Below, one piece after another: positions 1 to 64,000 of a stretch of DNA of 64,000 bases. The stretch covers positions 7,607,501 through 7,671,500 of the forward strand of contig NZ_JACHNB010000001.1 in NCBI RefSeq assembly GCF_014205225.1, written 5' to 3'. Position numbers and translations under genes: made by a program. Source of the DNA: Actinoplanes octamycinicus (GTDB taxonomy: Bacteria > Actinomycetota > Actinomycetes > Mycobacteriales > Micromonosporaceae). Numbering within the stretch: position 1 is the stretch's first letter; each line of letters opens with the position of its first letter. The notes beneath the pieces were generated by a model. The model did not search any database. It saw nothing but the letters and a program-made list of their open reading frames with translations, and was not told where the DNA came from.

Positions 1-294
1 ACCGTGGATCAGGTGTTCTGGGCGATCAACAACTACAACCTGCTGCGCCACCTGGCCGGCGGGGAGCTGGTGACCGAGCTGAACACGCTCTGGCCCGCGG
101 AGCGGTCGGGCGCCGACCCGGACGCGCTGAACGAGCATCTGGGCGCGCTGCACGAGCTGGACGCTCAGGGTGACGAGCGGGGCGCCGACCTGGACTGGCC
201 GACCGCGATGGCCACCATGGAGTCGATCACCGGGTTCCGGATCGACGTGGACTGGTTCCGCCGGCCGCACTCGTGGGCGCGGATCAAGGTGTGA
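1..294 (+). CDS. 3' end of an unrecognised protein (partial)
   Basis: The reading frame is open from the first base and stops at 294, so this is probably the C-terminal part of a longer protein that begins outside the window. A GTG at position 4 could be read as a start, but no ribosome binding site can be judged. The visible 96 or so residues are acidic and soluble (start VDQVFWAINNYN, end SWARIKV), without membrane segments or a motif I recognise. It runs towards the minus-strand transporter at 362. Confidence 0.5.
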   Translation, partial: TVDQVFWAINNYNLLRHLAGGELVTELNTLWPAERSGADPDALNEHLGALHELDAQGDERGADLDWPTAMATMESITGFRIDVDWFRRPHSWARIKV

Positions 295-361
295 CGCGGA
301 GCTGGCCAGCGGCTCCGTGCGGTACCGCGAGGCGGGGCCTACCGGCGTACCGAAAAGGGAA

Positions 362-1201
362 TCAGACGCTGACCAGGACCACGCCCGCGGCGACCAGGAT
401 CGAGGAGATGATCCGCCAGCGGCCGAACGGCTCGCCGAAGCGGACCACCCCGATCACCGCGGCGATCACCACGCTGCTCTCCCGGAGCGCCGCGACCGGG
501 GCGAGCGCGCCGCGGGTCTGCGCCCACAGCACCAGGCCGTAGGCGCCGACCGAGAGCAGGCCGCCGGTCAGGCCGAGGGTGCGGTGCGGGCGGAGCTGGG
601 CGAGCAGCTTGCGGCCGCGCATGGCCAGGGCGACCAGCGGGATCGCCGGTCCCATCAGCAGGAACAGCCAGCCGGCGTAGCCGGCCGTGGTGCCCGCGGC
701 CCGGACCCCGATCCCGTCGATCGTGGTGTAGGCGGCGATGCTGACCCCGGTGAGCAGCGCCGCGGTGATCGACGGCAGCTGGGCCCGGCCGGGCACGCCG
801 CCGGCGAAGACCAGGATGCCCAGGCCCACCGAGATGATCACCACGCCGAGCAACTGGACCGGGCCGGGCACCTCACCGATCAGCAGCGCGGCGCCGCCGG
901 CCACCAGCAGCGGCGACGCGCCCCGGGTGAGCGGGTAGACCTGGCTGAAGTGGCCGAGCCGGTAGCCGCGCATCAGCAGCACCAGGTAGACGACGTGCAC
1001 CGCCACCGAGAGCAGCAGCCACGGCCAGGACCCGGCGGCGGGCAATGGGGTGGCCAGCACCATCGGCACGGCGATCACCGCGCCCGCCACCTGGATCAGC
1101 ACGAAGCCGATCAGCCGGTCCGGGATCGCGTGGGCGATCGCGTTCCAGGCGGCGTGCAGCACCGCGGCGAACAGCACCGCGACGACAATCCCGGTGGACA
1201 A
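362..1201 (-). CDS. EamA/DMT-superfamily transporter
   Basis: Integral membrane protein of 279 residues, almost entirely hydrophobic, with about ten predicted helices in two repeats, as in the drug/metabolite (EamA) transporter superfamily. The repeat-end feature AALRESSVVIAA followed by GEPFGRWR is typical of the second EamA half. Substrate unknown; members export amino acids, metabolites or drugs. The only in-frame upstream start is TTG at 1201, just after an in-frame stop and about 9 nt behind an AAGGGG ribosome-binding sequence. It diverges from the patatin gene across 50 bp. Confidence 0.85.
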   Translation of the reverse strand: MSTGIVVAVLFAAVLHAAWNAIAHAIPDRLIGFVLIQVAGAVIAVPMVLATPLPAAGSWPWLLLSVAVHVVYLVLLMRGYRLGHFSQVYPLTRGASPLLVAGGAALLIGEVPGPVQLLGVVIISVGLGILVFAGGVPGRAQLPSITAALLTGVSIAAYTTIDGIGVRAAGTTAGYAGWLFLLMGPAIPLVALAMRGRKLLAQLRPHRTLGLTGGLLSVGAYGLVLWAQTRGALAPVAALRESSVVIAAVIGVVRFGEPFGRWRIISSILVAAGVVLVSV

Positions 1202-1251
1202 CCCGCGTCACCCCTTTTCTCGGCCCCGTCGGCTGGTTACCGTTCAGGATC

Positions 1252-2091
1252 ATGACAAAGGCTCTCGTTCTCGGCGGCGGCGGTGTCACCGGCATCGCCT
1301 GGCATCTCGGTCTGCTCTGCGGTCTGCAGCGGGCCGGCGTCCCGCTGACCGGCGCGGACAGGATCATCGGCACCTCGGCCGGTTCGGTCGTCGGCACGCT
1401 GGTCGCCGCGGGCATCGACCTGGAGGCGGCGGTCGCGCTGCAGCAGGTCGACGTCACCCCGCGGCCCGGCGGCAGCGGCAGCGGGGGCGGCGGGAGCAAC
1501 GGCCGCTGGCTGGCCGCGCTCGCCGTGCTGGCCGACCCGTCGATCCCGGCGCAGCAGGCCCGCGCCCAGGTCGGCGCGATGGCGCTCGCGGCGGACACGC
1601 CCGAGGAGCGGTCGTTCGTGGCGCAGATCGAGGCGATCCTGCCGGTTCGCGAGTGGCCGGACCGGGATCTGCGGATCACCGTGGTGGACACGGCCGACGG
1701 GCAGGACGAGGTGCTGACCGCCAAGTCCGGGGTGCCGCTGGTGAGCGCGGTCGCGGCGAGCTGCGCGGTGCCCGGCCTGATGCCTCCGATCACCATCGGT
1801 GACCGCCGCTACATGGACGGCGGGGTCCGGGTCGGTGCGGGTGCCGACCTGGCGGCCGGCGCGGAGCGGGTGGTGGTGATCGCCCCGCTCGCCATGCTCA
1901 GCCGCGACCGGATCGTCACCGAGCTGGGCCTGACCGGCGCGCCGAAGACCCTGCTGATCGAGCCGGACGAGGCCGCGGTCGAGGCTTTCGGCGGCAACTT
2001 CATGGATCCTTCGCGGCGCGGTCCGTCGGTCCGCGCCGGGTTGGCGCAGGCCGAGGCCATTGCTGATTCGGTACGCGCGGTCTGGTCCTGA
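1252..2091 (+). CDS. patatin-like phospholipase
   Basis: Cytosolic 279-residue patatin-family lipid acyl hydrolase. It has the glycine-rich oxyanion loop GGGGVTG (residues 8-14), the nucleophile elbow GTSAG (Ser42), and the DGG motif whose Asp189 completes the Ser-Asp dyad. Length matches small bacterial patatins such as the RssA/YlbK group, so it probably hydrolyses phospholipid or other acyl esters. ATG 1252 is chosen because the glycine loop starts right after it; an upstream frame extension is non-homologous sequence antisense to the transporter. A TACCGT box 8 nt before ATG allows leaderless expression, though AGGA is also present. Confidence 0.88.
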   Translation: MTKALVLGGGGVTGIAWHLGLLCGLQRAGVPLTGADRIIGTSAGSVVGTLVAAGIDLEAAVALQQVDVTPRPGGSGSGGGGSNGRWLAALAVLADPSIPAQQARAQVGAMALAADTPEERSFVAQIEAILPVREWPDRDLRITVVDTADGQDEVLTAKSGVPLVSAVAASCAVPGLMPPITIGDRRYMDGGVRVGAGADLAAGAERVVVIAPLAMLSRDRIVTELGLTGAPKTLLIEPDEAAVEAFGGNFMDPSRRGPSVRAGLAQAEAIADSVRAVWS

Positions 2092-2099
2092 CCCGACGC

Positions 2100-2215
2100 C
2101 GCCAGCGATCGAACTCCCGGCCGGCGCCAAAAGCGATCCGGGCTCCCGGCCGGCGTCAAAAGCGGCCCGGGCTCCGGGTCGGCGTCAAAAGCGGCCCGGG
2201 CTCCCGGCCGGCTCC
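2100..2215. repeat. 29-bp tandem repeat, 3 clear copies
   Basis: Three head-to-tail 29-bp units start at 2129, 2158 and 2187, each opening with AAAAGCG and containing CCGGGCTCC. A degenerate copy precedes them from about 2100. They fill the gap between the convergent patatin and amidohydrolase genes. Units carry self-complementary CCGGG/CCCGG stretches, so the array could form hairpins and help end transcription from both sides. Confidence 0.8.
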
Positions 2216-2273
2216 TTCAGCGAGCCGGGAGACAATCGTGCTCCTTGAGCGGGCCGGGAGCCGGCCGTGCTCC

Positions 2274-3461
2274 TCAGCGGACCCGGATCCCGGCCCGGTA
2301 GACGGCCGCCACCGCGGTCAGCGCCCCCGGGTCGGTCAGCGGGTCGCCGGCCACCGCGAGCAGGTCGGCGTCGTAGCCGGCCGCGACACGTCCCTTCCGG
2401 TCGCCCAGCCCGCACGCCCGCGCCGCGACCGAGGTGACCGACCGCAGCGCCTCGACCGGCGGGATGCCGAGCAGGCCCACCATCATCGCCGGGCCGTAGC
2501 CGAGCACGTCGGCCGGTTTGAGCGGCCCGATCCCGGCGTCGCTGCTGCACACCAGCGGCACCCCGGCCGCCCGCAGCTCCAGGAACACCGTGATGAGCAG
2601 CGGCAGCATCTTCTCGATCCGGGGTGGCCGGGACACCCCGGGCACCGGTTTCAGGGCGACCGTGGCGCCGATCGGGATGCCGGCCGCGGCGATCGCCCGC
2701 ACCACCGCCGGGTCCGCCTCGGCGCCCTCGGCGGTCATGAACGTGCCATGCTCGATCATGTCGACGCCGGCGGCGACCGCGTCGGCGATCCCGGCCCCAC
2801 CGTGCGCATGCACGGTCACCGGCAGGTGGCACCGGTGCGCCTCGTCGGCCGCGGCCCGCATCTCGGCCGCGCCGAACTGGGACACGTGCGACGCGCTGCC
2901 CTCGGTCAGCTCACCGCCGGTACCCATCACCTTGATCACGTCGACGCCGTGCTCGGCGTGTTCACGCACCGCGGCCCGGACCGCGTCCGGGCCGGGCTCG
3001 ACGCCGCCGCCGAGGAACCAGCAGTGCCCCCGGCCGGTGGTGATCGGCGGACCGGCGACGAGCAGCATCGGGCCGGCGGCCGGGTCGGCGGCCAGCTCGG
3101 CGCGCAGCCGCAGCGACAGGTAGCCGCGGTCGCCGAGGTCGCGGGCGGTGGTGACGCCGGAGGCGAGGGCGAGCCGCGCGTTCGCCCGCATGGTGGACAG
3201 CACCTGCTCGTCGCCGGCCGTGGCCAGCCCGCTGACCGGGTCGGCGGTGGCGTCGAAGACGAAGTGGACATGCGTGTCGACCAGGCCGGGCAGCAGGGTG
3301 ACCGCGCCCAGGTCGGTGACCGGGACGCCGGCGGGCAACTCGCCGCCGGACTGGACGGCGACGATCCGTCCGTTCTCGATCAGCACCGCGGGTTTCTCGA
3401 CCGGCTGCTCGCTCACCCCGTCGAAGAGCCGGCCGGCTCGCACAGCCAGCATGAGAACCAT
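2274..3461 (-). CDS. amidohydrolase (imidazolonepropionase/prolidase-like)
   Basis: Metal-dependent TIM-barrel amidohydrolase, 395 residues. The metal ligands are visible: DTHVHF after the beta-sandwich, the lysine region VDVIKVMGTGG, the histidine strands VTVHAHG and EHGT, and the catalytic aspartate SSDAG. The closest group is the imidazolonepropionase-like amidohydrolases, many of which cut Xaa-Pro or cyclic amide bonds; the true substrate cannot be read. Start ATG 3461, with ATG 3452 as alternative. It lies 56 bp downstream of jetD in the same direction, so some read-through from the Wadjet operon is possible, but no functional link is evident. Confidence 0.85.
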   Translation of the reverse strand: MVLMLAVRAGRLFDGVSEQPVEKPAVLIENGRIVAVQSGGELPAGVPVTDLGAVTLLPGLVDTHVHFVFDATADPVSGLATAGDEQVLSTMRANARLALASGVTTARDLGDRGYLSLRLRAELAADPAAGPMLLVAGPPITTGRGHCWFLGGGVEPGPDAVRAAVREHAEHGVDVIKVMGTGGELTEGSASHVSQFGAAEMRAAADEAHRCHLPVTVHAHGGAGIADAVAAGVDMIEHGTFMTAEGAEADPAVVRAIAAAGIPIGATVALKPVPGVSRPPRIEKMLPLLITVFLELRAAGVPLVCSSDAGIGPLKPADVLGYGPAMMVGLLGIPPVEALRSVTSVAARACGLGDRKGRVAAGYDADLLAVAGDPLTDPGALTAVAAVYRAGIRVR

Positions 3462-3517
3462 TCGACGCCGGTTGCTCGGCTGCCGTCGATCGGCTACCCG
3501 GTCCGATTGCGAGCCTT

Positions 3518-4747
3518 TCAGGTGTCTTCGCGGAATGTCCGGCCCATGTCGCTCCGCATGGGTCCGGCCTGACCCGCCAAGACCTGAAGCAGTCGGGTTG
3601 CGGCGTGGGTGAGCGGGATGGCCTCCTGTTCGATGCGCCGGAACGGGGTGGGGCCGGCGGTGGCGATGGTGTGGTACGCGATGGTCTCCGCCTCGGTCAG
3701 GTGCGGCAGGAGCACCGGTGACGCTTTGATAGGCCGGCCCGCCCTGTCGTGGTTGACCCCGTGCAGCGCGTACTGGTGCAGGTCAGCGGCTTCCATGAGG
3801 ATGGAGGAGACCTGTTTGGCCGGTGCGCCGTCCGGCGCGGGCTCGGCGAGGGCAGCGCGGAAATGGTCGAGGATCGCGTACCCGTCCGCGTCGATGTCGC
3901 CCCAGTAGACGACGTGCTCCGCGGAGCGGATCCACGGCACGTTCGCAAGGAGGACGGCCGCGGCCTTACCCCCACCCTCGACCACGATCGTATCGCTGAC
4001 CGGCGGGAACCAGAGACGGGAGTCGCGGTTCTCCACGACCAGGACGACGCGCGGCTGATAGGCGATGTCGTGCACGTCCCCGGTGGTCCAGGCGTCGTGC
4101 CGGCGCCGGCCGGACGCGGCGTGGCGTGGGTCGACGTCACGCCCGGCGACGTCGCGCAGCAGCCCGCCGTGCGTGTCGAGCCATTTGGTGTGCATCCCCG
4201 GCACCGGAAGTTGCCGCCGCGTCCAATCACCGGCGTCGGGGTGCCGGCGCAGCCAGGTCACCGCGTTGATCAGGACGTCAACGTCGGTGGCGGCAAGGCG
4301 GTAGACGGCCCGCAGCGTGGCCGGGGTGAGGGTGGCGCCGGCCGATCGCAGGGCCGAGGCCAGCGCCCGGGCCCGGCCGATGTCCACGGCCGGTGGCCCG
4401 GCATCGTCGCGGGTGTCGCGGAGGAGCGTGGCGGCGCCGTCCAGGTCCGCCTGCAGCACGGCCGGGAAGTCGCCGGTGACGCCTCGGACGGTCACCGCGG
4501 CCCGGGCGACTTCCACACCGGCGGGGAGCCGGCCGCAGAAGTCGCGCCACTGCATGTGCCACCCGTGCCAGGCGGTGTATCCGAGCTGCTCGACGGCTCT
4601 GCCGGTCCGCACCCCCGGGCGCAGCCGAACGGAGAATGCGACGGGGTCGCCGGCGCCGAGTTCCGCGCACACCGCCTCCGCCCACTTCTGGTCGAGCTTG
4701 CGGCCGACCGCCGCGACCGCGGCGAGCGGGGTGACGAGCGCGCTCAT
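3518..4747 (-). CDS. jetD: Wadjet defence subunit JetD (MksG-like nuclease)
   Basis: Fourth gene of the type I Wadjet operon, 409 residues (DUF3322 N-terminal part plus DUF2220/TOPRIM-like C-terminal part). The nuclease core is intact: VVLVVENRDS gives the metal-binding Glu239, and YWGDIDADGY gives the DxD aspartates (Asp284, Asp286, Asp288). In characterised Wadjet complexes the SMC motor JetABC reels in small closed circular DNA and JetD cuts it, blocking plasmid uptake. Its ATG overlaps the jetC stop as ATGA (4744-4747), indicating translational coupling. Confidence 0.93.
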   Translation of the reverse strand: MSALVTPLAAVAAVGRKLDQKWAEAVCAELGAGDPVAFSVRLRPGVRTGRAVEQLGYTAWHGWHMQWRDFCGRLPAGVEVARAAVTVRGVTGDFPAVLQADLDGAATLLRDTRDDAGPPAVDIGRARALASALRSAGATLTPATLRAVYRLAATDVDVLINAVTWLRRHPDAGDWTRRQLPVPGMHTKWLDTHGGLLRDVAGRDVDPRHAASGRRRHDAWTTGDVHDIAYQPRVVLVVENRDSRLWFPPVSDTIVVEGGGKAAAVLLANVPWIRSAEHVVYWGDIDADGYAILDHFRAALAEPAPDGAPAKQVSSILMEAADLHQYALHGVNHDRAGRPIKASPVLLPHLTEAETIAYHTIATAGPTPFRRIEQEAIPLTHAATRLLQVLAGQAGPMRSDMGRTFREDT

Positions 4748-7700
4748 GCGTCCGGCAGACCGACCAGGAGCTTCGCCCAGGATCGGCCGTGCGCATTCTT
4801 GAGGATCACGTACTCCGCGTCCACGTGCGGTTCGATCGCGCTGTGCTTGTCGTTCGGAGCGCCGATGACCAGTTGGAAGCCCAGTCCGCGCCAGGCACCG
4901 ATGGCACGGCCGGTGAAATGCGCATCCGCCTTGATCAACGCCTCGTCGAGGAAGACCGGGGCGTAGCGGGGACGGGCAGCGCCCGCGTCACCCAGCTGGT
5001 ATCGCAGTGCGGCGCCGACGATGAACGCGACGAGCTCCTGCGACTCGCCGCCGGACTTCTCACCGATGTGGTCGTAGACCGCGACGTGCCGGCCGTCGAG
5101 GTCGATCTTCTCGGCGCTGATCCGGACGTGGTTGCGCACGTCGACGAGGTCGGCGAAGTCCGGCGCGGTGCGGCGGATACGGTCGATCACCCTGGCCATC
5201 CGGTGATAGGCGCGTTCCCGGTCATCCTCGGTCGCGGCCTTGTCGATGAGGGCACGTACGTCGCGTAGCTCCTTGCGGAAGCGGGCGCGCGTCGTGGAGT
5301 GGCTCTCCTGCGGGTCGATGCGCAGCCGGTGTCCGTCGTCGGCGAACGGCAGTTCAGCGAGGATGCGGTTGACCGGGTCGATCCGGTCGCGGATCTCCCG
5401 GACCGCGGCGGCGAGTTCGCTGTCCAGGCCGGTCAGGTCGTTGCCGGACAGATTGAGCAGGCTGTCCCGCCACTCCGTCTCCAGCTCGTGCAGGCCACTG
5501 GACTCCAGGTCGGTGAGCAGGTGGTCGAAGTCGCGGTAGGAGGCGTCCGGGTCGACGCCGAGGTTCGGGTTCGGCCAGCGTTCGAGGAACGTGGAGAAGA
5601 TGTCGAGCAGCGCCTTCCGCGACCGGCCGATCGAGTCCGCCGCGGTTCGCCGGTCGGTGTCGAGCCGCTCGGTCGCGCGTTTCACTCCCGCGTCGAACTG
5701 CGCGAGCAGGTCCACCGGGCCGGCGCTGTCCGGGTCGTTGTCGAAAAGGGTCTCCAGGTAGTCCCGGTGGTCCTCGTCGAGGGTGACGCCGGATGCGGTG
5801 GCCGTGTCGAGCGCCGTCTGGGCGCGATCCACCTCGTCGACGATGGCCGCCCAGGACTTCGCCACGGCGTCCCGGGTGTCCTTCTGCCGGCCGACACGCT
5901 CGGTGAGGTCTCTGACCTGCTGCTTGAGGTCGTCCAGCTGGCGCTGCAGCTGATCGATCTCCGGGTTGCCGGCGCGGATCTCCTCGATGACGCCGTTCCA
6001 GCGATCACGTTCCGCCCGCACCGCATCGACGTCCACCTGATCCCACGAGAACTCAGTCACCAGCTGGTAGGCGGTGCGTCTGGCTTCCAGCGAGTCGAGG
6101 TTCTCCTCCTGCGTCGACACTCTCGCGACGGCATCGTCGAGGCGCTGGCGCGTACGGGTGCTACGGTCCTCGAGTTCGGCGAGCGTCCTGCTGTTCGTGA
6201 AGCCGAGCACGTTGGCGCGGCCGTGACCGCCGTGCGCGCCGCGGCCGCCGTCCGACGTCTGGCCGGTGATCGTGAGGGCCTTGGCGTACTGCGGCAGCAG
6301 CCGGGGCGAGTCGACGCAGACGTACGCGAACCGGCGGGCGAGTTCGCTCTTGAGCCAGGCGGTGAACGGCGACGGCCGGTAGTCGAGCCGCCCGGGGAGC
6401 GTCTTGCCGTCGAGTCCGACCTCGTCCCGCAGCCCGGTGCGGACGCCCTCGAACTGGACCCGCCGCGCGGTCGACACCGAGTTGATCGCCTCGCGGAACG
6501 CGTTCAGCCGGCCGATGTCGATCAGCAGCCGGGTGGCGAATCCGCCGAGCGCCAGGTTGAACGCCTCCCGCCACGGCTCGAACTCGGTCCGCACCTCGAT
6601 CAGCTCGCCGACGAACGGCAGGTCCTCAGGGCCGAGTCCGGCGGCCTCGGCCAACGCCGCGCGTGCCGCGTGCAGGTCGGTCGGGATGTTGCCGCGGCGG
6701 GCCTTGACCGCGGTGTGCTCGGCGCGCAACGCTTCCAGCTCCTGCTCGGCCGCTTTCCGCTCCGCCATCGCGTCGGCGTAGGCCTGCTGAGCGGTCCGCC
6801 GGGCGTCGACGTCCGCCACTGAGCGATGCGCCGTCTCGACCAGCCCGGCGAAGTCCGCACCGGTCGAGACCGAGGCGCCGATCGTGACCAGCACCCGGTC
6901 CAGTCGCTCCCGGGCGCGTTCCACCTCGGCCAGCCGCTGCTCCACGACGCGGATCTCCCGCTGCGCGGTGTCCATGCGGTCCCCACCCGAGGCGCGAATG
7001 GTGTCGGCGATTCCGTCGCGCTGCGTCTCGGCCGCGGTGACCAGGGCGTTGGTCTCCGCCAGCTCCTCCTGGGCGCGGCGGTGCCGCTGGTCCAGGTCCT
7101 TTTCTGCCGAGCGCAACAGGTCGAGCCGGCGGTGATGACGCCACAGCGCGGCGGGCGACGCCGCGTCGGTGAAGGACCCGATCTCATCGATCGACCGCAA
7201 CCGGTCCACCGCTTCGTCGATGGTGCGCCGGTGGTCGCGGATCGGGGTCAACGCCTTCACCTGCTGGCGGGCGGTGATCATCCGGGCGCGGGTGCCGGAC
7301 AGCTCGTCGAACTGCTGCACCACCGCGTCCGCGGTAGCAAGCGTGGAAGGCTCCTCCAGGACCATCGTCTTGTACAGGGCGTCGACCGTGGTGATCTGCT
7401 GGCCGGCCTGGATCCGGCCGAGCAACGCGACCGCTTTGTGCCCGTCCCCGGCGGCGCCGATGCCGAGCGTGGTGTGCAGGCGCGCGGTGAAGTCCCGGTC
7501 GGTCTCGCACCAGTTCAAGCCGGTTGCCACCACGTCGGCGCGGGCGAGCTTCCGGCTCGCCGGGCCCTCCAGCGCTCGCAGCTGATATTCGTGGTCGCAG
7601 GTGGCGCGTACCGCCACGACGTCGTCCAGGGTGCGGGCGGACGACGGGACGTACCAGGCGCGCAGCGCGGTGAACTCGGCACCGGTGTGGTCCACCCAGG

Positions 7701-8088
7701 TCATCGCGATGGCAGACCAGGTGTCGCGGCCGTCGCCACGCAGCACTCGGAGCTTCGTCTCCCCGTCGGTGCGTGACTCGTCGAGCTTGCCGCGCGCGTA
7801 GGAGAGGATGTTGCGCTGGTCCTTGCCCCGCGGCCGGCCGACCACTCCGCCGTTGGACGCCCCGTTGAAGGGAGTCGTGTGCGGCATGAGCAACGCGATG
7901 TACGAGTCCATCAGTGTCGACTTGCCCGATCCGGAACCGCCGCTCAGCAGGGTGGCGCCGGGCGCGAGCCGTACGTGGTGATACCCGTCGTAGCCGCCCC
8001 AGTTGACCAGTTGCAGGTCGCGCGCCACCCACTGCTGACCTCGGGACGCCGCCGGGACCAGGCCGAACAGCGTGTCGATCATGCTCAT
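4744..8088 (-). CDS. jetC: Wadjet SMC-like ATPase JetC (MksB-like)
   Basis: SMC-family ATPase of 1114 residues. Order: N-terminal ATPase lobe with Walker [10 protein letters not shown] (residues 50-58), long coiled coils rich in Arg, Glu and Ala, a central globular hinge-like region around residues 480-650, a second coiled coil, then the C-terminal lobe with signature KSGGES (from 1011) and Walker B VFLDE (Asp1048, Glu1049). All catalytic motifs are present, so it should be an active DNA-translocating motor. ATG 8088 is preferred over an in-frame ATG at 8118 because it overlaps the jetB stop as ATGA (8085-8088). Confidence 0.94.
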
Positions 8089-8756
8089 GCGGTGGCCTTG
8101 GCCTGGTCGCGCAGCCACTGGTCAAGCTCGGCCAATTTCTCTCTGCTCAGCACGACCTCCACCAGAGGGGTGATCCGGTACCGGCCGGTCGACTCCTCGG
8201 CGAGCAGGCCCTCACTGACGAGCCGCTGCACCGCGTTGCGCACCTCCTGCTGGCGCCGGGCCAGGTTGAGATCGTGCGGGTCGAAGTAGGTCAGCACGGT
8301 CTGCTCCAGTTCCTCGATGTCCACTCGAGCGGACGTCTCGCCCGTGCCGCGCTCCCGCTGGTAGACGGTGCGCAGGTGGACCAGGACCAGGGTCTCGGCC
8401 CGGTTGTAGGGGTCGTCCTTGAGCAGGATCGGCACGTCCAGCTCCACCGATCGCACCTGCTGCTTGTAGGCGACGCCCCGGTCGTGGTCGACCACCAGGC
8501 GGACGAACAGGTCGTGCATGCGCGACTCGATGATCTGCTGGTTCTCCAGCAGCGTGCGCCACTGCGCCGGGTTCTTCTCGGCGAGCAGGAACTTGCGCCG
8601 CAACAGCTGGACCAGCACCCGGCGGACATCCGCGTCCAGCGTGCCCGCGTCGCCGGCGAACAGCTCGGCGGGATCCTCCTCCATCGAAACCGGATCGATG
8701 AACCCGGCCGCCTCGCCCGCCGACCAGTCGTCGTCAGTCTCGACCGGCTCACTCAT
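8085..8756 (-). CDS. jetB: Wadjet subunit JetB (MksE-like, DUF4194)
   Basis: Small winged-helix (KITE-type) subunit of 223 residues, DUF4194 family. The first 35 residues are acidic; then come helical repeats and a C-terminal winged helix that includes [17 protein letters not shown] and [10 protein letters not shown], typical of MksE/JetB. In the complex JetB bridges the kleisin JetA and the SMC JetC. Start ATG 8756 is chosen because it overlaps the jetA stop by 8 bp; an upstream in-frame ATG at 8801 would add a basic stretch lying inside jetA. Confidence 0.9.
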
Positions 8757-10251
8757 CGCCACCGCTCCTGTCCGCGCCGAACGGGTTCGCCGCCACCACA
8801 CCGCCGAGAGCGAACCGCCGCCGGGTCCGGTCCGGGCGCACCGTATCGACCACCTCGACCTCGGCCGTCTCGGTCATCCCCGCACCGTTGGCGATCTCCA
8901 GCAGGCCGAGCAGATCGACCGGCCGCTGGAGCTCCGCACCCGCCGCGCGGAACGCGGCCACGACATCGACGCTCGCCGCGCCGCCCGCGAACGCCGCCAG
9001 ATGCGTGTGCAACTCGGCGTACCGGGGGCCGCCCCAGGCCCGGGTGTCGACGGCCGGCATCTCCTCAGTCTCCGCCCAGTCCCGCAACGGCGCCGGAGGT
9101 TGCGGCGGCCGCGGGTCGGTCATCCGCTGACGCAGGTGTCCGACGTCGGCGACCGGCAAGCGGCGCAGCGGCTCGACGGCCTCGCCGCGCCGCGAGCCGG
9201 GAATCCACCTGTGCAGGCCGGACATGACATCCCGCAGCAATTCGTCCACCTGACGGTCCCGCATCGGATCGTGGTTGCGAACCTGGCTGGTGATCACGTG
9301 CGACGCCTGCCGCTGGGCGGCCAGCACCTCCTTGACCCCTTGTTCGATCCGCCGCGATATCTCGGTCAGCTCGCGCCGCTGCTGCTCCGGCAGCAGCTCG
9401 GTGAACCGGTGGCGCAGGACAGTACGCAGCTGCCCCCACAGGGTGTCGATCTGCGCCGGGTCGCCGATCAGGCGCAACGCCCCGGCAAAGGCGCGACCCT
9501 CCGGTGTCGCGTCCAAGATCCGCTGACCGCGCGCCAGGTACTCGCGCAGCACCTCACCGGTGGGCCGCACGTCGTGCCGCAGTTCCGCGACTACGTCGCG
9601 CTGAATCGCTTTGATCGACTCGGCCACGCGGGCGAAATCCGCGGGCAGTTCCCGCGCCAGGTGCAGCACGTTCTCGGCCGCTTCGAGCAGCTGCTCGTCG
9701 GCGACGGTCTCGACGGCGCCACCTTTCTCGAGCCGTGTCAGCTCCTTCTGCCGCTGCTGGATCTCCTCGTGCAGGCGCACCATCCGGGACATCAGGTCCG
9801 GGTCCGCGTCCTGCGCGAGTCGCTCGATCGCGTCCAGCAGCGTTCTGACCCGCGACTCGGACACCCTGGTCCGCGCCCCGCCCACCCGCCCGGCGACCTC
9901 GAGGGCACCGACGCCGTACGCCGACAGCCGGTACACCTCGACATCGTCGTCGGACACCTGCCGGACCAGCCATCCCGCCTGCACCCACTGCCGGCAGAGA
10001 TCACGCGCGGTGCCCGCCGGCAGAGGCTGGCCGTCCTCGTCGCCGTAGCCCGCGGCCCGTAACTGGTCGAGGGCGTCGTTGATCTCCGCATGCGTGTCCG
10101 CGACCGCGACCGTCGGCCGTTCCGCGGTGAAGACCATCGCCAGCACCGTCACCACGAAGGGCGCGTGCGTCTGGTGCAGCAAGGCGAGCATCGGATTCTG
10201 GAACGCCCGCAACGCACCCTGATAAGCACCTTCAACACCTCGTGTAGCCAT
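8749..10251 (-). CDS. jetA: Wadjet kleisin-like subunit JetA (MksF-like, DUF3375)
   Basis: First gene of the operon, 500 residues, DUF3375 family. It is the kleisin-like subunit that closes the SMC ring. Visible features are an N-terminal winged-helix segment ([19 protein letters not shown], then [18 protein letters not shown]), a helical middle with the coiled coil [17 protein letters not shown], and an alpha-helical remainder. With jetB, jetC and jetD it gives the canonical type I order A-B-C-D. A TAGGCT box ends 8 nt before ATG 10251, so the operon probably has its own leaderless or near-leaderless promoter, separate from the response regulator gene 75 bp upstream. Confidence 0.9.
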
Positions 10252-10259
10252 CAGCAGAC

Positions 10260-10265
10260 AGCCTA
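10260..10265 (-). promoter_or_regulatory. candidate -10 box of the jetABCD operon
   Basis: On the minus strand TAGGCT lies 8 nt upstream of the jetA ATG. It fits the TAnnnT actinobacterial -10 pattern and the spacing seen at other likely leaderless genes in this window. Confidence 0.45.
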
Positions 10266-10326
10266 AGGCCGGGCCGCTCCGGGCCGGTCAGCGGCCAGAA
10301 CTCCCGCAGGAGCGGCGGCCCGGGAC

Positions 10327-10986
10327 TCACTGGACCGGGTCGGCCAGGCCGCACTCGTAGCCCAGGATCACCGCCTGGACGCGGTCGCGCAGGTCGAGTT
10401 TGGCCAGGATCCGGCCGAGGTGGGTCTTCACGGTGCTCTCCGAGAGCACCAGGGTGGCGGCGATCTCCGGGTTCGACAGGCCGCGGGTGACCAGGGTGAG
10501 GACCTCGCGCTCGCGGCCGGTGAGGACGGCGAGCCGCTGGTCGGCGGCGGCGCGTGGCGGGGTGCTGCCCAGGTAGTGCGCGATCAGCCGCCGGGTCACG
10601 CTGGGCGCGGCCACCGACTCGCCGGCGGCGACCACCCGGACCGCGGAGACCAGGTCGGCGGCGAGCGCGTCCTTGAGCAGGAAGCCGCTGGCCCCGGCGC
10701 GCAGCCCGGCCAGCACGTACTCGTCGAGGTCGAAGGTGGTCAGGATGATCACCCGGGCCGGGTGCGGGCCGGTCCGGATCCGGCGGGTGGCCTCGATGCC
10801 GTCCAGGCCGGGCATCCGGACGTCCATCAGCACCACGTCCGGCCGGGTGCGGGCCACCACGTCGAGCGCCTGCGCGCCGTCGGCGGCCTCGCCGACCACG
10901 TCGATGTCCCCGGTCTCGTCGAGCACCAGCCGGAAACCGGTCCGCACCAGCGTCTGGTCGTCGACCAGCACCACCCGGACGCTCAT
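10327..10986 (-). CDS. NarL/FixJ-family response regulator
   Basis: 219-residue response regulator. The receiver domain holds VLVDD near residues 6-10, the phosphoacceptor Asp55 in VVLMDVRMPG, and a conserved Lys in FLLKDALAADL. A C-terminal LuxR-type helix-turn-helix follows (LTGREREVLTLVTRGL, then SESTVKTHLGRILAKL). Its ATG overlaps the stop of the sensor kinase gene (ATGA, 10983-10986), so the two form a cognate pair. The divergent lipoprotein/ABC operon from 12435 is the obvious candidate target, by position only. Confidence 0.94.
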   Translation of the reverse strand: MSVRVVLVDDQTLVRTGFRLVLDETGDIDVVGEAADGAQALDVVARTRPDVVLMDVRMPGLDGIEATRRIRTGPHPARVIILTTFDLDEYVLAGLRAGASGFLLKDALAADLVSAVRVVAAGESVAAPSVTRRLIAHYLGSTPPRAAADQRLAVLTGREREVLTLVTRGLSNPEIAATLVLSESTVKTHLGRILAKLDLRDRVQAVILGYECGLADPVQ

Positions 10987-12314
10987 CCGGTCACCGGCAG
11001 CAGCGCGCCGAGCCGGAACCCGCCGCCCGGCCGCTGCCCGGTCTCCAGCACGCCACCCAGCATGGTGACCCGCTCGGCGATCCCGCGCAGCCCGCTCCCG
11101 TGCCCGTCCGCACCGCCCGCCCCGGGGCCGTCCGGCCCGGGACCGGCCGCGCCGCCGCCCGGCCCGGGGCCGTCGTCGAGCACCTCGACCCGCAGCCGCT
11201 CCGGCTCGAAACAGAGGGTGACCTGGGCGGTGGCCGCCGGGCCGGCGTGTTTCAGGGTGTTGGTCAGCGCCTCCTGGACGATCCGGTACGCCGACAGGTC
11301 GACGGCGGCCGGCACCACCTCGGGCACCCCGTCGATGTGCAGCTCGATCCGCATGCCGGCGGAGCGCAGCTGGTCGACGAGCGCGGGCACCGCCGCGATC
11401 CCGGGCAGCGGGGCCAGCTCGGCCGGGACGGTGCGGTTGGCGGCGAGCAGCCGGCGCATCTCGGCGAGCGAGGACCGTCCGGTTTCAATCACGTGCTGCA
11501 GGGCCGTGGCGGTGCGCTCCGGGTGCCGGTCGAGCGCGGCGGCGGCGCCCTGCGCCTGGACCACCATGACCGACATGCCGTGCGCGACGACGTCGTGCAG
11601 CTCCCGGGTGATCCGGGTGCGCTCGGCGGCGACCGCGAGCGCGGCCCGCTGCCGCTCCTCCCGGGCCAGGTCGGCGGTCCGCTGCTCGACGGCGGCCAGG
11701 TGGGCGCGGCGGCTGCGCATCCCGTCGCCGACCGCGTAGGCCGCGACCAGCAGCAGCCACATCTCCAGCGCGGCCTGGCTGGTGTCCACCACCGGGTCGA
11801 CCCACCAGTGCGGGGCCTGCGCGGGCCGGGTCGATCCGATGACGGTCCGCTCGATGACCTGGCCCTCCTTCGCCGCCTTCGCGTCCTTCTCGGCCCGCAG
11901 GGTCTCTTCGTCGACCTGGACCCGGTTGATCAGCATCGACACGTAGGTCAGGCTCATCAGGGCGGCGAGCACGATGACCGCGGTGCGGCGTCGCCGGGCG
12001 CCGGCGGCCACCGTGTACATCATCAGCGGCAGGGCGGCCAGGTCGAGCAGCTGGAACTTGGTCTGCGAGATCAGGTGGCCGAACACGCCCGCCCCGGCGA
12101 GCGCCAGCGCCAGCAGCGGGCTCTGCCGCCGCAGCAGCAGCCCGGCCATGATCAGCCCGGCCAGCACCCACCAGGCGTAGCCCACCGGGATCAAGGACTG
12201 TGCCTTCTTCTGATCGGTCATCAGATAGGAGGCCAGCCAGGGACCCAGGGTCATCAGGAGCAACGCCAGCGCGAGCCCGGCGTCGGTCAGCAATCGACGC
12301 GGCACGTCCCTCAT
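10983..12314 (-). CDS. sensor histidine kinase (HisKA_3, NarX/DesK class)
   Basis: 443-residue membrane kinase. Hydrophobic helices fall roughly at residues 12-30, 45-60, 66-80, 90-104, 112-128 and 183-197; a short polar segment (about 130-180) between the last two may be the extracytoplasmic sensor. The HisKA_3 phosphoacceptor is His240 in ITRELHDVVAHG, and the C-terminal HATPase domain contains the DDGPGPGG G-box followed by a Gly/Pro-rich lid and GLRGIAERV. First gene of the kinase-regulator pair; starts at ATG 12314, 120 bp from the divergent lipoprotein gene. Confidence 0.93.
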   Translation of the reverse strand: MRDVPRRLLTDAGLALALLLMTLGPWLASYLMTDQKKAQSLIPVGYAWWVLAGLIMAGLLLRRQSPLLALALAGAGVFGHLISQTKFQLLDLAALPLMMYTVAAGARRRRTAVIVLAALMSLTYVSMLINRVQVDEETLRAEKDAKAAKEGQVIERTVIGSTRPAQAPHWWVDPVVDTSQAALEMWLLLVAAYAVGDGMRSRRAHLAAVEQRTADLAREERQRAALAVAAERTRITRELHDVVAHGMSVMVVQAQGAAAALDRHPERTATALQHVIETGRSSLAEMRRLLAANRTVPAELAPLPGIAAVPALVDQLRSAGMRIELHIDGVPEVVPAAVDLSAYRIVQEALTNTLKHAGPAATAQVTLCFEPERLRVEVLDDGPGPGGGAAGPGPDGPGAGGADGHGSGLRGIAERVTMLGGVLETGQRPGGGFRLGALLPVTG

Positions 12315-12434
12315 CGTAGGAATCGGCGCCGCCGAGCGCGTCAGACCAGAGTCCTACATCGGCGGTGCCATCGGCGGCCGAAGCACCGACCGTGGTCCGA
12401 CGAGATCGATCACCGGGTGGGCCACGGTGAAGCC

Positions 12435-12992
12435 ATGACCAGAACTAAGTCCACTGTGCTCCTTTGTGTAGTGGTGGCGGCCGGGCTGGCCGGCTGCCAC
12501 GGCGGCGATCCGGCCGCCTCGCCGAGCGCCTCGGCGGGAGATCGCCAGCAGGTGCTCGCCCTCGGTCAGGAGTGGGTGCAGTGCCTGCGCGACCACGGCC
12601 TGACCCGGATGCCCGACGTCGAGCTCAGCCCGGAGGGATATCTCCAATTCCCGGCTGTGGACGGCTACAACTGGAAGGACGAGCTGCGCAAGCACCAGGA
12701 CATCATCGAGGCGTGCCAGTCGATCGAGGACCGGTACCCGCCCAACGCGTTCCGCCCGCGCCAGCAGTACTCCGCCGACGACCTGCGCAAGCTGGCCGAG
12801 TATGCCAAGTGCCTCCGGGAGCACGGCATCCCGGACTTCCCCGACCCGAACGCGCAGGGTGAGTTCGACGTGAGCGGCACCTCGGTGGAGCACGGCATGT
12901 CCCAGCGGGTGCGGGAGCAGGCGGAGAACGCCTGCAAGTCGATCTGGAACGGCGATGTCCGGATCAAGGGCGGCGCCGGAGGCAAGAAGTGA
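12435..12992 (+). CDS. secreted lipoprotein of an ABC efflux operon
   Basis: 185-residue lipoprotein: basic start MTRTK, hydrophobic stretch, then lipobox LAGC with the acylated Cys near residue 21. The mature part has two similar helical segments each holding a C-L-R-[DE]-H-G motif (WVQCLRDHG and YAKCLREHG), suggesting an internal duplication with paired cysteines. Similar small lipoproteins often precede HlyD-like/MacB-type operons in actinomycetes. ATG 12435 is the start that gives the signal peptide. The stop overlaps the next gene by 4 bp (GTGA), so it is co-translated with the adaptor. Confidence 0.82.
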   Translation: MTRTKSTVLLCVVVAAGLAGCHGGDPAASPSASAGDRQQVLALGQEWVQCLRDHGLTRMPDVELSPEGYLQFPAVDGYNWKDELRKHQDIIEACQSIEDRYPPNAFRPRQQYSADDLRKLAEYAKCLREHGIPDFPDPNAQGEFDVSGTSVEHGMSQRVREQAENACKSIWNGDVRIKGGAGGKK

Positions 12993-14074
12993 GCCGCCGC
13001 GGCGTCGCGATCGCGATCGCGGTGACCGCGCCGCTGGCCGCCGGGGTGGCCTATGCCGTGCACGGCGGCCCCGGCCCGTCGACGCCGGCCGCCGCCCAGG
13101 TCGCCACCGGCACCGCCAAGGTCACCCGGGGCACCCTGTCGCAGACCACGCAGATCCCCGGCGAGCTCGGGTACATCGGCTCCTACCAGGCCGATTACCA
13201 GGGCACGCCGGGCATGCTCACGGCCTCGGCCGCGCCGGGCGCGACCATCGGCCGCGGCGGCATCCTCTTCCGGGTGTCCGACGATCCGGTCCGCTTGCTG
13301 CTCGGCTCGGTGCCGGCCTACCGCGATTTCGGGTACGGCATGACCGACGGCCCGGACGTCCGGCAGCTGGAGCGCAACCTGGTCGTGATGGGTTTCGACC
13401 CGGACCGCGAGATGACCGTCGACCGGCATTTCAGCGTGGCCACCGCGCGGGCGATCCGCCGCTGGGAGAGGTCGTGGGGCCGCAAGTCGTGGCAGCGCAC
13501 CGGCCGGCTCACCCAGGGCCAGGTGGTCTTCCTGCCCACCCCGCTGCGGATCCTCACCCAGCCGGTCCGGGTGGGCGCCGCGGCCGGTCCCGGCACCACG
13601 GTTCTGACCGGCACCTCGACCAGCCGGGCGGTGACCGCCCAGCTGTCCACCGCCGACCGGGGCTCGGTGCACGTCGGTGACCGGGTCGAGGTCACCCTCC
13701 CGGACACCGACCCGATCCGCGGCCGGGTGACCGAGATCGGTCAGGTGGCGAGCACCCCGCCGGCGGAGAACCAGGATCAGCCGCCGGACCCGGACTCGGC
13801 GACCGTCCCGGTCACCATCGCGCTGACGCTGCCCCGCGGCATGGCCCTGAGCGAGGCGCCGGCCACCGTCGACGTCGTCGGGCGTACCCGGGAGAACGTG
13901 CTGCTCGCACCGGTCGCGGCGCTGCTCGCCCGGCCCGGCGGCGGATACCAGGTCCGGCTGGCCGGGGGCGTGCTCACGCGGGTCGAGCTCGGCGCGTTCG
14001 ACGAGGGCAGCGGCCGGGTCGAGATCACCAGCGGCCTCACCGAGGGCCAGTCCGTGGAGGTGCCGGCCGCATGA
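12989..14074 (+). CDS. HlyD/MacA-like efflux adaptor with peptidoglycan-binding domain
   Basis: 361-residue protein with an N-terminal signal anchor ([18 protein letters not shown]). A peptidoglycan_binding_1 segment ([15 protein letters not shown] through [14 protein letters not shown], about residues 120-165) sits where Gram-negative adaptors have a coiled-coil hairpin. After it come beta-barrel and membrane-proximal elements ([39 protein letters not shown]). It probably links the ABC pump to the cell wall. GTG start overlaps the upstream stop; its own stop overlaps the ATPase start as ATGA. Confidence 0.85.
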
Positions 14075-14757
14075 CCGCCGTGCTGGAACTCCGTGACGTC
14101 CACAAGGTCTATCCCGGCACACCGCCGGTGGCGTCGCTGCGCGGGGTCACCTTCGCGGTGCACCGCGGCGAGCTGGTGGCCGTCGCCGGCCCGTCCGGCT
14201 CCGGCAAGACCACGCTGCTCAACCTGGCCGCCGGTCTGGACCGGCCGACCACCGGCTCGGTGCGCATCGGGGGCGAGCCGGTGGAGAAGCTGCGGGACCG
14301 GCAGCTGTCCGGGGTCCGGGCACACCGGCTGGGCGTGGTCTTCCAGCAGTTCGTGCTGCTGGAGCGGCTGACCGCGGCCGAGAACGTGGCCACCGGCCTG
14401 CTCTATCGCGGGGTACCGGGAGCCGAGCGCCGCCGCGCCGCCCGGGACGCCCTGGACCGGGTCGGGCTCGCCCACCGGGCCGGCTTCCCGGCCGCGCACC
14501 TGTCCGGCGGGGAACGTCAGCGGGTGGCGATCGCCCGCGCCCTGGTCGGCCGGCCCGCCGTGGTCCTCGCCGACGAGCCGACCGGCAACCTCGACTCGGC
14601 GTCCGGTGCCGGGGTGGTCGAGCTGCTGCACGAGCTCAACGCGGACGGCGTGACGATCGTGGTGATCACCCACGACGAGCGGATCGCGGCGGCCATGCGC
14701 CGCCGGGTCGAGATCCAGGACGGCCGGGTGGTGCGCGACTCCGGGGGTGTGTCGTGA
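14071..14757 (+). CDS. MacB/LolD-type ABC transporter ATPase
   Basis: 228-residue ATP-binding subunit with Walker A GPSGSGKT (40-47), Q-loop VVFQQFVLL, signature LSGGERQ (144-150), Walker B VVLADEP (164-170) and H-loop VITHDE. Closest to the MacB/LolD/FtsE branch that pairs with FtsX-type permeases in peptide or lipoprotein export and in mechanotransmission. It overlaps both neighbours by 4 bp, so adaptor, ATPase and permease are a tightly coupled unit. Confidence 0.94.
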
Positions 14758-15938
14758 GGTCACGGTTGCGGGCGGCGGATCTGCTGCCGGTCAGTACGGT
14801 CGGGCTGCGCTCCCGGCCGGGCCGGACGGTGCTGTCGATCGTCGGGGTGGCGATCGGGATCGCGGCGATGGTGGCGGTGCTCGGGGTGACCCGGTCCAGT
14901 CAGGCGGACGTGCTGGCCCAGATCGACCGGGTCGGGACGAACCTGCTGACCGTGGCGAACGGGAGGACCACCCGCGGGGACGAGGCGGAGCTGCCGTCGA
15001 CGGCGGGGGCGGCGGTGGCGCGTACCGAAGGCGTGTTGTCCTCGGCGGCGACCGCGACCCTGCCGGTCCGGGTCTATCGCAACGACCGGATCCCGTCCGG
15101 CCGCACCGGCGGCCTGTCCGTCCGGGTGGCCGACCCGGCCCTGGCCGACACGCTCGACGCGGCGGTGGCGCACGGGCGGTTCCTGGATCCGGCGCTCATC
15201 CGCTATCCGGCGGTGGTGCTCGGGCACTACGCCGCCACGGTGCTGGGCATCGGCGACGTCAGCGGGCAGCCCCGGGTGTGGCTCGGCGAGCGGTGGTTCA
15301 CCGTCGTCGGCGTGCTCGCGCCGGTCGAGCTGGCGCCGGAGCTGGACGCGGCGGCGCTGATCGGGGCGCCGGTCGCCGAGGCCGACTTCGGGTACCGGGG
15401 GCATCCGACCCGGATCTTCGTACGGGCGGAGACCTCGCGGACCACCGAGGTGGCCGGCCTGCTCGGCCGGGCGGCGGATCCGGCGCACCCCGAGGAGGTC
15501 GCGGTGAGCCGGCCGTCCGAGGCGCTCACCGCCCGGGTCGAGGTGGCGAGCGGGACCACGGTGCTACTGCTCGGGCTGGGCGCGGTGGCGCTGCTGGTGG
15601 GCGGGATCGGGATCGCCAACGTGCTGGTCATCTCGGTGCTGGAACGGCGTACCGAAATCGGTCTGCGCCGTGCCCTGGGCGCCACCCGCGGGCATGTCGG
15701 CGCGCAGTTCCTGACCGAGTCGCTGCTGCTCGGCGTGGGTGGCGGCGTGGCCGGGGTGGTGCTCGGGACGCTGATCACCTTCGCCATGGCGGCCGCCCGG
15801 GGCTGGCAGACCCTGGTCCCGGCCCAGGCGGTCGGGGCGGGGCTGGCGGCGGCCGTGCTGATCGGCGGGTGCGCCGGGCTCTATCCGGCGATGCGGGCCG
15901 CCCGGCTGTCGCCGACCGAGGCGCTGCGCACCATGTGA
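14754..15938 (+). CDS. MacB-type ABC transporter permease (FtsX fold)
   Basis: 394-residue permease with the MacB topology: one helix near residues 23-45, a large extracytoplasmic domain (about 50-270), then three C-terminal helices (about 275-295, 322-345 and 358-378) forming an FtsX domain. The family motif [19 protein letters not shown] precedes the second helix of that group. With the adaptor and ATPase it forms a complete MacAB-like complex, probably exporting a peptide or antibiotic. GTG start overlapping the ATPase stop. The divergent two-component system suggests stress-induced expression. Confidence 0.93.
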
Positions 15939-15959
15939 CCGACGTGGCACTTTTCCGGG

Positions 15960-15973
15960 AGGGAGCGCTCCCA
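15960..15973. promoter_or_regulatory. CebR/LacI-type operator palindrome
   Basis: The 12-bp perfect palindrome GGGAGCGCTCCC (15961-15972) in context reads AGGGAGCGCTCCCA, one base from the 14-bp CebR operator TGGGAGCGCTCCCA known from Streptomyces cellulose-use genes. A TAGAGT -10 candidate follows at 15984-15989, so the operator sits in the -35/spacer region, where a bound repressor would block transcription of the lipoprotein gene at 16044. Confidence 0.7.
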
Positions 15974-16043
15974 CGATGTTCTCTAGAGTCTCTGACGAGG
16001 CGGTCCGAAAGGGACGACCGCCCCTCTACCTACGGGGAATCAC

Positions 16044-16730
16044 GTGTTGAAACGAGCCGGCCTGTTCACGTCCGTCGCCCTCGGCGCTCTCGCGCTCACC
16101 GCGGCCTGCTCCAGCAGTCCTTCCTCCACGACCGGCAGCGACGCCGGCGCCACCACGAGCAGCAGCGCGCCGGCGGCGACCGCGGCGGCCAGCGAGCCGG
16201 CCGAGGCCACCACCCAGGCGGCCCCGGCAAAGCCGAAGACGACGACGAAGGCCACGCCCACCAGCGACCCCGGCGACGGGGACATGCTCGCCGGGCTCGG
16301 CAGCGACGCCGACTGGAAGAAGTACCTCGAGCCGTGCGACGCGCCGCAGAAGGTGCTGATCCAGAAGGTGGTGACCGCGGACGTCAACGGCGACGGCACC
16401 TTCGACGCGCTGGTCGCGCACGCCTGCTCGCCGATCACCTCCTACTGGCCGACCGTGGTGGACGTCTTCGACGGCGCCTCGTCGTCGGCCAAGCCGAAGC
16501 GGCTCGGCACCCTGCTCCAGGACGTCGGGCCGGACGACCTGCCCTACCTGGACACCCTCAAGGTCAAGAAGGGCACCGTGGTGATCGAGGCCTACGGCGT
16601 CGACAAGCACACCAACCAGTCCTGCCCGAGCATCTACTACACCTACGAGTACAAGTACACCGGCGCGAAGTTCACCCGGACCAGCCGCAGCGCCGGCAAC
16701 GCCAACCAGTGCCCGGACATCAGGAACTGA
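16044..16730 (+). CDS. secreted lipoprotein with DxNGDG motif
   Basis: 228-residue lipoprotein: signal peptide with lipobox TAAC (Cys near residue 23), then a long low-complexity linker of Ser, Thr, Ala and Pro (to about residue 75), then a globular domain containing DVNGDGTFD, a calcium-binding loop of the FG-GAP/EF-hand-like kind. Start is GTG 16044 behind GGGGA; TTG 16047 is an alternative. The upstream CebR-like operator suggests expression tied to cellodextrin or another sugar, which would make it a surface sugar-related or sensor protein, but no catalytic domain is visible. Confidence 0.75.
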   Translation: MLKRAGLFTSVALGALALTAACSSSPSSTTGSDAGATTSSSAPAATAAASEPAEATTQAAPAKPKTTTKATPTSDPGDGDMLAGLGSDADWKKYLEPCDAPQKVLIQKVVTADVNGDGTFDALVAHACSPITSYWPTVVDVFDGASSSAKPKRLGTLLQDVGPDDLPYLDTLKVKKGTVVIEAYGVDKHTNQSCPSIYYTYEYKYTGAKFTRTSRSAGNANQCPDIRN

Positions 16731-16751
16731 CCCGCGGCGCGATTTCTGTCG

Positions 16752-16775
16752 GACCCCGGCCTTAGGGTCGGGGTC
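16752..16775 (+). terminator. hairpin between the lipoprotein and pentapeptide genes
   Basis: GACCCCG (16752-16758) and CGGGGTC (16769-16775) form a 7-bp stem with a 10-nt loop. It follows the stop at 16730 but has no T-tract, and it contains the TAGGGT box and abuts the ATG at 16776. It may be a weak terminator or an operator dyad for the next gene. Confidence 0.4.
16763..16768 (+). promoter_or_regulatory. leaderless -10 box (pentapeptide gene)
   Basis: TAGGGT followed by exactly 7 nt and ATG 16776; no ribosome-binding sequence is present. This is the arrangement expected when transcription starts at the A of the start codon. Confidence 0.55.
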
Positions 16776-17360
16776 ATGGCTTCGAGCACCGTCACCACCG
16801 AGGACTGGGACAGCGGCGTCGGCGAGCGCAAGGCGCACGACGGCGTCGCCTTCGTCGACCTCGACTTCTGCGAGATCACCCTGCAGGGCGTCGAGTTCAC
16901 CGACTGCACGTTCCGCAACGCGCGGTTCAACTGCGCCGAGCTGACCGACGTCGCGTTCGTGAACTGCACGTTCACCGGGTGCAACTTCTTCGACGCCACG
17001 TTCACCGGGTGCAAGCTGACCGGCAGCGTGTTCGAGCGGTGCGAGTTCGAGCTGCTCACCGTCGACGGCGGGGACTGGTCGTTCGCCGCGCTGCGCCGCG
17101 CCGACCTGGGCGGGGCCACCTTCACCGGCGCCCGGATGCGGGAGACCGACCTGACCGGCGCCCGCTGCGCCGGTGGCACCCTGCGCGGCGCCGACCTGTC
17201 CGGCGCCCTGCTGGAGGGCGCCGACCTGACCCGCTGCGACCTGCGCGGCAGCGACCTGTCGTCGCTCGACCCGGCCCGCACCCAGATCCGCCGAGCCGTC
17301 ATCAACCCGGACCAGGCCATCACCATCGCCACGGCTCTGGGCCTGGAGATCCGCGACTGA
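16776..17360 (+). CDS. pentapeptide-repeat protein
   Basis: 194 residues built largely of A(D/N)LxX-type pentapeptides, forming a right-handed quadrilateral beta-helix. Divergent repeats (VEFTDCTF, NARFNCAEL, TDVAFVNCTF) open the protein and canonical ones follow (LRGADLSGALLEGADLTRCDL). The first half is unusually rich in Cys and Phe at stacking positions. No signal peptide, so probably cytosolic. Some pentapeptide proteins (Qnr, MfpA) mimic DNA and protect gyrase, but nothing here proves that role. Confidence 0.88.
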   Translation: MASSTVTTEDWDSGVGERKAHDGVAFVDLDFCEITLQGVEFTDCTFRNARFNCAELTDVAFVNCTFTGCNFFDATFTGCKLTGSVFERCEFELLTVDGGDWSFAALRRADLGGATFTGARMRETDLTGARCAGGTLRGADLSGALLEGADLTRCDLRGSDLSSLDPARTQIRRAVINPDQAITIATALGLEIRD

Positions 17361-17408
17361 GCAGTCCTCCGCCGTCGTGAGCGCATTTGACTTCACGACC
17401 GGCGCGCA

Positions 17409-17984
17409 GTGTCGATCAGGATGCTCGTGTTCTCGACCGGCGAGCCTCCAGCGTCACGACCCAGACGCCTCCTCGGGGTGGCGATCACCGTTCTGGTCCT
17501 GGCCGGCGCGGGCGTGCTCCTCCGGACTCAGGAGCACCCCGAGCCGGAGCCGAGCAGCCCCGACGTCTGCGCCGACAGCGACGCTCCGGCCGACGCTGCC
17601 TGCCCCTACGGCGGCCTGAGCGCGGCCCACCCCATCTCCGTGGAGCGACTCCAGGACCCTGATCTCGGTCTCCGGACAACTATCGCCACGGTATGGCCTA
17701 CCCTCCTCGGCTCGATCTGCACGTGGGAGGACTCGCCTTGCGTGCACCGCCGTCCCGCGACAGAGGCCGATGCGGAACGCATCTACCAGGTGCTGAGAGA
17801 TCAGGGCCTGGTCTACGTGCGTGTGCGCCTGGCACGTCCCGGCGACCCCGCCCCGACCGGCGCCGTCATGTACGCGATCCTCTCCCCTAACGGTTGCATC
17901 GCCGCCTACGCCGATTTCCGGAAAGACCCGACCTGGACGGACATCACGCCTCTCCTGCCCGGCGGCCGCTGCCCAGCACCCTGA
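17409..17984 (+). CDS. hypothetical single-pass membrane or secreted protein
   Basis: 191-residue protein with a basic N-terminus and one hydrophobic segment (about residues 22-40, LLGVAITVLVLAGAGVLL), then an extracytoplasmic domain with five cysteines, several in short-spaced pairs (VCADSDAP, AACPYG, ICTWEDSPC). I do not recognise the family. GTG 17409 or ATG 17421 could be the start; neither has a strong ribosome-binding sequence. It has no obvious operon partner. Confidence 0.6.
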   Translation: MSIRMLVFSTGEPPASRPRRLLGVAITVLVLAGAGVLLRTQEHPEPEPSSPDVCADSDAPADAACPYGGLSAAHPISVERLQDPDLGLRTTIATVWPTLLGSICTWEDSPCVHRRPATEADAERIYQVLRDQGLVYVRVRLARPGDPAPTGAVMYAILSPNGCIAAYADFRKDPTWTDITPLLPGGRCPAP

Positions 17985-18058
17985 TCGCCAGTCGGACGCC
18001 GGCCGCCCCGGCCCGCGGCAGAGCTGCTGGAAAAAGTTCGAAGAAATGTCGGCGGGGA

Positions 18059-18085
18059 TGTCGAGACGGCGGTGCGGGCTCCGTC
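18059..18085 (+). promoter_or_regulatory. candidate ECF42 promoter of the DGPF-sigma pair
   Basis: TGTCGA (18059-18064), a 17-nt spacer and CGTC (18082-18085) match the ECF42-type promoter as I recall it from Streptomyces (TGTCGA at -35, CGA/TC at -10). Transcription would start near 18092, about 48 nt before the DGPF gene, consistent with autoregulation by the sigma factor at 18558. Confidence 0.6.
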
Positions 18086-18139
18086 CTCGGGGTGAAGGCG
18101 GCCACAATGGGTCGCACAGGATCGAGGAGAACGATCATC

Positions 18140-18565
18140 ATGGCGAAGTACCTGCTGCTCAAGCATTACCGCGGCGCTCCCAGCGCGGTCAACGACGTGC
18201 CGATGGAGAAGTGGACGCCGGAGGAGATCTCGGCGCACATCCAGTACATGAACGACTTCGCGGCCCGGCTGGAGAAGACCGGGGAGTATGTCGACGGGCA
18301 GGCTCTCGCGCCGGAGGGCACCTGGGTGCGGTTCGACGGCGAGGGCCGGCCGCCGGTCACCGACGGGCCGTTCGCCGAGACCAAGGACCTGATCGCCGGG
18401 TGGATGGTGCTCGACGTGGACAGCTACGAGCGGGCCGTCGAGCTGGCCGGTGAGCTGTCCGCGGCGCCCGGCGCCGGCGGCAAGCCGATCCACGAGTGGC
18501 TGGAGCTGCGGCCGTTCCTGACCGCGACGCCGAACGCGACCGACGAGTGCCACAACGGTGGATGA
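18140..18565 (+). CDS. YCII/DGPF-domain protein, ECF42 partner
   Basis: 141-residue DGPF (YCII-related) protein carrying the name-giving motif TDGPFAETKDLIAGW near residues 72-87. The fold is a small ferredoxin-like barrel of uncertain biochemical role. DGPF genes are the conserved neighbours and typical targets of ECF42 sigma factors, and here the sigma gene starts 8 bp before this gene's stop. ATG 18140 follows GAGGAGAA at a good distance. Confidence 0.9.
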   Translation: MAKYLLLKHYRGAPSAVNDVPMEKWTPEEISAHIQYMNDFAARLEKTGEYVDGQALAPEGTWVRFDGEGRPPVTDGPFAETKDLIAGWMVLDVDSYERAVELAGELSAAPGAGGKPIHEWLELRPFLTATPNATDECHNGG

Positions 18566-19694
18566 GACGCTCCTGCGGAGTCTCATCCCGGGTGTTCTCG
18601 GGATCCTCGTCCGCCGCGGAGCTGACTTCGCGGCGGCCGAGGACGCCGTGCAGGACGCCCTGGTCGAGGCGCTCCGGGTGTGGCCGGCCGACCCGCCCCG
18701 GGACCCGAAGGGCTGGCTGGTCACCGCGGCCTGGCGCAAGTTCCTGGACGCCAGCCGGGCGGACGCCGCCCGGCGCCGGCGCGAGGACCTGGTCGACGAC
18801 CAGCCGGCGCCCGGCCCGGTGTCCGGGGTGGACGACACGCTGCGGCTCTACTTCCTCTGCGCGCACCCGTCGCTGACCCCGTCGTCGGCGGTGGCGCTCA
18901 CCCTGCGGGCGGTCGGCGGCCTGACCACCCGGCAGATCGCCGACGCCTACCTGGTGCCGGAGGCGACGATGGCGCAGCGGATCAGCCGGGCCAAGCGGAC
19001 CGTCGGCGCGGTCCGCTTCGACCAGCCCGGCGACGTCGGGACCGTGCTGCGGGTGCTCTACCTGGTGTTCAACGAGGGCTATTCCGGCGACGTCGACCTG
19101 GCCGCCGAGGCGATCCGGCTGACCCGGCAGCTGGCCGCCGCGGTCGACCACCCGGAGGTGGCCGGACTGCTGGCGCTGATGCTGCTGCACCACGCGCGGC
19201 GGGACGCGCGGACCGGGGCGGACGGGAGTCTGGTGCCGCTGGCCGAGCAGGACCGCGGCCGCTGGGACACCGAAATGATCGGGTCCGGCGTGGCGATCCT
19301 GCAGGCGGCGCTGGCCCGGGACCGGCTCGGCGAGTTCCAGGCGCAGGCGGCGATCGCGGCGTTGCACGCGGACGCGCGGACCGTCGCGGAGACCGACTGG
19401 GTGCAGATCGTCGAGTGGTACGACGAGCTGGCGAAACTGACCGACAGCCCGGTGGTGCTGCTGAACCGGGCGGTCGCGGTCGGCGAGGCGGACGGCGCGC
19501 GGGCCGGGCTGGCCGAGTTGGGCCGGCTCGACGCGGCGCTGCCCCGCTATGCGGCGGTGGCGGCCTACCTGCACGAGCGCGACGGTGACCTGGACACCGC
19601 GGCGCGGCTGTATGCCGAGGCCGCTCACAAGGCCACCACCATCGCCGAGCGCGATCATCTGACCCGCCAGGCCGCTCGGCTCAACAACCGCTGA
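18558..19694 (+). CDS. ECF42-group RNA polymerase sigma factor
   Basis: 378 residues, about twice the size of a minimal ECF factor. Sigma region 2 (FAAAEDAVQDALVEALRVWP) and region 4 (TLRAVGGLTTRQIADAYLVPEATMAQRISRAK) occupy the first 160 residues. The rest is the helical TPR-like C-terminal extension typical of ECF42 (YLVFNEGYSGD; LLALMLLHHARRDAR; SPVVLLNRAVAVGEADG). In that group the extension is needed for activity and no classical anti-sigma factor is known. GTG 18558 overlaps the DGPF stop, so the two are translationally coupled. Confidence 0.92.
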   Translation: MDETLLRSLIPGVLGILVRRGADFAAAEDAVQDALVEALRVWPADPPRDPKGWLVTAAWRKFLDASRADAARRRREDLVDDQPAPGPVSGVDDTLRLYFLCAHPSLTPSSAVALTLRAVGGLTTRQIADAYLVPEATMAQRISRAKRTVGAVRFDQPGDVGTVLRVLYLVFNEGYSGDVDLAAEAIRLTRQLAAAVDHPEVAGLLALMLLHHARRDARTGADGSLVPLAEQDRGRWDTEMIGSGVAILQAALARDRLGEFQAQAAIAALHADARTVAETDWVQIVEWYDELAKLTDSPVVLLNRAVAVGEADGARAGLAELGRLDAALPRYAAVAAYLHERDGDLDTAARLYAEAAHKATTIAERDHLTRQAARLNNR

Positions 19695-19791
19695 CAACAC
19701 CGCTTTCCGGTACGGCGGACAGCCGCCAAGGCGCGTCCCCGCCAGCGCCGGAGGCTTCCGCGGCGGGGCGGCGGCCGATAGACCGTTGACC

Positions 19792-20238
19792 ATGAGTCTC
19801 CTCCCCTCCGGGCGACGATCCCGACGCGCGCTGACCGCCCCGGTGGCCGGCGTCGTCGCCCTCCTGCTGCTGTCCGGCGCCCGACGCCGCGGCGGCGGGC
19901 ACGCGGCGATGCTGCCGCTGCGGCACAACGAGCACACCGCACCCGCCTCGGTGCTGATCCATCCCAGCGGACTGCTCGACGCGATGCTCGCCTTCTACGA
20001 CGTGCTCTGGGAGCGCGGCTACCCGGTGGCGCCCGGCGCCGCCGGCGAGGAGCTCGACGAGGTCGACCGGCGGCTGCTGTCGTTGCTGCTCAGCGGGCTC
20101 ACCGACCAGGCCGTCGCGGGCCGGCTCGGCCTCTCGCTGCGCACCGTGCAGCGCCGCATCCACCAGCTGATGACGAAGGCCGGGGTACACACCCGGCTGC
20201 AGCTCGGCTGGCACGCCGCCACCCGTGGCTGGGCCTAG
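19792..20238 (+). pseudogene. truncated TrmB/LuxR-like regulator, C-terminal remnant
   Basis: The last 110 or so residues match the C-terminus of actinomycete LuxR-type regulators: IHPSGLLDAMLAFYDVLW, then a LuxR helix-turn-helix (VDRRLLSLLLSGLTDQAVAGRLGLSLRTVQRRIHQLMTKAGVHTR, as two overlapping parts). Full-length relatives are about 300 residues or more with a TrmB-like N-terminal half. Here that half is missing, replaced by a short basic and hydrophobic stretch. It could still express a DNA-binding fragment of about 149 residues, but decay of a larger gene is more likely. Confidence 0.6.
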
Positions 20239-20239
20239 A

Positions 20240-21151
20240 CTAGAAGACCGCCACCCAGTCGTCCCGGATGCTGACCACCGTCCAGCCCCGCCGGTCCGCC
20301 TCGGCCAGCGCCTGCTCCGACCCGGCGACGTAGTCGAACTCCCGCTCCGCGTCGTCGTGCTTGACCAGCAGCCGCAGCGACGGCTTCCCGGGGCGCTGGG
20401 CGAAGTGGAGCATGGCGAGGTCGCCGTTGGAGTTGCCCGCGGCGAGCAGCGGCCGGCGCCCGGCACGGCTCCAGATCCGGATCGGCTTCTGCGGACCGTC
20501 GTCCAGATAGTCGGCCTCGGCCCGGTGGATGATCGTCCCGCCCCGCTCGTCCGGCCGGTACTCCAGCGCGACCGCACTGCCGATCACCCGCTCGCGGGGG
20601 ATGCCGTACACCTCCCGGCTGATCGGGCGCATGAAGTCACGGCCGCCGCCGGAGGCGATGTAGGTGGTGAAGCCGTTGCCGGCGAGCAGGTCGAGCAGGT
20701 CGACCATCGGCGCGTAGGTGCAGCGCAGGTATTCACGGCCGAGCGTGGGGTGCTTGGTCTCGCGCAGGAACCGCTCGGACTGCTCCTCGAACTCCTCGAC
20801 GCTGATCCCGTCGTAGGCGGCGAGGACGCCGGCCGCGAGCACTCGTACGTCGCGGTCGTCACCCGCGTAGTGCTCGGTCAGCACCCCGGCCAGCCAGGCA
20901 TGATCCTGTTCGTACGCGGCCTGCCACGGCTGGCGGCCGCGCAGCGCCGGGTCGGCCTCGGCCATCGCGGTCAGCCGTCGCAGGATGAAGTCCAGCTGGA
21001 TCGGCATCGGCTTCTCGCACCACAGCGTGCCGTCGTTGTCGAAGACGGCGACCCGCTCCTCGACCGGCACCTCGGCCACCACCGTCCGGACGAACTCCAG
21101 GATCGCCCGCTTCGTGTCCCCGTCCCGCCAGCTCGCCAATGCCTCCGTCAC
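20240..21151 (-). CDS. HAD-superfamily hydrolase (phosphoserine phosphatase-like)
   Basis: About 303-residue HAD phosphatase. Motif I is VFDNDGTLW (nucleophile and acid/base aspartates), motif II lies in YIASGGGRDFM, and motif III/IV in LLAAGNSNGDLAML. The cap region is large and helical. Start uncertain: GTG 21151 is used because homologous-looking sequence begins there; the frame stays open upstream to 21316, overlapping the divergent sulfatase. HAD proteins of this kind often sit beside arylsulfatase/FGE genes, which suggests a shared pathway, but the substrate is unknown. Confidence 0.82.
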   Translation of the reverse strand: MTEALASWRDGDTKRAILEFVRTVVAEVPVEERVAVFDNDGTLWCEKPMPIQLDFILRRLTAMAEADPALRGRQPWQAAYEQDHAWLAGVLTEHYAGDDRDVRVLAAGVLAAYDGISVEEFEEQSERFLRETKHPTLGREYLRCTYAPMVDLLDLLAGNGFTTYIASGGGRDFMRPISREVYGIPRERVIGSAVALEYRPDERGGTIIHRAEADYLDDGPQKPIRIWSRAGRRPLLAAGNSNGDLAMLHFAQRPGKPSLRLLVKHDDAEREFDYVAGSEQALAEADRRGWTVVSIRDDWVAVF

Positions 21152-21269
21152 CCTCCGACCATCGGGCAGCCGGAACGGTGTCCGCCTCACCCGGGCGGGG
21201 TGAGGCGGGCACCACCGCGGCTCGGATTGACTGGGTCCGCCACGCAGTCGAGAAGACGGGGAGCTGGCC

Positions 21270-22772
21270 ATGCCGACCGACCGGCCGAACATCCTGGTGA
21301 TCTGGGGCGACGACATCGGTATCTCGAATCTGAGCTGCTACAGCGACGGGTTGATGGGCTACCGGACGCCGAACATCGACCGGATCGCCGAGGAGGGCGC
21401 CCGGTTCACCGACTACTACGGCGAGCAGAGCTGCACGGCCGGGCGGGCCGCCTTCATCTGCGGGCAGAACCCGATCCGGACCGGGCTGACCAAGGTGGGC
21501 ATGCCCGGGGCGACCGTGGGCATCCAGGCCGAGGACCCGACGATCGCGACCGCGCTCAGGGCACACGGGTACGCGACCGGCCAGTTCGGCAAGAACCACC
21601 TCGGTGACCGGGACGAGCACCTGCCGACGGTGCACGGCTTCGACGAGTTCTTCGGCAACCTGTATCACCTGAACGCCGAGGAGGAGCCGGAGCAGCAGGA
21701 CTATCCACGGCCGGAGGACTTCCCGGAGTTCCACCAGCGGTTCGGCCCGCGCGGCGTGATCCACTCCTGGGCGGGCAAGGACGGCAGCCAGCGGATCGAG
21801 GACACCGGCCCGCTGACCCGCAAGCGGATGGAGACCGTCGACGAGGAGTTCCTCGCCGCCGCGGCCACCTTCATCCGCGACAAGGCCGGCGCCGAGCAGC
21901 CGTTCTTCGTCTGGTTCAACGCGACCCACATGCATTTCCGCACCCACGTCAAGCCGGAGAGCCGGGGGCAGGCCGGGCGGTGGCAGTCGGATTACCACGA
22001 CACGATGATCGACCACGACAAACTGGTCGGTGAGCTGCTCGGACTGCTCGACGAGCTGGGCATCGCCGACGACACGATCGTCGTCTACTCGACCGACAAC
22101 GGGCCGCACATGAACACCTGGCCGGACGCCGGGATGACCCCGTTCCGCGGGGAGAAGAACACCAACTGGGAGGGCGCCTACCGGGTGCCGTCGGTGGTGC
22201 GCTGGCCGGGGCGGATCGCGCCGGGGACGGTGCTCAACGACATCATGAGCCACGCCGACTGGTTCCCGACCCTGCTCGCCGCGGCCGGGGTGCCGGACAT
22301 CGCCGACCGGCTCCGGGCCGGCGCCGACCTCGACGGAACCCGCTATCACGTGCACCTCGACGGGCACGACCAGTTGCCGTACCTGACCGGTCAGGTGGAG
22401 TCGAGCGCGCGGGAGCACTTCTTCTACGTCTCCGACGACGGTGACCTGACCGCGGTCCGGTACGGCAACTGGAAGCTGGTCTTCCTGGAGCAGCGCGCCA
22501 CCGGCACGCTGCGGGTGTGGGCCGAGCCCTTCACCGAGCTGCGCGTACCGAAGATCTTCAATCTGCGGACCGATCCCTACGAGCGGGCCGACACCACCTC
22601 GAACACCTACTACGACTGGCTGCTCGACCACGCCTGGCTGGCCGTGCCGATGCAGTCGTTCGTCTTCAGCATGCTGCAGAGCTTCGGCGAGTTCCCGCGC
22701 CGGCAGAAACCGGCGAGCTTCAGCCTGGAACAGGTGCTGGCCAAGCTGCAGGCCGGCATCCCCAGCGCGTGA
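21270..22772 (+). CDS. type I sulfatase (arylsulfatase-like)
   Basis: 500-residue alkaline-phosphatase-fold sulfatase with no signal peptide. Metal ligands Asp14/Asp15 (IWGDD), the formylglycine site SCTAGRAAF (Cys55, Arg59), the HLGDRDEH region, and the C-terminal metal pair in YSTDNGPHMN are all visible. The maturation motif is CxAxR rather than the commoner CxPxR; alanine is an accepted variant. Cys55 must be oxidised to formylglycine, and the FGE gene overlaps its stop by 4 bp. GGGGAG lies 7 nt before ATG. Confidence 0.92.
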   Translation: MPTDRPNILVIWGDDIGISNLSCYSDGLMGYRTPNIDRIAEEGARFTDYYGEQSCTAGRAAFICGQNPIRTGLTKVGMPGATVGIQAEDPTIATALRAHGYATGQFGKNHLGDRDEHLPTVHGFDEFFGNLYHLNAEEEPEQQDYPRPEDFPEFHQRFGPRGVIHSWAGKDGSQRIEDTGPLTRKRMETVDEEFLAAAATFIRDKAGAEQPFFVWFNATHMHFRTHVKPESRGQAGRWQSDYHDTMIDHDKLVGELLGLLDELGIADDTIVVYSTDNGPHMNTWPDAGMTPFRGEKNTNWEGAYRVPSVVRWPGRIAPGTVLNDIMSHADWFPTLLAAAGVPDIADRLRAGADLDGTRYHVHLDGHDQLPYLTGQVESSAREHFFYVSDDGDLTAVRYGNWKLVFLEQRATGTLRVWAEPFTELRVPKIFNLRTDPYERADTTSNTYYDWLLDHAWLAVPMQSFVFSMLQSFGEFPRRQKPASFSLEQVLAKLQAGIPSA

Positions 22773-23731
22773 CCGCCGCGGCCACCGTCCCGGCCGGCGC
22801 CCCGCCGGCCGAGGACATGCGGTGGATCCCCGGGGGCACCTTCCGGATGGGCTCCGACGACCACTATCCGGAGGAGGCGCCGGCCCGCGACGTCGAGGTC
22901 GGTGGCTTCTGGATGTGCCGGACGACGGTGACCAACGCCGCGTTCACCGCGTTCGTCGCCGCGACCGGCTACCGGACGGTCGCCGAGCGGCCGCTGGACC
23001 CGGCCGACTTCCCCGGCGCCCCGGCGGAGAACCTGGTGCCCGGATCGATGGTGTTCGTCGGCACGCCCGGCCCGGTCGACCTGCGCCACCTGAGCCAGTG
23101 GTGGCGATGGACGCCGGGCGCGTCCTGGCGCCGCCCGGAGGGACCGGGCAGCAACCTGGCTGGCCGCGCCGGTCACCCGGTGGTGCACGTCGCGTACGAG
23201 GACGCCGACGCCTACGCGACCTGGGCCGGCCTGGCCCTGCCGACCGAGGCGCAGTGGGAGCACGCGGCCCGCGGCGGCCTCGACGGCGCCACCTACACCT
23301 GGGGGAACGCGCCCGAGCGGCCCAGCCGTCGGCAGGCGAACTACTGGCACGGCGACTTCCCGTGGCGGGCGGAGAGCGGATACGGCCGGACCGCGCCGGT
23401 CGGCTCGTTCCCGCCCAACGGCTACGGCCTGGTCGACATGGCCGGCAACGTCTGGGAGTGGACGCGGGACTGGTACACCGAGGACCGCTGGGCCGGCTAC
23501 GCCGCCTGCTGCCTGCCCCGTGACCCGCGCGGCGGCCGGCCGGCCGACAGTTACGACCCCGCCCAGCCGCAGATCCGGATCCCGCGCAAGGTGATCAAGG
23601 GCGGCTCGTTCCTCTGCGCGGACAGCTACTGCTTGCGCTACCGACCCGCCGCCCGCCGGCCGCACATGGTCGACACCGGGATGAGCCACGTCGGCTTCCG
23701 CTGTGTGGCGGTGCCGGCCCCGGAGGCATAG
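22769..23731 (+). CDS. formylglycine-generating enzyme (sulfatase activator)
   Basis: 320-residue FGE/SUMF1-family enzyme. It begins with WIPGGTFRMGSD, continues with RTTVTNAAFTAFV and LPTEAQWEHAARGG, then NVWEWTRDW, and ends with GGSFLCADSYCLRYRPAAR and HVGFRC. Cys283 and Cys288 are spaced like the copper-binding catalytic cysteine pair of the Streptomyces coelicolor enzyme, so it should be an aerobic oxidase converting the sulfatase cysteine to formylglycine. GTG 22769 overlaps the sulfatase TGA (GTGA), giving a coupled enzyme/activator pair. No signal peptide, consistent with cytosolic maturation. Confidence 0.93.
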   Translation: MTAAATVPAGAPPAEDMRWIPGGTFRMGSDDHYPEEAPARDVEVGGFWMCRTTVTNAAFTAFVAATGYRTVAERPLDPADFPGAPAENLVPGSMVFVGTPGPVDLRHLSQWWRWTPGASWRRPEGPGSNLAGRAGHPVVHVAYEDADAYATWAGLALPTEAQWEHAARGGLDGATYTWGNAPERPSRRQANYWHGDFPWRAESGYGRTAPVGSFPPNGYGLVDMAGNVWEWTRDWYTEDRWAGYAACCLPRDPRGGRPADSYDPAQPQIRIPRKVIKGGSFLCADSYCLRYRPAARRPHMVDTGMSHVGFRCVAVPAPEA

Positions 23732-23790
23732 GACGTTTCTCGTCGAGCCGTCCGAAGTCCACCGAGCGCGAGGCCGCAAGCGGTTCACCC

Positions 23791-23796
23791 TAGGCT
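23791..23796 (+). promoter_or_regulatory. leaderless -10 box (HAD gene)
   Basis: TAGGCT, then 6 nt and ATG 23803, with no ribosome-binding sequence before the start. Confidence 0.5.
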
Positions 23797-23802
23797 GTCA
23801 CC

Positions 23803-24456
23803 ATGATCCGAGCAGTGGTCGTGGACTTCGACGACACTCTGTGCCTGACCGAGGCGGCCTCGTTCGCGCTGGAGAACGAGGTGCTCGCCGAAATGGGCCG
23901 CCCGCCCATGTCGCGCGAGGTGCACCTGGCCACCTGGGGCGAGAAACTGCTCGACGCCATGCGGCGCCGCTCCCCCGGGCTGGACCTGGACCGGTTCGCC
24001 GAGCTGTTCCGGATCCACAACCAGCGCTACCTGGCCGACGGCCGGCTCGACGTGATCCCCCCGGAGAACCTGGCCGCCCTGGACCGCCTGGTCCTCGGCG
24101 GCCGGACCGTCCTGCTGCTCACCTCACGGACCGGCGAGGAGGTCGCGCACCTGCTCGAACCGGACCACCTGCTGGCCGGCCGGGTCACCGGCGCCTACCA
24201 CCAGGACAACACCCGCTTCCACAAACCGGACCCGCGGGTCTTCGACGAGCTGCTCGCCGAGACCGGCCTGAGCCCGGACCAGTGCGTCTACATCGGCGAT
24301 TCCCCGGGCGACGCGGTCGCCGCCGCCGGCGCCGGGATCCGTTTCGTCGCCTGCCTGCAGAGCGGCGTCCGCCGCCTGACCGACTTCGACCCCCGCCACG
24401 TCACCGCCGCGGTCAGCACCTTCCCGGAGATCGTCCCGATCGTCGAGGCCCTGTGA
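23803..24456 (+). CDS. HAD-family hydrolase (phosphoglycolate phosphatase-like)
   Basis: 217-residue HAD enzyme with motif I VVDFDDTLC, motif II LLLTSRTG, the conserved lysine in FHKPDPRVF, and motif IV YIGDSPGDAVAAAGAG. The helical cap falls between about residues 20 and 90, as in the beta-phosphoglucomutase/phosphoglycolate phosphatase (C1 cap) branch. Substrate unknown. It follows the FGE gene by 71 bp but has its own TAGGCT box, so it is probably a separate unit. Confidence 0.88.
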   Translation: MIRAVVVDFDDTLCLTEAASFALENEVLAEMGRPPMSREVHLATWGEKLLDAMRRRSPGLDLDRFAELFRIHNQRYLADGRLDVIPPENLAALDRLVLGGRTVLLLTSRTGEEVAHLLEPDHLLAGRVTGAYHQDNTRFHKPDPRVFDELLAETGLSPDQCVYIGDSPGDAVAAAGAGIRFVACLQSGVRRLTDFDPRHVTAAVSTFPEIVPIVEAL

Positions 24457-24509
24457 CGTCCTCCCGGATCGTCCCCAGGTGAACCCCACCGGCCGTGGGA
24501 CCCGGTCCG

Positions 24510-24515
24510 TATATT
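24510..24515 (+). promoter_or_regulatory. leaderless -10 box (membrane protein gene)
   Basis: TATATT, an excellent -10 match, is followed by 7 nt and ATG 24523; no ribosome-binding sequence is seen. Confidence 0.6.
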
Positions 24516-24522
24516 GCCGACC

Positions 24523-25479
24523 ATGACGCTACTCGACGCCGGTGGTCTGGAGCTGTCGCGGCAGGCGGCGCCGCCTCGGCGGGGTGGGCTCGGCCGGTGG
24601 GTCGCGGCGTTCGGCGCGCGGGCGTTCGTGGTCGCGGGGCTCGCGGCGCTGGTCGGCGGGCTGAGCGGGATCGCGCTCGGGTCCTGGCTGGCGTGGCGCG
24701 ACGTGGACGCGCTGGCACCGGGCCGGGCCACCGCGATCCGGCTGGCGCCCACCGTCCTGCCGGGCGCCTTCGACGACCGGGTCGACTACTACGGGCGGCA
24801 CACCTTCTGGAACCCGTACAGCGAGCACACCCTGCACGGCGGCACCGGGGTGCGGGCCGGCCGGGCCACCGTGACCGGCACCGCGCCGGCGGGAGCCCGC
24901 CCGACGGAGGTCGCGGCCGCCGTCGTCGAGCGGATGCGGGCCGGCGGCTGGCGGGACGTGCGGAGCACGGTTCGAACCCTGCCGATGGGGACCGTCGAGG
25001 TGACCGGCACGCGCGACGGGTATCTGGCCGCGGTGCAGTTCTCCCGGGGCGACGAGTTCAATCCGGCCACCCTGGAGTTCGCTCTGATGTGGGCCGAGCC
25101 GCCCGGCCACCTGCGCGACACCGTCGCCGGCGGGGTGGCCGGCGCGCTGCTCGGTGCACTGCTGGGATTGATCACCTCGTGGCGCTGGCGGCGGCACGGC
25201 CGGGGGATGCAGTGGACGTACGTGACGCTCTGCTCCGTCACGCTGCTCATGCTCGCCCCCGCCTGCCTGGGCAACGTCCCCACCACGACCGGTTCCCTGC
25301 TCGCCAGCACCGATCGCGACGGCCCGGGCCCGTCGGTGTACTGGGGCGGCTTCGTGATCTACGGCGCCGAGCCGCTCGCCATCCTGTCCCTGCTGCCGCT
25401 GCTGGCAATCGTCGCCGGCTGCTTCCTGCCACCCATCACCGCCGCCCGCCGAGCATGGCGGACGACCCGGCGGGCCTGA
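24523..25479 (+). CDS. hypothetical integral membrane protein
   Basis: 318 residues; family not recognised. One helix lies near residues 30-52, followed by an extracytoplasmic domain of about 130 residues (with YYGRHTFWNPYSEHTLHGG), then three hydrophobic segments (VAGGVAGALLGALLGLI, TLCSVTLLMLAPACLG, LAILSLLPLLAIVAGCFL). Both ends are basic and predicted cytosolic. ATG 24523 is preferred over TTG 24514 because of the TATATT box 7 nt upstream. Confidence 0.7.
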   Translation: MTLLDAGGLELSRQAAPPRRGGLGRWVAAFGARAFVVAGLAALVGGLSGIALGSWLAWRDVDALAPGRATAIRLAPTVLPGAFDDRVDYYGRHTFWNPYSEHTLHGGTGVRAGRATVTGTAPAGARPTEVAAAVVERMRAGGWRDVRSTVRTLPMGTVEVTGTRDGYLAAVQFSRGDEFNPATLEFALMWAEPPGHLRDTVAGGVAGALLGALLGLITSWRWRRHGRGMQWTYVTLCSVTLLMLAPACLGNVPTTTGSLLASTDRDGPGPSVYWGGFVIYGAEPLAILSLLPLLAIVAGCFLPPITAARRAWRTTRRA

Positions 25480-25489
25480 TCCCCGCGGT

Positions 25490-25515
25490 GACCGCGCCCA
25501 GTCGCGGGCGCGGTC
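25490..25515. terminator. bidirectional hairpin between convergent genes
   Basis: GACCGCGCCC (25490-25499) pairs perfectly with GGGCGCGGTC (25506-25515) across a 6-nt loop. It lies between the membrane protein stop (25479) and the stop of the small secreted protein on the other strand (25529), so it can serve both. Confidence 0.6.
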
Positions 25516-25528
25516 CACCGGGGCTGGG

Positions 25529-25900
25529 TCAGCTGCAGTTCGAGACGAGGCAGACCGTGATGACGTCCAGGTCGAGCGACTTGCCGAGGTTGGTCAGGTA
25601 GAAGCCGGCGACGGCGGTCTTGATCACCGTGACGTCCACGCCGGCGTTGTTCAGCACGTTCTGCAGGGCGACCAGCTGGGTGCCGCTCAGCACGTTCACG
25701 TCGCCGACGGTCACCGTGACGTTGTTGTCGTTCACCGTGCCGACGCAGTTGACCTTGTGGTCCTTGCCGCCGCCCTGGTTGGTGCAGGTGTAGTTCTTGT
25801 TGCCGTTCCCGGACGACATCGCGGGAGCGGCGGTGGCCGGAGCGGCGAAACCGACCGCCAGCGTGCCGATGACCAGGGCCAGCTTGATCGAGTGCTTCAT
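25529..25900 (-). CDS. small secreted protein of unknown function
   Basis: 123-residue protein with a clear signal peptide (MKHSIKLALVIGTLAVGFAAPATAAPA, cleavage near residue 27). The mature part is about 95 residues, Asn- and Val-rich, with cysteines in YTCTNQ, VNCVGT and VITVCLVSNCS, suggesting disulfides in a beta-rich exported domain. ATG 25900 has AGGA about 7 nt upstream. Function unknown; similar Asn/Gly-rich secreted proteins in actinomycetes may be surface associated. Confidence 0.78.
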   Translation of the reverse strand: MKHSIKLALVIGTLAVGFAAPATAAPAMSSGNGNKNYTCTNQGGGKDHKVNCVGTVNDNNVTVTVGDVNVLSGTQLVALQNVLNNAGVDVTVIKTAVAGFYLTNLGKSLDLDVITVCLVSNCS

Positions 25901-26058
25901 GGGGGGGTCCTTTCGTGGCACGAATATGAAGAAAGTCCGCAAATACTCGCTTTACGGACGAAACGGAACTATGCCACCACCGCTCCCGGCATTCGGGACG
26001 CGGCGGCGCGCCACGCCGCGGGTACCGCTCCCGGGTGACGCCCGCCCGCCGGAGCCGG

Positions 26059-26064
26059 TAGCGT
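26059..26064 (+). promoter_or_regulatory. leaderless -10 box (L,D-transpeptidase gene)
   Basis: TAGCGT followed by 7 nt and ATG 26072. It favours ATG 26072 over the in-frame GTG 26063, which would overlap the box. Confidence 0.5.
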
Positions 26065-26071
26065 GAGCCCG

Positions 26072-26815
26072 ATGAAGCGGGCCGTGCTGCTGGCGCTGGT
26101 GCTGCTGGCGGTCCTGCTGCCCGGCACCCCGGCCGCCGCCTCGGTGCCGGACCGGCTGGCGCACGTCGGCAACGCCCGGCAGTTGATCGTGGTGTCCGGC
26201 GCCGGCTGGTCGTCCAGTCACGCCACGCTGCGCGCCTACCAGCGCGGGCCGGACGGCAAGTGGCGGCAGGTGTTCGGCGCGATGCCGGCCCGCAGCGGTT
26301 ACGGCGGCTGGGTCTGGGCGGCGCAGCGGGTGCAGAACACCGGGACGACGCCGGTCGGCACGTTCACCATCACCCGGGCGTTCGGCGTGCGGGCCGACCC
26401 GGGGACGCGGTTGCCGTACCGGAAGGTCGACGCGAACGACTACTGGGTCGGCGACCGCCGGGACCCGAAGACCTACAACGTCTTCCAGCCGTCCGCGTCG
26501 AAGCACCGCACCTGGCGGATCTCCCAGGCCGAGCGGCTGGCCGCCTACCCGACCCAGTACGCCTACGCCGCCGTGATCAACTTCAACCGGCCGGCCGGCG
26601 TGCACTGGAACGCCAAGCTCGGCGAGTACGTCACCGCGACGCCGTCCCACGTGGGCCGCGGCTCAGCGGTCTTCCTGCACGTCAACGGCAAGGGCTCGAC
26701 CGCCGGCTGCGTGTCGGTCCGCCGGACGGACATGGTCCGGCTGCTCAAGTGGCTGCGCCCGACCCAGCATCCGCGGATCGTGATGGGCCCGGCCGCGGTG
26801 ATCACCCGGGCGTGA
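26072..26815 (+). CDS. L,D-transpeptidase (YkuD domain), secreted
   Basis: 247-residue exported protein: signal peptide (ALVLLAVLLPGTPAAA) and a YkuD catalytic domain. The active-site motif HVNGKGSTAGCVSV carries the histidine and the nucleophilic cysteine in the family's H-x(n)-S-T-x-G-C-V arrangement; TTPVGTFTITRAFG is the usual upstream strand. Such enzymes make 3-3 peptidoglycan crosslinks or attach proteins to the wall. Its end overlaps the convergent ArsR-type regulator gene by 14 bp. Confidence 0.88.
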   Translation: MKRAVLLALVLLAVLLPGTPAAASVPDRLAHVGNARQLIVVSGAGWSSSHATLRAYQRGPDGKWRQVFGAMPARSGYGGWVWAAQRVQNTGTTPVGTFTITRAFGVRADPGTRLPYRKVDANDYWVGDRRDPKTYNVFQPSASKHRTWRISQAERLAAYPTQYAYAAVINFNRPAGVHWNAKLGEYVTATPSHVGRGSAVFLHVNGKGSTAGCVSVRRTDMVRLLKWLRPTQHPRIVMGPAAVITRA

Positions 26816-27665
26816 CCAGCGCGTCGCCGCGCGCCGTGCGCACGTAGAAGACCTGCCGCCCGGCCCGCTGCCGGGCGGCCAAACCGGCGGTCACCAGCCG
26901 GGCCAGGTGCGCGGACACGCCGCCCGGGGCCAGCCCGGTGCGCCGGGCCAGCGACGTGGTGGTCGACGGTGTCGCCAGCTCGGCCAGCAGGGTGGCCCGG
27001 GCCCGGCCGAGCACCGCCGCGAGGTCGGCGGCGGGCGGCGCGTCGTGCCACATCGCGCCGACCCCCCGCGCCGGGTAGCGGAGCACCGGCGCCCACGGCT
27101 CGGCGGCCTTGACGTAGACGTGCGGCCAGGCGAACAGCGACGGGACCAGCACCAGGCCGCGTCCGCCGAGCAGGTACTCGAGGTCCAGGCCGGGCCGGTC
27201 GACGGACAGGACGCCGTCCGTCCAGGAGATCGCCGCGTCGAGCTCGGCGAACATCGCCTGCGGACCGGCGTCGGCCAACCGGCGCGCCCGGTACATCACG
27301 TCGGCCTCGAGGATCCCGCGCATCCGGTCCCAGTACGGCGCGAGGGCCAGGTCCCAGTAGGCGCGCATCTGGTCGCCGTACCCGTCCACCGCCGCGAACT
27401 CGGCCCGCGGGTCGGCGACCGGCGTGTGCGGCACCGGGGCGAGGAACCCGGGCAGGTGCCGCTCCGGGGTGAGCACCAGGTCGCGCAGCTCCCGCAGGCC
27501 CGCAGCGGCCAGCACGGCGTCCCGGTGCCGGGTCACCCACGGCAGGTGCACCGCGTGCGCGCCCGGATCGCGCAGCACCCGCAGGCTCGCGACCACCTCC
27601 CAGGCGGGCGAGATCGCGAACCGGACCCCGGCCAGGTCGGCCGCCGACATCGACATCCGTAGCAT
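26802..27665 (-). CDS. ArsR-family winged-helix regulator (DUF5937-type)
   Basis: 287 residues. The C-terminal 75 or so form an ArsR-type winged helix (LGRARATLLAELATPSTTTSLARRTGLAPGGVSAHLARLVTAGL, read in parts); the N-terminal 200 are the large DUF5937-like ligand or dimerisation region with VRFAISPAWEVVASLRVL near the start. It diverges from an MFS transporter 63 bp away, the usual layout for a repressor of its own efflux pump. A TAGAGT box and a CTAG-centred dyad lie between the two genes. Confidence 0.85.
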   Translation of the reverse strand: MLRMSMSAADLAGVRFAISPAWEVVASLRVLRDPGAHAVHLPWVTRHRDAVLAAAGLRELRDLVLTPERHLPGFLAPVPHTPVADPRAEFAAVDGYGDQMRAYWDLALAPYWDRMRGILEADVMYRARRLADAGPQAMFAELDAAISWTDGVLSVDRPGLDLEYLLGGRGLVLVPSLFAWPHVYVKAAEPWAPVLRYPARGVGAMWHDAPPAADLAAVLGRARATLLAELATPSTTTSLARRTGLAPGGVSAHLARLVTAGLAARQRAGRQVFYVRTARGDALVTPG

Positions 27666-27670
27666 CGAGG

Positions 27671-27688
27671 ATTCACTCTAGACCGAAT
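27671..27688. promoter_or_regulatory. candidate ArsR operator dyad
   Basis: Imperfect inverted repeat ATTC-n3-T-CTAG-A-n3-GAAT, centred on CTAG, between the divergent ArsR and MFS starts and overlapping the TAGAGT box (27675-27680, minus strand). Its position suits repression of both genes. Confidence 0.45.
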
Positions 27689-27728
27689 CGTTGGAGCGGA
27701 CCGGGGCCCGGCGCCGAAGCTGCCGGGC

Positions 27729-29024
27729 ATGCCACGTGACTTCACCCGCTATCTGATCGCCGCGGTCGCCGCCAAGTGGGGTGTCAACCTCGCCAAGGTG
27801 GCGATCCCGCTCGTCGCGATCACCTCGCTCGGCGCCGGGCCCGGCGCGGCCGGTTCCCTGGCGGCCGCCGGGACCGCGCCGTTCCTGCTGCTCGGGCTGC
27901 CCGCCGGGGCCTGGCTGGACCGGATCGCCCGGCGGCCGGTCATGATCGCCATGGACCTGGTCCGGTTCGCGCTGCTCGGTTCGGTGCCGCTGGTGGCCGC
28001 CGCGTCGGCGCTGACCATGCCGTACCTCTGGGTGGTGGTGTTCCTGAACGGCGTCGCCACGGTCTTCTTCGACGTCGCGATGCAGAGTCACCTGCCGGAT
28101 CTGCTCGGCGGCGCCGACGGCGGGCGCCTGGTCCGGGCCAACGGCCGGCTGGCCACGGTGGACCAGCTGGCGCTGATCGGCGGCCCGGCGCTGGCCGGCT
28201 GGTTGATCGGCCTCTGGACCGCGTCGACGGTCCTGGTGGTGACGGCGTTCGGCTACCTGTGGTCGGCGCTGTGGATCCGGCGCATCCGGCAACCGGAGCC
28301 GCGTCCGGCGGCGGCGCCCCGGTCGCTGGTGGCCGAGGTCCGCGAGGGCCTGTCGTTCGTCCGGCGGGACCGCACCCTGCGGGCGATCGCGACCGCCGGC
28401 GCGCTGGTGAACTTCGCGATCGCGGGCGTCGTGGCGATGCTTCCGCTGCTGCTGGAGCAGGGACGCACCCTGAGCCTGTTCCTGAGCGCCGGCGGCGTCG
28501 GTGGTCTGCTCGCCGCCGTGGTGGCGAAACGGCTGCCGAGGGGCCGCTCGGTGATCGCGACCGGGCTGGCCATCGTGCCCGCCGCGCTGCTGCTGCCGTT
28601 CGCCGGCCGGCCGGTGCCGGTGGCGCTCGCCGCGGCCGCCTGGGCGGCGGTGATTTTCAAGGTGGGCTACGACAGCGTGGTGCTGATGTCGTTCCGCCAG
28701 CTCGTGACGCCGCCGGCGCTGCTCGGCCGGGTCAACGGCACTCTCCGGGTGATCTTCAGTGGGGCGCTCACGCTCGGCGCCGGGACCGCCGGACTCATCG
28801 GGGAGCAGGCCGGTCCCCGGACCGCCGCCGGGGTGGCGTGCGCCGCGCTGGCGCTCGTCTGGGTGCCGATCGCCCGGTCACCGTTGCGCAGCACGGGAGG
28901 CGCAGACGGTCGTACCGCAAGCGCAGGGGCCGCACGAAGGGCGGACCCGAAGCGTGCCCGCGACCGAGCGTGGTTGACATCACTCTATTCTGGTTCGATC
29001 ACTCGCCCCGATCGAAGGCCATGA
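27729..29024 (+). CDS. MFS efflux transporter
   Basis: 431-residue major facilitator of the MFS_3/enterobactin-exporter-like branch, with about 12 hydrophobic helices and the cytosolic loop motif LDRIARRPVMIAMD between helices 2 and 3. Residues after about 395 are a basic, non-membrane tail that overlaps the start of the TetR gene. Gene order with the divergent ArsR regulator suggests regulated drug export. Confidence 0.88.
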   Translation: MPRDFTRYLIAAVAAKWGVNLAKVAIPLVAITSLGAGPGAAGSLAAAGTAPFLLLGLPAGAWLDRIARRPVMIAMDLVRFALLGSVPLVAAASALTMPYLWVVVFLNGVATVFFDVAMQSHLPDLLGGADGGRLVRANGRLATVDQLALIGGPALAGWLIGLWTASTVLVVTAFGYLWSALWIRRIRQPEPRPAAAPRSLVAEVREGLSFVRRDRTLRAIATAGALVNFAIAGVVAMLPLLLEQGRTLSLFLSAGGVGGLLAAVVAKRLPRGRSVIATGLAIVPAALLLPFAGRPVPVALAAAAWAAVIFKVGYDSVVLMSFRQLVTPPALLGRVNGTLRVIFSGALTLGAGTAGLIGEQAGPRTAAGVACAALALVWVPIARSPLRSTGGADGRTASAGAARRADPKRARDRAWLTSLYSGSITRPDRRP

Positions 29025-29647
29025 TGAGCAGCCGCCGGGTCCGCAGCAAACAGGTCGAGCAGACCCGGGACCGCATGCTGCGCACCGCCGAGCGCCTCTT
29101 CGCCGAGCACGGGGTCGCCTCGGTCTCCAACCGGCAGATCAGCGAGGCGTCCGGGCAGGGCAACAACGCCGCGGTCAACTATCACTTCGGCACCAAGTCC
29201 GATCTGGTCCGGGCGATCGTCCGGCGGCACGCCGGCCCGATGGAGGAGATCCGCCGCGGGCTGCTGGAGCGCTACGCCGGCAGCGGCGAGGTGCGCGACT
29301 GGGTGACCTGCGTGGTCCGCTCGATCACCGACCACCTGGAAGCGCTGGGCAGTCCGAGCTGGTACGCCCGGTTCGCCGCCCAGCTGATGACCGAGCCGAC
29401 CCTGCGCGAGCTGGCCGCCGCCGAGATCGCCGAGGCGCCGATGTTCCTGGCCGTGCTCGACGCGCTGCACCGGTGCCTGCCCGATCTGCCGGAGGCGGTG
29501 CGCCGCGAGCGGGACGACATGGCGCACACGCTGATCGTGCATTTCTGCGCGCAGCGTGAGCGGGCCGGCACGGTCGGATGGTCGGCCACGGCAGCCGCGC
29601 TCATCGATGCGATCGATGGCCTTTATCGGGCCCCGACCCACCAGTAA
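29021..29647 (+). CDS. TetR-family transcriptional regulator
   Basis: 208 residues. N-terminal helix-turn-helix: RDRMLRTAERLFAEHG, VSNRQISEASGQGNNAAVNYHFGTKSDLV. The C-terminal ligand domain is helical, with Trp and Met residues. ATG 29021 or 29024 overlaps the MFS stop. The next gene, a Baeyer-Villiger monooxygenase 96 bp downstream, is its likely target; a dyad in that gap is the operator candidate. Confidence 0.9.
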   Translation: MMSSRRVRSKQVEQTRDRMLRTAERLFAEHGVASVSNRQISEASGQGNNAAVNYHFGTKSDLVRAIVRRHAGPMEEIRRGLLERYAGSGEVRDWVTCVVRSITDHLEALGSPSWYARFAAQLMTEPTLRELAAAEIAEAPMFLAVLDALHRCLPDLPEAVRRERDDMAHTLIVHFCAQRERAGTVGWSATAAALIDAIDGLYRAPTHQ

Positions 29648-29671
29648 GTGGCCTAGATCACACATTGGATC

Positions 29672-29689
29672 AAGCAGTTGCTTTAAATT
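29672..29689 (+). promoter_or_regulatory. candidate TetR operator and -10 of the BVMO gene
   Basis: AAGCA-GT-TGCTT (29672-29683) is directly followed by TAAATT (29684-29689), a TAnnnT -10 candidate in an AT-rich patch about 55 nt before the monooxygenase ATG. A regulator bound here would cover the promoter spacer. Confidence 0.4.
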
Positions 29690-29743
29690 CGGGCCTTCGG
29701 TTGGCTACCCCGTACCGGACGAACCCCGTGAAAGGGCCCACCC

Positions 29744-31525
29744 ATGTCCCCCACCCCCCTTAGCGGTCAGCCCCACCGTTACCGGCCCGACGAGCTCGCT
29801 GCCCTGCGCGCCCGGTACCAGCACGAACGTGACCGCCGGATCCGTCCGGAAGGCACCGCGCAGTACCGGCGGGCGGCCGGTGAGTTCGGCTACTACGCCA
29901 AGGATCCGTACACCCCGTGGGCCGAGCGGGCGAGCCGGCACGACCGGGTCGACGCGGTCGTCATCGGCGGCGGCTTCGGCGGCCTGCTCACCGGCGCGCG
30001 GCTGCGGCAGGCCGGCGTCAAGGACATCCGGGTGATCGACGAGGCCGGCGACTTCGGCGGCACCTGGTACTGGAACCGCTACCCCGGCATCCACTGCGAC
30101 ATCGAGTCGACCGTCTACCTGCCGCTGCTGGAGGAGGTCGGCTACGTCCCGAAGTGGCGGTACGCCCCGGGTGAGGAGATCCGGCAGCACTGCATGGCGA
30201 TCGCCGAGAAGTTCGACCTCTACTCCGGCGCCCTCTTCCACACCCGGGTCGTCGAGCTGCGCTGGGACGACGAGGCCAGCCTGTGGACGGTGCGGACCGA
30301 CCGCGGCGACGAGTTCCAGACCCGGTACGTGACCGTCTCCTCCGGCACCCTCACCCAGCCGAAACTGCCCGGCGTCCCAGGCATCGAGAAGTTCTCCGGG
30401 CACACCTTCCACACCAGCCGCTGGGACCAGCACTACGACCTGACCGGCAAGCGGGTCGCGGTGGTCGGCACCGGCGCCACCGGCATCCAGGTGATCCCGC
30501 ACGTCGCCGAGGCCGCCGAGCACCTGTACGTCTTCCAGCGCACCCCGTCCACCGTCGACTTCCGCGGCAACCGGCCGATCGACCCGGAGTGGGCCGCCAC
30601 CCTGCAGCCCGGCTGGCAGCAGGAACGCCTGGACAACTTCCTGACCATCGTCACCGGCGGTCACGCCGACCAGGACCTGATCGCCGACGGCTGGACCGCC
30701 ACCGCCAAGCTGCAGCGGCAGCTGCTCACCGGCACGCTGGACAGCACGATCACCGCCGAGGAGCGGGACTACCTCGACGAGCTGGCCGACTTCCGCAAGA
30801 TGGACGAGATCCGGGCCCGGGTCGACGAGATCGTCGAGGATCCGGCCACCGCCGAGGCGCTCAAGCCGTGGTACCGCTACATGTGCAAGCGGCCCACCTT
30901 CAGCGACTTCTACCTGCAGACCTTCAACCGGCCGAACGTCACCCTGGTGGACACCGCGGACTTCGGCGGGATCACCGCGATGACCTCGTCCGGGATCCTG
31001 GTCGGCGAGCAGGAGTACCAGGTCGACTGCGTCATCTTCGCCACCGGCTTCGAGGTCGGCATCTCCGGCGTCGTCTCCGGCACCCTGCCGGTCCACGGGC
31101 GGGACGGGCAGCAGCTGCTGCACTACTGGGCGCGCGGGCCGCGTACCCTGCACGGCTTCTACACGCACGGCTTCCCGAACCTGTTCCACCTGGGCGCGCT
31201 GCAGAACGCCGCCGCCGTCAACTTCGTCCACGTCCTGCAGGAGCAGGCCACCCACATCGCCGCGGTGGTCGCCGAGGCGGAGCGGCGCGGGGCCCGCCGG
31301 GTCGAGCCGACGCTGGAGGCGGAGGAGGCGTGGCTCGCCACGATCCGCGAGACGGCGCCGGACAACTTCAAGTTCCAGGCGGAGTGCACGCCCGGCTACT
31401 ACAACGGCGAAGGCAAGCCGCGGCCGGTCAACAACTCGTTCGGCCCGGGACCGGTGGTCTTCCACGAGCTGCTGCGCAGCTGGCGCGCGGAGGGCGGGAT
31501 GGACCAGGTCCTGGTGACCGATTAA
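29744..31525 (+). CDS. type I Baeyer-Villiger monooxygenase
   Basis: 593-residue FAD/NADPH enzyme. First Rossmann motif GGGFGG (75-80), then GGTWYWNRYPG; the type I BVMO fingerprint FSGHTFHTSRWD (residues 217-228, F-x-G-x3-H-x3-W-D) is perfect; second Rossmann motif GTGATG (242-247) binds NADPH. Close to cyclohexanone/cyclopentanone-type monooxygenases, converting ketones to esters or lactones. AAAGGG lies 8 nt before ATG. The upstream TetR gene is the likely controller. Confidence 0.94.
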   Translation: MSPTPLSGQPHRYRPDELAALRARYQHERDRRIRPEGTAQYRRAAGEFGYYAKDPYTPWAERASRHDRVDAVVIGGGFGGLLTGARLRQAGVKDIRVIDEAGDFGGTWYWNRYPGIHCDIESTVYLPLLEEVGYVPKWRYAPGEEIRQHCMAIAEKFDLYSGALFHTRVVELRWDDEASLWTVRTDRGDEFQTRYVTVSSGTLTQPKLPGVPGIEKFSGHTFHTSRWDQHYDLTGKRVAVVGTGATGIQVIPHVAEAAEHLYVFQRTPSTVDFRGNRPIDPEWAATLQPGWQQERLDNFLTIVTGGHADQDLIADGWTATAKLQRQLLTGTLDSTITAEERDYLDELADFRKMDEIRARVDEIVEDPATAEALKPWYRYMCKRPTFSDFYLQTFNRPNVTLVDTADFGGITAMTSSGILVGEQEYQVDCVIFATGFEVGISGVVSGTLPVHGRDGQQLLHYWARGPRTLHGFYTHGFPNLFHLGALQNAAAVNFVHVLQEQATHIAAVVAEAERRGARRVEPTLEAEEAWLATIRETAPDNFKFQAECTPGYYNGEGKPRPVNNSFGPGPVVFHELLRSWRAEGGMDQVLVTD

Positions 31526-31534
31526 CCCCATTTT

Positions 31535-31564
31535 CGGTACGCCGGGGAGCCGCCCGGCGTACCG
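31535..31564 (+). terminator. terminator hairpin after the BVMO gene
   Basis: CGGTACGCCGGG (31535-31546) pairs over 12 bp with CCCGGCGTACCG (31553-31564), loop of 6, only 9 nt after the stop. Confidence 0.6.
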
Positions 31565-31582
31565 ACCTGGCGGTGTGGCACC

Positions 31583-32068
31583 GTGGGGGTCCCCTACCGC
31601 GAGGCCAAGGTGACGATCTATTTCTACGGCGCCGACGAGGTTCCGTACGGCTGCTTCTCCAACTTCTCCGCGCACGGCTTCGACCTCGACGGGCACTGGT
31701 GGCCGACGTCCGAGCACTACTTCCAGGCCCAGAAGTTCGCCGGCACCCGGCACGCCGACCTGATCCGCCGGGCGGCCACCCCGCTGCGCGCCGCCGAACT
31801 GGGACGCGACCGGTCCCGGCCGCTGCGCCGCGACTGGGAGCGGGTCAAGGACGACGTGATGCGCCGGGCCGTCGCGGCCAAGTTCGCCGCCCACGCCGAC
31901 ATCCGCGCCATCCTGCTGGACACCGGCGACGCCGAGATCGTCGAGGACACCGGCACCGACCACTACTGGGGCCGGGGCCGCAGCGGCACCGGCAAGAACA
32001 TGCTCGGCCGCATCCTGATGCGCACCCGCACCCAGCTGCGCACCGATCCCCGTCACCAGGGGTCATGA
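31583..32068 (+). CDS. NADAR-family protein
   Basis: 161-residue NADAR (YbiA-like) domain covering the whole protein: FSNFSAHGFDLDG, WPTSEHYFQAQKFAG, and the C-terminal signature DHYWGRGRSGTGKNMLGRILM. NADAR proteins are N-glycosidases acting on riboflavin-pathway intermediates, and some reverse ADP-ribosylation of guanine in DNA, acting as antitoxins to DarT-like enzymes. No DarT or riboflavin gene is nearby, so the role here is open. GTG 31583 or GTG 31610 may be the start. Confidence 0.9.
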   Translation: MGVPYREAKVTIYFYGADEVPYGCFSNFSAHGFDLDGHWWPTSEHYFQAQKFAGTRHADLIRRAATPLRAAELGRDRSRPLRRDWERVKDDVMRRAVAAKFAAHADIRAILLDTGDAEIVEDTGTDHYWGRGRSGTGKNMLGRILMRTRTQLRTDPRHQGS

Positions 32069-32077
32069 CGGCCCTCG

Positions 32078-33244
32078 TCAGCCCGCCGGGATCTCCGCCA
32101 GCTTTCCGTCCCGGACCTCCAGCAGCAGGAAGACCGGGTTCTCCCGGGTGCCGTCGGCGTTGAACTTGACCGTCCCGGACAGCAGCGGCAGGTCCGGCGT
32201 GGCGGCGATCGCGGCACGCACGGCGGCGCGGTCGACCGAACCGGCCCGCTTGATCGCGTCGACGGCCACCTTGACGGCGTCGTAGGACTCCGGTCCGCCC
32301 GCGCCGGGCTGCCGCCCGGTTACCTGCGCGAATCGCTTCGACCACTCGGCCAGTGACGGCATGAGCGCCGGCATCATCAACGCGGTCCCGTACACGTCCT
32401 TGGTCTGCGCGGCGGTCAGCCCGGTGAGCAGCGGCCCGTCCGTCGCGCCGTCACCGACGAAGATCCGGCCGTCGAACCCGGCGGTCCGCAGATCCTTGAT
32501 CAGCTGGTTGGCCTCTCCGTAATAGCCGGTGAAGTACACCGTGTCGACTTTCTCGCCGACGATCTGCTTGGCCAGCCGCGCGTACGACGGCGCACCCTGA
32601 CTGAGTTCGTGGGTGGCGACCGTCTCGATACCCACACCGGGCTCGGCGGCCGCCTCGGCGGTCGTCCGGCCGAGGGTGACCGGGAAGCTGGTGCCGTCGT
32701 TGACGATGACCAGCCGCTTGCTGCCCATCCGGCGCATCGCCTGGGCTGCGAAGACGCCCTCGGCAGTGACCGTGCCACTGATCAGGAAGACGCTGTCGTA
32801 CTTCGGCACCAGCAGGTCGGTGGAGGTGGCCAGGGCGATCACCATCGGCACGCCGGCGTCCCGGAAGACCTTCAGGGTGGGCACGGTGGCGCTGCTGCAG
32901 TAGCCGCCGACCGAGACCGTGATGTCCTGCGCCACCAGATCGTTGGCCTTCACCACGGCGGTGCCCGGGTCGCAGGCGTCGTCCAGGACCAGCAACTCCA
33001 CCTTCCGGCCGAGCACTCCGCCGGCCGCGTTGACCTCGTCGACCGCCATCTGGGCGGCATCGCGCATCTCCCGGCCCGACTGCGCGTTGGTGCCGGACAG
33101 CGGCACCAGGGCGCCCAGCCGGATGGCAGCCGGCGCCGGGGCGGTGGAGGTGGCCGCGTCGTCGCCGCCACAACCCCCGAGCGCGGCCGACCCGGCCAGC
33201 ACCAGGACGGTGAGCAAAGTGCCGAACCGTGGGCCGATGCCCAT
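32078..33244 (-). CDS. branched-chain amino acid-type ABC substrate-binding lipoprotein
   Basis: 388-residue periplasmic-binding-fold lipoprotein (Peripla_BP_6, LivJ-like). Signal peptide with lipobox LGGC (Cys near residue 25); mature part opens with IRLGALVPLSGTNAQSGREM, then GGYCSSATVP and YFTGYYGEANQLIKDLR. No permease or ATPase gene is nearby, so it is an orphan binding protein. It is divergent from the membrane GGDEF-EAL gene, raising the idea that it delivers a ligand signal to that protein. GGGGAGG precedes ATG 33244. Confidence 0.9.
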   Translation of the reverse strand: MGIGPRFGTLLTVLVLAGSAALGGCGGDDAATSTAPAPAAIRLGALVPLSGTNAQSGREMRDAAQMAVDEVNAAGGVLGRKVELLVLDDACDPGTAVVKANDLVAQDITVSVGGYCSSATVPTLKVFRDAGVPMVIALATSTDLLVPKYDSVFLISGTVTAEGVFAAQAMRRMGSKRLVIVNDGTSFPVTLGRTTAEAAAEPGVGIETVATHELSQGAPSYARLAKQIVGEKVDTVYFTGYYGEANQLIKDLRTAGFDGRIFVGDGATDGPLLTGLTAAQTKDVYGTALMMPALMPSLAEWSKRFAQVTGRQPGAGGPESYDAVKVAVDAIKRAGSVDRAAVRAAIAATPDLPLLSGTVKFNADGTRENPVFLLLEVRDGKLAEIPAG

Positions 33245-33390
33245 GACAGTGCCTCCCCGCAGGAGCTTTTCGCCGCCTTCTCTGATCGGCGTCCCCGGGG
33301 TCTGTGCTGAGCACTTGGTTCAGGTTTCGCGACGGTCGGCCGATGGTTCAGCCGCCAGGCCTCACCGGTGAGGGACCGAAGGGAGACATC

Positions 33391-35430
33391 GTGAGACAGT
33401 GGCGGATGCTCTCCGGACTCGTCGGACGCCGGTCGCCCGTCCGCGACGGCTCCCGGTCCCGGCGGCGGGGCAGCGTGAACACCACGGCCGCGCTGGCGAG
33501 CGTGCTGCTGGCACTCGGCGCGTACACCATCATCGGCACGGCGCTGACCGCCCAGGCGGTGCACGACCACAGCCGGGCCCTCCGCGTGGACGCCGACTTC
33601 AGCGAGGCCCGCGGGGCGATCACCCTCGAAGAGGTCAATCTGCGCCACTACCAGGTGGAGCCGTCCTCGGCAGTGCTCAGCCGCTTCCTGCAGGCCGCCG
33701 ACTCGGTGGACGCGGCGCTGCACCTCGCGGTCCAGCACGGGCTGCCCGACGCCGACCGCGAGGCGGCCCGGCTGCTGGACCGGCAGCGGGAATACCGGAC
33801 CAACGCCGAGCAGCTCATCGCACTGGTGGCGGACCGCGACCCGGACAGCCTGAGCCTGGACAGTCTCCGCGTCACGCCGTCCTACTACACCCTGCAGCAG
33901 GATGTGGACGCCGTCAGCCGGGCGTACCACGCCAGCGCCCAACGGCAGGCCGACGAGATGCAACGCGCCGAGGTGCGCATGCTGATCGGCACGTCGGTCG
34001 GTTTCGGGGTGGGGCTCACGCTGGTCGGTGTGATCTGGCGGCTGGTGCTGAGCTACCAGCGCCGCCTGGTCCAGGACGCCGACGCCAGCGAGCACCGGTC
34101 CCTGCACGATCCGCTGACCGGCCTGCCGAACCGGCGGATGTTCCACGAGCGCCTGAGCGATGCGGTCCGGGTGGCGGCCGACCGGCGGGGCGACCAGGTG
34201 GCCGTCATGATCATCGACTTGGACGGCTTCAAGGCCGTCAACGACACGCTCGGTCACCAGGCCGGCGATCAGCTCCTGCAGGAGTCCGGGCACCGGCTGC
34301 GGGCCGGCATCCGCGACGGCGACCTGGTCGCCCGGCTGGGCGGTGACGAGTTCGCGGTGCTGCTGCCCGGCGTCACCGACCTGGCGACCGCCGTCGAGGT
34401 GGCCGAGGGGCTCTCCGACCGGATCCGGCACGACTTCCTGCTCGACGTCGGCGCGGCCTCGGTCAGCGCCAGCATCGGTCTTGCCGTCGGCACGACCGGG
34501 GTCGCCGACGACGAGCTGCTGCGCCAGGCCGACGCGGCGATGTACCGGGCGAAGGCAGCCGGCGGCGGCGTCGCGGTCTACGACCAGCTCCTGGACGCCG
34601 TGGCGCCCGAGGAGATGAGCCTGTTCGGGGAGCTTCGCGCGCTGCTGGACACCGGCGACCCGGAGAACCAGCTGGTGTTGTACTTCCAGCCGCAGATCCG
34701 GATCGCCGACGGGTCGGTGGCCGGCGTCGAAGCGCTGGTGCGCTGGCGCCACCCGACCCGGGGACTGCTGCTGCCCGCGGCGTTCCTCGACATGGCCGTG
34801 TCCCGGGGGCTGGAGATCTCGCTGACCTACCACCTGCTGAAAGTCGCGGTGGCGCAGGCGGAGCGGTGGGCGGCCGCCGACAACCCGCTGACGGTGTCGG
34901 TCAACATCTCGCCGCGGTGCCTGCTGCACGAGGACTTCCTGCCCCGGATCCGCGACGCGGTGGCCGGTGTGCACCTGCCCCACGGCACCCTGCAACTGGA
35001 GCTGACCGAGAGCAGCGTGATGCTCGAACCGGAACGCGCCCGGACCGTCCTGCGCCAGGTCCGCGAGGAGGGCATCCTGATCTCGGTCGACGACTTCGGC
35101 ACCGGATTCAGCTCGCTGTCCCAGCTCCGCCAGCTCCCGGCGGACGAACTCAAGATCGACCGGTCGTTCGTGCAGGGCCTGGCCCGGGACGCCGACGGCG
35201 TGGTGCTGGTCCGCAGCGCCATCGACCTGGGCCACAACCTGGGCCTGTCGGTTGTCGCCGAGGGCGTCGAGGAACTCGAGGCGCTGGCCGTGCTCCGCGA
35301 GATGGGCTGCGACCTCGCCCAGGGCTTCGCGCTGAGCCGGCCGGTGCCGGTCGACGAGGTGCCGGCCGCGTGCGCCCGGGCCAGCCAGGCGGCGGCCCGG
35401 CAACGAGTCCCTCAACCACACGCCGGGTGA
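33391..35430 (+). CDS. membrane GGDEF-EAL c-di-GMP protein
   Basis: 679 residues. Helix 1 (about 31-55), an extracytoplasmic helical sensor domain (about 56-195), helix 2 (IGTSVGFGVGLTLVGVIW), then GGDEF and EAL domains. The cyclase signature GGDEF (317-321) is intact and an inhibitory RxxD site (RDGD, 308-311) lies five residues before it. The EAL motif (447-449, VEALVRW) and DDFGTGFSSL are intact, so both synthesis and breakdown of c-di-GMP are possible. GTG 33391 is chosen for its GGGAG ribosome-binding sequence; an in-frame upstream ATG lacks one. Confidence 0.93.
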   Translation: MRQWRMLSGLVGRRSPVRDGSRSRRRGSVNTTAALASVLLALGAYTIIGTALTAQAVHDHSRALRVDADFSEARGAITLEEVNLRHYQVEPSSAVLSRFLQAADSVDAALHLAVQHGLPDADREAARLLDRQREYRTNAEQLIALVADRDPDSLSLDSLRVTPSYYTLQQDVDAVSRAYHASAQRQADEMQRAEVRMLIGTSVGFGVGLTLVGVIWRLVLSYQRRLVQDADASEHRSLHDPLTGLPNRRMFHERLSDAVRVAADRRGDQVAVMIIDLDGFKAVNDTLGHQAGDQLLQESGHRLRAGIRDGDLVARLGGDEFAVLLPGVTDLATAVEVAEGLSDRIRHDFLLDVGAASVSASIGLAVGTTGVADDELLRQADAAMYRAKAAGGGVAVYDQLLDAVAPEEMSLFGELRALLDTGDPENQLVLYFQPQIRIADGSVAGVEALVRWRHPTRGLLLPAAFLDMAVSRGLEISLTYHLLKVAVAQAERWAAADNPLTVSVNISPRCLLHEDFLPRIRDAVAGVHLPHGTLQLELTESSVMLEPERARTVLRQVREEGILISVDDFGTGFSSLSQLRQLPADELKIDRSFVQGLARDADGVVLVRSAIDLGHNLGLSVVAEGVEELEALAVLREMGCDLAQGFALSRPVPVDEVPAACARASQAAARQRVPQPHAG

Positions 35431-35445
35431 TCCCGGCACCAACCA

Positions 35446-36663
35446 TCAGAACGGCGGCCCGTCGTCCGCCTGCTGCCCGGTCGACGCGTCCCGCCTACGC
35501 CACTGTTCGTCGTCCGCGAACTGGTGCAGCAGGATCCGGACCCACGGATCGGTTTCGGTCGCCATCATCGCCCACAGGTGCGGGGCGAACTGGTCCTCTC
35601 CGTTCGCCGCGAAGACCGCATGCGCCCGGACGAGCCGGTCCTCGTCACCGAGCAGGGACGTGACCACGGCGTCCGGAACTTCGCCGGTGACACGCCAGCC
35701 CAGCAGACGGGTCGCCAATCGCCGACGCTCGACGTCCGGTTGGGTCAGCTCCGGCAGCAGGTCCTCGGCCGTGAGCGCGCCCAGCAACTCCAAGGTCTCC
35801 AGCCCGGCGACGCCGGTCCTCCTGATCAGTTCGACGACCTCCTGCCTCCTCGGCTCCGGAAGCCGGTTGTGCCGCACCAGAGCGCCCGCCAGCTCGGCCC
35901 GAACCGAAAGATCGCGCTCGCTGTCCAGCGCCACCTCGATCGCGGCCCACACCTTCGTGCCGGTAACCGGCCGCCTGAGCAGCGATCGCATCGCGTGCGA
36001 GCGCCGCTCCGCCGACGGATCGCCGGCCAGGACCTCGAGAAGGCCGGCTTCCTCCAGCGGCGTCGGCATGGCCGCGACCCGGACACCGGACTGGCCGACC
36101 TCGGATCCTGCGAGCGTCTCGTCCAGCCAGCGCTCGTACCAGGCGAGGAAGTCGGCGTCCGCAACCATCGCGGGCGCGTTGCTTCTCGTCGGAAGGCCAC
36201 CGCTGTCGAGGTTGAACATCCGCCCACGGGCCGGGCCCGTGATCGTCATGTGGGTGACCAGTGAGCAGCCGTGACCGGCGACGTTCAGCGTGCCGGGTAG
36301 GAACACGCTCTCCGGTCCCCACGGGTCCTCGTACCGGATCACCCAGTCGCACTCGTAGTCCCGACCCGGCAGATAAGGGCTGGGCCGGGTCAGATGACCC
36401 GGCCGACAACCGCCACAGGCCTTTTCCAACGGCGTCAGACCGTATCCCGGTCCCGCGCCGCCGTTTCCCAGCTCGACGAGAAAGCGGCGGTAGGCGACCG
36501 GCAGCTCGACCTCGTGCCGCTCCTCGAACTCGACCACGACACTCTCCGGCAGGCGTGGCCCGAGCCGGAAACCGTGGTTGCCCGCTCCGAAAGCCGTCGC
36601 CGCCACCGGCGAATCCCGCGCAGTCTCCAGTTTCCTGCCGATCCGAGCCAGCTGATCGTCCAC
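35446..36663 (-). CDS. SMI1/KNR4 (SUKH) protein with HEAT-like C-terminus
   Basis: 405 residues. N-terminal SUKH domain (about 25-180): LPESVVVEFEERHEVELP, YRRFLVELGNGGAGPGYGL, CSLVTHMTITGPARG, and FLAWYERWLDETL. The C-terminal half carries HEAT-like helical pairs (AMRSLLRRPVTG, RAELAGALVRH, ATRLLGWRVTGEVPDAVV). SUKH proteins are frequent immunity proteins against polymorphic toxins but also have housekeeping forms; no toxin gene is next to it. GTG 36663 has TAGGTT 6 nt upstream, so it is probably leaderless. Confidence 0.85.
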   Translation of the reverse strand: MDDQLARIGRKLETARDSPVAATAFGAGNHGFRLGPRLPESVVVEFEERHEVELPVAYRRFLVELGNGGAGPGYGLTPLEKACGGCRPGHLTRPSPYLPGRDYECDWVIRYEDPWGPESVFLPGTLNVAGHGCSLVTHMTITGPARGRMFNLDSGGLPTRSNAPAMVADADFLAWYERWLDETLAGSEVGQSGVRVAAMPTPLEEAGLLEVLAGDPSAERRSHAMRSLLRRPVTGTKVWAAIEVALDSERDLSVRAELAGALVRHNRLPEPRRQEVVELIRRTGVAGLETLELLGALTAEDLLPELTQPDVERRRLATRLLGWRVTGEVPDAVVTSLLGDEDRLVRAHAVFAANGEDQFAPHLWAMMATETDPWVRILLHQFADDEQWRRRDASTGQQADDGPPF

Positions 36664-36669
36664 GCCAGA

Positions 36670-36675
36670 AACCTA
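36670..36675 (-). promoter_or_regulatory. leaderless -10 box (SUKH gene)
   Basis: On the minus strand TAGGTT, 6 nt, then GTG 36663; no ribosome-binding sequence. Confidence 0.5.
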
Positions 36676-36703
36676 GAGGCGGGGTGTGACAGAAAGGCGA
36701 GGC

Positions 36704-37570
36704 TCAGAGGTGCTCGGTGATGTGGGTGACGATGGCGTGGCGGCCGGCCCGCGCCTCGGGCACCGGCAGCAGCGGATAGACGTGCAGCGCGCCGGGCTCC
36801 TCGTGATAGGTCAGCGCGACCCCCGGCGGCATCGCGGACCGCAGGGCACGGCAGTCGGCCAGGGTGATGTCCCGGGTGCCGACCAGCAGCTGCACCGGCG
36901 GCAGCGCGGACAGGTCACCGTGCAGCGGGCTGATCCGCGGGTCCTTCAGGTCCAGCCCGTTCGCCCAGGCCGCCGCCATCGGGTGCAGGCCGGGCCGGAC
37001 CAGCCACGGGTCGAAGGGCTGGATCGCGTCGATCTCCGGGTTGTCCATGGCCAGGTCCAGCCAGGGCGCCAGCAGGGTGAGCCCGCTGACCTCACCGACG
37101 GCTTGCGTCACCGCCAGCGCCAGGCCGCCACCAGCCGAGTCCCCGGCCAGATAACAGCGCCGCCCGCCGGCGATGACCCCCGCCACCACCTTGGAGACGA
37201 AGTCGAGGGCTTCCAGGCCGTCGTGCGCCGGCGCCAGCCCGTAGATCGGTACGTGCACGTCACACCCGGTACGCGCGGCGATCTCCCCGATCAGCGACCA
37301 GTGCTCCCCGACGATCTCGCTGACGTAGGCACCCCCGTGCAGGTAGATCACCACGGTCGGGCTCGGCGCCGCCCCGGCCCGCACCACGTGCACGTCGAAC
37401 CCGTGCTCCCGCGAGCTGGTCACCCGGAACCGTTTCGTCAGCCGGGCCGGCGGCGCGGACGGCCCCTTCGGCTTGGCCAGGATGCGACGGCCGGCGGCCT
37501 CGGTCGCGAACTTCCGGCGGTACGCCAACCGGGTGAACAGTCCCACGCCCCGCATCTGCCAACTCGACAT
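36704..37570 (-). CDS. alpha/beta hydrolase (HSL-family esterase)
   Basis: About 288-residue esterase of the hormone-sensitive-lipase family: oxyanion motif YLHGGAYVSE, nucleophile elbow GDSAGGGLAL, a C-terminal aspartate in the RDITLADC region and the histidine in GALHVYPLLP. The N-terminal segment FTRLAYRRKFATEAAG is basic. ATG 37570 is preferred, with an in-frame ATG at 37606. It acts on acyl esters, perhaps lipids or xenobiotics, and runs alone between the SUKH gene and the ngc operon. Confidence 0.87.
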   Translation of the reverse strand: MSSWQMRGVGLFTRLAYRRKFATEAAGRRILAKPKGPSAPPARLTKRFRVTSSREHGFDVHVVRAGAAPSPTVVIYLHGGAYVSEIVGEHWSLIGEIAARTGCDVHVPIYGLAPAHDGLEALDFVSKVVAGVIAGGRRCYLAGDSAGGGLALAVTQAVGEVSGLTLLAPWLDLAMDNPEIDAIQPFDPWLVRPGLHPMAAAWANGLDLKDPRISPLHGDLSALPPVQLLVGTRDITLADCRALRSAMPPGVALTYHEEPGALHVYPLLPVPEARAGRHAIVTHITEHL

Positions 37571-37660
37571 CGGTCGAGGCTGCCATCCCGGCCCGCCGGT
37601 GATCAAGTACCCGAACGGTCAGCGGCAGCCGTACCCGGGTGCCCGGTCCCGATCAAGCAC

Positions 37661-37698
37661 CTGCGCCCTCGTCCGCACGGTCGCGGACGAGGGCGCAG
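37661..37698 (-). terminator. terminator hairpin of the rpiR-ngcEFG operon
   Basis: A perfect 16-bp stem (37661-37676 with 37683-37698; arm begins CTGCGCCCTC) with a 6-nt loop, 18 nt beyond the ngcG stop. Strong enough to end the operon transcript. Confidence 0.75.
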
Positions 37699-37716
37699 AT
37701 GTCTCGCTCAGTCGCG

Positions 37717-38619
37717 TTACTTCACCGCGCCGGCGGTGAGGCCGGCCTGGATCTGCCGCTGGAAGATCGCGTAGACGACGATCATCGGGAGGATGGAGAG
37801 GGTGAGCGCGGCGAACAGGGTGGACCATTCGGCGTGGTAACCGGCCTGGGTGCTGATGTTCGCGATGCCCTGGGTGAGGACCCACTTGGAGTCGGCGCCG
37901 GCGCCTTGCATGATCACGACGGGGAGCAGGTACTGGTTCCACTGCCCGACGATGTTGAAGATGGTGATGCTGATCAGCCCGGACTTCGCCATCGGCATCA
38001 TGATCTGGAAGAACCGGCGCAGGTGCCCGGCCCCGTCGACCAGGGCAGCCTCGTCGATCTCGTGGGGCAGCGTCTTGAAGAACGCGGCCAGGAAGAACAC
38101 GGTGAACGACAGCGAGTAGGCGATGTAGACCAGGATCAGCCCGGTGAACGTGTTCAGCAGCCCGAGGCTCTGCACGATCCCGAACAGCGGCGCGAGGGCC
38201 ATGAAGGTCGGGAAGGCCAGGCCGGAGACGAACAGGTAGTAGATCGCCCGGTTGCCGGGGAACTTGTAGCGGGCCAGGACGTAGGCGGCCATCGAGCCGA
38301 GCAGCATGGTCCCGGCGGTGCTGATCGCGACCACGAACACGCTGTTGAGGAAGTACTGCCCGATGTGGGCCTCGCTCCACGCGTCGGTGTAGGTGGTGAA
38401 CGAGAACGTCTCCGGCAACGCGAACGGCTTGCCCAGGAAGATCTCGGTGTTGTTCTTGAACGACGCCAGGACCACCCAGATCAGCGGCCCGGCCGTGGCG
38501 AGAGCCCAGAGGAACAGGGCGACGTGCGCGACGCCGTTGAGCGGGTTGAGCCGTCGCTGCTTGTCGGTGGCCGGGGCGGTCTTGGTGGCCGCGGCGCGAG
38601 TGGTGGCTACGTCAGTCAT
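37717..38619 (-). CDS. ngcG: sugar ABC transporter permease NgcG-like
   Basis: 300-residue inner-membrane permease (MalG/LacG type) with six helices and the EAA loop LPHEIDEAALVDGAGHLRRFF that contacts the ATPase; the C-terminus ends RQIQAGLTAGAVK, typical of this subfamily. ATG 38619 is preferred because GGAG lies 6 nt upstream; ATG 38625 touches that sequence. Third transporter gene of the operon. No ATPase gene follows, as in other actinomycete sugar importers that share one MsiK-like ATPase. Confidence 0.88.
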   Translation of the reverse strand: MTDVATTRAAATKTAPATDKQRRLNPLNGVAHVALFLWALATAGPLIWVVLASFKNNTEIFLGKPFALPETFSFTTYTDAWSEAHIGQYFLNSVFVVAISTAGTMLLGSMAAYVLARYKFPGNRAIYYLFVSGLAFPTFMALAPLFGIVQSLGLLNTFTGLILVYIAYSLSFTVFFLAAFFKTLPHEIDEAALVDGAGHLRRFFQIMMPMAKSGLISITIFNIVGQWNQYLLPVVIMQGAGADSKWVLTQGIANISTQAGYHAEWSTLFAALTLSILPMIVVYAIFQRQIQAGLTAGAVK

Positions 38620-38630
38620 CGTCATCTCCG

Positions 38631-39524
38631 TCAGGCCTGTACCGCGTCGCGGCGGGTGACCCGCAGGGTCAGCGCGGCGAACGTCAGGGTCAGGAAGAAC
38701 AGCACCACGCCGAGCGCGGACGCGTAACCGGCCTGCGAGTTCTGGAACGCGTTCAAATAGATCTGCATGCTCAGCACCTGGGTACTGTTGTTCGGCCCGC
38801 CGTGGTTCACCGACATGATGTTGACCAGCGCGAACGCGTCGAACGCCGCGATACCCAGATACACCCACGCCACCTGCAGCGTGTCCCACAACAACGGCAG
38901 CGTGATCCGGAAGAACAAGGTGATCTTCGTGGCCCCGTCCAACGCGGCAGCCTCGTAGATCTCCTCGGCGATCGACCCCATCCCGGCGGAGAACAACACC
39001 ACGTAGAACCCGACCGCCTGCCACACCAGAACCACCAGGATGCAGGTCAACGCCCACCGTTCGTCGGCCAGGAACAGCCACGGCGTCCACGACTGCGGCA
39101 ACAACCCGTTGATCATCCCGGACTTGTCCGACCCGAACACCCGCCCGAAGATCACCGCCACGATCGCCAGAGCCAGCAACTGCGGGAAGAAGAAGATCAC
39201 CCGATACACCTTCGAACCCCACACCCCGCCGGCCTTCTTGCCACCGGAGTTCAGCAGGAACGCGAAGAACAACGCCAGGGCGATCGTCACGATCGGCATC
39301 AGGATCAGCAGATACAGGTTGTGCCGCAACGCGATCCAGAACACCGGGTCGTCCCACAACTTCTGGAAGTTCTCCAGCCCGATGTAGCTGAACCCGCCGT
39401 ACCCCGACCAGTCGGTCAGCGACAACTGGAACATCTGCAAATACGCGCCGACCACAAACACCAGATAGAGCGCCAGCGGCACGACAAGGAAACCGATGAT
39501 GAAGGGATACTTGCCGTGCCGCAT
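38631..39524 (-). CDS. ngcF: sugar ABC transporter permease NgcF-like
   Basis: 297-residue MalF-type permease with six predicted helices and the EAA loop IAEEIYEAAALDGATKITLFF. The first helix is IIGFLVVPLALYLVFVVGAYL. It partners NgcG and receives N-acetylglucosamine or diacetylchitobiose from NgcE by analogy with the Streptomyces system. It follows ngcE by 32 bp and precedes ngcG by 11 bp. Confidence 0.88.
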   Translation of the reverse strand: MRHGKYPFIIGFLVVPLALYLVFVVGAYLQMFQLSLTDWSGYGGFSYIGLENFQKLWDDPVFWIALRHNLYLLILMPIVTIALALFFAFLLNSGGKKAGGVWGSKVYRVIFFFPQLLALAIVAVIFGRVFGSDKSGMINGLLPQSWTPWLFLADERWALTCILVVLVWQAVGFYVVLFSAGMGSIAEEIYEAAALDGATKITLFFRITLPLLWDTLQVAWVYLGIAAFDAFALVNIMSVNHGGPNNSTQVLSMQIYLNAFQNSQAGYASALGVVLFFLTLTFAALTLRVTRRDAVQA

Positions 39525-39556
39525 GACGCCTACCTATCTCTTACCGACGAATAACT

Positions 39557-40993
39557 TCAGGAGCGGGTGAACTTGGTGATCGACGAGTCCTTGGCCACCG
39601 CCTGCGACGCGGCCTCCATGGTGTCGCAGAACTTCTGCGCGTCGCCGCCCTTGAAGAACAGCTGGTTCGCGGCCTCCCGCGAAGCGTCGTCGAGCTTCTT
39701 GTACCAGGTGTCGAACAGGTACCCCATGAACACGTCCTGACCGGCCTTGCTCAACGCGTCATTCGCCGAGGTCAGACCGGGGCTGATCGTCACCCCGTCG
39801 GCCGCACCCGCGACCACGGTCAGCGACTTGGTCAGCTTCGTGAACTCCAGCGCCGCTTCCTTCGACAGCATCGTGCGCAGGTATTCCTTACCACCCTGCG
39901 GGTTCTTGCTCTTGGCCGCCGCGAAGTAGATCTCCCCGGCCGCCGCGTTGATCGCCGTCGCCGGCAGCTTGTCCGACGCGGTCACGCTCGGGAACGCCAT
40001 CATCGCGTACTCGAACCCCGCCGGCGTGCTGGCGGCCTGCTCGTTCTCCAGCCACGACCCACACGGGTAGAACGCGACCTTGTCCTGGTTCTGCTGCAGC
40101 TGCACCTCAGTGTGCTTCAGGCCCAGGTGCGACGGGTTCGCGAACTTCTTACCCACCTCACCCCACGCCGCCGCGGCCTGCTTGACCGCCTCGTTCGTCC
40201 ACGCACCCGGCTTCAGGTTGTCGATGTCCTTGAGCACCTGCTCGGTACCGATCTTCGCCGCACTGGTCATGATCGCCCGGACCATGTAATACGACGCGTT
40301 CGCCCCCGCGTACGAGAACGGCGTGATCCCCGCCGCCTTGATCTTCTCCAACAGCGCCGTGAAATCCGCCCACGTGGTCGGAATCGTCCACTTGTTCTTG
40401 TCGAACAGCTTCTTGTTGTACCAAAGCCCGAACACCGTGAACGAGTAGTTCACCGCGAACGGCTTGCCGTCGTACGTGCCCTGCTGCACCGCACCCGGCA
40501 CCAGGGTCTCCGCCACCGTCTTACCGGCGATGTCCAGCGACGGCGCCGCGAACAGGTCGGACAGGTCAGCAGCCTGACCCGCCTTCACGATCGCGCCGAA
40601 GTCCATCAGGTCCGAGCCGGAGTTGTTGATCATGTCCGGGGCCGAGCCCGAGTTCAGCCGCGGCTTGATCGTGGTGGCGACCTGCTGGGTGGCCGAGTAG
40701 GTGACCTTCGAGTCCGGCCACTTCTTGTTGTAGAGCGGAGTGTCGACATCGGTGGCGTACTTGGTGCCGAGACCACCATCGAAGATCACGATCTCGATGC
40801 CGGCCTTCGGGTCGATACCCAGCGGGTTGTCGGCGGACTTCTCGCCGGTCGCCTGCTTGGTGTCGTCACTGTTGTCGTCCGAGCCGGCACACGCGCTCAG
40901 GAAGCTGACACCGGGGGCGGCGACCAGGCCGACCGCGGCAGCGCGGCGCAGCAGGGTACGACGGTCGAGCTCGGACTGCGTTATCTCAGACAT
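39557..40993 (-). CDS. ngcE: N-acetylglucosamine/chitobiose-binding lipoprotein NgcE-like
   Basis: 478-residue family 1 sugar-binding lipoprotein. The N-terminus carries a twin-arginine-like motif (LDRRTLLRRAAAVG) and lipobox LSAC (Cys near 35), so export may be by Tat. Mature sequence features typical of NgcE: NPLGIDPKAGIEIVIF, NSGSDLMDFGAIV, FTVFGLWYNKKLFD, PGAWTNEAV, and FYPCGSWLENE. It captures chitin-derived amino sugars outside the cell. AAAGGA lies 6-7 nt before ATG 40993. Confidence 0.9.
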   Translation of the reverse strand: MSEITQSELDRRTLLRRAAAVGLVAAPGVSFLSACAGSDDNSDDTKQATGEKSADNPLGIDPKAGIEIVIFDGGLGTKYATDVDTPLYNKKWPDSKVTYSATQQVATTIKPRLNSGSAPDMINNSGSDLMDFGAIVKAGQAADLSDLFAAPSLDIAGKTVAETLVPGAVQQGTYDGKPFAVNYSFTVFGLWYNKKLFDKNKWTIPTTWADFTALLEKIKAAGITPFSYAGANASYYMVRAIMTSAAKIGTEQVLKDIDNLKPGAWTNEAVKQAAAAWGEVGKKFANPSHLGLKHTEVQLQQNQDKVAFYPCGSWLENEQAASTPAGFEYAMMAFPSVTASDKLPATAINAAAGEIYFAAAKSKNPQGGKEYLRTMLSKEAALEFTKLTKSLTVVAGAADGVTISPGLTSANDALSKAGQDVFMGYLFDTWYKKLDDASREAANQLFFKGGDAQKFCDTMEAASQAVAKDSSITKFTRS

Positions 40994-41042
40994 CGGTGTC
41001 CTTTCAGAAGGGTGGGCGATAAGAGGGCTGAGTTGCGGTTGG

Positions 41043-42050
41043 CTAGGGTGCGCTGCCCTTCGCCGCTTTGTGTCCCTGCACTGCCTGGGCGGTGCGCTGG
41101 AAGGCGGCGTGGGAGCGTTCGTGGGTGCGCTGGGCGACCGCGACGTAGACCAGGTCGCAGACGACCAGTTGCGGGTGCCGGGCGGAGAGCGCGTCCGGGC
41201 GGAAGGTGGTCGCCTGGGTCGCGGTGAGCAGCACGATGTCGGCGAGCTCGGCCAGCGGCGAGCGCGGGAAGCTGGTGAGCGCGATGGTGGTGGCGCCCCG
41301 GCTGCTCGCCTCGGCGAGCAGCTCGATCGTCTCGCCGGTCTCGCCGCTGTGCGAGATGCCCAGCGCCACGTCGCCCGGCTTGGACAGGGCGGCGCTGGCC
41401 AGGCCGTTGTGCGTGTCGGTCCAGGCCCAGCACGGGATGCCGATGCGGTGCAGGCTGAACTGCATCTCCTCGCCGACCAGCGCGCTGCCGCTGGCGCCGA
41501 AGATGTTCACCCGGCGGGCACCGGCGATCGCTCCGGCAGCCCGCTCCACCTCGGCCAGGTCGAGGAGGTTCGCGGTGTCGTGCATGGCCTGGGTGTCGGC
41601 CGCCATGATCTGGCCGAGCACGCGCTCCAGCGGGTCGTTCGGCTGGATCTCCCGGCCGATGTCGACGGTCCAGCCGGCCGAGCGGGCCCGGCCGGTCTCG
41701 GCGGCGATGCCCAGGCGCAGGTCGGCGTACCCGTCGAAGCCCATCGCGCGGCAGAACCGGGTCACCGTGGCCGGTGAGGTGCCGCTGCGCTCGGCCAGCT
41801 CGACGATGGTCGCCCGGGAGGCAGCCGCCGGGTCGGCGATCACCTGCTCGGCGACCCGCTTCAGCGCGCCGGTGAACTCCGGCAGCAGCGTACGCAGCCG
41901 GACCAGCACGCCGTCCGCCGACGAGTGCTCGATGCCCATGGTGCTGAGGAGGCTCATAGTCGTCCCGTTGTTGCCTGCGGTGTCCTGATCGCGAACCACC
42001 GTGTCGGCGACCGCAGTCGACGCGGTGCCGTCCATCTCTGGCTCAGCCAT
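41043..42050 (-). CDS. MurR/RpiR-family regulator (HTH plus SIS domain)
   Basis: 335 residues: an N-terminal extension of about 45, the RpiR helix-turn-helix (TIVELAERSGTSPATVTRFCRAMGF), and a C-terminal SIS phosphosugar-binding domain (RVNIFGASGSALVGEE; GISHSGETGETIELL). It is first in line with ngcEFG, 49 bp upstream of ngcE on the same strand, so it probably senses an amino-sugar phosphate and controls the importer. AAGGGG precedes ATG 42050. Confidence 0.9.
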   Translation of the reverse strand: MAEPEMDGTASTAVADTVVRDQDTAGNNGTTMSLLSTMGIEHSSADGVLVRLRTLLPEFTGALKRVAEQVIADPAAASRATIVELAERSGTSPATVTRFCRAMGFDGYADLRLGIAAETGRARSAGWTVDIGREIQPNDPLERVLGQIMAADTQAMHDTANLLDLAEVERAAGAIAGARRVNIFGASGSALVGEEMQFSLHRIGIPCWAWTDTHNGLASAALSKPGDVALGISHSGETGETIELLAEASSRGATTIALTSFPRSPLAELADIVLLTATQATTFRPDALSARHPQLVVCDLVYVAVAQRTHERSHAAFQRTAQAVQGHKAAKGSAP

Positions 42051-42086
42051 CAGACACCCCTTCAGGACTGAGTGTTAACTGTCGCG

Positions 42087-42100
42087 GTAAAAGTTCTTAC
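42087..42100. promoter_or_regulatory. inverted repeat upstream of rpiR
   Basis: GTAA-n6-TTAC, a 14-bp AT-rich dyad 37 bp before the rpiR start, within an unusually AT-rich stretch. It is a candidate autoregulatory site; a half-preserved GAGCGCTC palindrome lies further upstream at 42167-42174. Confidence 0.4.
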
Positions 42101-42512
42101 TGACGGCCCCTACCTGTCAAGACTGCGGGCGAAATTTTCAAACCGTTATCTGATCTCAGGGCGGCAGAGCGCTCCCAGGAGCGTCAGTTCGCCGTAGTTT
42201 GTCACGAATTACCGGCTCACCGGACGACTCACGGTGGTATGCGGCTGCTCCGGCCGGTTTGCCCGGTGACCTGCGTCTCGCCGTCGTCCTCGGGTGGCCC
42301 CGCCCTGACCCGCCGACTCACGAGATCAACCGGTAACCCGGGAAACGATCGAGAAAAGAATTCTTTTCCAACCCGAGACCGACCCTGTCTTCCGTACGCC
42401 ACCGAGCTCCCACTCGCGCCGTCCGCTGCGCCGCGCGCGGCCCGGCGTACCGGAAGCGGGTGTGGGTCTTTCCGGGGGTGCGGGCGGGGCGGCGGGCTGC
42501 CAGACTTCCGGC
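42101..42512. other. 412-bp stretch without a supported gene
   Basis: I see no credible coding region here. It holds the upstream region of rpiR, the palindrome GAGCGCTC (42167-42174), and a 16-bp perfect palindrome at 42353-42368. Open frames crossing it are GC-driven and lack homology-like features. Confidence 0.6.
42353..42368. promoter_or_regulatory. AT-rich 16-bp perfect palindrome
   Basis: GAAAAGAATTCTTTTC is a perfect dyad and stands out in this GC-rich DNA. It is 145 bp upstream of the small Tat-lipoprotein gene and may be a regulator site. Without a T-tract context on either strand it is not a clear terminator. Confidence 0.5.
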
Positions 42513-42674
42513 ATGGAGGACGTGACGCGGGTTCCTGAGGACGAGGCGAGCGCGATCGGGCGGCGGGGCTTCGGGCGGATGTTGCTGGCCGCCGGAGCCG
42601 CGGTGACGCTGCCGCTGCTGGCCGGCTGTCCGGGCGGCGGAGATGACGACGACGACGGCGATGACGACGACTGA
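42513..42674 (+). CDS. tiny Tat-type lipoprotein with Asp/Gly tail
   Basis: 53-residue product. It begins MEDVTRVPEDE, has a twin-arginine-like motif (GRRGFGRMLL) and a hydrophobic stretch ending in lipobox LAGC (Cys 40), and after that cysteine only a short tail of Gly and Asp (PGGGDDDDDGDDDD). If made, it is a lipid-anchored, strongly acidic mini-peptide at the cell surface. No ribosome-binding sequence is obvious. It lies beside a decayed radical SAM gene; a link between them is speculation. Confidence 0.6.
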   Translation: MEDVTRVPEDEASAIGRRGFGRMLLAAGAAVTLPLLAGCPGGGDDDDDGDDDD

Positions 42675-42711
42675 GGCGCCCGGGGCTGAGGCTGATTCCG
42701 ACAGCGCATAG

Positions 42712-42868
42712 CCCCGGGCCGGGCATCGGCACCCCGCGCGGAGATCGGGCGGGCCCGGCAGCCGCCGCCGACGGTGCGGAACTCGCAGGCGCGGCAGCGG
42801 AGGGGATCCGGGTCGCGAAGGGCGGTGAAGATCGCGCGGTTCCGCGCCAGGCCGGGCCGAAAGACCCG
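42712..42868 (-). pseudogene. radical SAM/SPASM C-terminal remnant
   Basis: On the minus strand a frame of about 50 codons reads NRAIFTALRDPDPLRCRAC followed by EFRTVGGGCRARP, closely resembling the C-terminal SPASM end of actinobacterial radical SAM proteins (usually TALRDPDRL..C..CEFR..CGG.RARA). One expected cysteine is replaced, the rest of the protein is absent, and the stop of the neighbouring gene at 42886 cuts it off upstream. It is therefore a relic, not a gene. Confidence 0.55.
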
Positions 42869-42885
42869 GCGCCGCGGAATGGCGT

Positions 42886-43296
42886 TCAGGCGATCGCGAC
42901 GGTCCAATTCTCGCCGCTGTCGGTGCCACTGCACGGATTGAAGAGGTGCTGCCCGCTGACGCACACCCGGAAAGTGACGGTCCGCCCCGTACCGAAATGG
43001 TGGTGGAATGTGGCCGGGGTGCCTGCCCCGGTGGCGCCCCAATGGGTGCCGGTCTGCACCGACCCGTCCACCCGGACGTACCGGTAGTTCAGGTAGGGCC
43101 GATCGGCGGCGACCCGGCCGACCAGCGTGAAAGCGTCGTCACCGGCGTCGAAGCGCGCCTCGGCGAGCAGGGTGCTGTCCGGGTCGTAGACCTGGGCCGT
43201 GGCCGAGACCTCGGACGGTGACAAACCCGCGGGAACCGGGGACGGGGAAAATCCCACCGTCGCCACGATCGCGGTGAGCGGAACCAAGCTGTTCAT
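42886..43296 (-). CDS. hypothetical secreted protein
   Basis: 136 residues. A short hydrophobic N-terminus (NSLVPLTAIVATVGF) suggests export. The rest is beta-rich with an immunoglobulin-like pattern (TAQVYDPDSTLLAEARF; FTLVGRVAADRPYLNYRYV) and two cysteines near the C-terminus (FRVCVSGQHLFNPCSG). Family not recognised. ATG 43296 has GGAGG at a good distance. Confidence 0.7.
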   Translation of the reverse strand: MNSLVPLTAIVATVGFSPSPVPAGLSPSEVSATAQVYDPDSTLLAEARFDAGDDAFTLVGRVAADRPYLNYRYVRVDGSVQTGTHWGATGAGTPATFHHHFGTGRTVTFRVCVSGQHLFNPCSGTDSGENWTVAIA

Positions 43297-43435
43297 TGCT
43301 ACCTCCGCTGGACGGGCCGACACGACACGGCAGTTCTGCCAGGTCGTCCCAAACCAGAGGTGTCATTCGCTTACCCGCGAGTAGATCGAGGAAAACCCGA
43401 AAGACGCTCACCAATTGCGCGGAATACCGGACCGG

Positions 43436-43756
43436 TCACCGACCACCGGGCAGCCCGAGCCGGACCGCGAGCAGTTCGACCGCCTCCTTCGCCTCGGCCA
43501 GGCCGGCGCCGGTCACGTCGCGGTACTCCTTGATCGCGGCGATCTTGCGGCCGGCCAGCAGCTCGGTCACCACCGTCGGATACTCCGGCTCCGGGGCGGC
43601 CACGCCGAGATGGTCCATCACCAGGCTCAGGTTGCGCTCGATGACGGCCAAGCGCAGCTCGGCGGCCCGCCACCGGGACTCGAAGCGGCGCGGGAGAGTC
43701 AGCGTGGTGAGGACGGCCACGCCGCCGATCACCAGAACAGCCCAGGTGTAGTCCAT
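43436..43756 (-). CDS. small membrane protein with ribosomal L7/L12-like C-terminal domain
   Basis: 106 residues: N-terminal helix (WAVLVIGGVAVLTTLTL), a charged linker, and a C-terminal segment GRKIAAIKEYRDVTGAGLAEAKEAVE that matches the L7/L12 C-terminal domain, the surface that recruits translation factors. Stand-alone membrane-anchored copies of this domain occur in actinomycetes; their role is unknown. ATG 43756. Confidence 0.82.
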   Translation of the reverse strand: MDYTWAVLVIGGVAVLTTLTLPRRFESRWRAAELRLAVIERNLSLVMDHLGVAAPEPEYPTVVTELLAGRKIAAIKEYRDVTGAGLAEAKEAVELLAVRLGLPGGR

Positions 43757-43844
43757 GGCGCGATCGAAGCATCCGGGCTCAACCCGGCGGGCGGCCGAGG
43801 TCCCCGGGCAGGGAGCAGGTCGGCAGCACCGGGGAGGAGCACTC

Positions 43845-44120
43845 GTGACGCGCGCTGCCGAGGTGCTGGAGACCGTCCTCAGCCGGGAGAGGCCGACCTC
43901 GCGGTGCTCCGCACGATCGCCGAGCCGGCCCGCACCCCCGGACCTGCGGACGGTGATCGAGGGCAGCGGGACCGCCGCCCCGCGCGACGCGATGCGCCGT
44001 CTCGGCTGTGACCTGGGCCAGGGCTACCGGCTGTGCCGCCCGGTGCACCCGGAGGACCTGCTCCGCACGATCGACCCGCCGCTGCCACCTGAGCCGGGTC
44101 CTCGCCGCGCGCACGGATAG
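43845..44120 (+). pseudogene. EAL-domain C-terminal remnant
   Basis: The frame reads DAMRRLGCDLGQGYRLCRP, then VHPEDLL, the standard end of an EAL domain (compare the intact copy in the protein at 33391, REMGCDLAQGFALSRPVP). The preceding 55 residues do not align and no GGDEF or EAL catalytic motif remains. A GTG at 43845 could start a 91-residue product, but a broken c-di-GMP gene is the better reading. Confidence 0.55.
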
Positions 44121-44159
44121 GTCAAGATACTCACCGTCGAGTGAGACGAGGGGGCGAGC

Positions 44160-44957
44160 GTGACCGATTTCGACAGCCAGCGGCGGCGCCCGTCGCGGGC
44201 CGACAACCTGCGGCTGACCCGGATGCCGCCCCGGCCGCCCCGCGTCGTGCCCGGCTACCCACCACCCGCCGCCCCGGCACCGCTCACCCCTGCCCCGACG
44301 AACGGCCCCGCGACCCCGCCCACCCCGGCCGGCAAGCCCGCTCGGAAGCGCGGCGGCTGGCTGGCCGGGATCGTGGTGCTGCTGCTCGCCACGGGCGCCG
44401 GAGTCGCGTACCGCTGGAAGTCGGAAGCGGCCGCAAGCCCCGCGACCACCGCGACCACCGCCTCCCCGGCCCCGGCGGTCGGCGTCGCGCCGGAGGAGCG
44501 GACCGCCGCGCCCACCGGCGCGCCCGCCGTCAGCAAGAGCCCGAAGGCGGTCACCGGCAAACCCAACCCGGCCCACGCCAACCTAGCCCTGCAGGCCACC
44601 TGCACCGCCTCCGGCGCCGAGGACGACTCCTGGCGGCCCGCCCTCGCCTGCGACGGTGACCAGGCGACCCGCTGGTCCAGCGCCTTCCAGGACAAGCAGT
44701 GGCTGCGCGCCGACCTCAAGCGCCGCTGGCAGCTCACCACCGTCACACTGGCGTGGGAGCGGTCCTACGCGGTCAGCTACCGCGTCGAGACCTCGGTGGA
44801 CGGCAAGACCTGGCAAAAGCTTTACGCCACCACCAAGGGCAAGGGCGGCACCGTCGAAATCCCGGCGAAGGGACGGGTCGCCCGTTTCGTCCGCGTCTAC
44901 GGCGTCAAGCGCCTCACCCGGTACGGCTACTCCCTCCTCGAGCTGGAGATCCGCTGA
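44160..44957 (+). CDS. membrane-anchored discoidin (F5/8 type C)-like protein
   Basis: 265 residues: a Pro/Arg-rich cytosolic N-terminus (about 1-60), one transmembrane helix (GGWLAGIVVLLLATGAGVAY), a Ser/Thr/Ala/Pro linker, and a C-terminal galactose-binding-like domain (DGDQATRWSSAFQDKQWLRADL; VTLAWERSYAVSYRVETSVDG; GRVARFVRVYGVKRL). It probably binds a cell-wall or extracellular glycan. GTG 44160. Its last 44 bp overlap the end of the convergent LuxR-type gene. Confidence 0.85.
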   Translation: MTDFDSQRRRPSRADNLRLTRMPPRPPRVVPGYPPPAAPAPLTPAPTNGPATPPTPAGKPARKRGGWLAGIVVLLLATGAGVAYRWKSEAAASPATTATTASPAPAVGVAPEERTAAPTGAPAVSKSPKAVTGKPNPAHANLALQATCTASGAEDDSWRPALACDGDQATRWSSAFQDKQWLRADLKRRWQLTTVTLAWERSYAVSYRVETSVDGKTWQKLYATTKGKGGTVEIPAKGRVARFVRVYGVKRLTRYGYSLLELEIR

Positions 44958-47607
44958 GTCTCTGCGATCGGGCGGCCTGGTAGTCACACCCGGCCGCCCG
45001 CAGCGCCGCCGCCGTTGCCCGCACCCGCTCGTCGTCCCCGGCGAGCAGGGCGTCGGCCCGGTCCACCAGGGCCGTCGCGACCGGGTTGCCGGTCACGATC
45101 TCCCGGGCCGCCGCGATCCGGGCCGCCGCCTGCGGGTGCCCGGCCAGCACCGCCGCCTCGGCGCGCAACGCCACATACCAGTGCAGCCAGATCCAGGTGA
45201 CCCACTTCCACACCTCGTCCGGCTCCGGGACCAGACGCTCCGCGGCCTCGGCGGCGCGGTCCTGATCGAGCAGCCGGATCGCGTCGAAGACGGCGCCGAA
45301 CCCATACGTGCACTCCGGGGTGACGCCCATCGTCTCCAGCACGCCGAGCCAGCGCTGCCGCTGCTCCTCGTCGCCGCGCAGCCCGTGCACCATGGCGACC
45401 GCGGCCGCCGCCGGGGCGAGCGCCGACTTGGCCGGGCGGCCGGCCCGCTGCCAGGACTCCAGGAACCGCTCGCCGTGCCGCAGCACCGCGTCGGTGTCGC
45501 CGGCGAGGGCCTCGGTCACCACCAGCCAGCAGCTGCCTCGGTGCCCGACCTCGCTCATCAGCGGATGGTCGGCGAGCTGCCGCCCGGCGCGGCGGGCGCC
45601 GGGCAGGTCACCGGCGCCGAGCGCGGTCTCGGCGGCCATCCCGAGCGCGTCGAGCAGCTCGTGCGTCGCGGCCGGGGTGTCCGGGAGGGCGGCCAGCAGG
45701 ATGATCCGCTTGCGGGCGGTCGCCGCGGTGCCGAACGTGTCGCCGGCCCAGCACTGCGCGCCGATCAGCGCGTCGAGCGCGGCCGACTCGGCGAGCGGGT
45801 CGCCGAGCCGGTGGGCCAGCTCGACGGCCCGCTCGGCGCGGGCGACCGTCTCCGGCACCGCGTTGTCGGCCGGGCCCTGCGCCGCCCCGAACGCGTCGCT
45901 GAGCACCCCGGCCTCGGCCAGCGCGACAGCGGCCCGGGCGGCCGGGTCGTCGCCGGCCAGCTCACCGGCCCGCTCGACCAGGGCGACGGTCTCCTGCCGG
46001 GTGGGCAGCTGGTCGAACTTGCCCCAGAACCGGTGCGTGGTGGTGGCCGCGGTGGCCAGGTCACGGGCGGCGGCGGCCGGGTCCGGGCTGATCTCGGCGG
46101 CGGCCAGCAGATAGCGGTAGGTGTCGTCGCCGCGGATCCGGCAGCCGGCGACGGCGGCCGCCTGCCGGAACATCTCGGCGGCCTCGGCCGGGTCGGGAGC
46201 CAGCCGGGCGGCCTGCTCGAACCGGATCTGGGACTCAGAGGCGAGCTTGCGGGCGAAGGTCAGCTCGGCGAGCCGCCTGGTCAGCCGGTAGTCCTCGGAC
46301 CAGCCCTGCGCCGCGCGCAGGTCGTCGGCGACGGCGTCGAACCGGACCCGCCACTCCGGCCCGAGACCGGCCAGCCGGTCGGCCTGGCAGGCGCACCACG
46401 CCAGGTGCCGGGCCCGGGCCTGGTCCAGCTCGCCGGTGGCGGTGAGCTGGTCGGTCGCATACTGCCGGATGGTCTGCAACATCCGGAACTCGGTGCCGGC
46501 CGGGGACGGCGTGACCACCAGCAGGCTCTGCTCGGCCAGCCGGGCCAGCCCGTCCGCGGTGGCACCGGCCACCTCGGCCGCGGCGTCCAGGGTGAACGGC
46601 GAGACGAACACCGACAGCCGCCGCAGCAGCGCCTGGTCCTGCGGGTCGAGCAGCGCGTGGCTCCAGTCCAGCGCGGCGCGCACCGACCGGTGCCGCTCGT
46701 CGGTGCGCGAGCCGCCCTCCAGCATCCGCAGCGGGTCGGCCAGCCCGGCGGTCAGCCCGTCCAGCCCGAGGGCCGACCAGCGGGCCGCGGCGAGCTCGAT
46801 GGCCAGGGCCATCCCGTCCAGGCGGGCGCAGAACGCGGCGATCGGGTCGCGCAGCGCGTGGTTGGGCGGCCAGCTCGCGGCGGCCGCCCGGTCCAGGAAC
46901 AGCGCCACCGCGTCCGACTCGCCGCCGCCCTCGAGCGAGAGCGGCGGCACCGGATAGACCCGCTCGAACGGGACCATCAACCGGGCCCGGCTGGTCGCCA
47001 GCACCGCCACCCGCGGGCAGCTGGACAGCAGTTTCTCCAGGAAGGGGGCGACGCCGTCGCGGACCTGCTCGCAGTTGTCCAGCACCAGCAGCACGGACCG
47101 GTCGGCGAGGGCGTCCACCACCGACTCGGTCATCGCCCGGCCGAGCTGCTCGCCGATGCCCATCGCGGCGGCGACCGCGGCCGCGACCACGCACGGGCCG
47201 GGGCCGGTCACCGGGACCAGGTCGACGAACCAGACGCCGTCGGGATAGCCCGCGCCGATCTCGGCGGCGACCGCCAGGGCCAGCCGGGTCTTGCCGACCC
47301 CGCCCGGCCCGACCGCGGTGACCTGCCGGTGCGCCGCGAGCAGCTCGGCGAGGGCGGCGCGCTCGGGCACCCGGCCGACGAACGAGGTGAGCGGGGTCGG
47401 CAGCGGGTTTCGCGACGGCGCCTGCGAGAAGCCGGCCAGGGCCCGGCGGTCGGTGACGTCCAGTTTGCGCAGCAGGGCGGAGACGTGACTCTCCACGGTG
47501 CGCACCGAGATGAACAGTTTCGCGGCGATCTCCGCGTTGCTCAGGTGCTGCCCGACCAGGGCCAGCACCTCCGCCTCGCGGGCCGAGACCTCCGTCGTCA
47601 CCGTCAT
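44914..47607 (-). CDS. LuxR-type regulator with NB-ARC-like ATPase
   Basis: 897 residues. Unusually, the LuxR helix-turn-helix is N-terminal (SAREAEVLALVGQHLSNAEI, then RTVESHVSALLRKLDV, about 7-55). It is followed by a STAND-type ATPase with Walker A GPGGVGKT (100-107) and the Walker B-like VLLVLDNCEQ, then a winged helix and about 500 residues of TPR-like helices. The class acts as a ligand-gated switch; the signal is unknown. ATG 47607 is chosen over ATG 47616 because CATAAT lies 7 nt upstream. Divergent from an MFS gene it may regulate. Confidence 0.88.
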   Translation of the reverse strand: MTVTTEVSAREAEVLALVGQHLSNAEIAAKLFISVRTVESHVSALLRKLDVTDRRALAGFSQAPSRNPLPTPLTSFVGRVPERAALAELLAAHRQVTAVGPGGVGKTRLALAVAAEIGAGYPDGVWFVDLVPVTGPGPCVVAAAVAAAMGIGEQLGRAMTESVVDALADRSVLLVLDNCEQVRDGVAPFLEKLLSSCPRVAVLATSRARLMVPFERVYPVPPLSLEGGGESDAVALFLDRAAAASWPPNHALRDPIAAFCARLDGMALAIELAAARWSALGLDGLTAGLADPLRMLEGGSRTDERHRSVRAALDWSHALLDPQDQALLRRLSVFVSPFTLDAAAEVAGATADGLARLAEQSLLVVTPSPAGTEFRMLQTIRQYATDQLTATGELDQARARHLAWCACQADRLAGLGPEWRVRFDAVADDLRAAQGWSEDYRLTRRLAELTFARKLASESQIRFEQAARLAPDPAEAAEMFRQAAAVAGCRIRGDDTYRYLLAAAEISPDPAAAARDLATAATTTHRFWGKFDQLPTRQETVALVERAGELAGDDPAARAAVALAEAGVLSDAFGAAQGPADNAVPETVARAERAVELAHRLGDPLAESAALDALIGAQCWAGDTFGTAATARKRIILLAALPDTPAATHELLDALGMAAETALGAGDLPGARRAGRQLADHPLMSEVGHRGSCWLVVTEALAGDTDAVLRHGERFLESWQRAGRPAKSALAPAAAAVAMVHGLRGDEEQRQRWLGVLETMGVTPECTYGFGAVFDAIRLLDQDRAAEAAERLVPEPDEVWKWVTWIWLHWYVALRAEAAVLAGHPQAAARIAAAREIVTGNPVATALVDRADALLAGDDERVRATAAALRAAGCDYQAARSQRLSGSPARGGSSRTG

Positions 47608-47614
47608 GCGGCCC

Positions 47615-47620
47615 ATTATG
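47615..47620 (-). promoter_or_regulatory. leaderless -10 box (LuxR-ATPase gene)
   Basis: CATAAT on the minus strand, one base from TATAAT, then 7 nt and ATG 47607. Confidence 0.5.
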
Positions 47621-47715
47621 GCCCGGCCGGCGCTCACCGAATTTCCCACGAATCAGTATTCGTCTCCGTGGCCGCCACCGATGCCCGGCCCGGCCGGGTC
47701 CAGCACGATCGGGAC

Positions 47716-48945
47716 ATGCGTGAACTGCTGAGACATCCCGTCGTCCCGGGTCTGCTGGTGTCCGCGCTCGGCGACGGCATGAGCCTGGTCGCGGTCGCCT
47801 GGCTGGCCGTCCAGATCGCCCCGGCCGGGCAGGCCGGCGCCTGGACCGGGCTGGCGGTGGCCGCCTACGCGCTGCCCGCCTCGCTCGGCGCCGCGCTGCT
47901 GTCCCGGTTCATGCGCGGCCTGCGGGCCGCCCGGCTGGTCGCGGTGGACGCCACCCTGCGGGCCGTCGCCCTCGGCGCGATCGCGATCCTCGCGATCGCC
48001 GGTTCGCTCACCCCGTTCCGGTACGTCCTGCTCCTGGCCGTCTCGTCGCTGCTGCACGCCTGGGGCAGCGCCGGCGCCTACACCCTGGTCGCCGAACTGC
48101 TCCCGGACGAGCAGCGGGTGGCCGGCAACGCCCTGCTCTCCACGTTCACCCAGGCCTCGATCATCGTCGGCCCGGCGATCGCCGGCACGGTCACCGGGCT
48201 CGCCGGTCCGGGCTGGGTGATCGGCGCCGACGCGGCCAGTTTCGCGGTGCTCGCCGTCGCCGCCTGGTCGGTCTCCGCCCGCCGCGCCCATCAGGCGCCA
48301 CCGCCGCGGGAGTCCACCGCCGGCGCCTGGCAGACCCTGCGGGACCGGCCCCGGCTGCTCGGCCTGCTGCTGGTCACCATGGTGTTCTTCTTCCTCTACG
48401 GCCCGGTCGAGGTGGCCCTGCCGGTGCACGTGGCCGAGGACCTGCACGGCTCGGCCGGCCTGCTCGGGCTCTACTGGACCGTGTTCGGCGTCGGTGCCAC
48501 CATCGGCGCGCTCGGCGCCGGCCTGCTCGCCCGGTTCCCGCCGGCGCCGGTGGTGGCCGCGATCATCGTCGGCTGGGGCGCCGCCCTGCTCCCGCTGGGC
48601 CTGACCGACGCGATCTGGCCGGGCCTGCTCGGGCTCGCCGCCGGTGGGCTGATCTACGGGCCGTTCACGGCGATCTCCACCGGGCTGTTCCAGCGGGGCG
48701 CGCCACCGGAGGCGCTCAGCCGGGTGCTGGCCGCCCGCTCGGCGCTGACCATCCCGGCCACCTCGCTCGGCACGCTGCTCGGCGGGCCGCTGGTCGCCCT
48801 GCTCGGCGGGCAGCTCACCCTGCTGCTGTCCGGCCTGGTCACGGTGCTGCTCGGGGTGGGTGTCGCGGTCGCCGTCCGGGGCCGTTCCGTGGCGCGTTCC
48901 GTGGTCGCCACGGATGTGGAACGGGCCCACCGGCCGCGAAGCTGA
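47716..48945 (+). CDS. MFS transporter
   Basis: 409-residue MFS_3-type transporter with about 12 helices; opening LLRHPVVPGLLVSALGDGMSLVAV and the central loop RPRLLGLLLVTMVFFFLYGPVEV are typical of actinomycete efflux proteins. It diverges from the LuxR-type ATPase regulator across 108 bp, so it may be its target. ATG 47716 lacks a convincing ribosome-binding sequence. Confidence 0.87.
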   Translation: MRELLRHPVVPGLLVSALGDGMSLVAVAWLAVQIAPAGQAGAWTGLAVAAYALPASLGAALLSRFMRGLRAARLVAVDATLRAVALGAIAILAIAGSLTPFRYVLLLAVSSLLHAWGSAGAYTLVAELLPDEQRVAGNALLSTFTQASIIVGPAIAGTVTGLAGPGWVIGADAASFAVLAVAAWSVSARRAHQAPPPRESTAGAWQTLRDRPRLLGLLLVTMVFFFLYGPVEVALPVHVAEDLHGSAGLLGLYWTVFGVGATIGALGAGLLARFPPAPVVAAIIVGWGAALLPLGLTDAIWPGLLGLAAGGLIYGPFTAISTGLFQRGAPPEALSRVLAARSALTIPATSLGTLLGGPLVALLGGQLTLLLSGLVTVLLGVGVAVAVRGRSVARSVVATDVERAHRPRS

Positions 48946-48976
48946 ACGCATCACCTCCACGGAACAGGGAGCGACC

Positions 48977-49315
48977 ATGACTCTGCGAATCACCACCGTG
49001 CTGCACTCGGTGTCCGACCTGGACGCGGCGAAGAAGCTCTACACGGCCCTGCTCGGCATCGCCCCGCAGACCGACACCTCCTACTACGTCGGCTTCGACA
49101 CCGCCGATCAGCACCTCGGCCTGATCCCGGCCAAGGACGGGGTGGCCGCCCCGGTCGCCTACTGGGCGGTCACCGGCATCGACGCCAAGGTGGCCGAGCT
49201 GACCGCAGCCGGCGCCACGGTCCGGGAGAAGCCGCACGACGTCGGCGGCGGCCGGCTGATCGCCACCGTCACCGACCCGGACGGCACCGTGATCGGCCTG
49301 CTGCAGGACAGCTGA
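48977..49315 (+). CDS. VOC-family (glyoxalase-like) protein
   Basis: 112-residue single vicinal-oxygen-chelate module: LHSVSDLDAAKKLYTALLGI at the start, DQHLGLIP in the middle and TVTDPDGTVIGLLQ at the end, the usual babab pattern. It may act as a dimeric metalloenzyme or a binding/resistance protein. AGGGAG lies upstream of ATG, and it follows the MFS gene by 31 bp, so the two are probably co-transcribed. Confidence 0.88.
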   Translation: MTLRITTVLHSVSDLDAAKKLYTALLGIAPQTDTSYYVGFDTADQHLGLIPAKDGVAAPVAYWAVTGIDAKVAELTAAGATVREKPHDVGGGRLIATVTDPDGTVIGLLQDS

Positions 49316-49322
49316 CACCCGG

Positions 49323-49355
49323 CGGGTGGCAGGGGCCGGCGGCCCCTGCCACCCG
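49323..49355. terminator. perfect 15-bp hairpin between convergent genes
   Basis: CGGGTGGCAGGGGCC (49323-49337) pairs fully with 49341-49355 around a 3-nt loop. It is 7 nt after the VOC stop and before the convergent stop at 49382, so it is likely a bidirectional terminator. Confidence 0.75.
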
Positions 49356-49381
49356 GCCGTTCGCGCGGCTCTCCGGTACGC

Positions 49382-50671
49382 CTACACCCGCACGGTGATG
49401 ATGTCGGCGTGGCCCCGCTCGGCGGTCGTCCAGCGAACCATGTCACCGTGCAGCCGCCGCAGGCGCCGCGGGTCGAACGCCTCCTCCGGCGCGTCGAACG
49501 CCTCCCACACGATCATGAAGACCCGGTCCAGCAGACCGGTCCCGCTGCGCCCCAGCAGCGCCAGCCCGCCGTCGTCGGCGATCCCCCACACCGTCCCCGG
49601 CTGCGACCTGATCACCACCGCGCCCAGATACGCCGTGACCAGCTCGACCGTCGCCCGGTACCAGGGCTCGAACGGCGCCCCGTTCCACCGCCGGCCCGCC
49701 CCGTCGAGCGGGTAGAACCGGGCGGCGAACACCGGTTCGGCCCCGGCCAGCCCGGTCCGCAGCCGGTCCGCGCTGACCCGCAGCCAGGCCCACAGCTCGT
49801 CGAGCGACTCCGGCGAACCGTCCAGCGGCAGCCCGGTCAGCTCGCGCAGCCGCTGCGTCCACGCCTGCGCGCCGGTCTGCCAGGCGATCAGGGTGGCCTC
49901 GTCGGTCCGGCTCAGCCGCGGGTCGGCCGCGGTCTCCAGCGGCGGCACCCCGAGCCGCTCGGCGTACCGCGCCGAGTACGGCCGGTGCCGTGGCTGCTGC
50001 CGCTCGTAGTCCGCCTGGTACAGCTGCCACGCCTCGGCGACCCGGCCCCGGGTCAGCAGCGCCCGGGCCCGGAACAGGCCGGGCGGCGCCTGCTCCAGGA
50101 TCCCGTCGACCGACGACAGCGCCGCCAGCTCCGGCCGCACCCGCCCGCTCAGCTCCTCGGCGAACCCGGCCGCGTCGCCCAGCTCCACGAAGCAGTCCTT
50201 GAGGAAGTACCGCGCGTCGTCCGGCACGGTCAGCACCACCCGGGCCATCACCCGCACCTGATGCTCGTCCGTGCTCCGCCCGAACTCGTGGTCCAGGCTG
50301 ATCACGTGGGTCACCTCGTCGTCCAGCACCCGGGTCAGCACCCAGCCGTCGCGCTGGAATTCGGGGAACAGGCCGGCCGCCGTGGCGACCCGTGCCTGCA
50401 TCGCCACCATCCACGGTTTCCGTTCCCGCTTGGCCCGGTCCCACCAGCGGCCCAGCATGCGGGCGATGCGCTCGGCCGGAACGCCGCCCGCGGTGATCTC
50501 GACGATCTCCCGCTCCACGTGCTCCACCGCGGTCACCCCGGGCACCGTGGCCAGGAACGCGACCGCGCCCTCCATCAGGTCCTCCCGCGCCACCCGGACG
50601 TCCTCGCCGAACACCAGGACGTGCGTGAAGGAGCACTCGCCGCCGGCCGCCGTCAGCTCCCAGTCCTCCAC
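49382..50671 (-). CDS. hypothetical protein
   Basis: About 429 residues from GTG 50671 (VEDWELTAAGGECSFTHVLVFG); the frame also allows ATG 50716. Soluble, with many Trp, Arg and Glu. Distinct segments include GRWWDRAKRERKPWMVAMQ, DGWVLTRVLDDEVTHVISLD and AFDAPEEAFDPRRLRRLHGD. I do not recognise the family. GTG 50671 is preferred because the ATG choice would make the two divergent start codons overlap (CCATGG) and leave no room for a promoter; a CATACT box lies 9 nt before the GTG. Confidence 0.6.
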   Translation of the reverse strand: MEDWELTAAGGECSFTHVLVFGEDVRVAREDLMEGAVAFLATVPGVTAVEHVEREIVEITAGGVPAERIARMLGRWWDRAKRERKPWMVAMQARVATAAGLFPEFQRDGWVLTRVLDDEVTHVISLDHEFGRSTDEHQVRVMARVVLTVPDDARYFLKDCFVELGDAAGFAEELSGRVRPELAALSSVDGILEQAPPGLFRARALLTRGRVAEAWQLYQADYERQQPRHRPYSARYAERLGVPPLETAADPRLSRTDEATLIAWQTGAQAWTQRLRELTGLPLDGSPESLDELWAWLRVSADRLRTGLAGAEPVFAARFYPLDGAGRRWNGAPFEPWYRATVELVTAYLGAVVIRSQPGTVWGIADDGGLALLGRSGTGLLDRVFMIVWEAFDAPEEAFDPRRLRRLHGDMVRWTTAERGHADIITVRV

Positions 50672-50701
50672 GGCGGCCAGTATGCCGCGCTCGGGCTCGG
50701 C

Positions 50702-50707
50702 TAGCGT
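50702..50707 (+). promoter_or_regulatory. leaderless -10 box (PHP gene)
   Basis: TAGCGT, then 7 nt and ATG 50715; no ribosome-binding sequence. Confidence 0.5.
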
Positions 50708-50714
50708 GATCACC

Positions 50715-51560
50715 ATGGCGCTCCCCGCGGACAGTCACGTGCACAGCGAGTTCTCCTGGGACACCCTGCTCGGGTCGATGGAGCGCACCTGCGAACGGGC
50801 CGTCGCGATCGGCCTCCCGGCGCTCGCCTTCACCGAGCACGTCGACCACACCCGCTGGACCGTGCCGACCGAGGGCCCCTACGCCAGCAAGGAGCTGATC
50901 GCCGCGGCCGACCCGGACGGCCTGATCACCCCGCCGGCCTTCGACGTGGCCGGCTACCTGGAGACGATCGACCGCTGCCGCACCCGGTTCCCGCAGCTGC
51001 GCATCCTGACCGGCCTGGAGGTCGGCGAGCCGCACTGGCACGCGCGGCAGTGCGCGCAGATCCTCGCCCAGGGCACCTTCGACCGGGTCCTCGGCTCGTT
51101 GCACTGCCTGCCGGACGGCGCCGGTTTCGCCGAGCCGTGGGCCCTCTTCCCGCACCGCGACCCGGCCGAGCTGATCCGCGAGTACCTCACCGAGATCCCC
51201 CGGATGGTCGCCGGCGACCATCCGTTCACCGTGCTGGCGCACATCGACTATCCGCTGCGCTTCTGGCCCGCCGACCGGTCCGGGCCGTTCGACCCGGGGT
51301 TGTTCGAGGACCATTTCCGGTACGCCCTGCGCGCCACCGCCGAGTCCGGCCGCGCCCTGGAGATCAACACCCGGATCCCGCTCGACGCGACCATCCTGCG
51401 CTGGTGGCACGAGGAGGGTGGCCAGGCGGTCAGCTTCGGCAGCGACGCGCACCGCCCCGACCTTCTCGCCCACGGCTTCCCGGAGGCCGCCGCGCTGGCC
51501 GAGGCGCACGGCTTCCGCCCGGGCCGCCACCCCTACGACCTCTGGCCCCGGCTCAGCTGA
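50715..51560 (+). CDS. PHP-domain hydrolase (histidinol-phosphatase-like)
   Basis: 281-residue PHP-fold metal hydrolase. The ligands are visible in order: DSHVHSEFSWD, FTEHVDH, TGLEVGEPHWH, SLHCLPD, AHIDYP, EINTR and the C-terminal FGSDAHRP. The pattern matches the HisK-type histinol phosphatase/PHP group, but with no his genes nearby the substrate may be another phosphate ester. The TAGCGT box supports ATG 50715 as the first base of the mRNA. Confidence 0.88.
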   Translation: MALPADSHVHSEFSWDTLLGSMERTCERAVAIGLPALAFTEHVDHTRWTVPTEGPYASKELIAAADPDGLITPPAFDVAGYLETIDRCRTRFPQLRILTGLEVGEPHWHARQCAQILAQGTFDRVLGSLHCLPDGAGFAEPWALFPHRDPAELIREYLTEIPRMVAGDHPFTVLAHIDYPLRFWPADRSGPFDPGLFEDHFRYALRATAESGRALEINTRIPLDATILRWWHEEGGQAVSFGSDAHRPDLLAHGFPEAAALAEAHGFRPGRHPYDLWPRLS

Positions 51561-52529
51561 TCACCAGGCCCAGGCCTCCGGGGCGGGACCACCGTTGCCG
51601 ACCGGCGGGAAGATCTCGTCGAGGCGGGCCAGCACGTCGGCGGGCAGCGGCGTGACCGGCACGTCCAACTGCTCCGGGGTGCGCGGCCCGAGGATCGGGG
51701 CGGTGACCTCCGGCCGGGACAGCAGCCAGCCGATCGCCACCGCGGTTGGTGCCGAGCCCAGCTCGGCGCAAAGGTCCTCGAAGCGCTGCAGGGCAGCCCG
51801 GTGCGGCTCGACCCGGTCCGGGGCGTGCAGGACGCTGCGACCCGGGACGCCGTCACGCTGCTTGCGCAGCGCGCCGGAGAGGGCACCGAAGTGCAGCGGC
51901 GAGTAGGGCAGGATGCCGATGCCCAGCTCAGCCGCGGCCGGTAGCACCTCCAACTCGACGTGCCGGGTCAGCAGATTGTATTTGCACTGTTCGGAGACGA
52001 TGCCGAGGTGGTGGCGACGGTCGGCGGCGGCCTGGGCGCGGGCCAGGTGCCAGCCGGCGAAGTTCGACGAGCCGGCGTACCGGATCTTGCCTTGGGTGGT
52101 GAGCGTCTCCATCGCCTGCCAGATCTCCTCCCACGGGGTGCCGCGGTCGATGTGGTGCATCTGGAACAGGTCGATCCAGTCGGTGCCGAGCCGGCGCAGC
52201 GACGCCTCGCAGGAAGCGATGATGTTGCGGGCGGACAGGCCACGGTCGTTCGGGTCGGCGGACATCGGCGCGTAGACCTTGGTGGCCAGCACGGTCCGGT
52301 CCCGAGCGCCGGTCTTCGCCAGCCAGCTGCCGATGATCCGTTCGCTGAGGCCGTCGCCGTCCTCCCGGCCGTACATGTTCGCGGTGTCGACGAGGTTGAT
52401 GCCGAGGTCGGCGGCGTGGCCGAGCACGGCGTGCGCCGCGTCCTCGTCGATCTGCCAGCCGAAGTTCATCGTGCCGAGGGCGAGGCGGCTGACGGTCAGG
52501 CCGGTCCGGCCGAGACGGGTGTAGTCCAT
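51561..52529 (-). CDS. aldo/keto reductase
   Basis: 322-residue NADPH-dependent reductase with the AKR tetrad visible: Asp and Tyr in VDTANMYG, Lys in LATKVY, and His in FQMHHID. The YajO/AKR11-like form (YTRLGRTGLTVSRLALGTMNFG at the N-terminus, GPRTPEQLD near the end) is general and the substrate unknown. TACCGT ends 7 nt before ATG 52529, so it is probably leaderless; a 20-bp dyad sits further upstream. Confidence 0.93.
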   Translation of the reverse strand: MDYTRLGRTGLTVSRLALGTMNFGWQIDEDAAHAVLGHAADLGINLVDTANMYGREDGDGLSERIIGSWLAKTGARDRTVLATKVYAPMSADPNDRGLSARNIIASCEASLRRLGTDWIDLFQMHHIDRGTPWEEIWQAMETLTTQGKIRYAGSSNFAGWHLARAQAAADRRHHLGIVSEQCKYNLLTRHVELEVLPAAAELGIGILPYSPLHFGALSGALRKQRDGVPGRSVLHAPDRVEPHRAALQRFEDLCAELGSAPTAVAIGWLLSRPEVTAPILGPRTPEQLDVPVTPLPADVLARLDEIFPPVGNGGPAPEAWAW

Positions 52530-52536
52530 GGCCGGG

Positions 52537-52542
52537 ACGGTA
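52537..52542 (-). promoter_or_regulatory. leaderless -10 box (aldo/keto reductase gene)
   Basis: Minus-strand TACCGT, then 7 nt and ATG 52529. Confidence 0.5.
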
Positions 52543-52568
52543 GGCGGGCCGGGCCGCCGGCCGGTATT

Positions 52569-52588
52569 CGTTCGACCGTGGTCGAACG
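52569..52588. promoter_or_regulatory. operator-like dyad upstream of the aldo/keto reductase
   Basis: CGTTCGACC-GT-GGTCGAACG: two perfect 9-bp arms with a 2-bp centre. It lies just upstream of where the -35 region would be, 40 bp before the start. The 2-nt centre is too tight for a good RNA hairpin, so a protein-binding site is favoured. Confidence 0.5.
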
Positions 52589-52666
52589 CTCCGGTGACCG
52601 CGCGGGATTTCCGGGCCGCCCGACCCGGCCGGATTGCGGTGCGCGCACTCGCCGATGGCGAGCGGA

Positions 52667-53125
52667 TCAGAGGGTCAGGCGGATCACCCGGGCGCCGGCC
52701 GCCCAAGCACGGTGCAGCGCGGCAGGGTCCGGTGTGCCCCGCGCGTCCAAACCGATGTTGTTGAAGCGCGCGAATTGCGCATTGTCGCGGGCGATGAGCG
52801 CGTAGTCGGCAACGACCTCGCTCTCCGCCGTGCGCACCTCGACCGCGGCGACCCGGCGACGTCCCTTGTAACGGACCTCGACCGGCTCACCGGTACGCAG
52901 GTTGCGCGCCCACCCGAACGGCGTCCCGATCAGCAACTGGCCGTCGTGCCGGGTGTAGGCGACCGGCACCTCGTAGTGCTTGCCGGACTTACGGCCCACG
53001 ACGTAAAGGACGACCAGTCGGGCGCCGACGGCGTTCGCGATCAGCGGCGTCCGCAGCAGGCCCCGGACGACCAGGTTGGCGAAGCCCTGGAAACGCAGCG
53101 TCTTCGGCAGTTCCGCGTCACTCAT
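52667..53125 (-). CDS. deazaflavin-dependent nitroreductase-like protein (Ddn family)
   Basis: 152-residue split-barrel protein of the F420-binding Ddn/FDOR family: LVVLYVVGRKSGKHYEVPVAY, then LLIGTPFGWARNLRTG and VRYKGRRR. Relatives reduce quinones or nitro compounds with F420H2, a cofactor common in actinomycetes. GGGAGG lies 5 nt before ATG 53125. The aldo/keto reductase follows on the same strand after 137 bp. Confidence 0.87.
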   Translation of the reverse strand: MSDAELPKTLRFQGFANLVVRGLLRTPLIANAVGARLVVLYVVGRKSGKHYEVPVAYTRHDGQLLIGTPFGWARNLRTGEPVEVRYKGRRRVAAVEVRTAESEVVADYALIARDNAQFARFNNIGLDARGTPDPAALHRAWAAGARVIRLTL

Positions 53126-53237
53126 GAGACCTCCCGAGCCATCGTCACCCCGCTCCGGTCCGGAGCCGTCCTTCCCCCGTGCTCGCCTCTACATCTCCCA
53201 GTGTGCCGCCGGCCCGGCGCGCGGTCGTGGCCGACGG

Positions 53238-53792
53238 TTAGGCAGGCGGGAGCGCGGCCAGGAACCGGAAGAAGTGCGGGTCGAACCGGGCCGGGTCGGC
53301 GGCCGCCAGCTCGGCCCGGGACCACCACCGGACCGCGTGGAACTCGCCCGCGTCCGGGCGCAGCTCCTCCTCGCCGGTGCAGGACAGGACGAACCACAGG
53401 GAGACGTCGGTGTGCCGCTGGACGGCTCCGACCGTACCGGTGACCGTCAGGAAGATCGGCGACCGCGACAGGCCCGCATCGCCCAGCCCGAGCTCCTCCT
53501 CGATCTCGCGCCGCGCGGTCAGCGCGGGATCCTCGCCCGGCTCGACGTGCCCGCCCGGCGGCAGCCACAGCCCGGCCTTCACGTGGTCGACGAGCAGCAC
53601 CCGGCCGTCACCGGCGACCGGCACCACATATGACACCAGGTGCTGCGGCGGCTCGGCCGGCGGCACCCGGCGGAACACGTTGTCGGTGCCGCTCAGCCAC
53701 TCCAGGACCAGCGCCCGGTGCACGCCCGCCAGCTCGTCGACCGGCTCGATCCCCGCCACCATCCTGTGCACCACGGCCACCGCGTCAAGCAT
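53238..53792 (-). CDS. Nudix hydrolase
   Basis: 184 residues with a full Nudix box: GGHVEPGEDPALTARREIEE followed by ELGL, preceded by VLLVDHVKAGLWLPP. The enzyme hydrolyses a nucleoside diphosphate linked to another group; the exact substrate is unclear. A helical N-terminus of about 40 residues precedes the domain. ATG 53792 with GGGAG upstream. Divergent from the AAA ATPase gene, 37 bp apart. Confidence 0.9.
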   Translation of the reverse strand: MLDAVAVVHRMVAGIEPVDELAGVHRALVLEWLSGTDNVFRRVPPAEPPQHLVSYVVPVAGDGRVLLVDHVKAGLWLPPGGHVEPGEDPALTARREIEEELGLGDAGLSRSPIFLTVTGTVGAVQRHTDVSLWFVLSCTGEEELRPDAGEFHAVRWWSRAELAAADPARFDPHFFRFLAALPPA

Positions 53793-53817
53793 CCGGGAAT
53801 GCTCCCATGAACACCTT

Positions 53818-53823
53818 TAGACT
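53818..53823 (+). promoter_or_regulatory. leaderless -10 box (AAA ATPase gene)
   Basis: TAGACT, then 6 nt and ATG 53830; no ribosome-binding sequence. Confidence 0.5.
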
Positions 53824-53829
53824 CGGGGC

Positions 53830-54597
53830 ATGACGGGCCGGTTCCTGCGCGACATCGCGCTCGACACGACCGGCCTGGACCGCCGCCGGTACCCGTTCAA
53901 CCTGCCGATCGTCACCGGACTGATCGCCGCCGGCCGGCTCGACCTGGCGCCCGGCGTCACCTTCCTGACCGGCGACAACGGCTCCGGAAAGTCCACCCTG
54001 GTCGAGGCGGTCGCGGTCGCGGCCGGCTTCAACCCGGAGGGCGGCAGCCGCAACTTCCGGTTCGCCACCCGGGCCACCGAGTCGCCGCTCGGACAGCACC
54101 TGATCGTCGGCCGGCGGCCCGGGCGCCGCGAACGCTCCAACTTCTTCTTCCGCGCCGAGTCGTTCTACAACGTCGCCACCGAGATCGAGAACGTCGGGAT
54201 GGAGCAGGCCTACGGCGGCCGCAGCCTGCACGAGCGCTCCCACGGCGAGTCGTTCCTCGACTTGATCACCCACCGGTTCCACCCGGAGGGCCTCTACCTG
54301 CTCGACGAGCCCGAGGCGGCGCTCTCCCCGCGCGGCCTGCTGATCGCCTTGGCCCGCCTGCACGAGCTGGTCCGGGCCGGCTCGCAGATGCTGATCGCGA
54401 CCCACTCCCCGATCCTGCTCGCCCTGCCCGGCGCCACGATCCTGCAGGCCGAGGCGGACGGCCGGCTACGCCAGGTCACCTACGACGAGGCCGACGCGGT
54501 CCAGGTGACCCGCGACTTCCTCACCGCTCCCCAACGCTCCCTGCGCCACTTACTGACCGATCAACCCGATTTCCGGTACGGTCCGAGCCCGCCGTGA
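53830..54597 (+). CDS. AAA family ATPase (ABC/SMC-like, YbdK-type)
   Basis: 255-residue ATPase of the OLD/ABC-like AAA_23 type: Walker A GDNGSGKST (48-56), Walker B GLYLLDEPEAALS (158-162 core) and H-loop IATHSPILLALPG. It lacks coiled coils and accessory nuclease domains. These small ATPases are common single genes; some belong to defence or DNA repair, but no partner is present. Tandem repeats begin within its last codons. Confidence 0.87.
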   Translation: MTGRFLRDIALDTTGLDRRRYPFNLPIVTGLIAAGRLDLAPGVTFLTGDNGSGKSTLVEAVAVAAGFNPEGGSRNFRFATRATESPLGQHLIVGRRPGRRERSNFFFRAESFYNVATEIENVGMEQAYGGRSLHERSHGESFLDLITHRFHPEGLYLLDEPEAALSPRGLLIALARLHELVRAGSQMLIATHSPILLALPGATILQAEADGRLRQVTYDEADAVQVTRDFLTAPQRSLRHLLTDQPDFRYGPSPP

Positions 54598-54843
54598 CCG
54601 CCCGCGTTCGCCCTGCTCCCGGACCGGGGCAGGTCGGGCTGCCGGGGTGTGCTGCTCCCGGGGCCACCGTCCGGCCGGGCTGCTTGACCGTGCTGCGTCT
54701 CGGGGCCACCATCCGGTTAACCCGATTTCCGGTACGGTCCGAGCCCGCCGTGACCGCCCGCGTTCGCCCTGCTCCCGGACCGGGGCAGGTCGGGCTGCCG
54801 GGGTGTGCTGCTCCCGGGGCCACCGTCCGGCCGGGCTGCTTGA
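54563..54843. repeat. 125-bp direct duplication, 156 bp apart
   Basis: 54563-54687 and 54719-54843 appear identical base for base (both begin AACCCGATTTCCGGTACGG and end GGGCTGCTTGA). The first copy starts inside the last 12 codons of the AAA ATPase gene. The duplication looks recent because no differences have accumulated. Confidence 0.85.
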
Positions 54844-55003
54844 GCGTGCTCCGTCTCGGGCCACCGACCCGACCCGGCTGCTTGAGCGTGCTGCATCTCG
54901 GGTCACGGACCCGACCGGGCCGTTTCAGCTTGCTGCGACTCGGGCCACGGACCCGGCCGGACCGTTTCAGCTTGCTGCGTCTCGGGCCACGGACCCGGCC
55001 GGG
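54836..55003. repeat. 42-bp tandem repeat, 4 copies
   Basis: Units start at 54836, 54878, 54920 and 54962. They share TGCTGC-n-TCTCGGG-CCAC-GGACCCGGCCGG with 10-20% variation; two open with CTGCTTGAGC and two with CCGTTTCAGC. The array ends 5 bp before the stop of the small secreted protein gene on the minus strand. There are no spacers, so it is not CRISPR. Confidence 0.85.
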
Positions 55004-55007
55004 CCGA

Positions 55008-55388
55008 TCAGGTGTATTGGGAGGCCGGGCGGCGGGACGGCTCCGCTCCGGTGGCGCCGCCGGCCCGGCGCAGGGTGCGGTCGTCCGCCACCGTCGCCAC
55101 TCCGCTGGTCCAGAGCAGGGACGGGACCGGGGCGGCCGGCGCGGTCTGGACCGGCGCCACCACGGCGAGCGTCGGCAGCGGATGGCGCTCCCAGGACGCC
55201 AGCACGAAGCGGGCGGCTCCCGTGCGTACCGCGGAAGACTCCGTCGTGTCCGCGACGGTGAGCCGGGCCTCGGTCGGCACCTCCGCATGCCGCCCGACGG
55301 TCACGGCCTGAGCCGGCGCGGCCGCCAAGCCACTCATCGCCAGCCCGGTAGCCGCGGCGACAAGAACGGACAGTGAACGCTGGCGCAT
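55008..55388 (-). CDS. small secreted protein
   Basis: 126 residues: signal peptide (SLSVLVAAATGLAMSGLAAAPAQA, cleavage near residue 27) and a mature domain of about 98 residues rich in Ala, Thr and Val, with RFVLASWERHPLPTLAVVAP, ending in a polar tail. No cysteines and no recognised family. Its 3' end adjoins the 42-bp repeat array, and the tail from about residue 100 may be drifting sequence. Confidence 0.65.
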   Translation of the reverse strand: MRQRSLSVLVAAATGLAMSGLAAAPAQAVTVGRHAEVPTEARLTVADTTESSAVRTGAARFVLASWERHPLPTLAVVAPVQTAPAAPVPSLLWTSGVATVADDRTLRRAGGATGAEPSRRPASQYT

Positions 55389-55836
55389 CGGGCGCTCCCC
55401 TCAACGAACCGGTGATGAACCCACGATCACCGCGCCGTCTGTGCCCCCGCTGTGCCACACCGTGCGGATATCTTGTGAGCCGCCACCCGAACCGCAGCCG
55501 CGCCGACCCCACCTCGGCCGCGGCGCCTCCCGGCGCCGCACCGGAGCACCATCCCCGGCCGGTCACTCACCGGCACCGACCGCACGGCCCTCTGCCCGGC
55601 ACCGAAGCCCCGGTCCACTTCCCCGGCGTGGGTGTCCGTTTCCACGACCGCCGCTCGTCACCTCGATGAGGCCTCGTCATCGGCGTGGGTGTCCGTTTCC
55701 ACGACCGCCGCTCGTCACCTCGATGAGGCCTCGTCATCGGCGTGGGTGTCCGTTTCCGCGACCGCCGTTCGTCACCTTGATGAGGCCTCGTCATCACCGG
55801 CGAGGCCCGACGAGTCCGCAGGAAGTGGAGCGAAGC
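55389..55836. other. 448-bp stretch without a supported gene
   Basis: Contains the upstream region of the minus-strand secreted protein gene, then the 57-bp tandem array at 55624-55794, then the ribosome-binding region of the SRPBCC gene. I see no coding region I can defend. Confidence 0.6.
55624..55794. repeat. 57-bp tandem repeat, 3 copies
   Basis: Units 55624-55680, 55681-55737 and 55738-55794. The first two are identical; the third has a few changes. Each holds GTGTCCGTTTCC, then a GATGAGGCCTCGTC near-palindrome. The array ends 42 bp before the SRPBCC start. The unit is a multiple of three, so frames stay open through it by chance. Confidence 0.88.
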
Positions 55837-56322
55837 ATGGATCTGGTCACGGACGCCGAGGTCACGGTCGCGCGCCTGGTAGCGGTGCCGCGCGAGCGCA
55901 TGTGGGAACTGATCACCGCGATCGGCCGGATCGGCGAGTGGAGCCCCGAGACAGTCCGCATCGACGCCCCGCCGGAACTGGTCCCGGGCGCCCGTTTCGT
56001 CGGCCACAACCGCTACCCGGACGGCTTCGTCAGTACCGTGACCTGCGAGATCACCGAGTTCGACCGTCCGGCGGTGTTCGCCTTCACCGCCCTGGACGAG
56101 CACGGAGTTCCTGCTTCGCTGTGGCGCTACGAACTCCAGGACGGCCGGCACCCAGAAACGACCCTGGTCCGCCAGACCTTCCGCCACGGCCCCGGCATCA
56201 CCGGCATGCGGGTAGCCGCCAACGCCGATGAGCGATCCCTGGACAGCAGACTCGCCACCCTCGGCGCGAACATGCTGACCACCATCGCCGCCATGACCAC
56301 CCAGACCCAGCTCACCCCATGA
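55837..56322 (+). CDS. SRPBCC (START-like) family protein
   Basis: 161-residue polyketide-cyclase/dehydrase-type SRPBCC domain: VARLVAVPRERMWELITAIGRIGEWSP at the start, PGARFVGHNRYP in the middle, and the long C-terminal helix ANADERSLDSRLATLGANML. These proteins bind hydrophobic ligands in a deep pocket. GGAG lies 6 nt before ATG 55837, directly downstream of the 57-bp repeats. Confidence 0.85.
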   Translation: MDLVTDAEVTVARLVAVPRERMWELITAIGRIGEWSPETVRIDAPPELVPGARFVGHNRYPDGFVSTVTCEITEFDRPAVFAFTALDEHGVPASLWRYELQDGRHPETTLVRQTFRHGPGITGMRVAANADERSLDSRLATLGANMLTTIAAMTTQTQLTP

Positions 56323-56764
56323 CCGCCGTCATCACACCGCCCGCCGCCACACCGGCGCGGGTCTCCCTTGCGGTCACGCTGCCGTCACGCCATCGCGTCG
56401 CTGCACTGGCCGCCGGGACGCCAGCGCGGGCCGCCTTCGCGTGGTCACGCTAACGGTCATGCCATCGCCTCACCTCGCTGCGCCGCCTCGCTGCGCCGCC
56501 TCGCTGCGCCGCCGCGCCGCGCCGCCTCGCCGCCGCGCCGCGCCGCCTCGCCGCCTCGCCGCGCCGCCTCGCCGCGCCGCCGCGCCGCCGCGCCGCGCCG
56601 CCGCGCCGCCTCGCTGCGCCGCCTCGCTGCGCCGCCTCGCCGCGTCACCGCGCCGCGTCACCGCGCCGCGTCACCGCGCTGGCCGTGGCCGCGCTGGCCG
56701 TCGTGGGTGGATGCCCGAGCACAGCCGACGACCCAGGGCCAACGGGTGGGAGGTAGCGGTCGGG
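56323..56764. other. 442-bp stretch with low-complexity repeat, no supported gene
   Basis: Only simple-sequence DNA is seen. The open frames crossing it translate to Ala/Arg/Pro repeats with no homology signal. Confidence 0.65.
56462..56692. repeat. GC-only low-complexity array
   Basis: About 230 bp of mixed CGCCTCGCTGCGC, CGCCGCGCCGC and CGCGTCACCGCGC units repeated in tandem. Units vary between 5 and 13 bp, as in slippage-prone minisatellites. It separates the SRPBCC gene from the convergent hypothetical gene at 56765. Confidence 0.8.
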
Positions 56765-57427
56765 TCAGGCGGTGGCCAGGGTCGCTGTGACCAGGCGGAG
56801 GTCGGCGTCCGGGAGGCCGCCGCGTTTGCGTACGGCATAGTCGCCGTCGCAGACCAGGACATCCTCGTCGGTGGTCCACCGGGCCGGGTTGTCCAGGATC
56901 TGGCGAGCGGCCTCGGTTGCCGCGGCCGGGGCGTCCTTCCCGACCGCGGTGAACGCCGCGGCGATCCGGTCGGCGGCCTCCGGCGGGGCGTCCGCGTCGC
57001 CGAACGCCGGCAGCGCGAGCAGCAACCGCTCCGGCGTGGTCGCGAGCCGGTCGAACTCCGCCCAAGACAGCCCCGGCCCGTAGCCGTGACCCTCGCGAGC
57101 GGCGACCGAGATGGCCCGCCCCGGGGTCAGCACCACGTAGTCGTCGCCGCCCTCGAAGTCATGCCCGTGCCAGATGACCTGCGCGAACCGCTCCCCGATC
57201 GGAATCACCGGCCAGCGCTCGGCGGCCCGCAGCTCGTCGGAGAAACCGGCGATGTCCTCGTCCTCCCCGCCGAACAGCTCCCCGATCAGCTCGGACTCCG
57301 CGCACCCGTCGAACATGGTGAGCCAGAAGACACGCCGCGCCACCAGCCCGGATCCGTCGGTCAGGATCGTCGCGGAAACGCCGTCGTATCGCCGGACATA
57401 GTCGGCGGCCTGCTCATCGGTCAACAT
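56765..57427 (-). CDS. hypothetical protein
   Basis: 220 residues, acidic and soluble: LTDEQAADYVRRYDGVSATIL, ELIGELFGGEDEDIAGFSDEL, VIWHGHDFEGGDDYVVLTPG. Looks like a small stand-alone globular protein, perhaps of a SUKH- or immunity-like kind, but I do not recognise it. ATG 57427 has TAAGCT 7 nt upstream, so the start is probably the first base of the mRNA; an open frame extends further but reads as non-homologous sequence. Confidence 0.7.
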   Translation of the reverse strand: MLTDEQAADYVRRYDGVSATILTDGSGLVARRVFWLTMFDGCAESELIGELFGGEDEDIAGFSDELRAAERWPVIPIGERFAQVIWHGHDFEGGDDYVVLTPGRAISVAAREGHGYGPGLSWAEFDRLATTPERLLLALPAFGDADAPPEAADRIAAAFTAVGKDAPAAATEAARQILDNPARWTTDEDVLVCDGDYAVRKRGGLPDADLRLVTATLATA

Positions 57428-57434
57428 CAACAGC

Positions 57435-57440
57435 AGCTTA
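57435..57440 (-). promoter_or_regulatory. leaderless -10 box (hypothetical gene)
   Basis: Minus-strand TAAGCT, then 7 nt and ATG 57427. Confidence 0.5.
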
Positions 57441-57468
57441 CGGCCTCCGCCACACCGTGTCCGGCATC

Positions 57469-58980
57469 CTAGGAAACCAGTCCTCCCTCCTCCAGCCTGC
57501 GCCGGATGTCCGCCCACTCGGTCCCCACCGGCTCGACAAACGCCCCATCGCCCGGGCGCTCCGCGCTCCATCGCCGCCCCGACACCTCGTGGCCCTCCTC
57601 CGGCAACTCTGCTTCCGATCCCTCCCTACTCCAACGCTGCTCGGCAACTCGCGGGCCCCCGTCCGGCCACTGACCTCCCTGCCGCCGTTTGTCCGCCTCT
57701 TGCCGCTCCTCTCCGCGAAGCCGCTCCTCCCCGCGAAGCCGCTCCTCCCCGCGAAGCCGCTCGTCCCCGCTGGACCACTGGTCCGCACGCCACTGGTCGT
57801 CCTGCCGCCGGCCAGCCCCTCTCCGATCCCCGGTCTGCTGGCGACCGTCGCTGGGTCGGGCGGTCCAGTTCTTCAGGCCGGTGGAAGTGGAGATGCAGAC
57901 GACCGGGCCGTCCAGGGCACCCAGGCCGGCTCCGTCGCCGGACTGGACGCTGCGCAGGCCGGCCAGACCGGCGGCGCTGGACAGCTCGGCCCAGATGCCG
58001 GCGCGCGCCAGCTCGGCGTGCGCGGCCCGCAACTGGTCGTCGGTGAGTGCGAGCGCCGCTCCCCCGCTCTCCCGGACGGCGACGACACCGCGATAGCCGC
58101 TGACCGCGGAAATGATCGAGAACGCGTCGGTCTGACCGACTTCGACCACGGCGGTCGGCTGGTCGTACCGTAAAGCTCTGGTCAGCGGCGCAGCCGCAGC
58201 GGGCTCGCAGGCGACCAGCTGGGGCACCCGGTCGGCGAGGCCGAGCCGCCGCAGCTCGGCGAACCCCTTCCCGATCCCGAACAGCAGCTCGGCATAACCG
58301 GTCGGCACGAAGACCGCGGCCGGCGTGCCGATCTCGGCCGCTATCTCGTACGCAATGGTCTTGTATCCCTCCGGGCCGAACGGGTGCCCGGTGTGCGTGG
58401 CGGTCAGATTGCTCACCGGGTGCAGCCCACACCGGTCGACGATCTGCCGCATCAGCGGCCAGCGGGCCTCCCACGGCACCGGCAGCACGACGGCCCCGTG
58501 GGTCTGCAGGAAAGCCGGCGCGACCGGACCGGTGATGATCACCGACCGCAGCCCGGCGCGCGCCGCGAAGGCCGACGCCGACAACCCGTGGTTGCCGGAC
58601 GACGCGACCACGACGCCCGGCGCGCCCACCCCGACCGCGGCGCTCACCGTGCACCTGTTCAGCCGGTCCTTGTGACTCCACGTCGGATTACGCGACTCAT
58701 CCTTGACGAAGACGCCCGGCTCCAGCTCGATCAGCGGCGTGCCGCCCTCGCCCAGCCCGGACGCCAGCAGCGGTGGCAGGAGCGGCGCCCAGCGATCCAG
58801 ACCGGACCCGACCGCCGGCCGGAACAGGTCGGATGGCACCCGGTCGTAGTCGTAGTCGACCTCGAGCGGATAGTCGGCCTCGGCCGTGCTCGTCCGCGGG
58901 CAGCCGCTGGTCAGCGGTGGCCACAGCGGATAGTGCACGGCCCTGTCACCCAGAGATCGTTGCCCGGTCGCCAAACTCAT
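57469..58980 (-). CDS. PLP-dependent threonine synthase-like enzyme with C-terminal insertion
   Basis: 503 residues. The fold type II PLP core spans about 20-371: the PLP lysine is Lys104 in NPTWSHKDRLNR, the phosphate loop follows in SSGNHGLSA, and VFVPTGYAELLFG and CISTSTGLKNW mark the later strands. Close to threonine synthase or related beta-eliminases, without a thr operon nearby. Residues about 372-480 are low complexity (Arg, Gly, Glu, Gln, Asp), including three tandem RLRGEE units, before the apparently genuine ending VEPVGTEWADIRRRLEEG. TACGGT lies 6 nt before ATG 58980. Confidence 0.85.
   Translation of the reverse strand: MSLATGQRSLGDRAVHYPLWPPLTSGCPRTSTAEADYPLEVDYDYDRVPSDLFRPAVGSGLDRWAPLLPPLLASGLGEGGTPLIELEPGVFVKDESRNPTWSHKDRLNRCTVSAAVGVGAPGVVVASSGNHGLSASAFAARAGLRSVIITGPVAPAFLQTHGAVVLPVPWEARWPLMRQIVDRCGLHPVSNLTATHTGHPFGPEGYKTIAYEIAAEIGTPAAVFVPTGYAELLFGIGKGFAELRRLGLADRVPQLVACEPAAAAPLTRALRYDQPTAVVEVGQTDAFSIISAVSGYRGVVAVRESGGAALALTDDQLRAAHAELARAGIWAELSSAAGLAGLRSVQSGDGAGLGALDGPVVCISTSTGLKNWTARPSDGRQQTGDRRGAGRRQDDQWRADQWSSGDERLRGEERLRGEERLRGEERQEADKRRQGGQWPDGGPRVAEQRWSREGSEAELPEEGHEVSGRRWSAERPGDGAFVEPVGTEWADIRRRLEEGGLVS
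57717..57770. repeat. 18-bp tandem repeat inside the PLP enzyme gene
   Basis: Three copies of GAAGCCGCTCCTCCCCGC (57717, 57735, 57753; the last has one change). On the coding strand they give the RLRGEE repeats. The unit keeps the frame. Confidence 0.88.
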
Positions 58981-58986
58981 GGCACG

Positions 58987-58992
58987 ACCGTA
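58987..58992 (-). promoter_or_regulatory. leaderless -10 box (PLP enzyme gene)
   Basis: Minus-strand TACGGT, then 6 nt and ATG 58980. Confidence 0.45.
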
Positions 58993-59132
58993 TGCCGGGG
59001 GTCCGACAACTTCCGCCGCGCGGATTTCTGTCGCACCCGGCTCGTAGATTGCTCCCGTCAGACCGCGACGGGGAGATGAGACGACATGATCACGGACGAT
59101 TCGCCGCGCACCGCGACCGGGCACGGACTCCG

Positions 59133-60488
59133 ATGAGTGTGTCCGAGGGCGACACGCGCGCCGCGCTCGAGCGGGTGGTCCGGCACGCTGACGAGTTCGG
59201 CGAGGATCTCGCCGCCGACATGGATCTGCTGATCAGTACGCGGGACGTCACGCTGCTGCCGGCGCTGCATGCGCATCTCGACCGGTTCCTCGACGAGGGG
59301 GACGCGTTCGGCCGGGACCTGATCGCCACCGTGCTGGCCGCGGTCGCCGGGCCGGCTGCGCTGCCGGTCCTGCTGCGGGCGGCGACCCGCGAGCTGTATG
59401 ACGATCAGGAGAATCTGTTCGGCGAGATCGCCCGGCTCACGCGGGCCGATCCCGGCGAGGGGCGACGGGTGGCCACCTGGTTCGCCACGGGTGAGACGGT
59501 CGCCGAGCGCCTGGCCGGTTTCCGGGCGCTCGGCGACCTGCCCGGCTCCGCCGATGTCATGCTGCTCACTCGCGCCTTGACTGATTCTGATCGGGACGTC
59601 AGGTTGCTCGCGGTCGACCGGCTCGTCGCCGCGTTCACCGACGCGGACGATCTGGCGGCTTATCCGGCTCTGGTCGGGGCTTCGCGCAGCACCGACGAGG
59701 AGGTCCGGGTTGCGGCCGTCCGCTTCGTGGGCGAGCGCGGCCGCACCGCGGAGAGACTCGCGGCCAGAGCCCACTCGCGGCCGCAGAGCGGCGCGCTGAC
59801 CCGACCCGCCCCGGACCCGGTGCCGGCAGCTGGCCATAGGGCGCAGGATCCGGTCGGGACACCCGCCGACCGCACGGCCGACTCGGCACCCACAGCGAGC
59901 CATGGCGTGCCCGACCCGGTGGGGACGCTTGCCGGGCTCGTCGCCGATCCGGCGCCCTCTGTGCGGACGGCGGTCGCGCACGCTCTGGGCCGGCTCGGTG
60001 GCGCCGAGGCGGTGGCGTTGCTGCTCCGGCTCGGCGCCGACGCCGAGCGATCAGTCCGGGAGGCGGCGCAGGCGGCTCTCGGCACGGTCGGGGTGGACGA
60101 CGCGCTGACCCCGCTGCTGGCGCTCGCCGCCGATCCGGCGCCGGCGCGGCGGGTCGAGGCGGCCAAGGCGCTGACGCGTTCCATCGAGAACGATCCGCGA
60201 GCCGCGCAGCGGATCGTCGCGCTGGCTGGCGATCCGGCCGCGCCGGTGCGGGCGGCGGCGGTCAGCGCACTCGCCACCGTGCGGGACCGTCCGCGCTGGA
60301 TTCCGCTGGTCCTGGCCCTGGCCGACGATCCGGAGCCGGTGGTCCGGCAGCGGGTCGCGGTCGTGCTCCGTCACCTCGATCCGGCGGCGGCCATGCCGGT
60401 GCTGCGCCGCTACCTGGACGATCCGGATCCGACCCTGGTCTGGATCGCCACCACCCAGCTGCAGCAGCTGATCGACCGGCAGGTATGA
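59133..60488 (+). CDS. HEAT-repeat protein
   Basis: 451 residues of paired helices typical of HEAT/PBS-lyase repeats (SVRTAVAHALGRLGGAEAVALLLRL; SVREAAQAALGTVGV; PVRAAAVSALATVRD; VVRQRVAVVLRHLD). A flexible linker of about 65 residues (RPQSGALTRPAPDPVPAAG and on) splits the repeats near residues 215-285. A scaffold for protein binding; partner unknown. ATG 59133 or GTG 59139. A TAGATT box at 59045-59050 may be its -10. Confidence 0.8.
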   Translation: MSVSEGDTRAALERVVRHADEFGEDLAADMDLLISTRDVTLLPALHAHLDRFLDEGDAFGRDLIATVLAAVAGPAALPVLLRAATRELYDDQENLFGEIARLTRADPGEGRRVATWFATGETVAERLAGFRALGDLPGSADVMLLTRALTDSDRDVRLLAVDRLVAAFTDADDLAAYPALVGASRSTDEEVRVAAVRFVGERGRTAERLAARAHSRPQSGALTRPAPDPVPAAGHRAQDPVGTPADRTADSAPTASHGVPDPVGTLAGLVADPAPSVRTAVAHALGRLGGAEAVALLLRLGADAERSVREAAQAALGTVGVDDALTPLLALAADPAPARRVEAAKALTRSIENDPRAAQRIVALAGDPAAPVRAAAVSALATVRDRPRWIPLVLALADDPEPVVRQRVAVVLRHLDPAAAMPVLRRYLDDPDPTLVWIATTQLQQLIDRQV

Positions 60489-60537
60489 CCGTGGGCGGCA
60501 GGTCCCCTGCGAGCGTGCCGCCCACGGCAGCACCAGA
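60489..60537 (+). terminator. terminator hairpin after the HEAT gene
   Basis: CCGTGGGCGGCA (60489-60500) pairs with TGCCGCCCACGG (60526-60537), a 12-bp perfect stem with a 25-nt loop directly after the stop. Confidence 0.55.
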
Positions 60538-60554
60538 CAAAGGCCCCACCAGAG

Positions 60555-60718
60555 GAAGCCGGGCGAAAGCCGAGCGGTCACCGGGACAAGCCGGGGAAGC
60601 CGGGCGAAAGCCGAGCGGTCACCGGGACAAGCCGGGGAAGCCGGGCGAAAGCCGAGCGATCAGCGGGACAAGCCGGGGAAGCCGGACGGGAGCCGAGCGA
60701 TCAGCGGGACAAGCCGGT
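60555..60718. repeat. 41-bp tandem repeat, 4 copies
   Basis: Units start at 60555, 60596, 60637 and 60678, each beginning GAAGCCGG and carrying AAAGCCGAGCG or similar and GGGACAAGCCGG. A degenerate fifth unit follows from 60720 and runs into the 3' end of the RDD gene. It fills the gap between the convergent HEAT and RDD genes. Confidence 0.88.
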
Positions 60719-60765
60719 GGAAGCCAAGCGTCCGCACCAGAGAAAGCCAGGCGGAAGCCGATGGA

Positions 60766-61830
60766 TCAGCGGGACGGGGAGGCGGGACGGACCGGCATCG
60801 CTGGGAACGAGCGGCCGGCGCGCCCGAAGCCGGGCAGCACCCGCTCGGTGACCAGGCGTCCGGCGGCCAGCTGCGCGGCCGACCGGCGGCGGCGCTCGGC
60901 CAGCACCGCGCAGAGGAACAGCCACGGCGGGGTGCCGGCCGGCGGGGGCGGCGTCACCCGGGCGCCCACCTCGTACGCGAGCATGTGCAACAGACTGCTG
61001 TTGTACGGCTCGCTCAGCTCCGCGGCGCGGGACAGGTACTGCCGCACCTGGCCGGCGAGCTCGTCGTCGACGGCGGACAGGTCGGCGGTCGCGGCCCACG
61101 GGGCGAGACCGCCCGGCATGCCGGGGACGAAACGGAACGGGACCGGGCGTCGCTCGTGCACGACCAGGGTGCCGGCGGCCAGGTCGCCGAGGCGGCGGCC
61201 CTTGTCCGAGGCGATCATCGTGACCAGGCTGCCGGCCCAGGTGAGGAAGGGCAGCAGCAGGCCGGGCCACTCGACGGTGAAACCGATCAGGGAGCGGGTG
61301 AACGCGTGTCGTACCGTGATCGGGCCGCCGTCCTCGCGGATCACCCGCAGCCCCATCGCGGACTTGCCCGGGCTGCGCCCGTTGGTCTTGGTCTCGACGA
61401 TCGTCGGGTAGGCGAGCAGCACGACCGCGAGCACGATCGTCATCATGCCGCTGACCAGCGCGTCGTCGACGACGCTGTCCGGCAGCATGGCCAGCACGAT
61501 GCCGACCACCAGCATCACCATGCCGGCCAGCGCGAGTTCCACCAGGATGTCGATCGCCAGCGCGATCGCCCGGGAGCCGAGCCGGGCCGGCCGCAGGTCG
61601 AGCGCGACGGCCTCGGCCGTGACCAGCCCGGTGCCGCTCGACGCGGACCCGGAGGTAACCAGCCCGAGGCCGGCCGTGGCCAGCCCGGGGCCGCTCGACG
61701 CGGGACCGGCGGGGACCAGCCCGGGGCCGGTCGGCGACGCGGGACCGGCGCTGGACGAGGCCGGGGTGCCGACCGCGGAGGCGGCGGGAACAGCGGGCGG
61801 GACGGCGTTCACGCGGACAGTCAACACCAC
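60766..61830 (-). CDS. RDD-family membrane protein
   Basis: 354 residues. The N-terminal 70 are a repetitive Gly/Ala/Ser/Pro/Leu stretch (ASSGPGLATAGLGLVTSG and similar), then an RDD domain with the Arg and Asp residues in RLGSRAIALAIDILVEL and the second signature GRSPGKSAMGLRVI, with four helices, and a soluble C-terminus of about 130 residues. RDD proteins are small ion or solute transport-like proteins of unclear substrate. It diverges from spoIIM, a common actinomycete neighbour with DUF58. Start GTG 61830 or GTG 61827. Confidence 0.85.
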   Translation of the reverse strand: MVLTVRVNAVPPAVPAASAVGTPASSSAGPASPTGPGLVPAGPASSGPGLATAGLGLVTSGSASSGTGLVTAEAVALDLRPARLGSRAIALAIDILVELALAGMVMLVVGIVLAMLPDSVVDDALVSGMMTIVLAVVLLAYPTIVETKTNGRSPGKSAMGLRVIREDGGPITVRHAFTRSLIGFTVEWPGLLLPFLTWAGSLVTMIASDKGRRLGDLAAGTLVVHERRPVPFRFVPGMPGGLAPWAATADLSAVDDELAGQVRQYLSRAAELSEPYNSSLLHMLAYEVGARVTPPPPAGTPPWLFLCAVLAERRRRSAAQLAAGRLVTERVLPGFGRAGRSFPAMPVRPASPSR

Positions 61831-61895
61831 CGGGGCCAGCCCGGGAACACCGCGTCCACTACGCTGCCGTCAACGAGGACGGCGGGGGCGGCACG

Positions 61896-62882
61896 ATGAT
61901 GGATCTCGACGCGTATGTGGCCGAGCGCGGCGGCGAGTGGCACCGGCTCGAGGTGCTGGCGACCCGGCGTGACCTGACCGCCGCCGAGGTCGACGAGTTG
62001 GTCGTGCTCTATCAGCGGGCGGCCACCCACCTGTCCGTGCTGCGCAGCCGCAACCCGGATCCGATCATGTTGGCCGAGCTGTCCCGCCTGGTGCTGGCCG
62101 GCCGGGCGGCGGTGACCGGCCGCAGCGGCCGGGGCTTCTGGCGGCCGGTCGCCGACTTCGTGGTCTTCCGGTTCCCCGGCGCGCTGTACCGGACCCGCCG
62201 ATGGTGGGGCACGCTCGCCGTGCTGCTGGTCGCCGCCTGCGCCGCGCTGATCTGGTACATGGCCGCCAACCCGGACGTGCTCGCCCTCTTCGCCAGCGAC
62301 GCGGAGATCGACAAGGTGGTCGACCAGGACTTCGTCGGCTACTACAGCGAGTACCACGCGCAGAACTTCGCCTTGCAGGTGTGGACGAACAACGCCCTGC
62401 TGACCGCGCAGTGCCTGGCCGCCGGGGTGCTCATCCTGCCGGTGTTCTACCTGCTCGCGACGAACCTGCTGAACACCGGCGTGGTCGGCGGGATGATGGT
62501 CAGCCAGGACGCCGGCGACACCTTCCTGACCTATCTGGCGCCGCACGGCCTGCTGGAGATCACCTGCCTGTTCGTCGGCGCCGGGGTGGGCCTGCGGCTG
62601 GGCTGGTCGTGGATCGCGCCGGGCCCGCTGCGCACCCGGCGCGAGTCGCTGGTCGCCTGGGCCCGGGAGGGCATGGTGGTCGCGGTCGGCCTGGTGCCAA
62701 CGCTGGCGGTGGCCGGTGTCCTGGAGGCCTTCGTCACCCCGTCCGGGCTGCCGGCCCCGGTCCGGATCGGCATCGGCGCCCTGGTCTGGCTGACCTTCCT
62801 GGGGTACGCCCTGGTGTGGGGCCGGATCGCGGACGAGAACCGGCCGGCCGGGCCGGACCGCGCCGACCTGCCGACCGCCTAG
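61896..62882 (+). CDS. SpoIIM-like membrane protein
   Basis: 328-residue stage II sporulation protein M-family protein (DUF95): a helical soluble N-terminus (about 1-100), then helices at about 108-128, 172-195, 210-235, 262-285 and 290-315, with the conserved TYLAPHGLLEITCLFVGAG. In actinomycetes it is part of a conserved RDD/SpoIIM/DUF58/MoxR neighbourhood of unclear role rather than true sporulation. The stop overlaps the DUF58 stop on the other strand by 4 bp (CTAG). Confidence 0.88.
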   Translation: MMDLDAYVAERGGEWHRLEVLATRRDLTAAEVDELVVLYQRAATHLSVLRSRNPDPIMLAELSRLVLAGRAAVTGRSGRGFWRPVADFVVFRFPGALYRTRRWWGTLAVLLVAACAALIWYMAANPDVLALFASDAEIDKVVDQDFVGYYSEYHAQNFALQVWTNNALLTAQCLAAGVLILPVFYLLATNLLNTGVVGGMMVSQDAGDTFLTYLAPHGLLEITCLFVGAGVGLRLGWSWIAPGPLRTRRESLVAWAREGMVVAVGLVPTLAVAGVLEAFVTPSGLPAPVRIGIGALVWLTFLGYALVWGRIADENRPAGPDRADLPTA

Positions 62883-64000
62883 AGTCGCCCGGACGCCTTG
62901 AGCAGCAGGTAGACGTCGGCGACCTGGCTGGCGAAGGTGTCCGCGTCGGCGTCCACCACGGTCGCCCCGGAGCGGGCCAGCACGTCCCGGACCCGGTCCC
63001 GCTCGTGCAGCACCCGCTCGGCGGCCGCCGCGGTGTGCACGTCCGCCGCCGTCACCGACTCGCTCGGGCCGAGCACGGCCAGCCTGGCGACCGCCGGGTC
63101 CCGGACGCCGGCCACGATCACCTTGTGCCGGGCGGCGAGCCGCGGCAGCACCGGCAGCAGGCCCTCGATCATCGGGGCGGTGTCCAGCGCCGTGAAGATC
63201 ACCACGAGGGAGCGTTTCCGGTCCCGGCGCAGCAGCTCCCGGGCGAGCAGCGCGAAGTCGCTCTCGGCCAGGGCCGGTTCGAGCGACGCCATCGCGTCGA
63301 TCAGCCGGGGCAGCTGGGTCCGGTGCCCGCCGCCCTCGACCCGGGTGCGCACCGCGCTGTCCAGGGCGATCAGGTCGACCCGGTCGTCGGCCCGGGCGGC
63401 CAGCACGGACAGCAGCAGCGCCGCGTCGATCGAGGCGTCCAGCCGGGGCGCGTCGCCGATCCGGACCGCCGAGGTGCGGCCGGTGTCCAGCACGCAGATC
63501 ACCCGGCGGTCGCGTTCCGGCCGCCAGGTGCGGACCACCACGTCGTGGTGCCGGGCGCTGGCCCGCCAGTCGATCGAGCGCACGTCGTCGCCGATCACGT
63601 ACTCCCGGAGCACGTCGAACTCGGTGCCGTGACCGCGGCCGCGGGTGACCACGGTCCCGTCCAGCACCCGGATCCGGGCGAGTTTCTCCGGCAGGATCCG
63701 CCGGGACGGGAAGCGCGGCAGCACCCGCAGCGTCCAGGCCGGCGTCATCGTGTCGTTCCACGCCCGCCGCCGCTGCCGGTAGGCGAGCCCGAGCGGCCCG
63801 TACGACCGCAGCGTCACCCGCACCGCCGGCCGGTCGCCGTGCCGGGTCGGGGTCAGCGTGGTGGTGAACGCGTGCTCGGCGCCCGGCGCCAGCTCGACCT
63901 GGTGGGCCTGCGACCCGGCGCCGGCCGACGGCACCCAGCTGTCCCGCAGCCCGAGCCGGATCGGCCGCGCCCCGGCGTTGGTGACGGTCAGCGTGGTGCT
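62879..64000 (-). CDS. DUF58 domain protein (5' end beyond window)
   Basis: At least 373 residues; the frame stays open to the last base, so the N-terminus, expected to hold one or two membrane helices, lies outside. The DUF58 core is clear: EFDVLREYVIGDDVRSIDW followed by RASARH, then a von Willebrand A-like region starting VICVLDTGRTSAV, with RSLVVIFTALD further on. DUF58 proteins accompany MoxR ATPases. A GTG near 63934 is not the start because the domain continues upstream (TTLTVTNAGARPIRLGLRD). Confidence 0.88.
   Translation of the reverse strand, partial: STTLTVTNAGARPIRLGLRDSWVPSAGAGSQAHQVELAPGAEHAFTTTLTPTRHGDRPAVRVTLRSYGPLGLAYRQRRRAWNDTMTPAWTLRVLPRFPSRRILPEKLARIRVLDGTVVTRGRGHGTEFDVLREYVIGDDVRSIDWRASARHHDVVVRTWRPERDRRVICVLDTGRTSAVRIGDAPRLDASIDAALLLSVLAARADDRVDLIALDSAVRTRVEGGGHRTQLPRLIDAMASLEPALAESDFALLARELLRRDRKRSLVVIFTALDTAPMIEGLLPVLPRLAARHKVIVAGVRDPAVARLAVLGPSESVTAADVHTAAAAERVLHERDRVRDVLARSGATVVDADADTFASQVADVYLLLKASGRL

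Follow-up and report, generated by a model that had tools for sequence, protein, structure and literature searches.

Gene content and setting of the operon

A four-gene type I Wadjet operon occupies positions 3518-10251, on the minus strand, of the window, the whole 64,000-nucleotide stretch of DNA that we analysed from the soil actinobacterium Actinoplanes octamycinicus (Table 1). As the first-pass annotation of this DNA had described, the four open ORFs lie in the canonical order jetA-jetB-jetC-jetD, with junction overlaps of 8, 4 and 4 bp. The HMM search suggested in that annotation returned matches for every subunit: DUF3375, DUF4194, AAA_29 plus SbcC_Walker_B, and DUF3322 plus JetD_C each scored above the Pfam cut-off in the four products, and the best PADLOC models for all four were those of type I Wadjet (JetA1, JetB1, JetC1 and JetD1). 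In sequence searches against solved chains, JetD matched MksG (PDB 8b7f, 8.1e-14) and JetD (8q72, 0.00062). By family, the assignment of all four subunits to type I Wadjet is well supported by these sequence matches. When active, a system of this type cuts circular DNA smaller than ~100 kb and restricts plasmids. The catalytic motifs were likewise present as previously reported: the Walker A, signature and Walker B motifs of JetC are all intact, and the JetD Toprim acids E239, D284, D286 and D288 are invariant (27/27 aligned), with E239 aligning with E248 of solved JetD.

Table 1. Features of the jet locus, in window coordinates.
Feature	Position	Strand	Evidence and remarks
jetA, kleisin, DUF3375, 500 aa	8749..10251	-	PADLOC JetA1 1e-209; PF11855 374.5 bits; PDB 8dk1_A JetA 1.5e-16
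jetB, KITE, DUF4194/MksE-like, 223 aa	8085..8756	-	PADLOC JetB1 1.5e-110; Pfam match; overlaps jetA by 8 bp
jetC, MukB-like SMC ATPase, 1114 aa	4744..8088	-	PADLOC JetC1 E 0, 1679 bits; PDB 8dk2_C 1.2e-48; overlaps jetB by 4 bp
jetD, DUF3322 + JetD_C/Toprim nuclease, 409 aa, shortened in frame	3518..4747	-	PADLOC JetD1 9.3e-68; overlaps jetC by 4 bp
Junction of 48-bp jetD deletion (GACGTCGAC)	4130..4138 (approximate)	-	Alignment with relatives
TAGGCT, -10 element of predicted leaderless promoter	10260..10265	-	8 nt 5' of jetA ATG; TGTCGTAC element of many relatives absent here
Inserted unit, ~6.86 kb	3454..10313		Compared with empty site in genome G027 (locus L180), where the flanking genes are contiguous
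Response regulator, upstream-side host flank	10327..10986	-	95% identical in empty-site relative
Amidohydrolase-like gene, downstream-side host flank	2274..3461	-	Named by eye; 83% identical in empty-site relative

Within the inserted 6.86 kb, neither an integrase nor a transposase gene accompanies the jet operon, and a mobile element bearing the operon was therefore rejected. No ortholog of eight window flank proteins was found beside the operon in any of the 16 close-relative loci (16/16), where flank-protein matches were confined to response-regulator, HK or ABC proteins, at 32-54%, in three loci. A defence island was also considered and seems unlikely, as PADLOC, applied to a subset of 10 further window proteins, of which four are encoded within 4 kb of the operon and six farther away, gave just weak response-regulator, HTH and ATPase matches.

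An in-frame deletion in jetD

The first-pass annotation had considered all subunits intact and nothing in the locus decayed. The first statement holds for JetA, JetB and JetC but not for JetD, and the second is not borne out, because a 48-bp in-frame deletion in jetD has removed a near-invariant segment of 16 residues. The missing residues lie N-terminal of the Toprim glutamate E239, at the junction of the N-terminal and Toprim domains. This part of JetD measures 43 aa in the window versus 59 aa in all 36 other jetD loci, and the 16 residues are also kept in 119/119 others among the homologues listed, a set that overlaps with the 36 loci; at 11 of the 16 positions, relatives are at least 90% invariant. 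The Pfam JetD_C match begins at profile position 25 in the window protein, compared with positions 7 (the jet-operon copy of G089, same genus), 7, 5, 3, 7 and 21 (Leifsonia) in six other control genomes.

The jetD omega of the window and its relative L069, Actinoplanes xinjiangensis with a full-length JetD, was 0.22, inside the 0.15-0.42 range of 12 jetD-bearing pairs. With the reading frame preserved and no clear relaxation elsewhere in jetD, the protein may have remained functional, or the loss may be a recent one. AlphaFold modelled the Toprim half with low confidence both for the window JetD and for a relative with the segment intact, and confidence was also low around the deleted segment. 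Foldseek with the low-confidence JetD model returned no match at E <= 0.001; its weak matches included an RNase M5 Toprim (prob 0.90) and 8q72 JetD (0.77).

The promoter upstream of jetA

The TAGGCT box, which had been recorded in front of jetA in the first pass with no meaning assigned to it, is present, and its position is conserved across relatives. In 27 of 57 subfamily jetA upstreams, TGTC[AG] lies exactly 16 nt 5' of a TAGGCT-type -10 (TANNNT), while at any other offset it occurs in at most 1 of the 57 (control genes, 4/595). A passage of PMC5656591 gives the mycobacterial PafBC / RecA-NDp (P1) promoter as tTGTCRgtg - 8 nt - TannnT, and TAGGCT is the predicted -10 half of such a DNA-damage-type leaderless promoter (PafBC register). 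Upstream of the window jetA, TAGGCT is kept and the TGTC half is absent; the complete PafBC-regulon pattern (TGTCR 16 nt before TANNNT) is thus lacking there, as it is in 30 of the 57 subfamily operons. The lack of the TGTC half in the window is not unusual, because 28 of the 57 upstreams also have no TGTCN at offset 16. Outside Microbacteriaceae, the TGTCN promoter was found in 21/35 jetD-bearing versus 7/13 jetD-less rows, and the TGTC element is absent from all seven jetD-less Microbacteriaceae rows. A sigma-70 -35/-10 pair was rejected as the promoter, there being no such pair within 3300-10700.

The genus form of the element, TGTCRTAC, occurs 25 times in the host genome (reversed control, 0) and precedes recA, uvrA, uvrB, polA and a dinB-type gene, among others. 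The strict mycobacterial form, TTGTCRGTG, has two matches in that genome, one of them 5' of a membrane-protein-like ORF. The host encodes PafB and PafC as adjacent WYL+WCX genes, one of which has HTH_PafC (141.8 bits); tatA/tatC-like ORFs, identified by eye, come after these pafBC-type genes. The literature searched says little about control of Wadjet expression, and no link between Wadjet and a PafBC-type promoter was found in it.

Repeated absence of jetD in the subfamily

On a tree of 57 rows, from which L038 (jetC frameshift), L115 (a copy of L040) and the incomplete L116 and L120 were left out, jetD state changed 11 times, with at least 10 changes forced by starred branches. Read as losses, these changes suggest that jetD was dropped about 10 times, with a gain possibly among them. 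JetC retains its three ATPase motifs in every jetD-less row, and JetD_C is absent genome-wide in 20/22 jetD-less genomes and present in 7/7 controls. Remnants of jetD were found in Pseudosporangium ferrugineum, Sphaerisporangium rufum and Actinomadura sp. 6K520. As class-wide background, no JetD_C lies within 10 kb of 38 of the 66 near-full-length DUF3375 loci in 394 genomes; the count takes in other subfamilies, and JetA rows that were partial and JetD rows that were weakest had been dropped beforehand. The earlier expectation that the locus should limit plasmid uptake is weakened by this pattern: because subfamily relatives repeatedly retain jetABC without jetD, the presence of the operon alone is no predictor of plasmid restriction.

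JetC omega was 0.07-0.12 in six jetD-less Microbacterium pairs versus 0.14-0.28 in the 12 jetD-bearing pairs. In the same Microbacterium pairs, JetA (0.08-0.19 versus 0.07-0.18) and JetB (0.09-0.26 versus 0.08-0.29) were not more constrained. JetC omega was 0.18-0.35 in four other jetD-less pairs, so slow decay is possible in these. For the window, JetABC omega was 0.09-0.20 against L069 and L072. Two further candidates were discarded. A substitute nuclease 3' of jetC in jetD-less loci was not apparent, as the printed gene lists hold no shared gene there. A JetB N-terminal stretch lost along with jetD was also rejected: jetD-bearing and jetD-less rows alike show a recognisable FIxPVxMExDPxxLFAGDxGxL motif, and since it persists in both, JetB gives no sign of a lost putative JetD docking. 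In the context of JetD docking, an IFDR motif is given in a passage of PMC10586767.

Interpretation of the window locus

We consider it probable that the window holds an intact JetABC core with an impaired nuclease and a lost PafBC input, in a bare Wadjet cassette. Such a cassette, a chromosomal type I Wadjet operon, would have inserted with a two-component system on one side and an amidohydrolase gene on the other. By analogy with solved relatives, JetABC would still assemble and extrude DNA, while JetD cutting is probably reduced or abolished, because every other homologue examined keeps the missing segment. Transcription of jetA is probably leaderless and PafBC activation appears to be gone, so that expression would be basal or arise by read-through from the upstream response regulator. 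The locus would then resemble an early stage in losing jetD, an event that, as the tree suggests, took place about 10 times in the subfamily. More tentatively, and with less confidence than doubt, many subfamily JetABC could belong to the PafBC regulon and have a nuclease-independent job, with JetD an optional plasmid-cutting add-on dropped about 10 times; the window would be an intermediate with an intact core, a nuclease without its conserved segment and a damage switch severed where the cassette inserted.

The open, overlapping genes, the intact ATPase motifs and Toprim acids and the absence of clear relaxation in jetD would all suit a fully working type I Wadjet, in which the 16 residues can be spared and small circular DNA is still extruded and cut by JetABCD. 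We think this unlikely, however, given a segment retained in 36/36 loci and 119/119 listed homologues, with 11/16 of the lost positions at least 90% invariant. Somewhat easier to entertain, if still doubtful, is that subfamily JetABC has a JetD-independent job (resembling that of MksBEF, with DNA damage or chromosome upkeep as plausible settings) and that this job, not plasmid cutting, maintains the operon here. The 10 or more jetD state changes with ATPase motifs held in all jetD-less JetC, the low JetC omega in the jetD-less Microbacterium pairs and the about equal frequency of the TGTCN promoter with and without jetD outside Microbacteriaceae argue for such a job. Against it stand the lack of added constraint on JetA and JetB in those Microbacterium pairs, the four other pairs whose JetC omega (0.18-0.35) allows slow decay, the seven jetD-less Microbacteriaceae rows without the TGTC element and the continued presence of jetD in the window; in addition, the part of PMC7083940 that deals with C. 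glutamicum MksBEFG gives it no chromosome role.

Decay of the whole operon since insertion, with half of the promoter gone, the nuclease shortened and jetABC next, seems improbable to us. One copy does lack both the promoter element and the jetD segment, and jetD remnants occur in three other species, but JetABC is intact in the window, at an omega of 0.09-0.20. An assembly or sequencing error behind the 48-bp gap would be very surprising. The short direct repeat at the junction could be taken to favour it, as in some relatives (ACGTC flanks both ends of the stretch absent from the window jetD in 2 of the 7 relatives printed); a 5-bp repeat is, however, too short for read collapse. Moreover, the identical JetD is found on four contigs (a protein cluster with one member sequence), of which the longest, at 10,310,119 bp, differs from the window's own (10,277,926 bp), although these could represent one strain resequenced.

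A four-gene Wadjet call is no proof of plasmid restriction, as a nuclease can be called present yet be without a conserved segment. If the jet promoter is truly damage-inducible, cells would raise a DNA-shape sensor upon DNA damage. Since the nuclease is repeatedly absent and JetC is under strong constraint in Microbacterium, natural strains with jetABC alone are available for study of the motor's own function.

Comparison with known systems

The window operon shares with type I Wadjet JetABCD (PDB 8as8, 8dk2, 8q72 and 7til) its four subunits (as judged by family and by sequence matches to solved structures), gene order, JetC ATPase motifs and JetD Toprim acids. It differs in that its JetD is 16 residues short, that jetD is often missing in its subfamily, and that much of the subfamily has a damage-type leaderless promoter, half of which is gone in the window. 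This promoter resembles the PafBC / RecA-NDp promoter of mycobacteria in having TGTCR 16 nt before TANNNT in 27/57 jetA upstreams, but the genus form is TGTCRTAC rather than TGTCRGTG, and the window jetA copy is without the TGTC half.

MksBEFG of Corynebacterium glutamicum is likewise actinobacterial, and its MksG (8b7f), a nuclease that works in vitro according to an excerpt of PMC10123090, is by sequence the nearest solved chain to the window JetD; the gene order given in the relevant part of PMC7083940 is mksGBEF, in contrast with A-B-C-D in the window. The same part describes Pseudomonas aeruginosa MksBEF, which is without MksG, as an assumed chromosome organizer. Its three-subunit make-up is that of the jetD-less relatives of the window operon, whereas these jetD-less lineages are scattered within one Wadjet subfamily, and the window itself retains a shortened jetD.

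A type I Wadjet operon inserted between genes that are contiguous in a relative

The first-pass annotation described a type I Wadjet operon in the order jetA-B-C-D with junction overlaps of 8, 4 and 4 bp, and the minus-strand coordinates agree with this description in a genome assembled as a single contig of 10.28 Mb. PADLOC type I models were the best matches for all four products, and every subunit also had Pfam matches above cut-off (DUF3375, DUF4194, DUF3322 and JetD_C included). Sequence matches among solved structures were 8dk1/8dk2 for JetA, JetB and JetC, and 8b7f (MksG) and 8q72 for JetD; E239 of window JetD aligns with the position that carries the E248A mutation in 8q72. Among named records, the nearest jet operons belong to Actinoplanes species, and the host is accordingly assigned to that genus. 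The window operon is type I Wadjet by descent, and its sensor-motor core is intact. Near the JetB N-terminus (window about 8702-8634), the motif FIxPVxMExDPxxLFAGDxGxL could be recognised both in rows with jetD and in rows that lack it.

Coordinates and profile matches of the window jet genes
Gene	Position	Strand	PADLOC	Pfam
jetA	10251-8749	minus	JetA1, 1e-209	DUF3375
jetB	8756-8085	minus	JetB1, 1.5e-110	DUF4194
jetC	8088-4744	minus	JetC1, 1679 bits	AAA_29 with SbcC_Walker_B
jetD	4747-3518	minus	JetD1, 9.3e-68	DUF3322 with JetD_C

The genes flanking the operon are contiguous in the same-genus genome G027, which has its own jet operon at another place. Identities between the two genomes were 78% for a sensor kinase (part compared), 95% for a response regulator, 83% for an amidohydrolase, 84% for a patatin-like protein and 88% for an EamA protein (part compared). 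DNA similarity to G027 ends at 10314 and starts again at 3453, so the inserted unit is about 6.86 kb and comprises the operon alone. At all 16 close-relative loci, none of the 8 window flank proteins adjoins the operon as an ortholog. Elsewhere in the window, 53830-54597 encodes a small protein resembling AAA ATPases; it matched the PADLOC models for AriA, mad3 and PtuA (best 1.3e-15) and is probably a generic ATPase.

The window JetD lacks a conserved segment before its Toprim part

JetD had been annotated as having intact TOPRIM-like acidic residues and the operon as free of decay, but an alignment of 27 JetD proteins contradicted the latter reading: 16 consecutive residues are absent from window JetD directly before the Toprim part, and invariance reaches 90% or more at 11 of these 16 positions. 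Counted from RQL to RRHDAW, the stretch spans 43 residues in the window versus 59 at all 36 other jetD loci. A protein search, an overlapping set of which the best 120 of 377 matches were listed (119 excluding the window's own), gave 59 residues in 115 of the 119 other homologues listed; in 3 further ones the regular expression missed the segment, yet it is visible in the printed excerpt. The stretch measures 56 residues in the listed homologue P0108, which keeps the 16 residues and is 3 residues short at another place.

At the DNA level, 48 bp are missing in frame at 4130-4138. Because short repeats flank the missing stretch in four of the seven relatives with DNA printed (ACGTC at both ends in L070 and L073, ATGTC in L074 and L029), slippage is suggested as the origin of the deletion. 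A single faulty assembly is an unlikely source, since the same JetD sequence, the one member sequence of its cluster, sits on four contigs (longest 10,310,119 bp), although this recurrence may reflect repeated sequencing of one strain. AlphaFold models of window JetD (pLDDT 74) and an intact relative (pLDDT 70) were both weak in the Toprim half, and Foldseek returned only weak Toprim matches, so conservation alone guided our view of the structural effect of the deletion. Pairwise counts revealed no clear relaxation in jetD. We consider the window nuclease probably impaired.

The nuclease is optional in the subfamily

jetD was missing or a remnant at 24 subfamily loci, or 22 after removal of L115 (a repeat of L040) and L120 (which ends inside jetC). 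A whole-genome search for JetD_C gave no match in 20 of the 22 jetD-less genomes and a match in 7/7 controls; in Cellulomonas marina and Microbacterium sp. 5K110 a JetD_C match lies at another place, with none following jetC in the DNA examined. On a JetA+B+C tree built by a quick method from 57 rows (36 with jetD, 21 without), the jetD state changed at least 11 times, with at least 10 changes forced by starred branches, versus 17.2 for shuffled labels. The jetD remnants at several loci lead us to interpret these changes as losses; some could be gains. The nuclease is optional in this subfamily, and its recurrent loss could also be due to the cost of carrying a circle-cutting enzyme.

In Pseudosporangium ferrugineum (L031 / L075), jetD is a short, internally deleted remnant downstream of jetC, followed by genes that we take to resemble type III Wadjet subunits. 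The jetD frame of Microbispora triticiradicis (L081) extends to 594 codons versus about 410. Class-wide (394 genomes, other subfamilies included), 38 of 66 near-full-length DUF3375 loci had no JetD_C within 10 kb.

All three ATPase motifs are kept in JetC of every jetD-less row. The only row without the JetC Walker B is L038, which is frameshifted and has jetD; in this locus (genome G025), a frameshift near codon 1040 splits jetC, and jetA, jetB and jetD are open. Omega was estimated by the Nei-Gojobori method for 27 hand-chosen pairs. For JetC, the 6 jetD-less Microbacterium pairs gave 0.07-0.12 and the 12 jetD-bearing pairs 0.14-0.28; the 4 further jetD-less pairs gave 0.18-0.35, and the 5 pairs combining a row of each kind 0.22-0.33. 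Microbacterium and jetD-bearing pairs did not differ for JetA (0.08-0.19 vs 0.07-0.18) or JetB (0.09-0.26 vs 0.08-0.29). These values point to strong constraint in the absence of jetD for Microbacterium, strongest in JetC.

Many relatives, unlike the window operon, carry a predicted damage-type promoter

The TAGGCT box annotated before jetA is present and belongs to a conserved type: among 17 genus operons (window's included; JetC identity at least 78%), all had a TANNCT box 7-9 nt ahead of the jetA start. TGTC lies 16 nt ahead of this box in 12 of the 17, typically as TGTCGTACC, and is absent from L030, L031, L032, L035 and the window's own copy, which keeps TAGGCT. Judged from these upstream bases, the window operon appears cut off from the predicted damage-type promoter of many relatives.

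Across the subfamily, TANNNT occurred 6-10 nt before the start codon in 56 of 57 distinct jetA upstreams, which are related by descent and hence non-independent draws, versus 51 of 595 predicted neighbouring genes. TGTC[AG] stood exactly 16 nt before TANNNT in 27/57, each of the remaining offsets between 8 and 39 was seen in at most one upstream, and the pair occurred anywhere in 80 nt in 4 of the 595 control genes. Against the promoter reading, TGTCN was absent at offset 16 from 28/57 upstreams, including 11/15 Actinomadura rows and the 7 jetD-less Microbacteriaceae rows counted. Outside Microbacteriaceae, the TGTCN pair was about equally frequent with jetD (21/35) and without (7/13). The leader between the -10 and ATG is, or starts with, GGTCGGCG in 8/15 Actinomadura and 3/3 Promicromonospora rows (L088-L107), in which the remaining upstream bases vary.

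This spacing is in the register of the mycobacterial RecA-independent consensus, given in an excerpt of PMC5656591 as tTGTCRgtg - 8 nt - TannnT; PafB contact with a -26 element is described in part of PMC11804915. The window's genome, where the PafB and PafC genes are adjacent, has 25 sites of the genus form TGTCRTAC-N8-TANNNT versus 0 for the reversed pattern. Ten of the 20 downstream proteins scanned (of 25) were repair or replication types, namely RecA, an AlkZ-like glycosylase, a RadA-like AAA protein, Prim-Pol, an exonuclease with GIY-YIG, polymerase I, UvrB, UvrA, an IMS-family (DinB-type) polymerase and a DEAD helicase; the other 10 were mixed or had no Pfam match. The recA and DinB-type genes begin 7 nt past the -10 and are predicted to be leaderless, as is jetA. 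At L145 (G000:C1:2474169-2474190, in the window's own genome), a predicted damage-type promoter is followed 8 nt behind by an AbiEii-like nucleotidyltransferase gene.

Relation to known systems

In a full-text literature search for Wadjet and PafBC, PMC9122601 alone named both, in separate contexts of the text retrieved. Titles and abstract openings from the other searches contained no Wadjet/MksB link to PafBC, within a scope that left out bioRxiv preprints and most subscription journals; this negative is no proof of novelty. An excerpt of PMC7083940 reports no action of C. glutamicum MksBEFG on the chromosome, and contrasts it with MksBEF of P. aeruginosa, for which a role in chromosome organization is assumed. 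JetABC-type complexes that are free of a nuclease are already known, as MksBEF.
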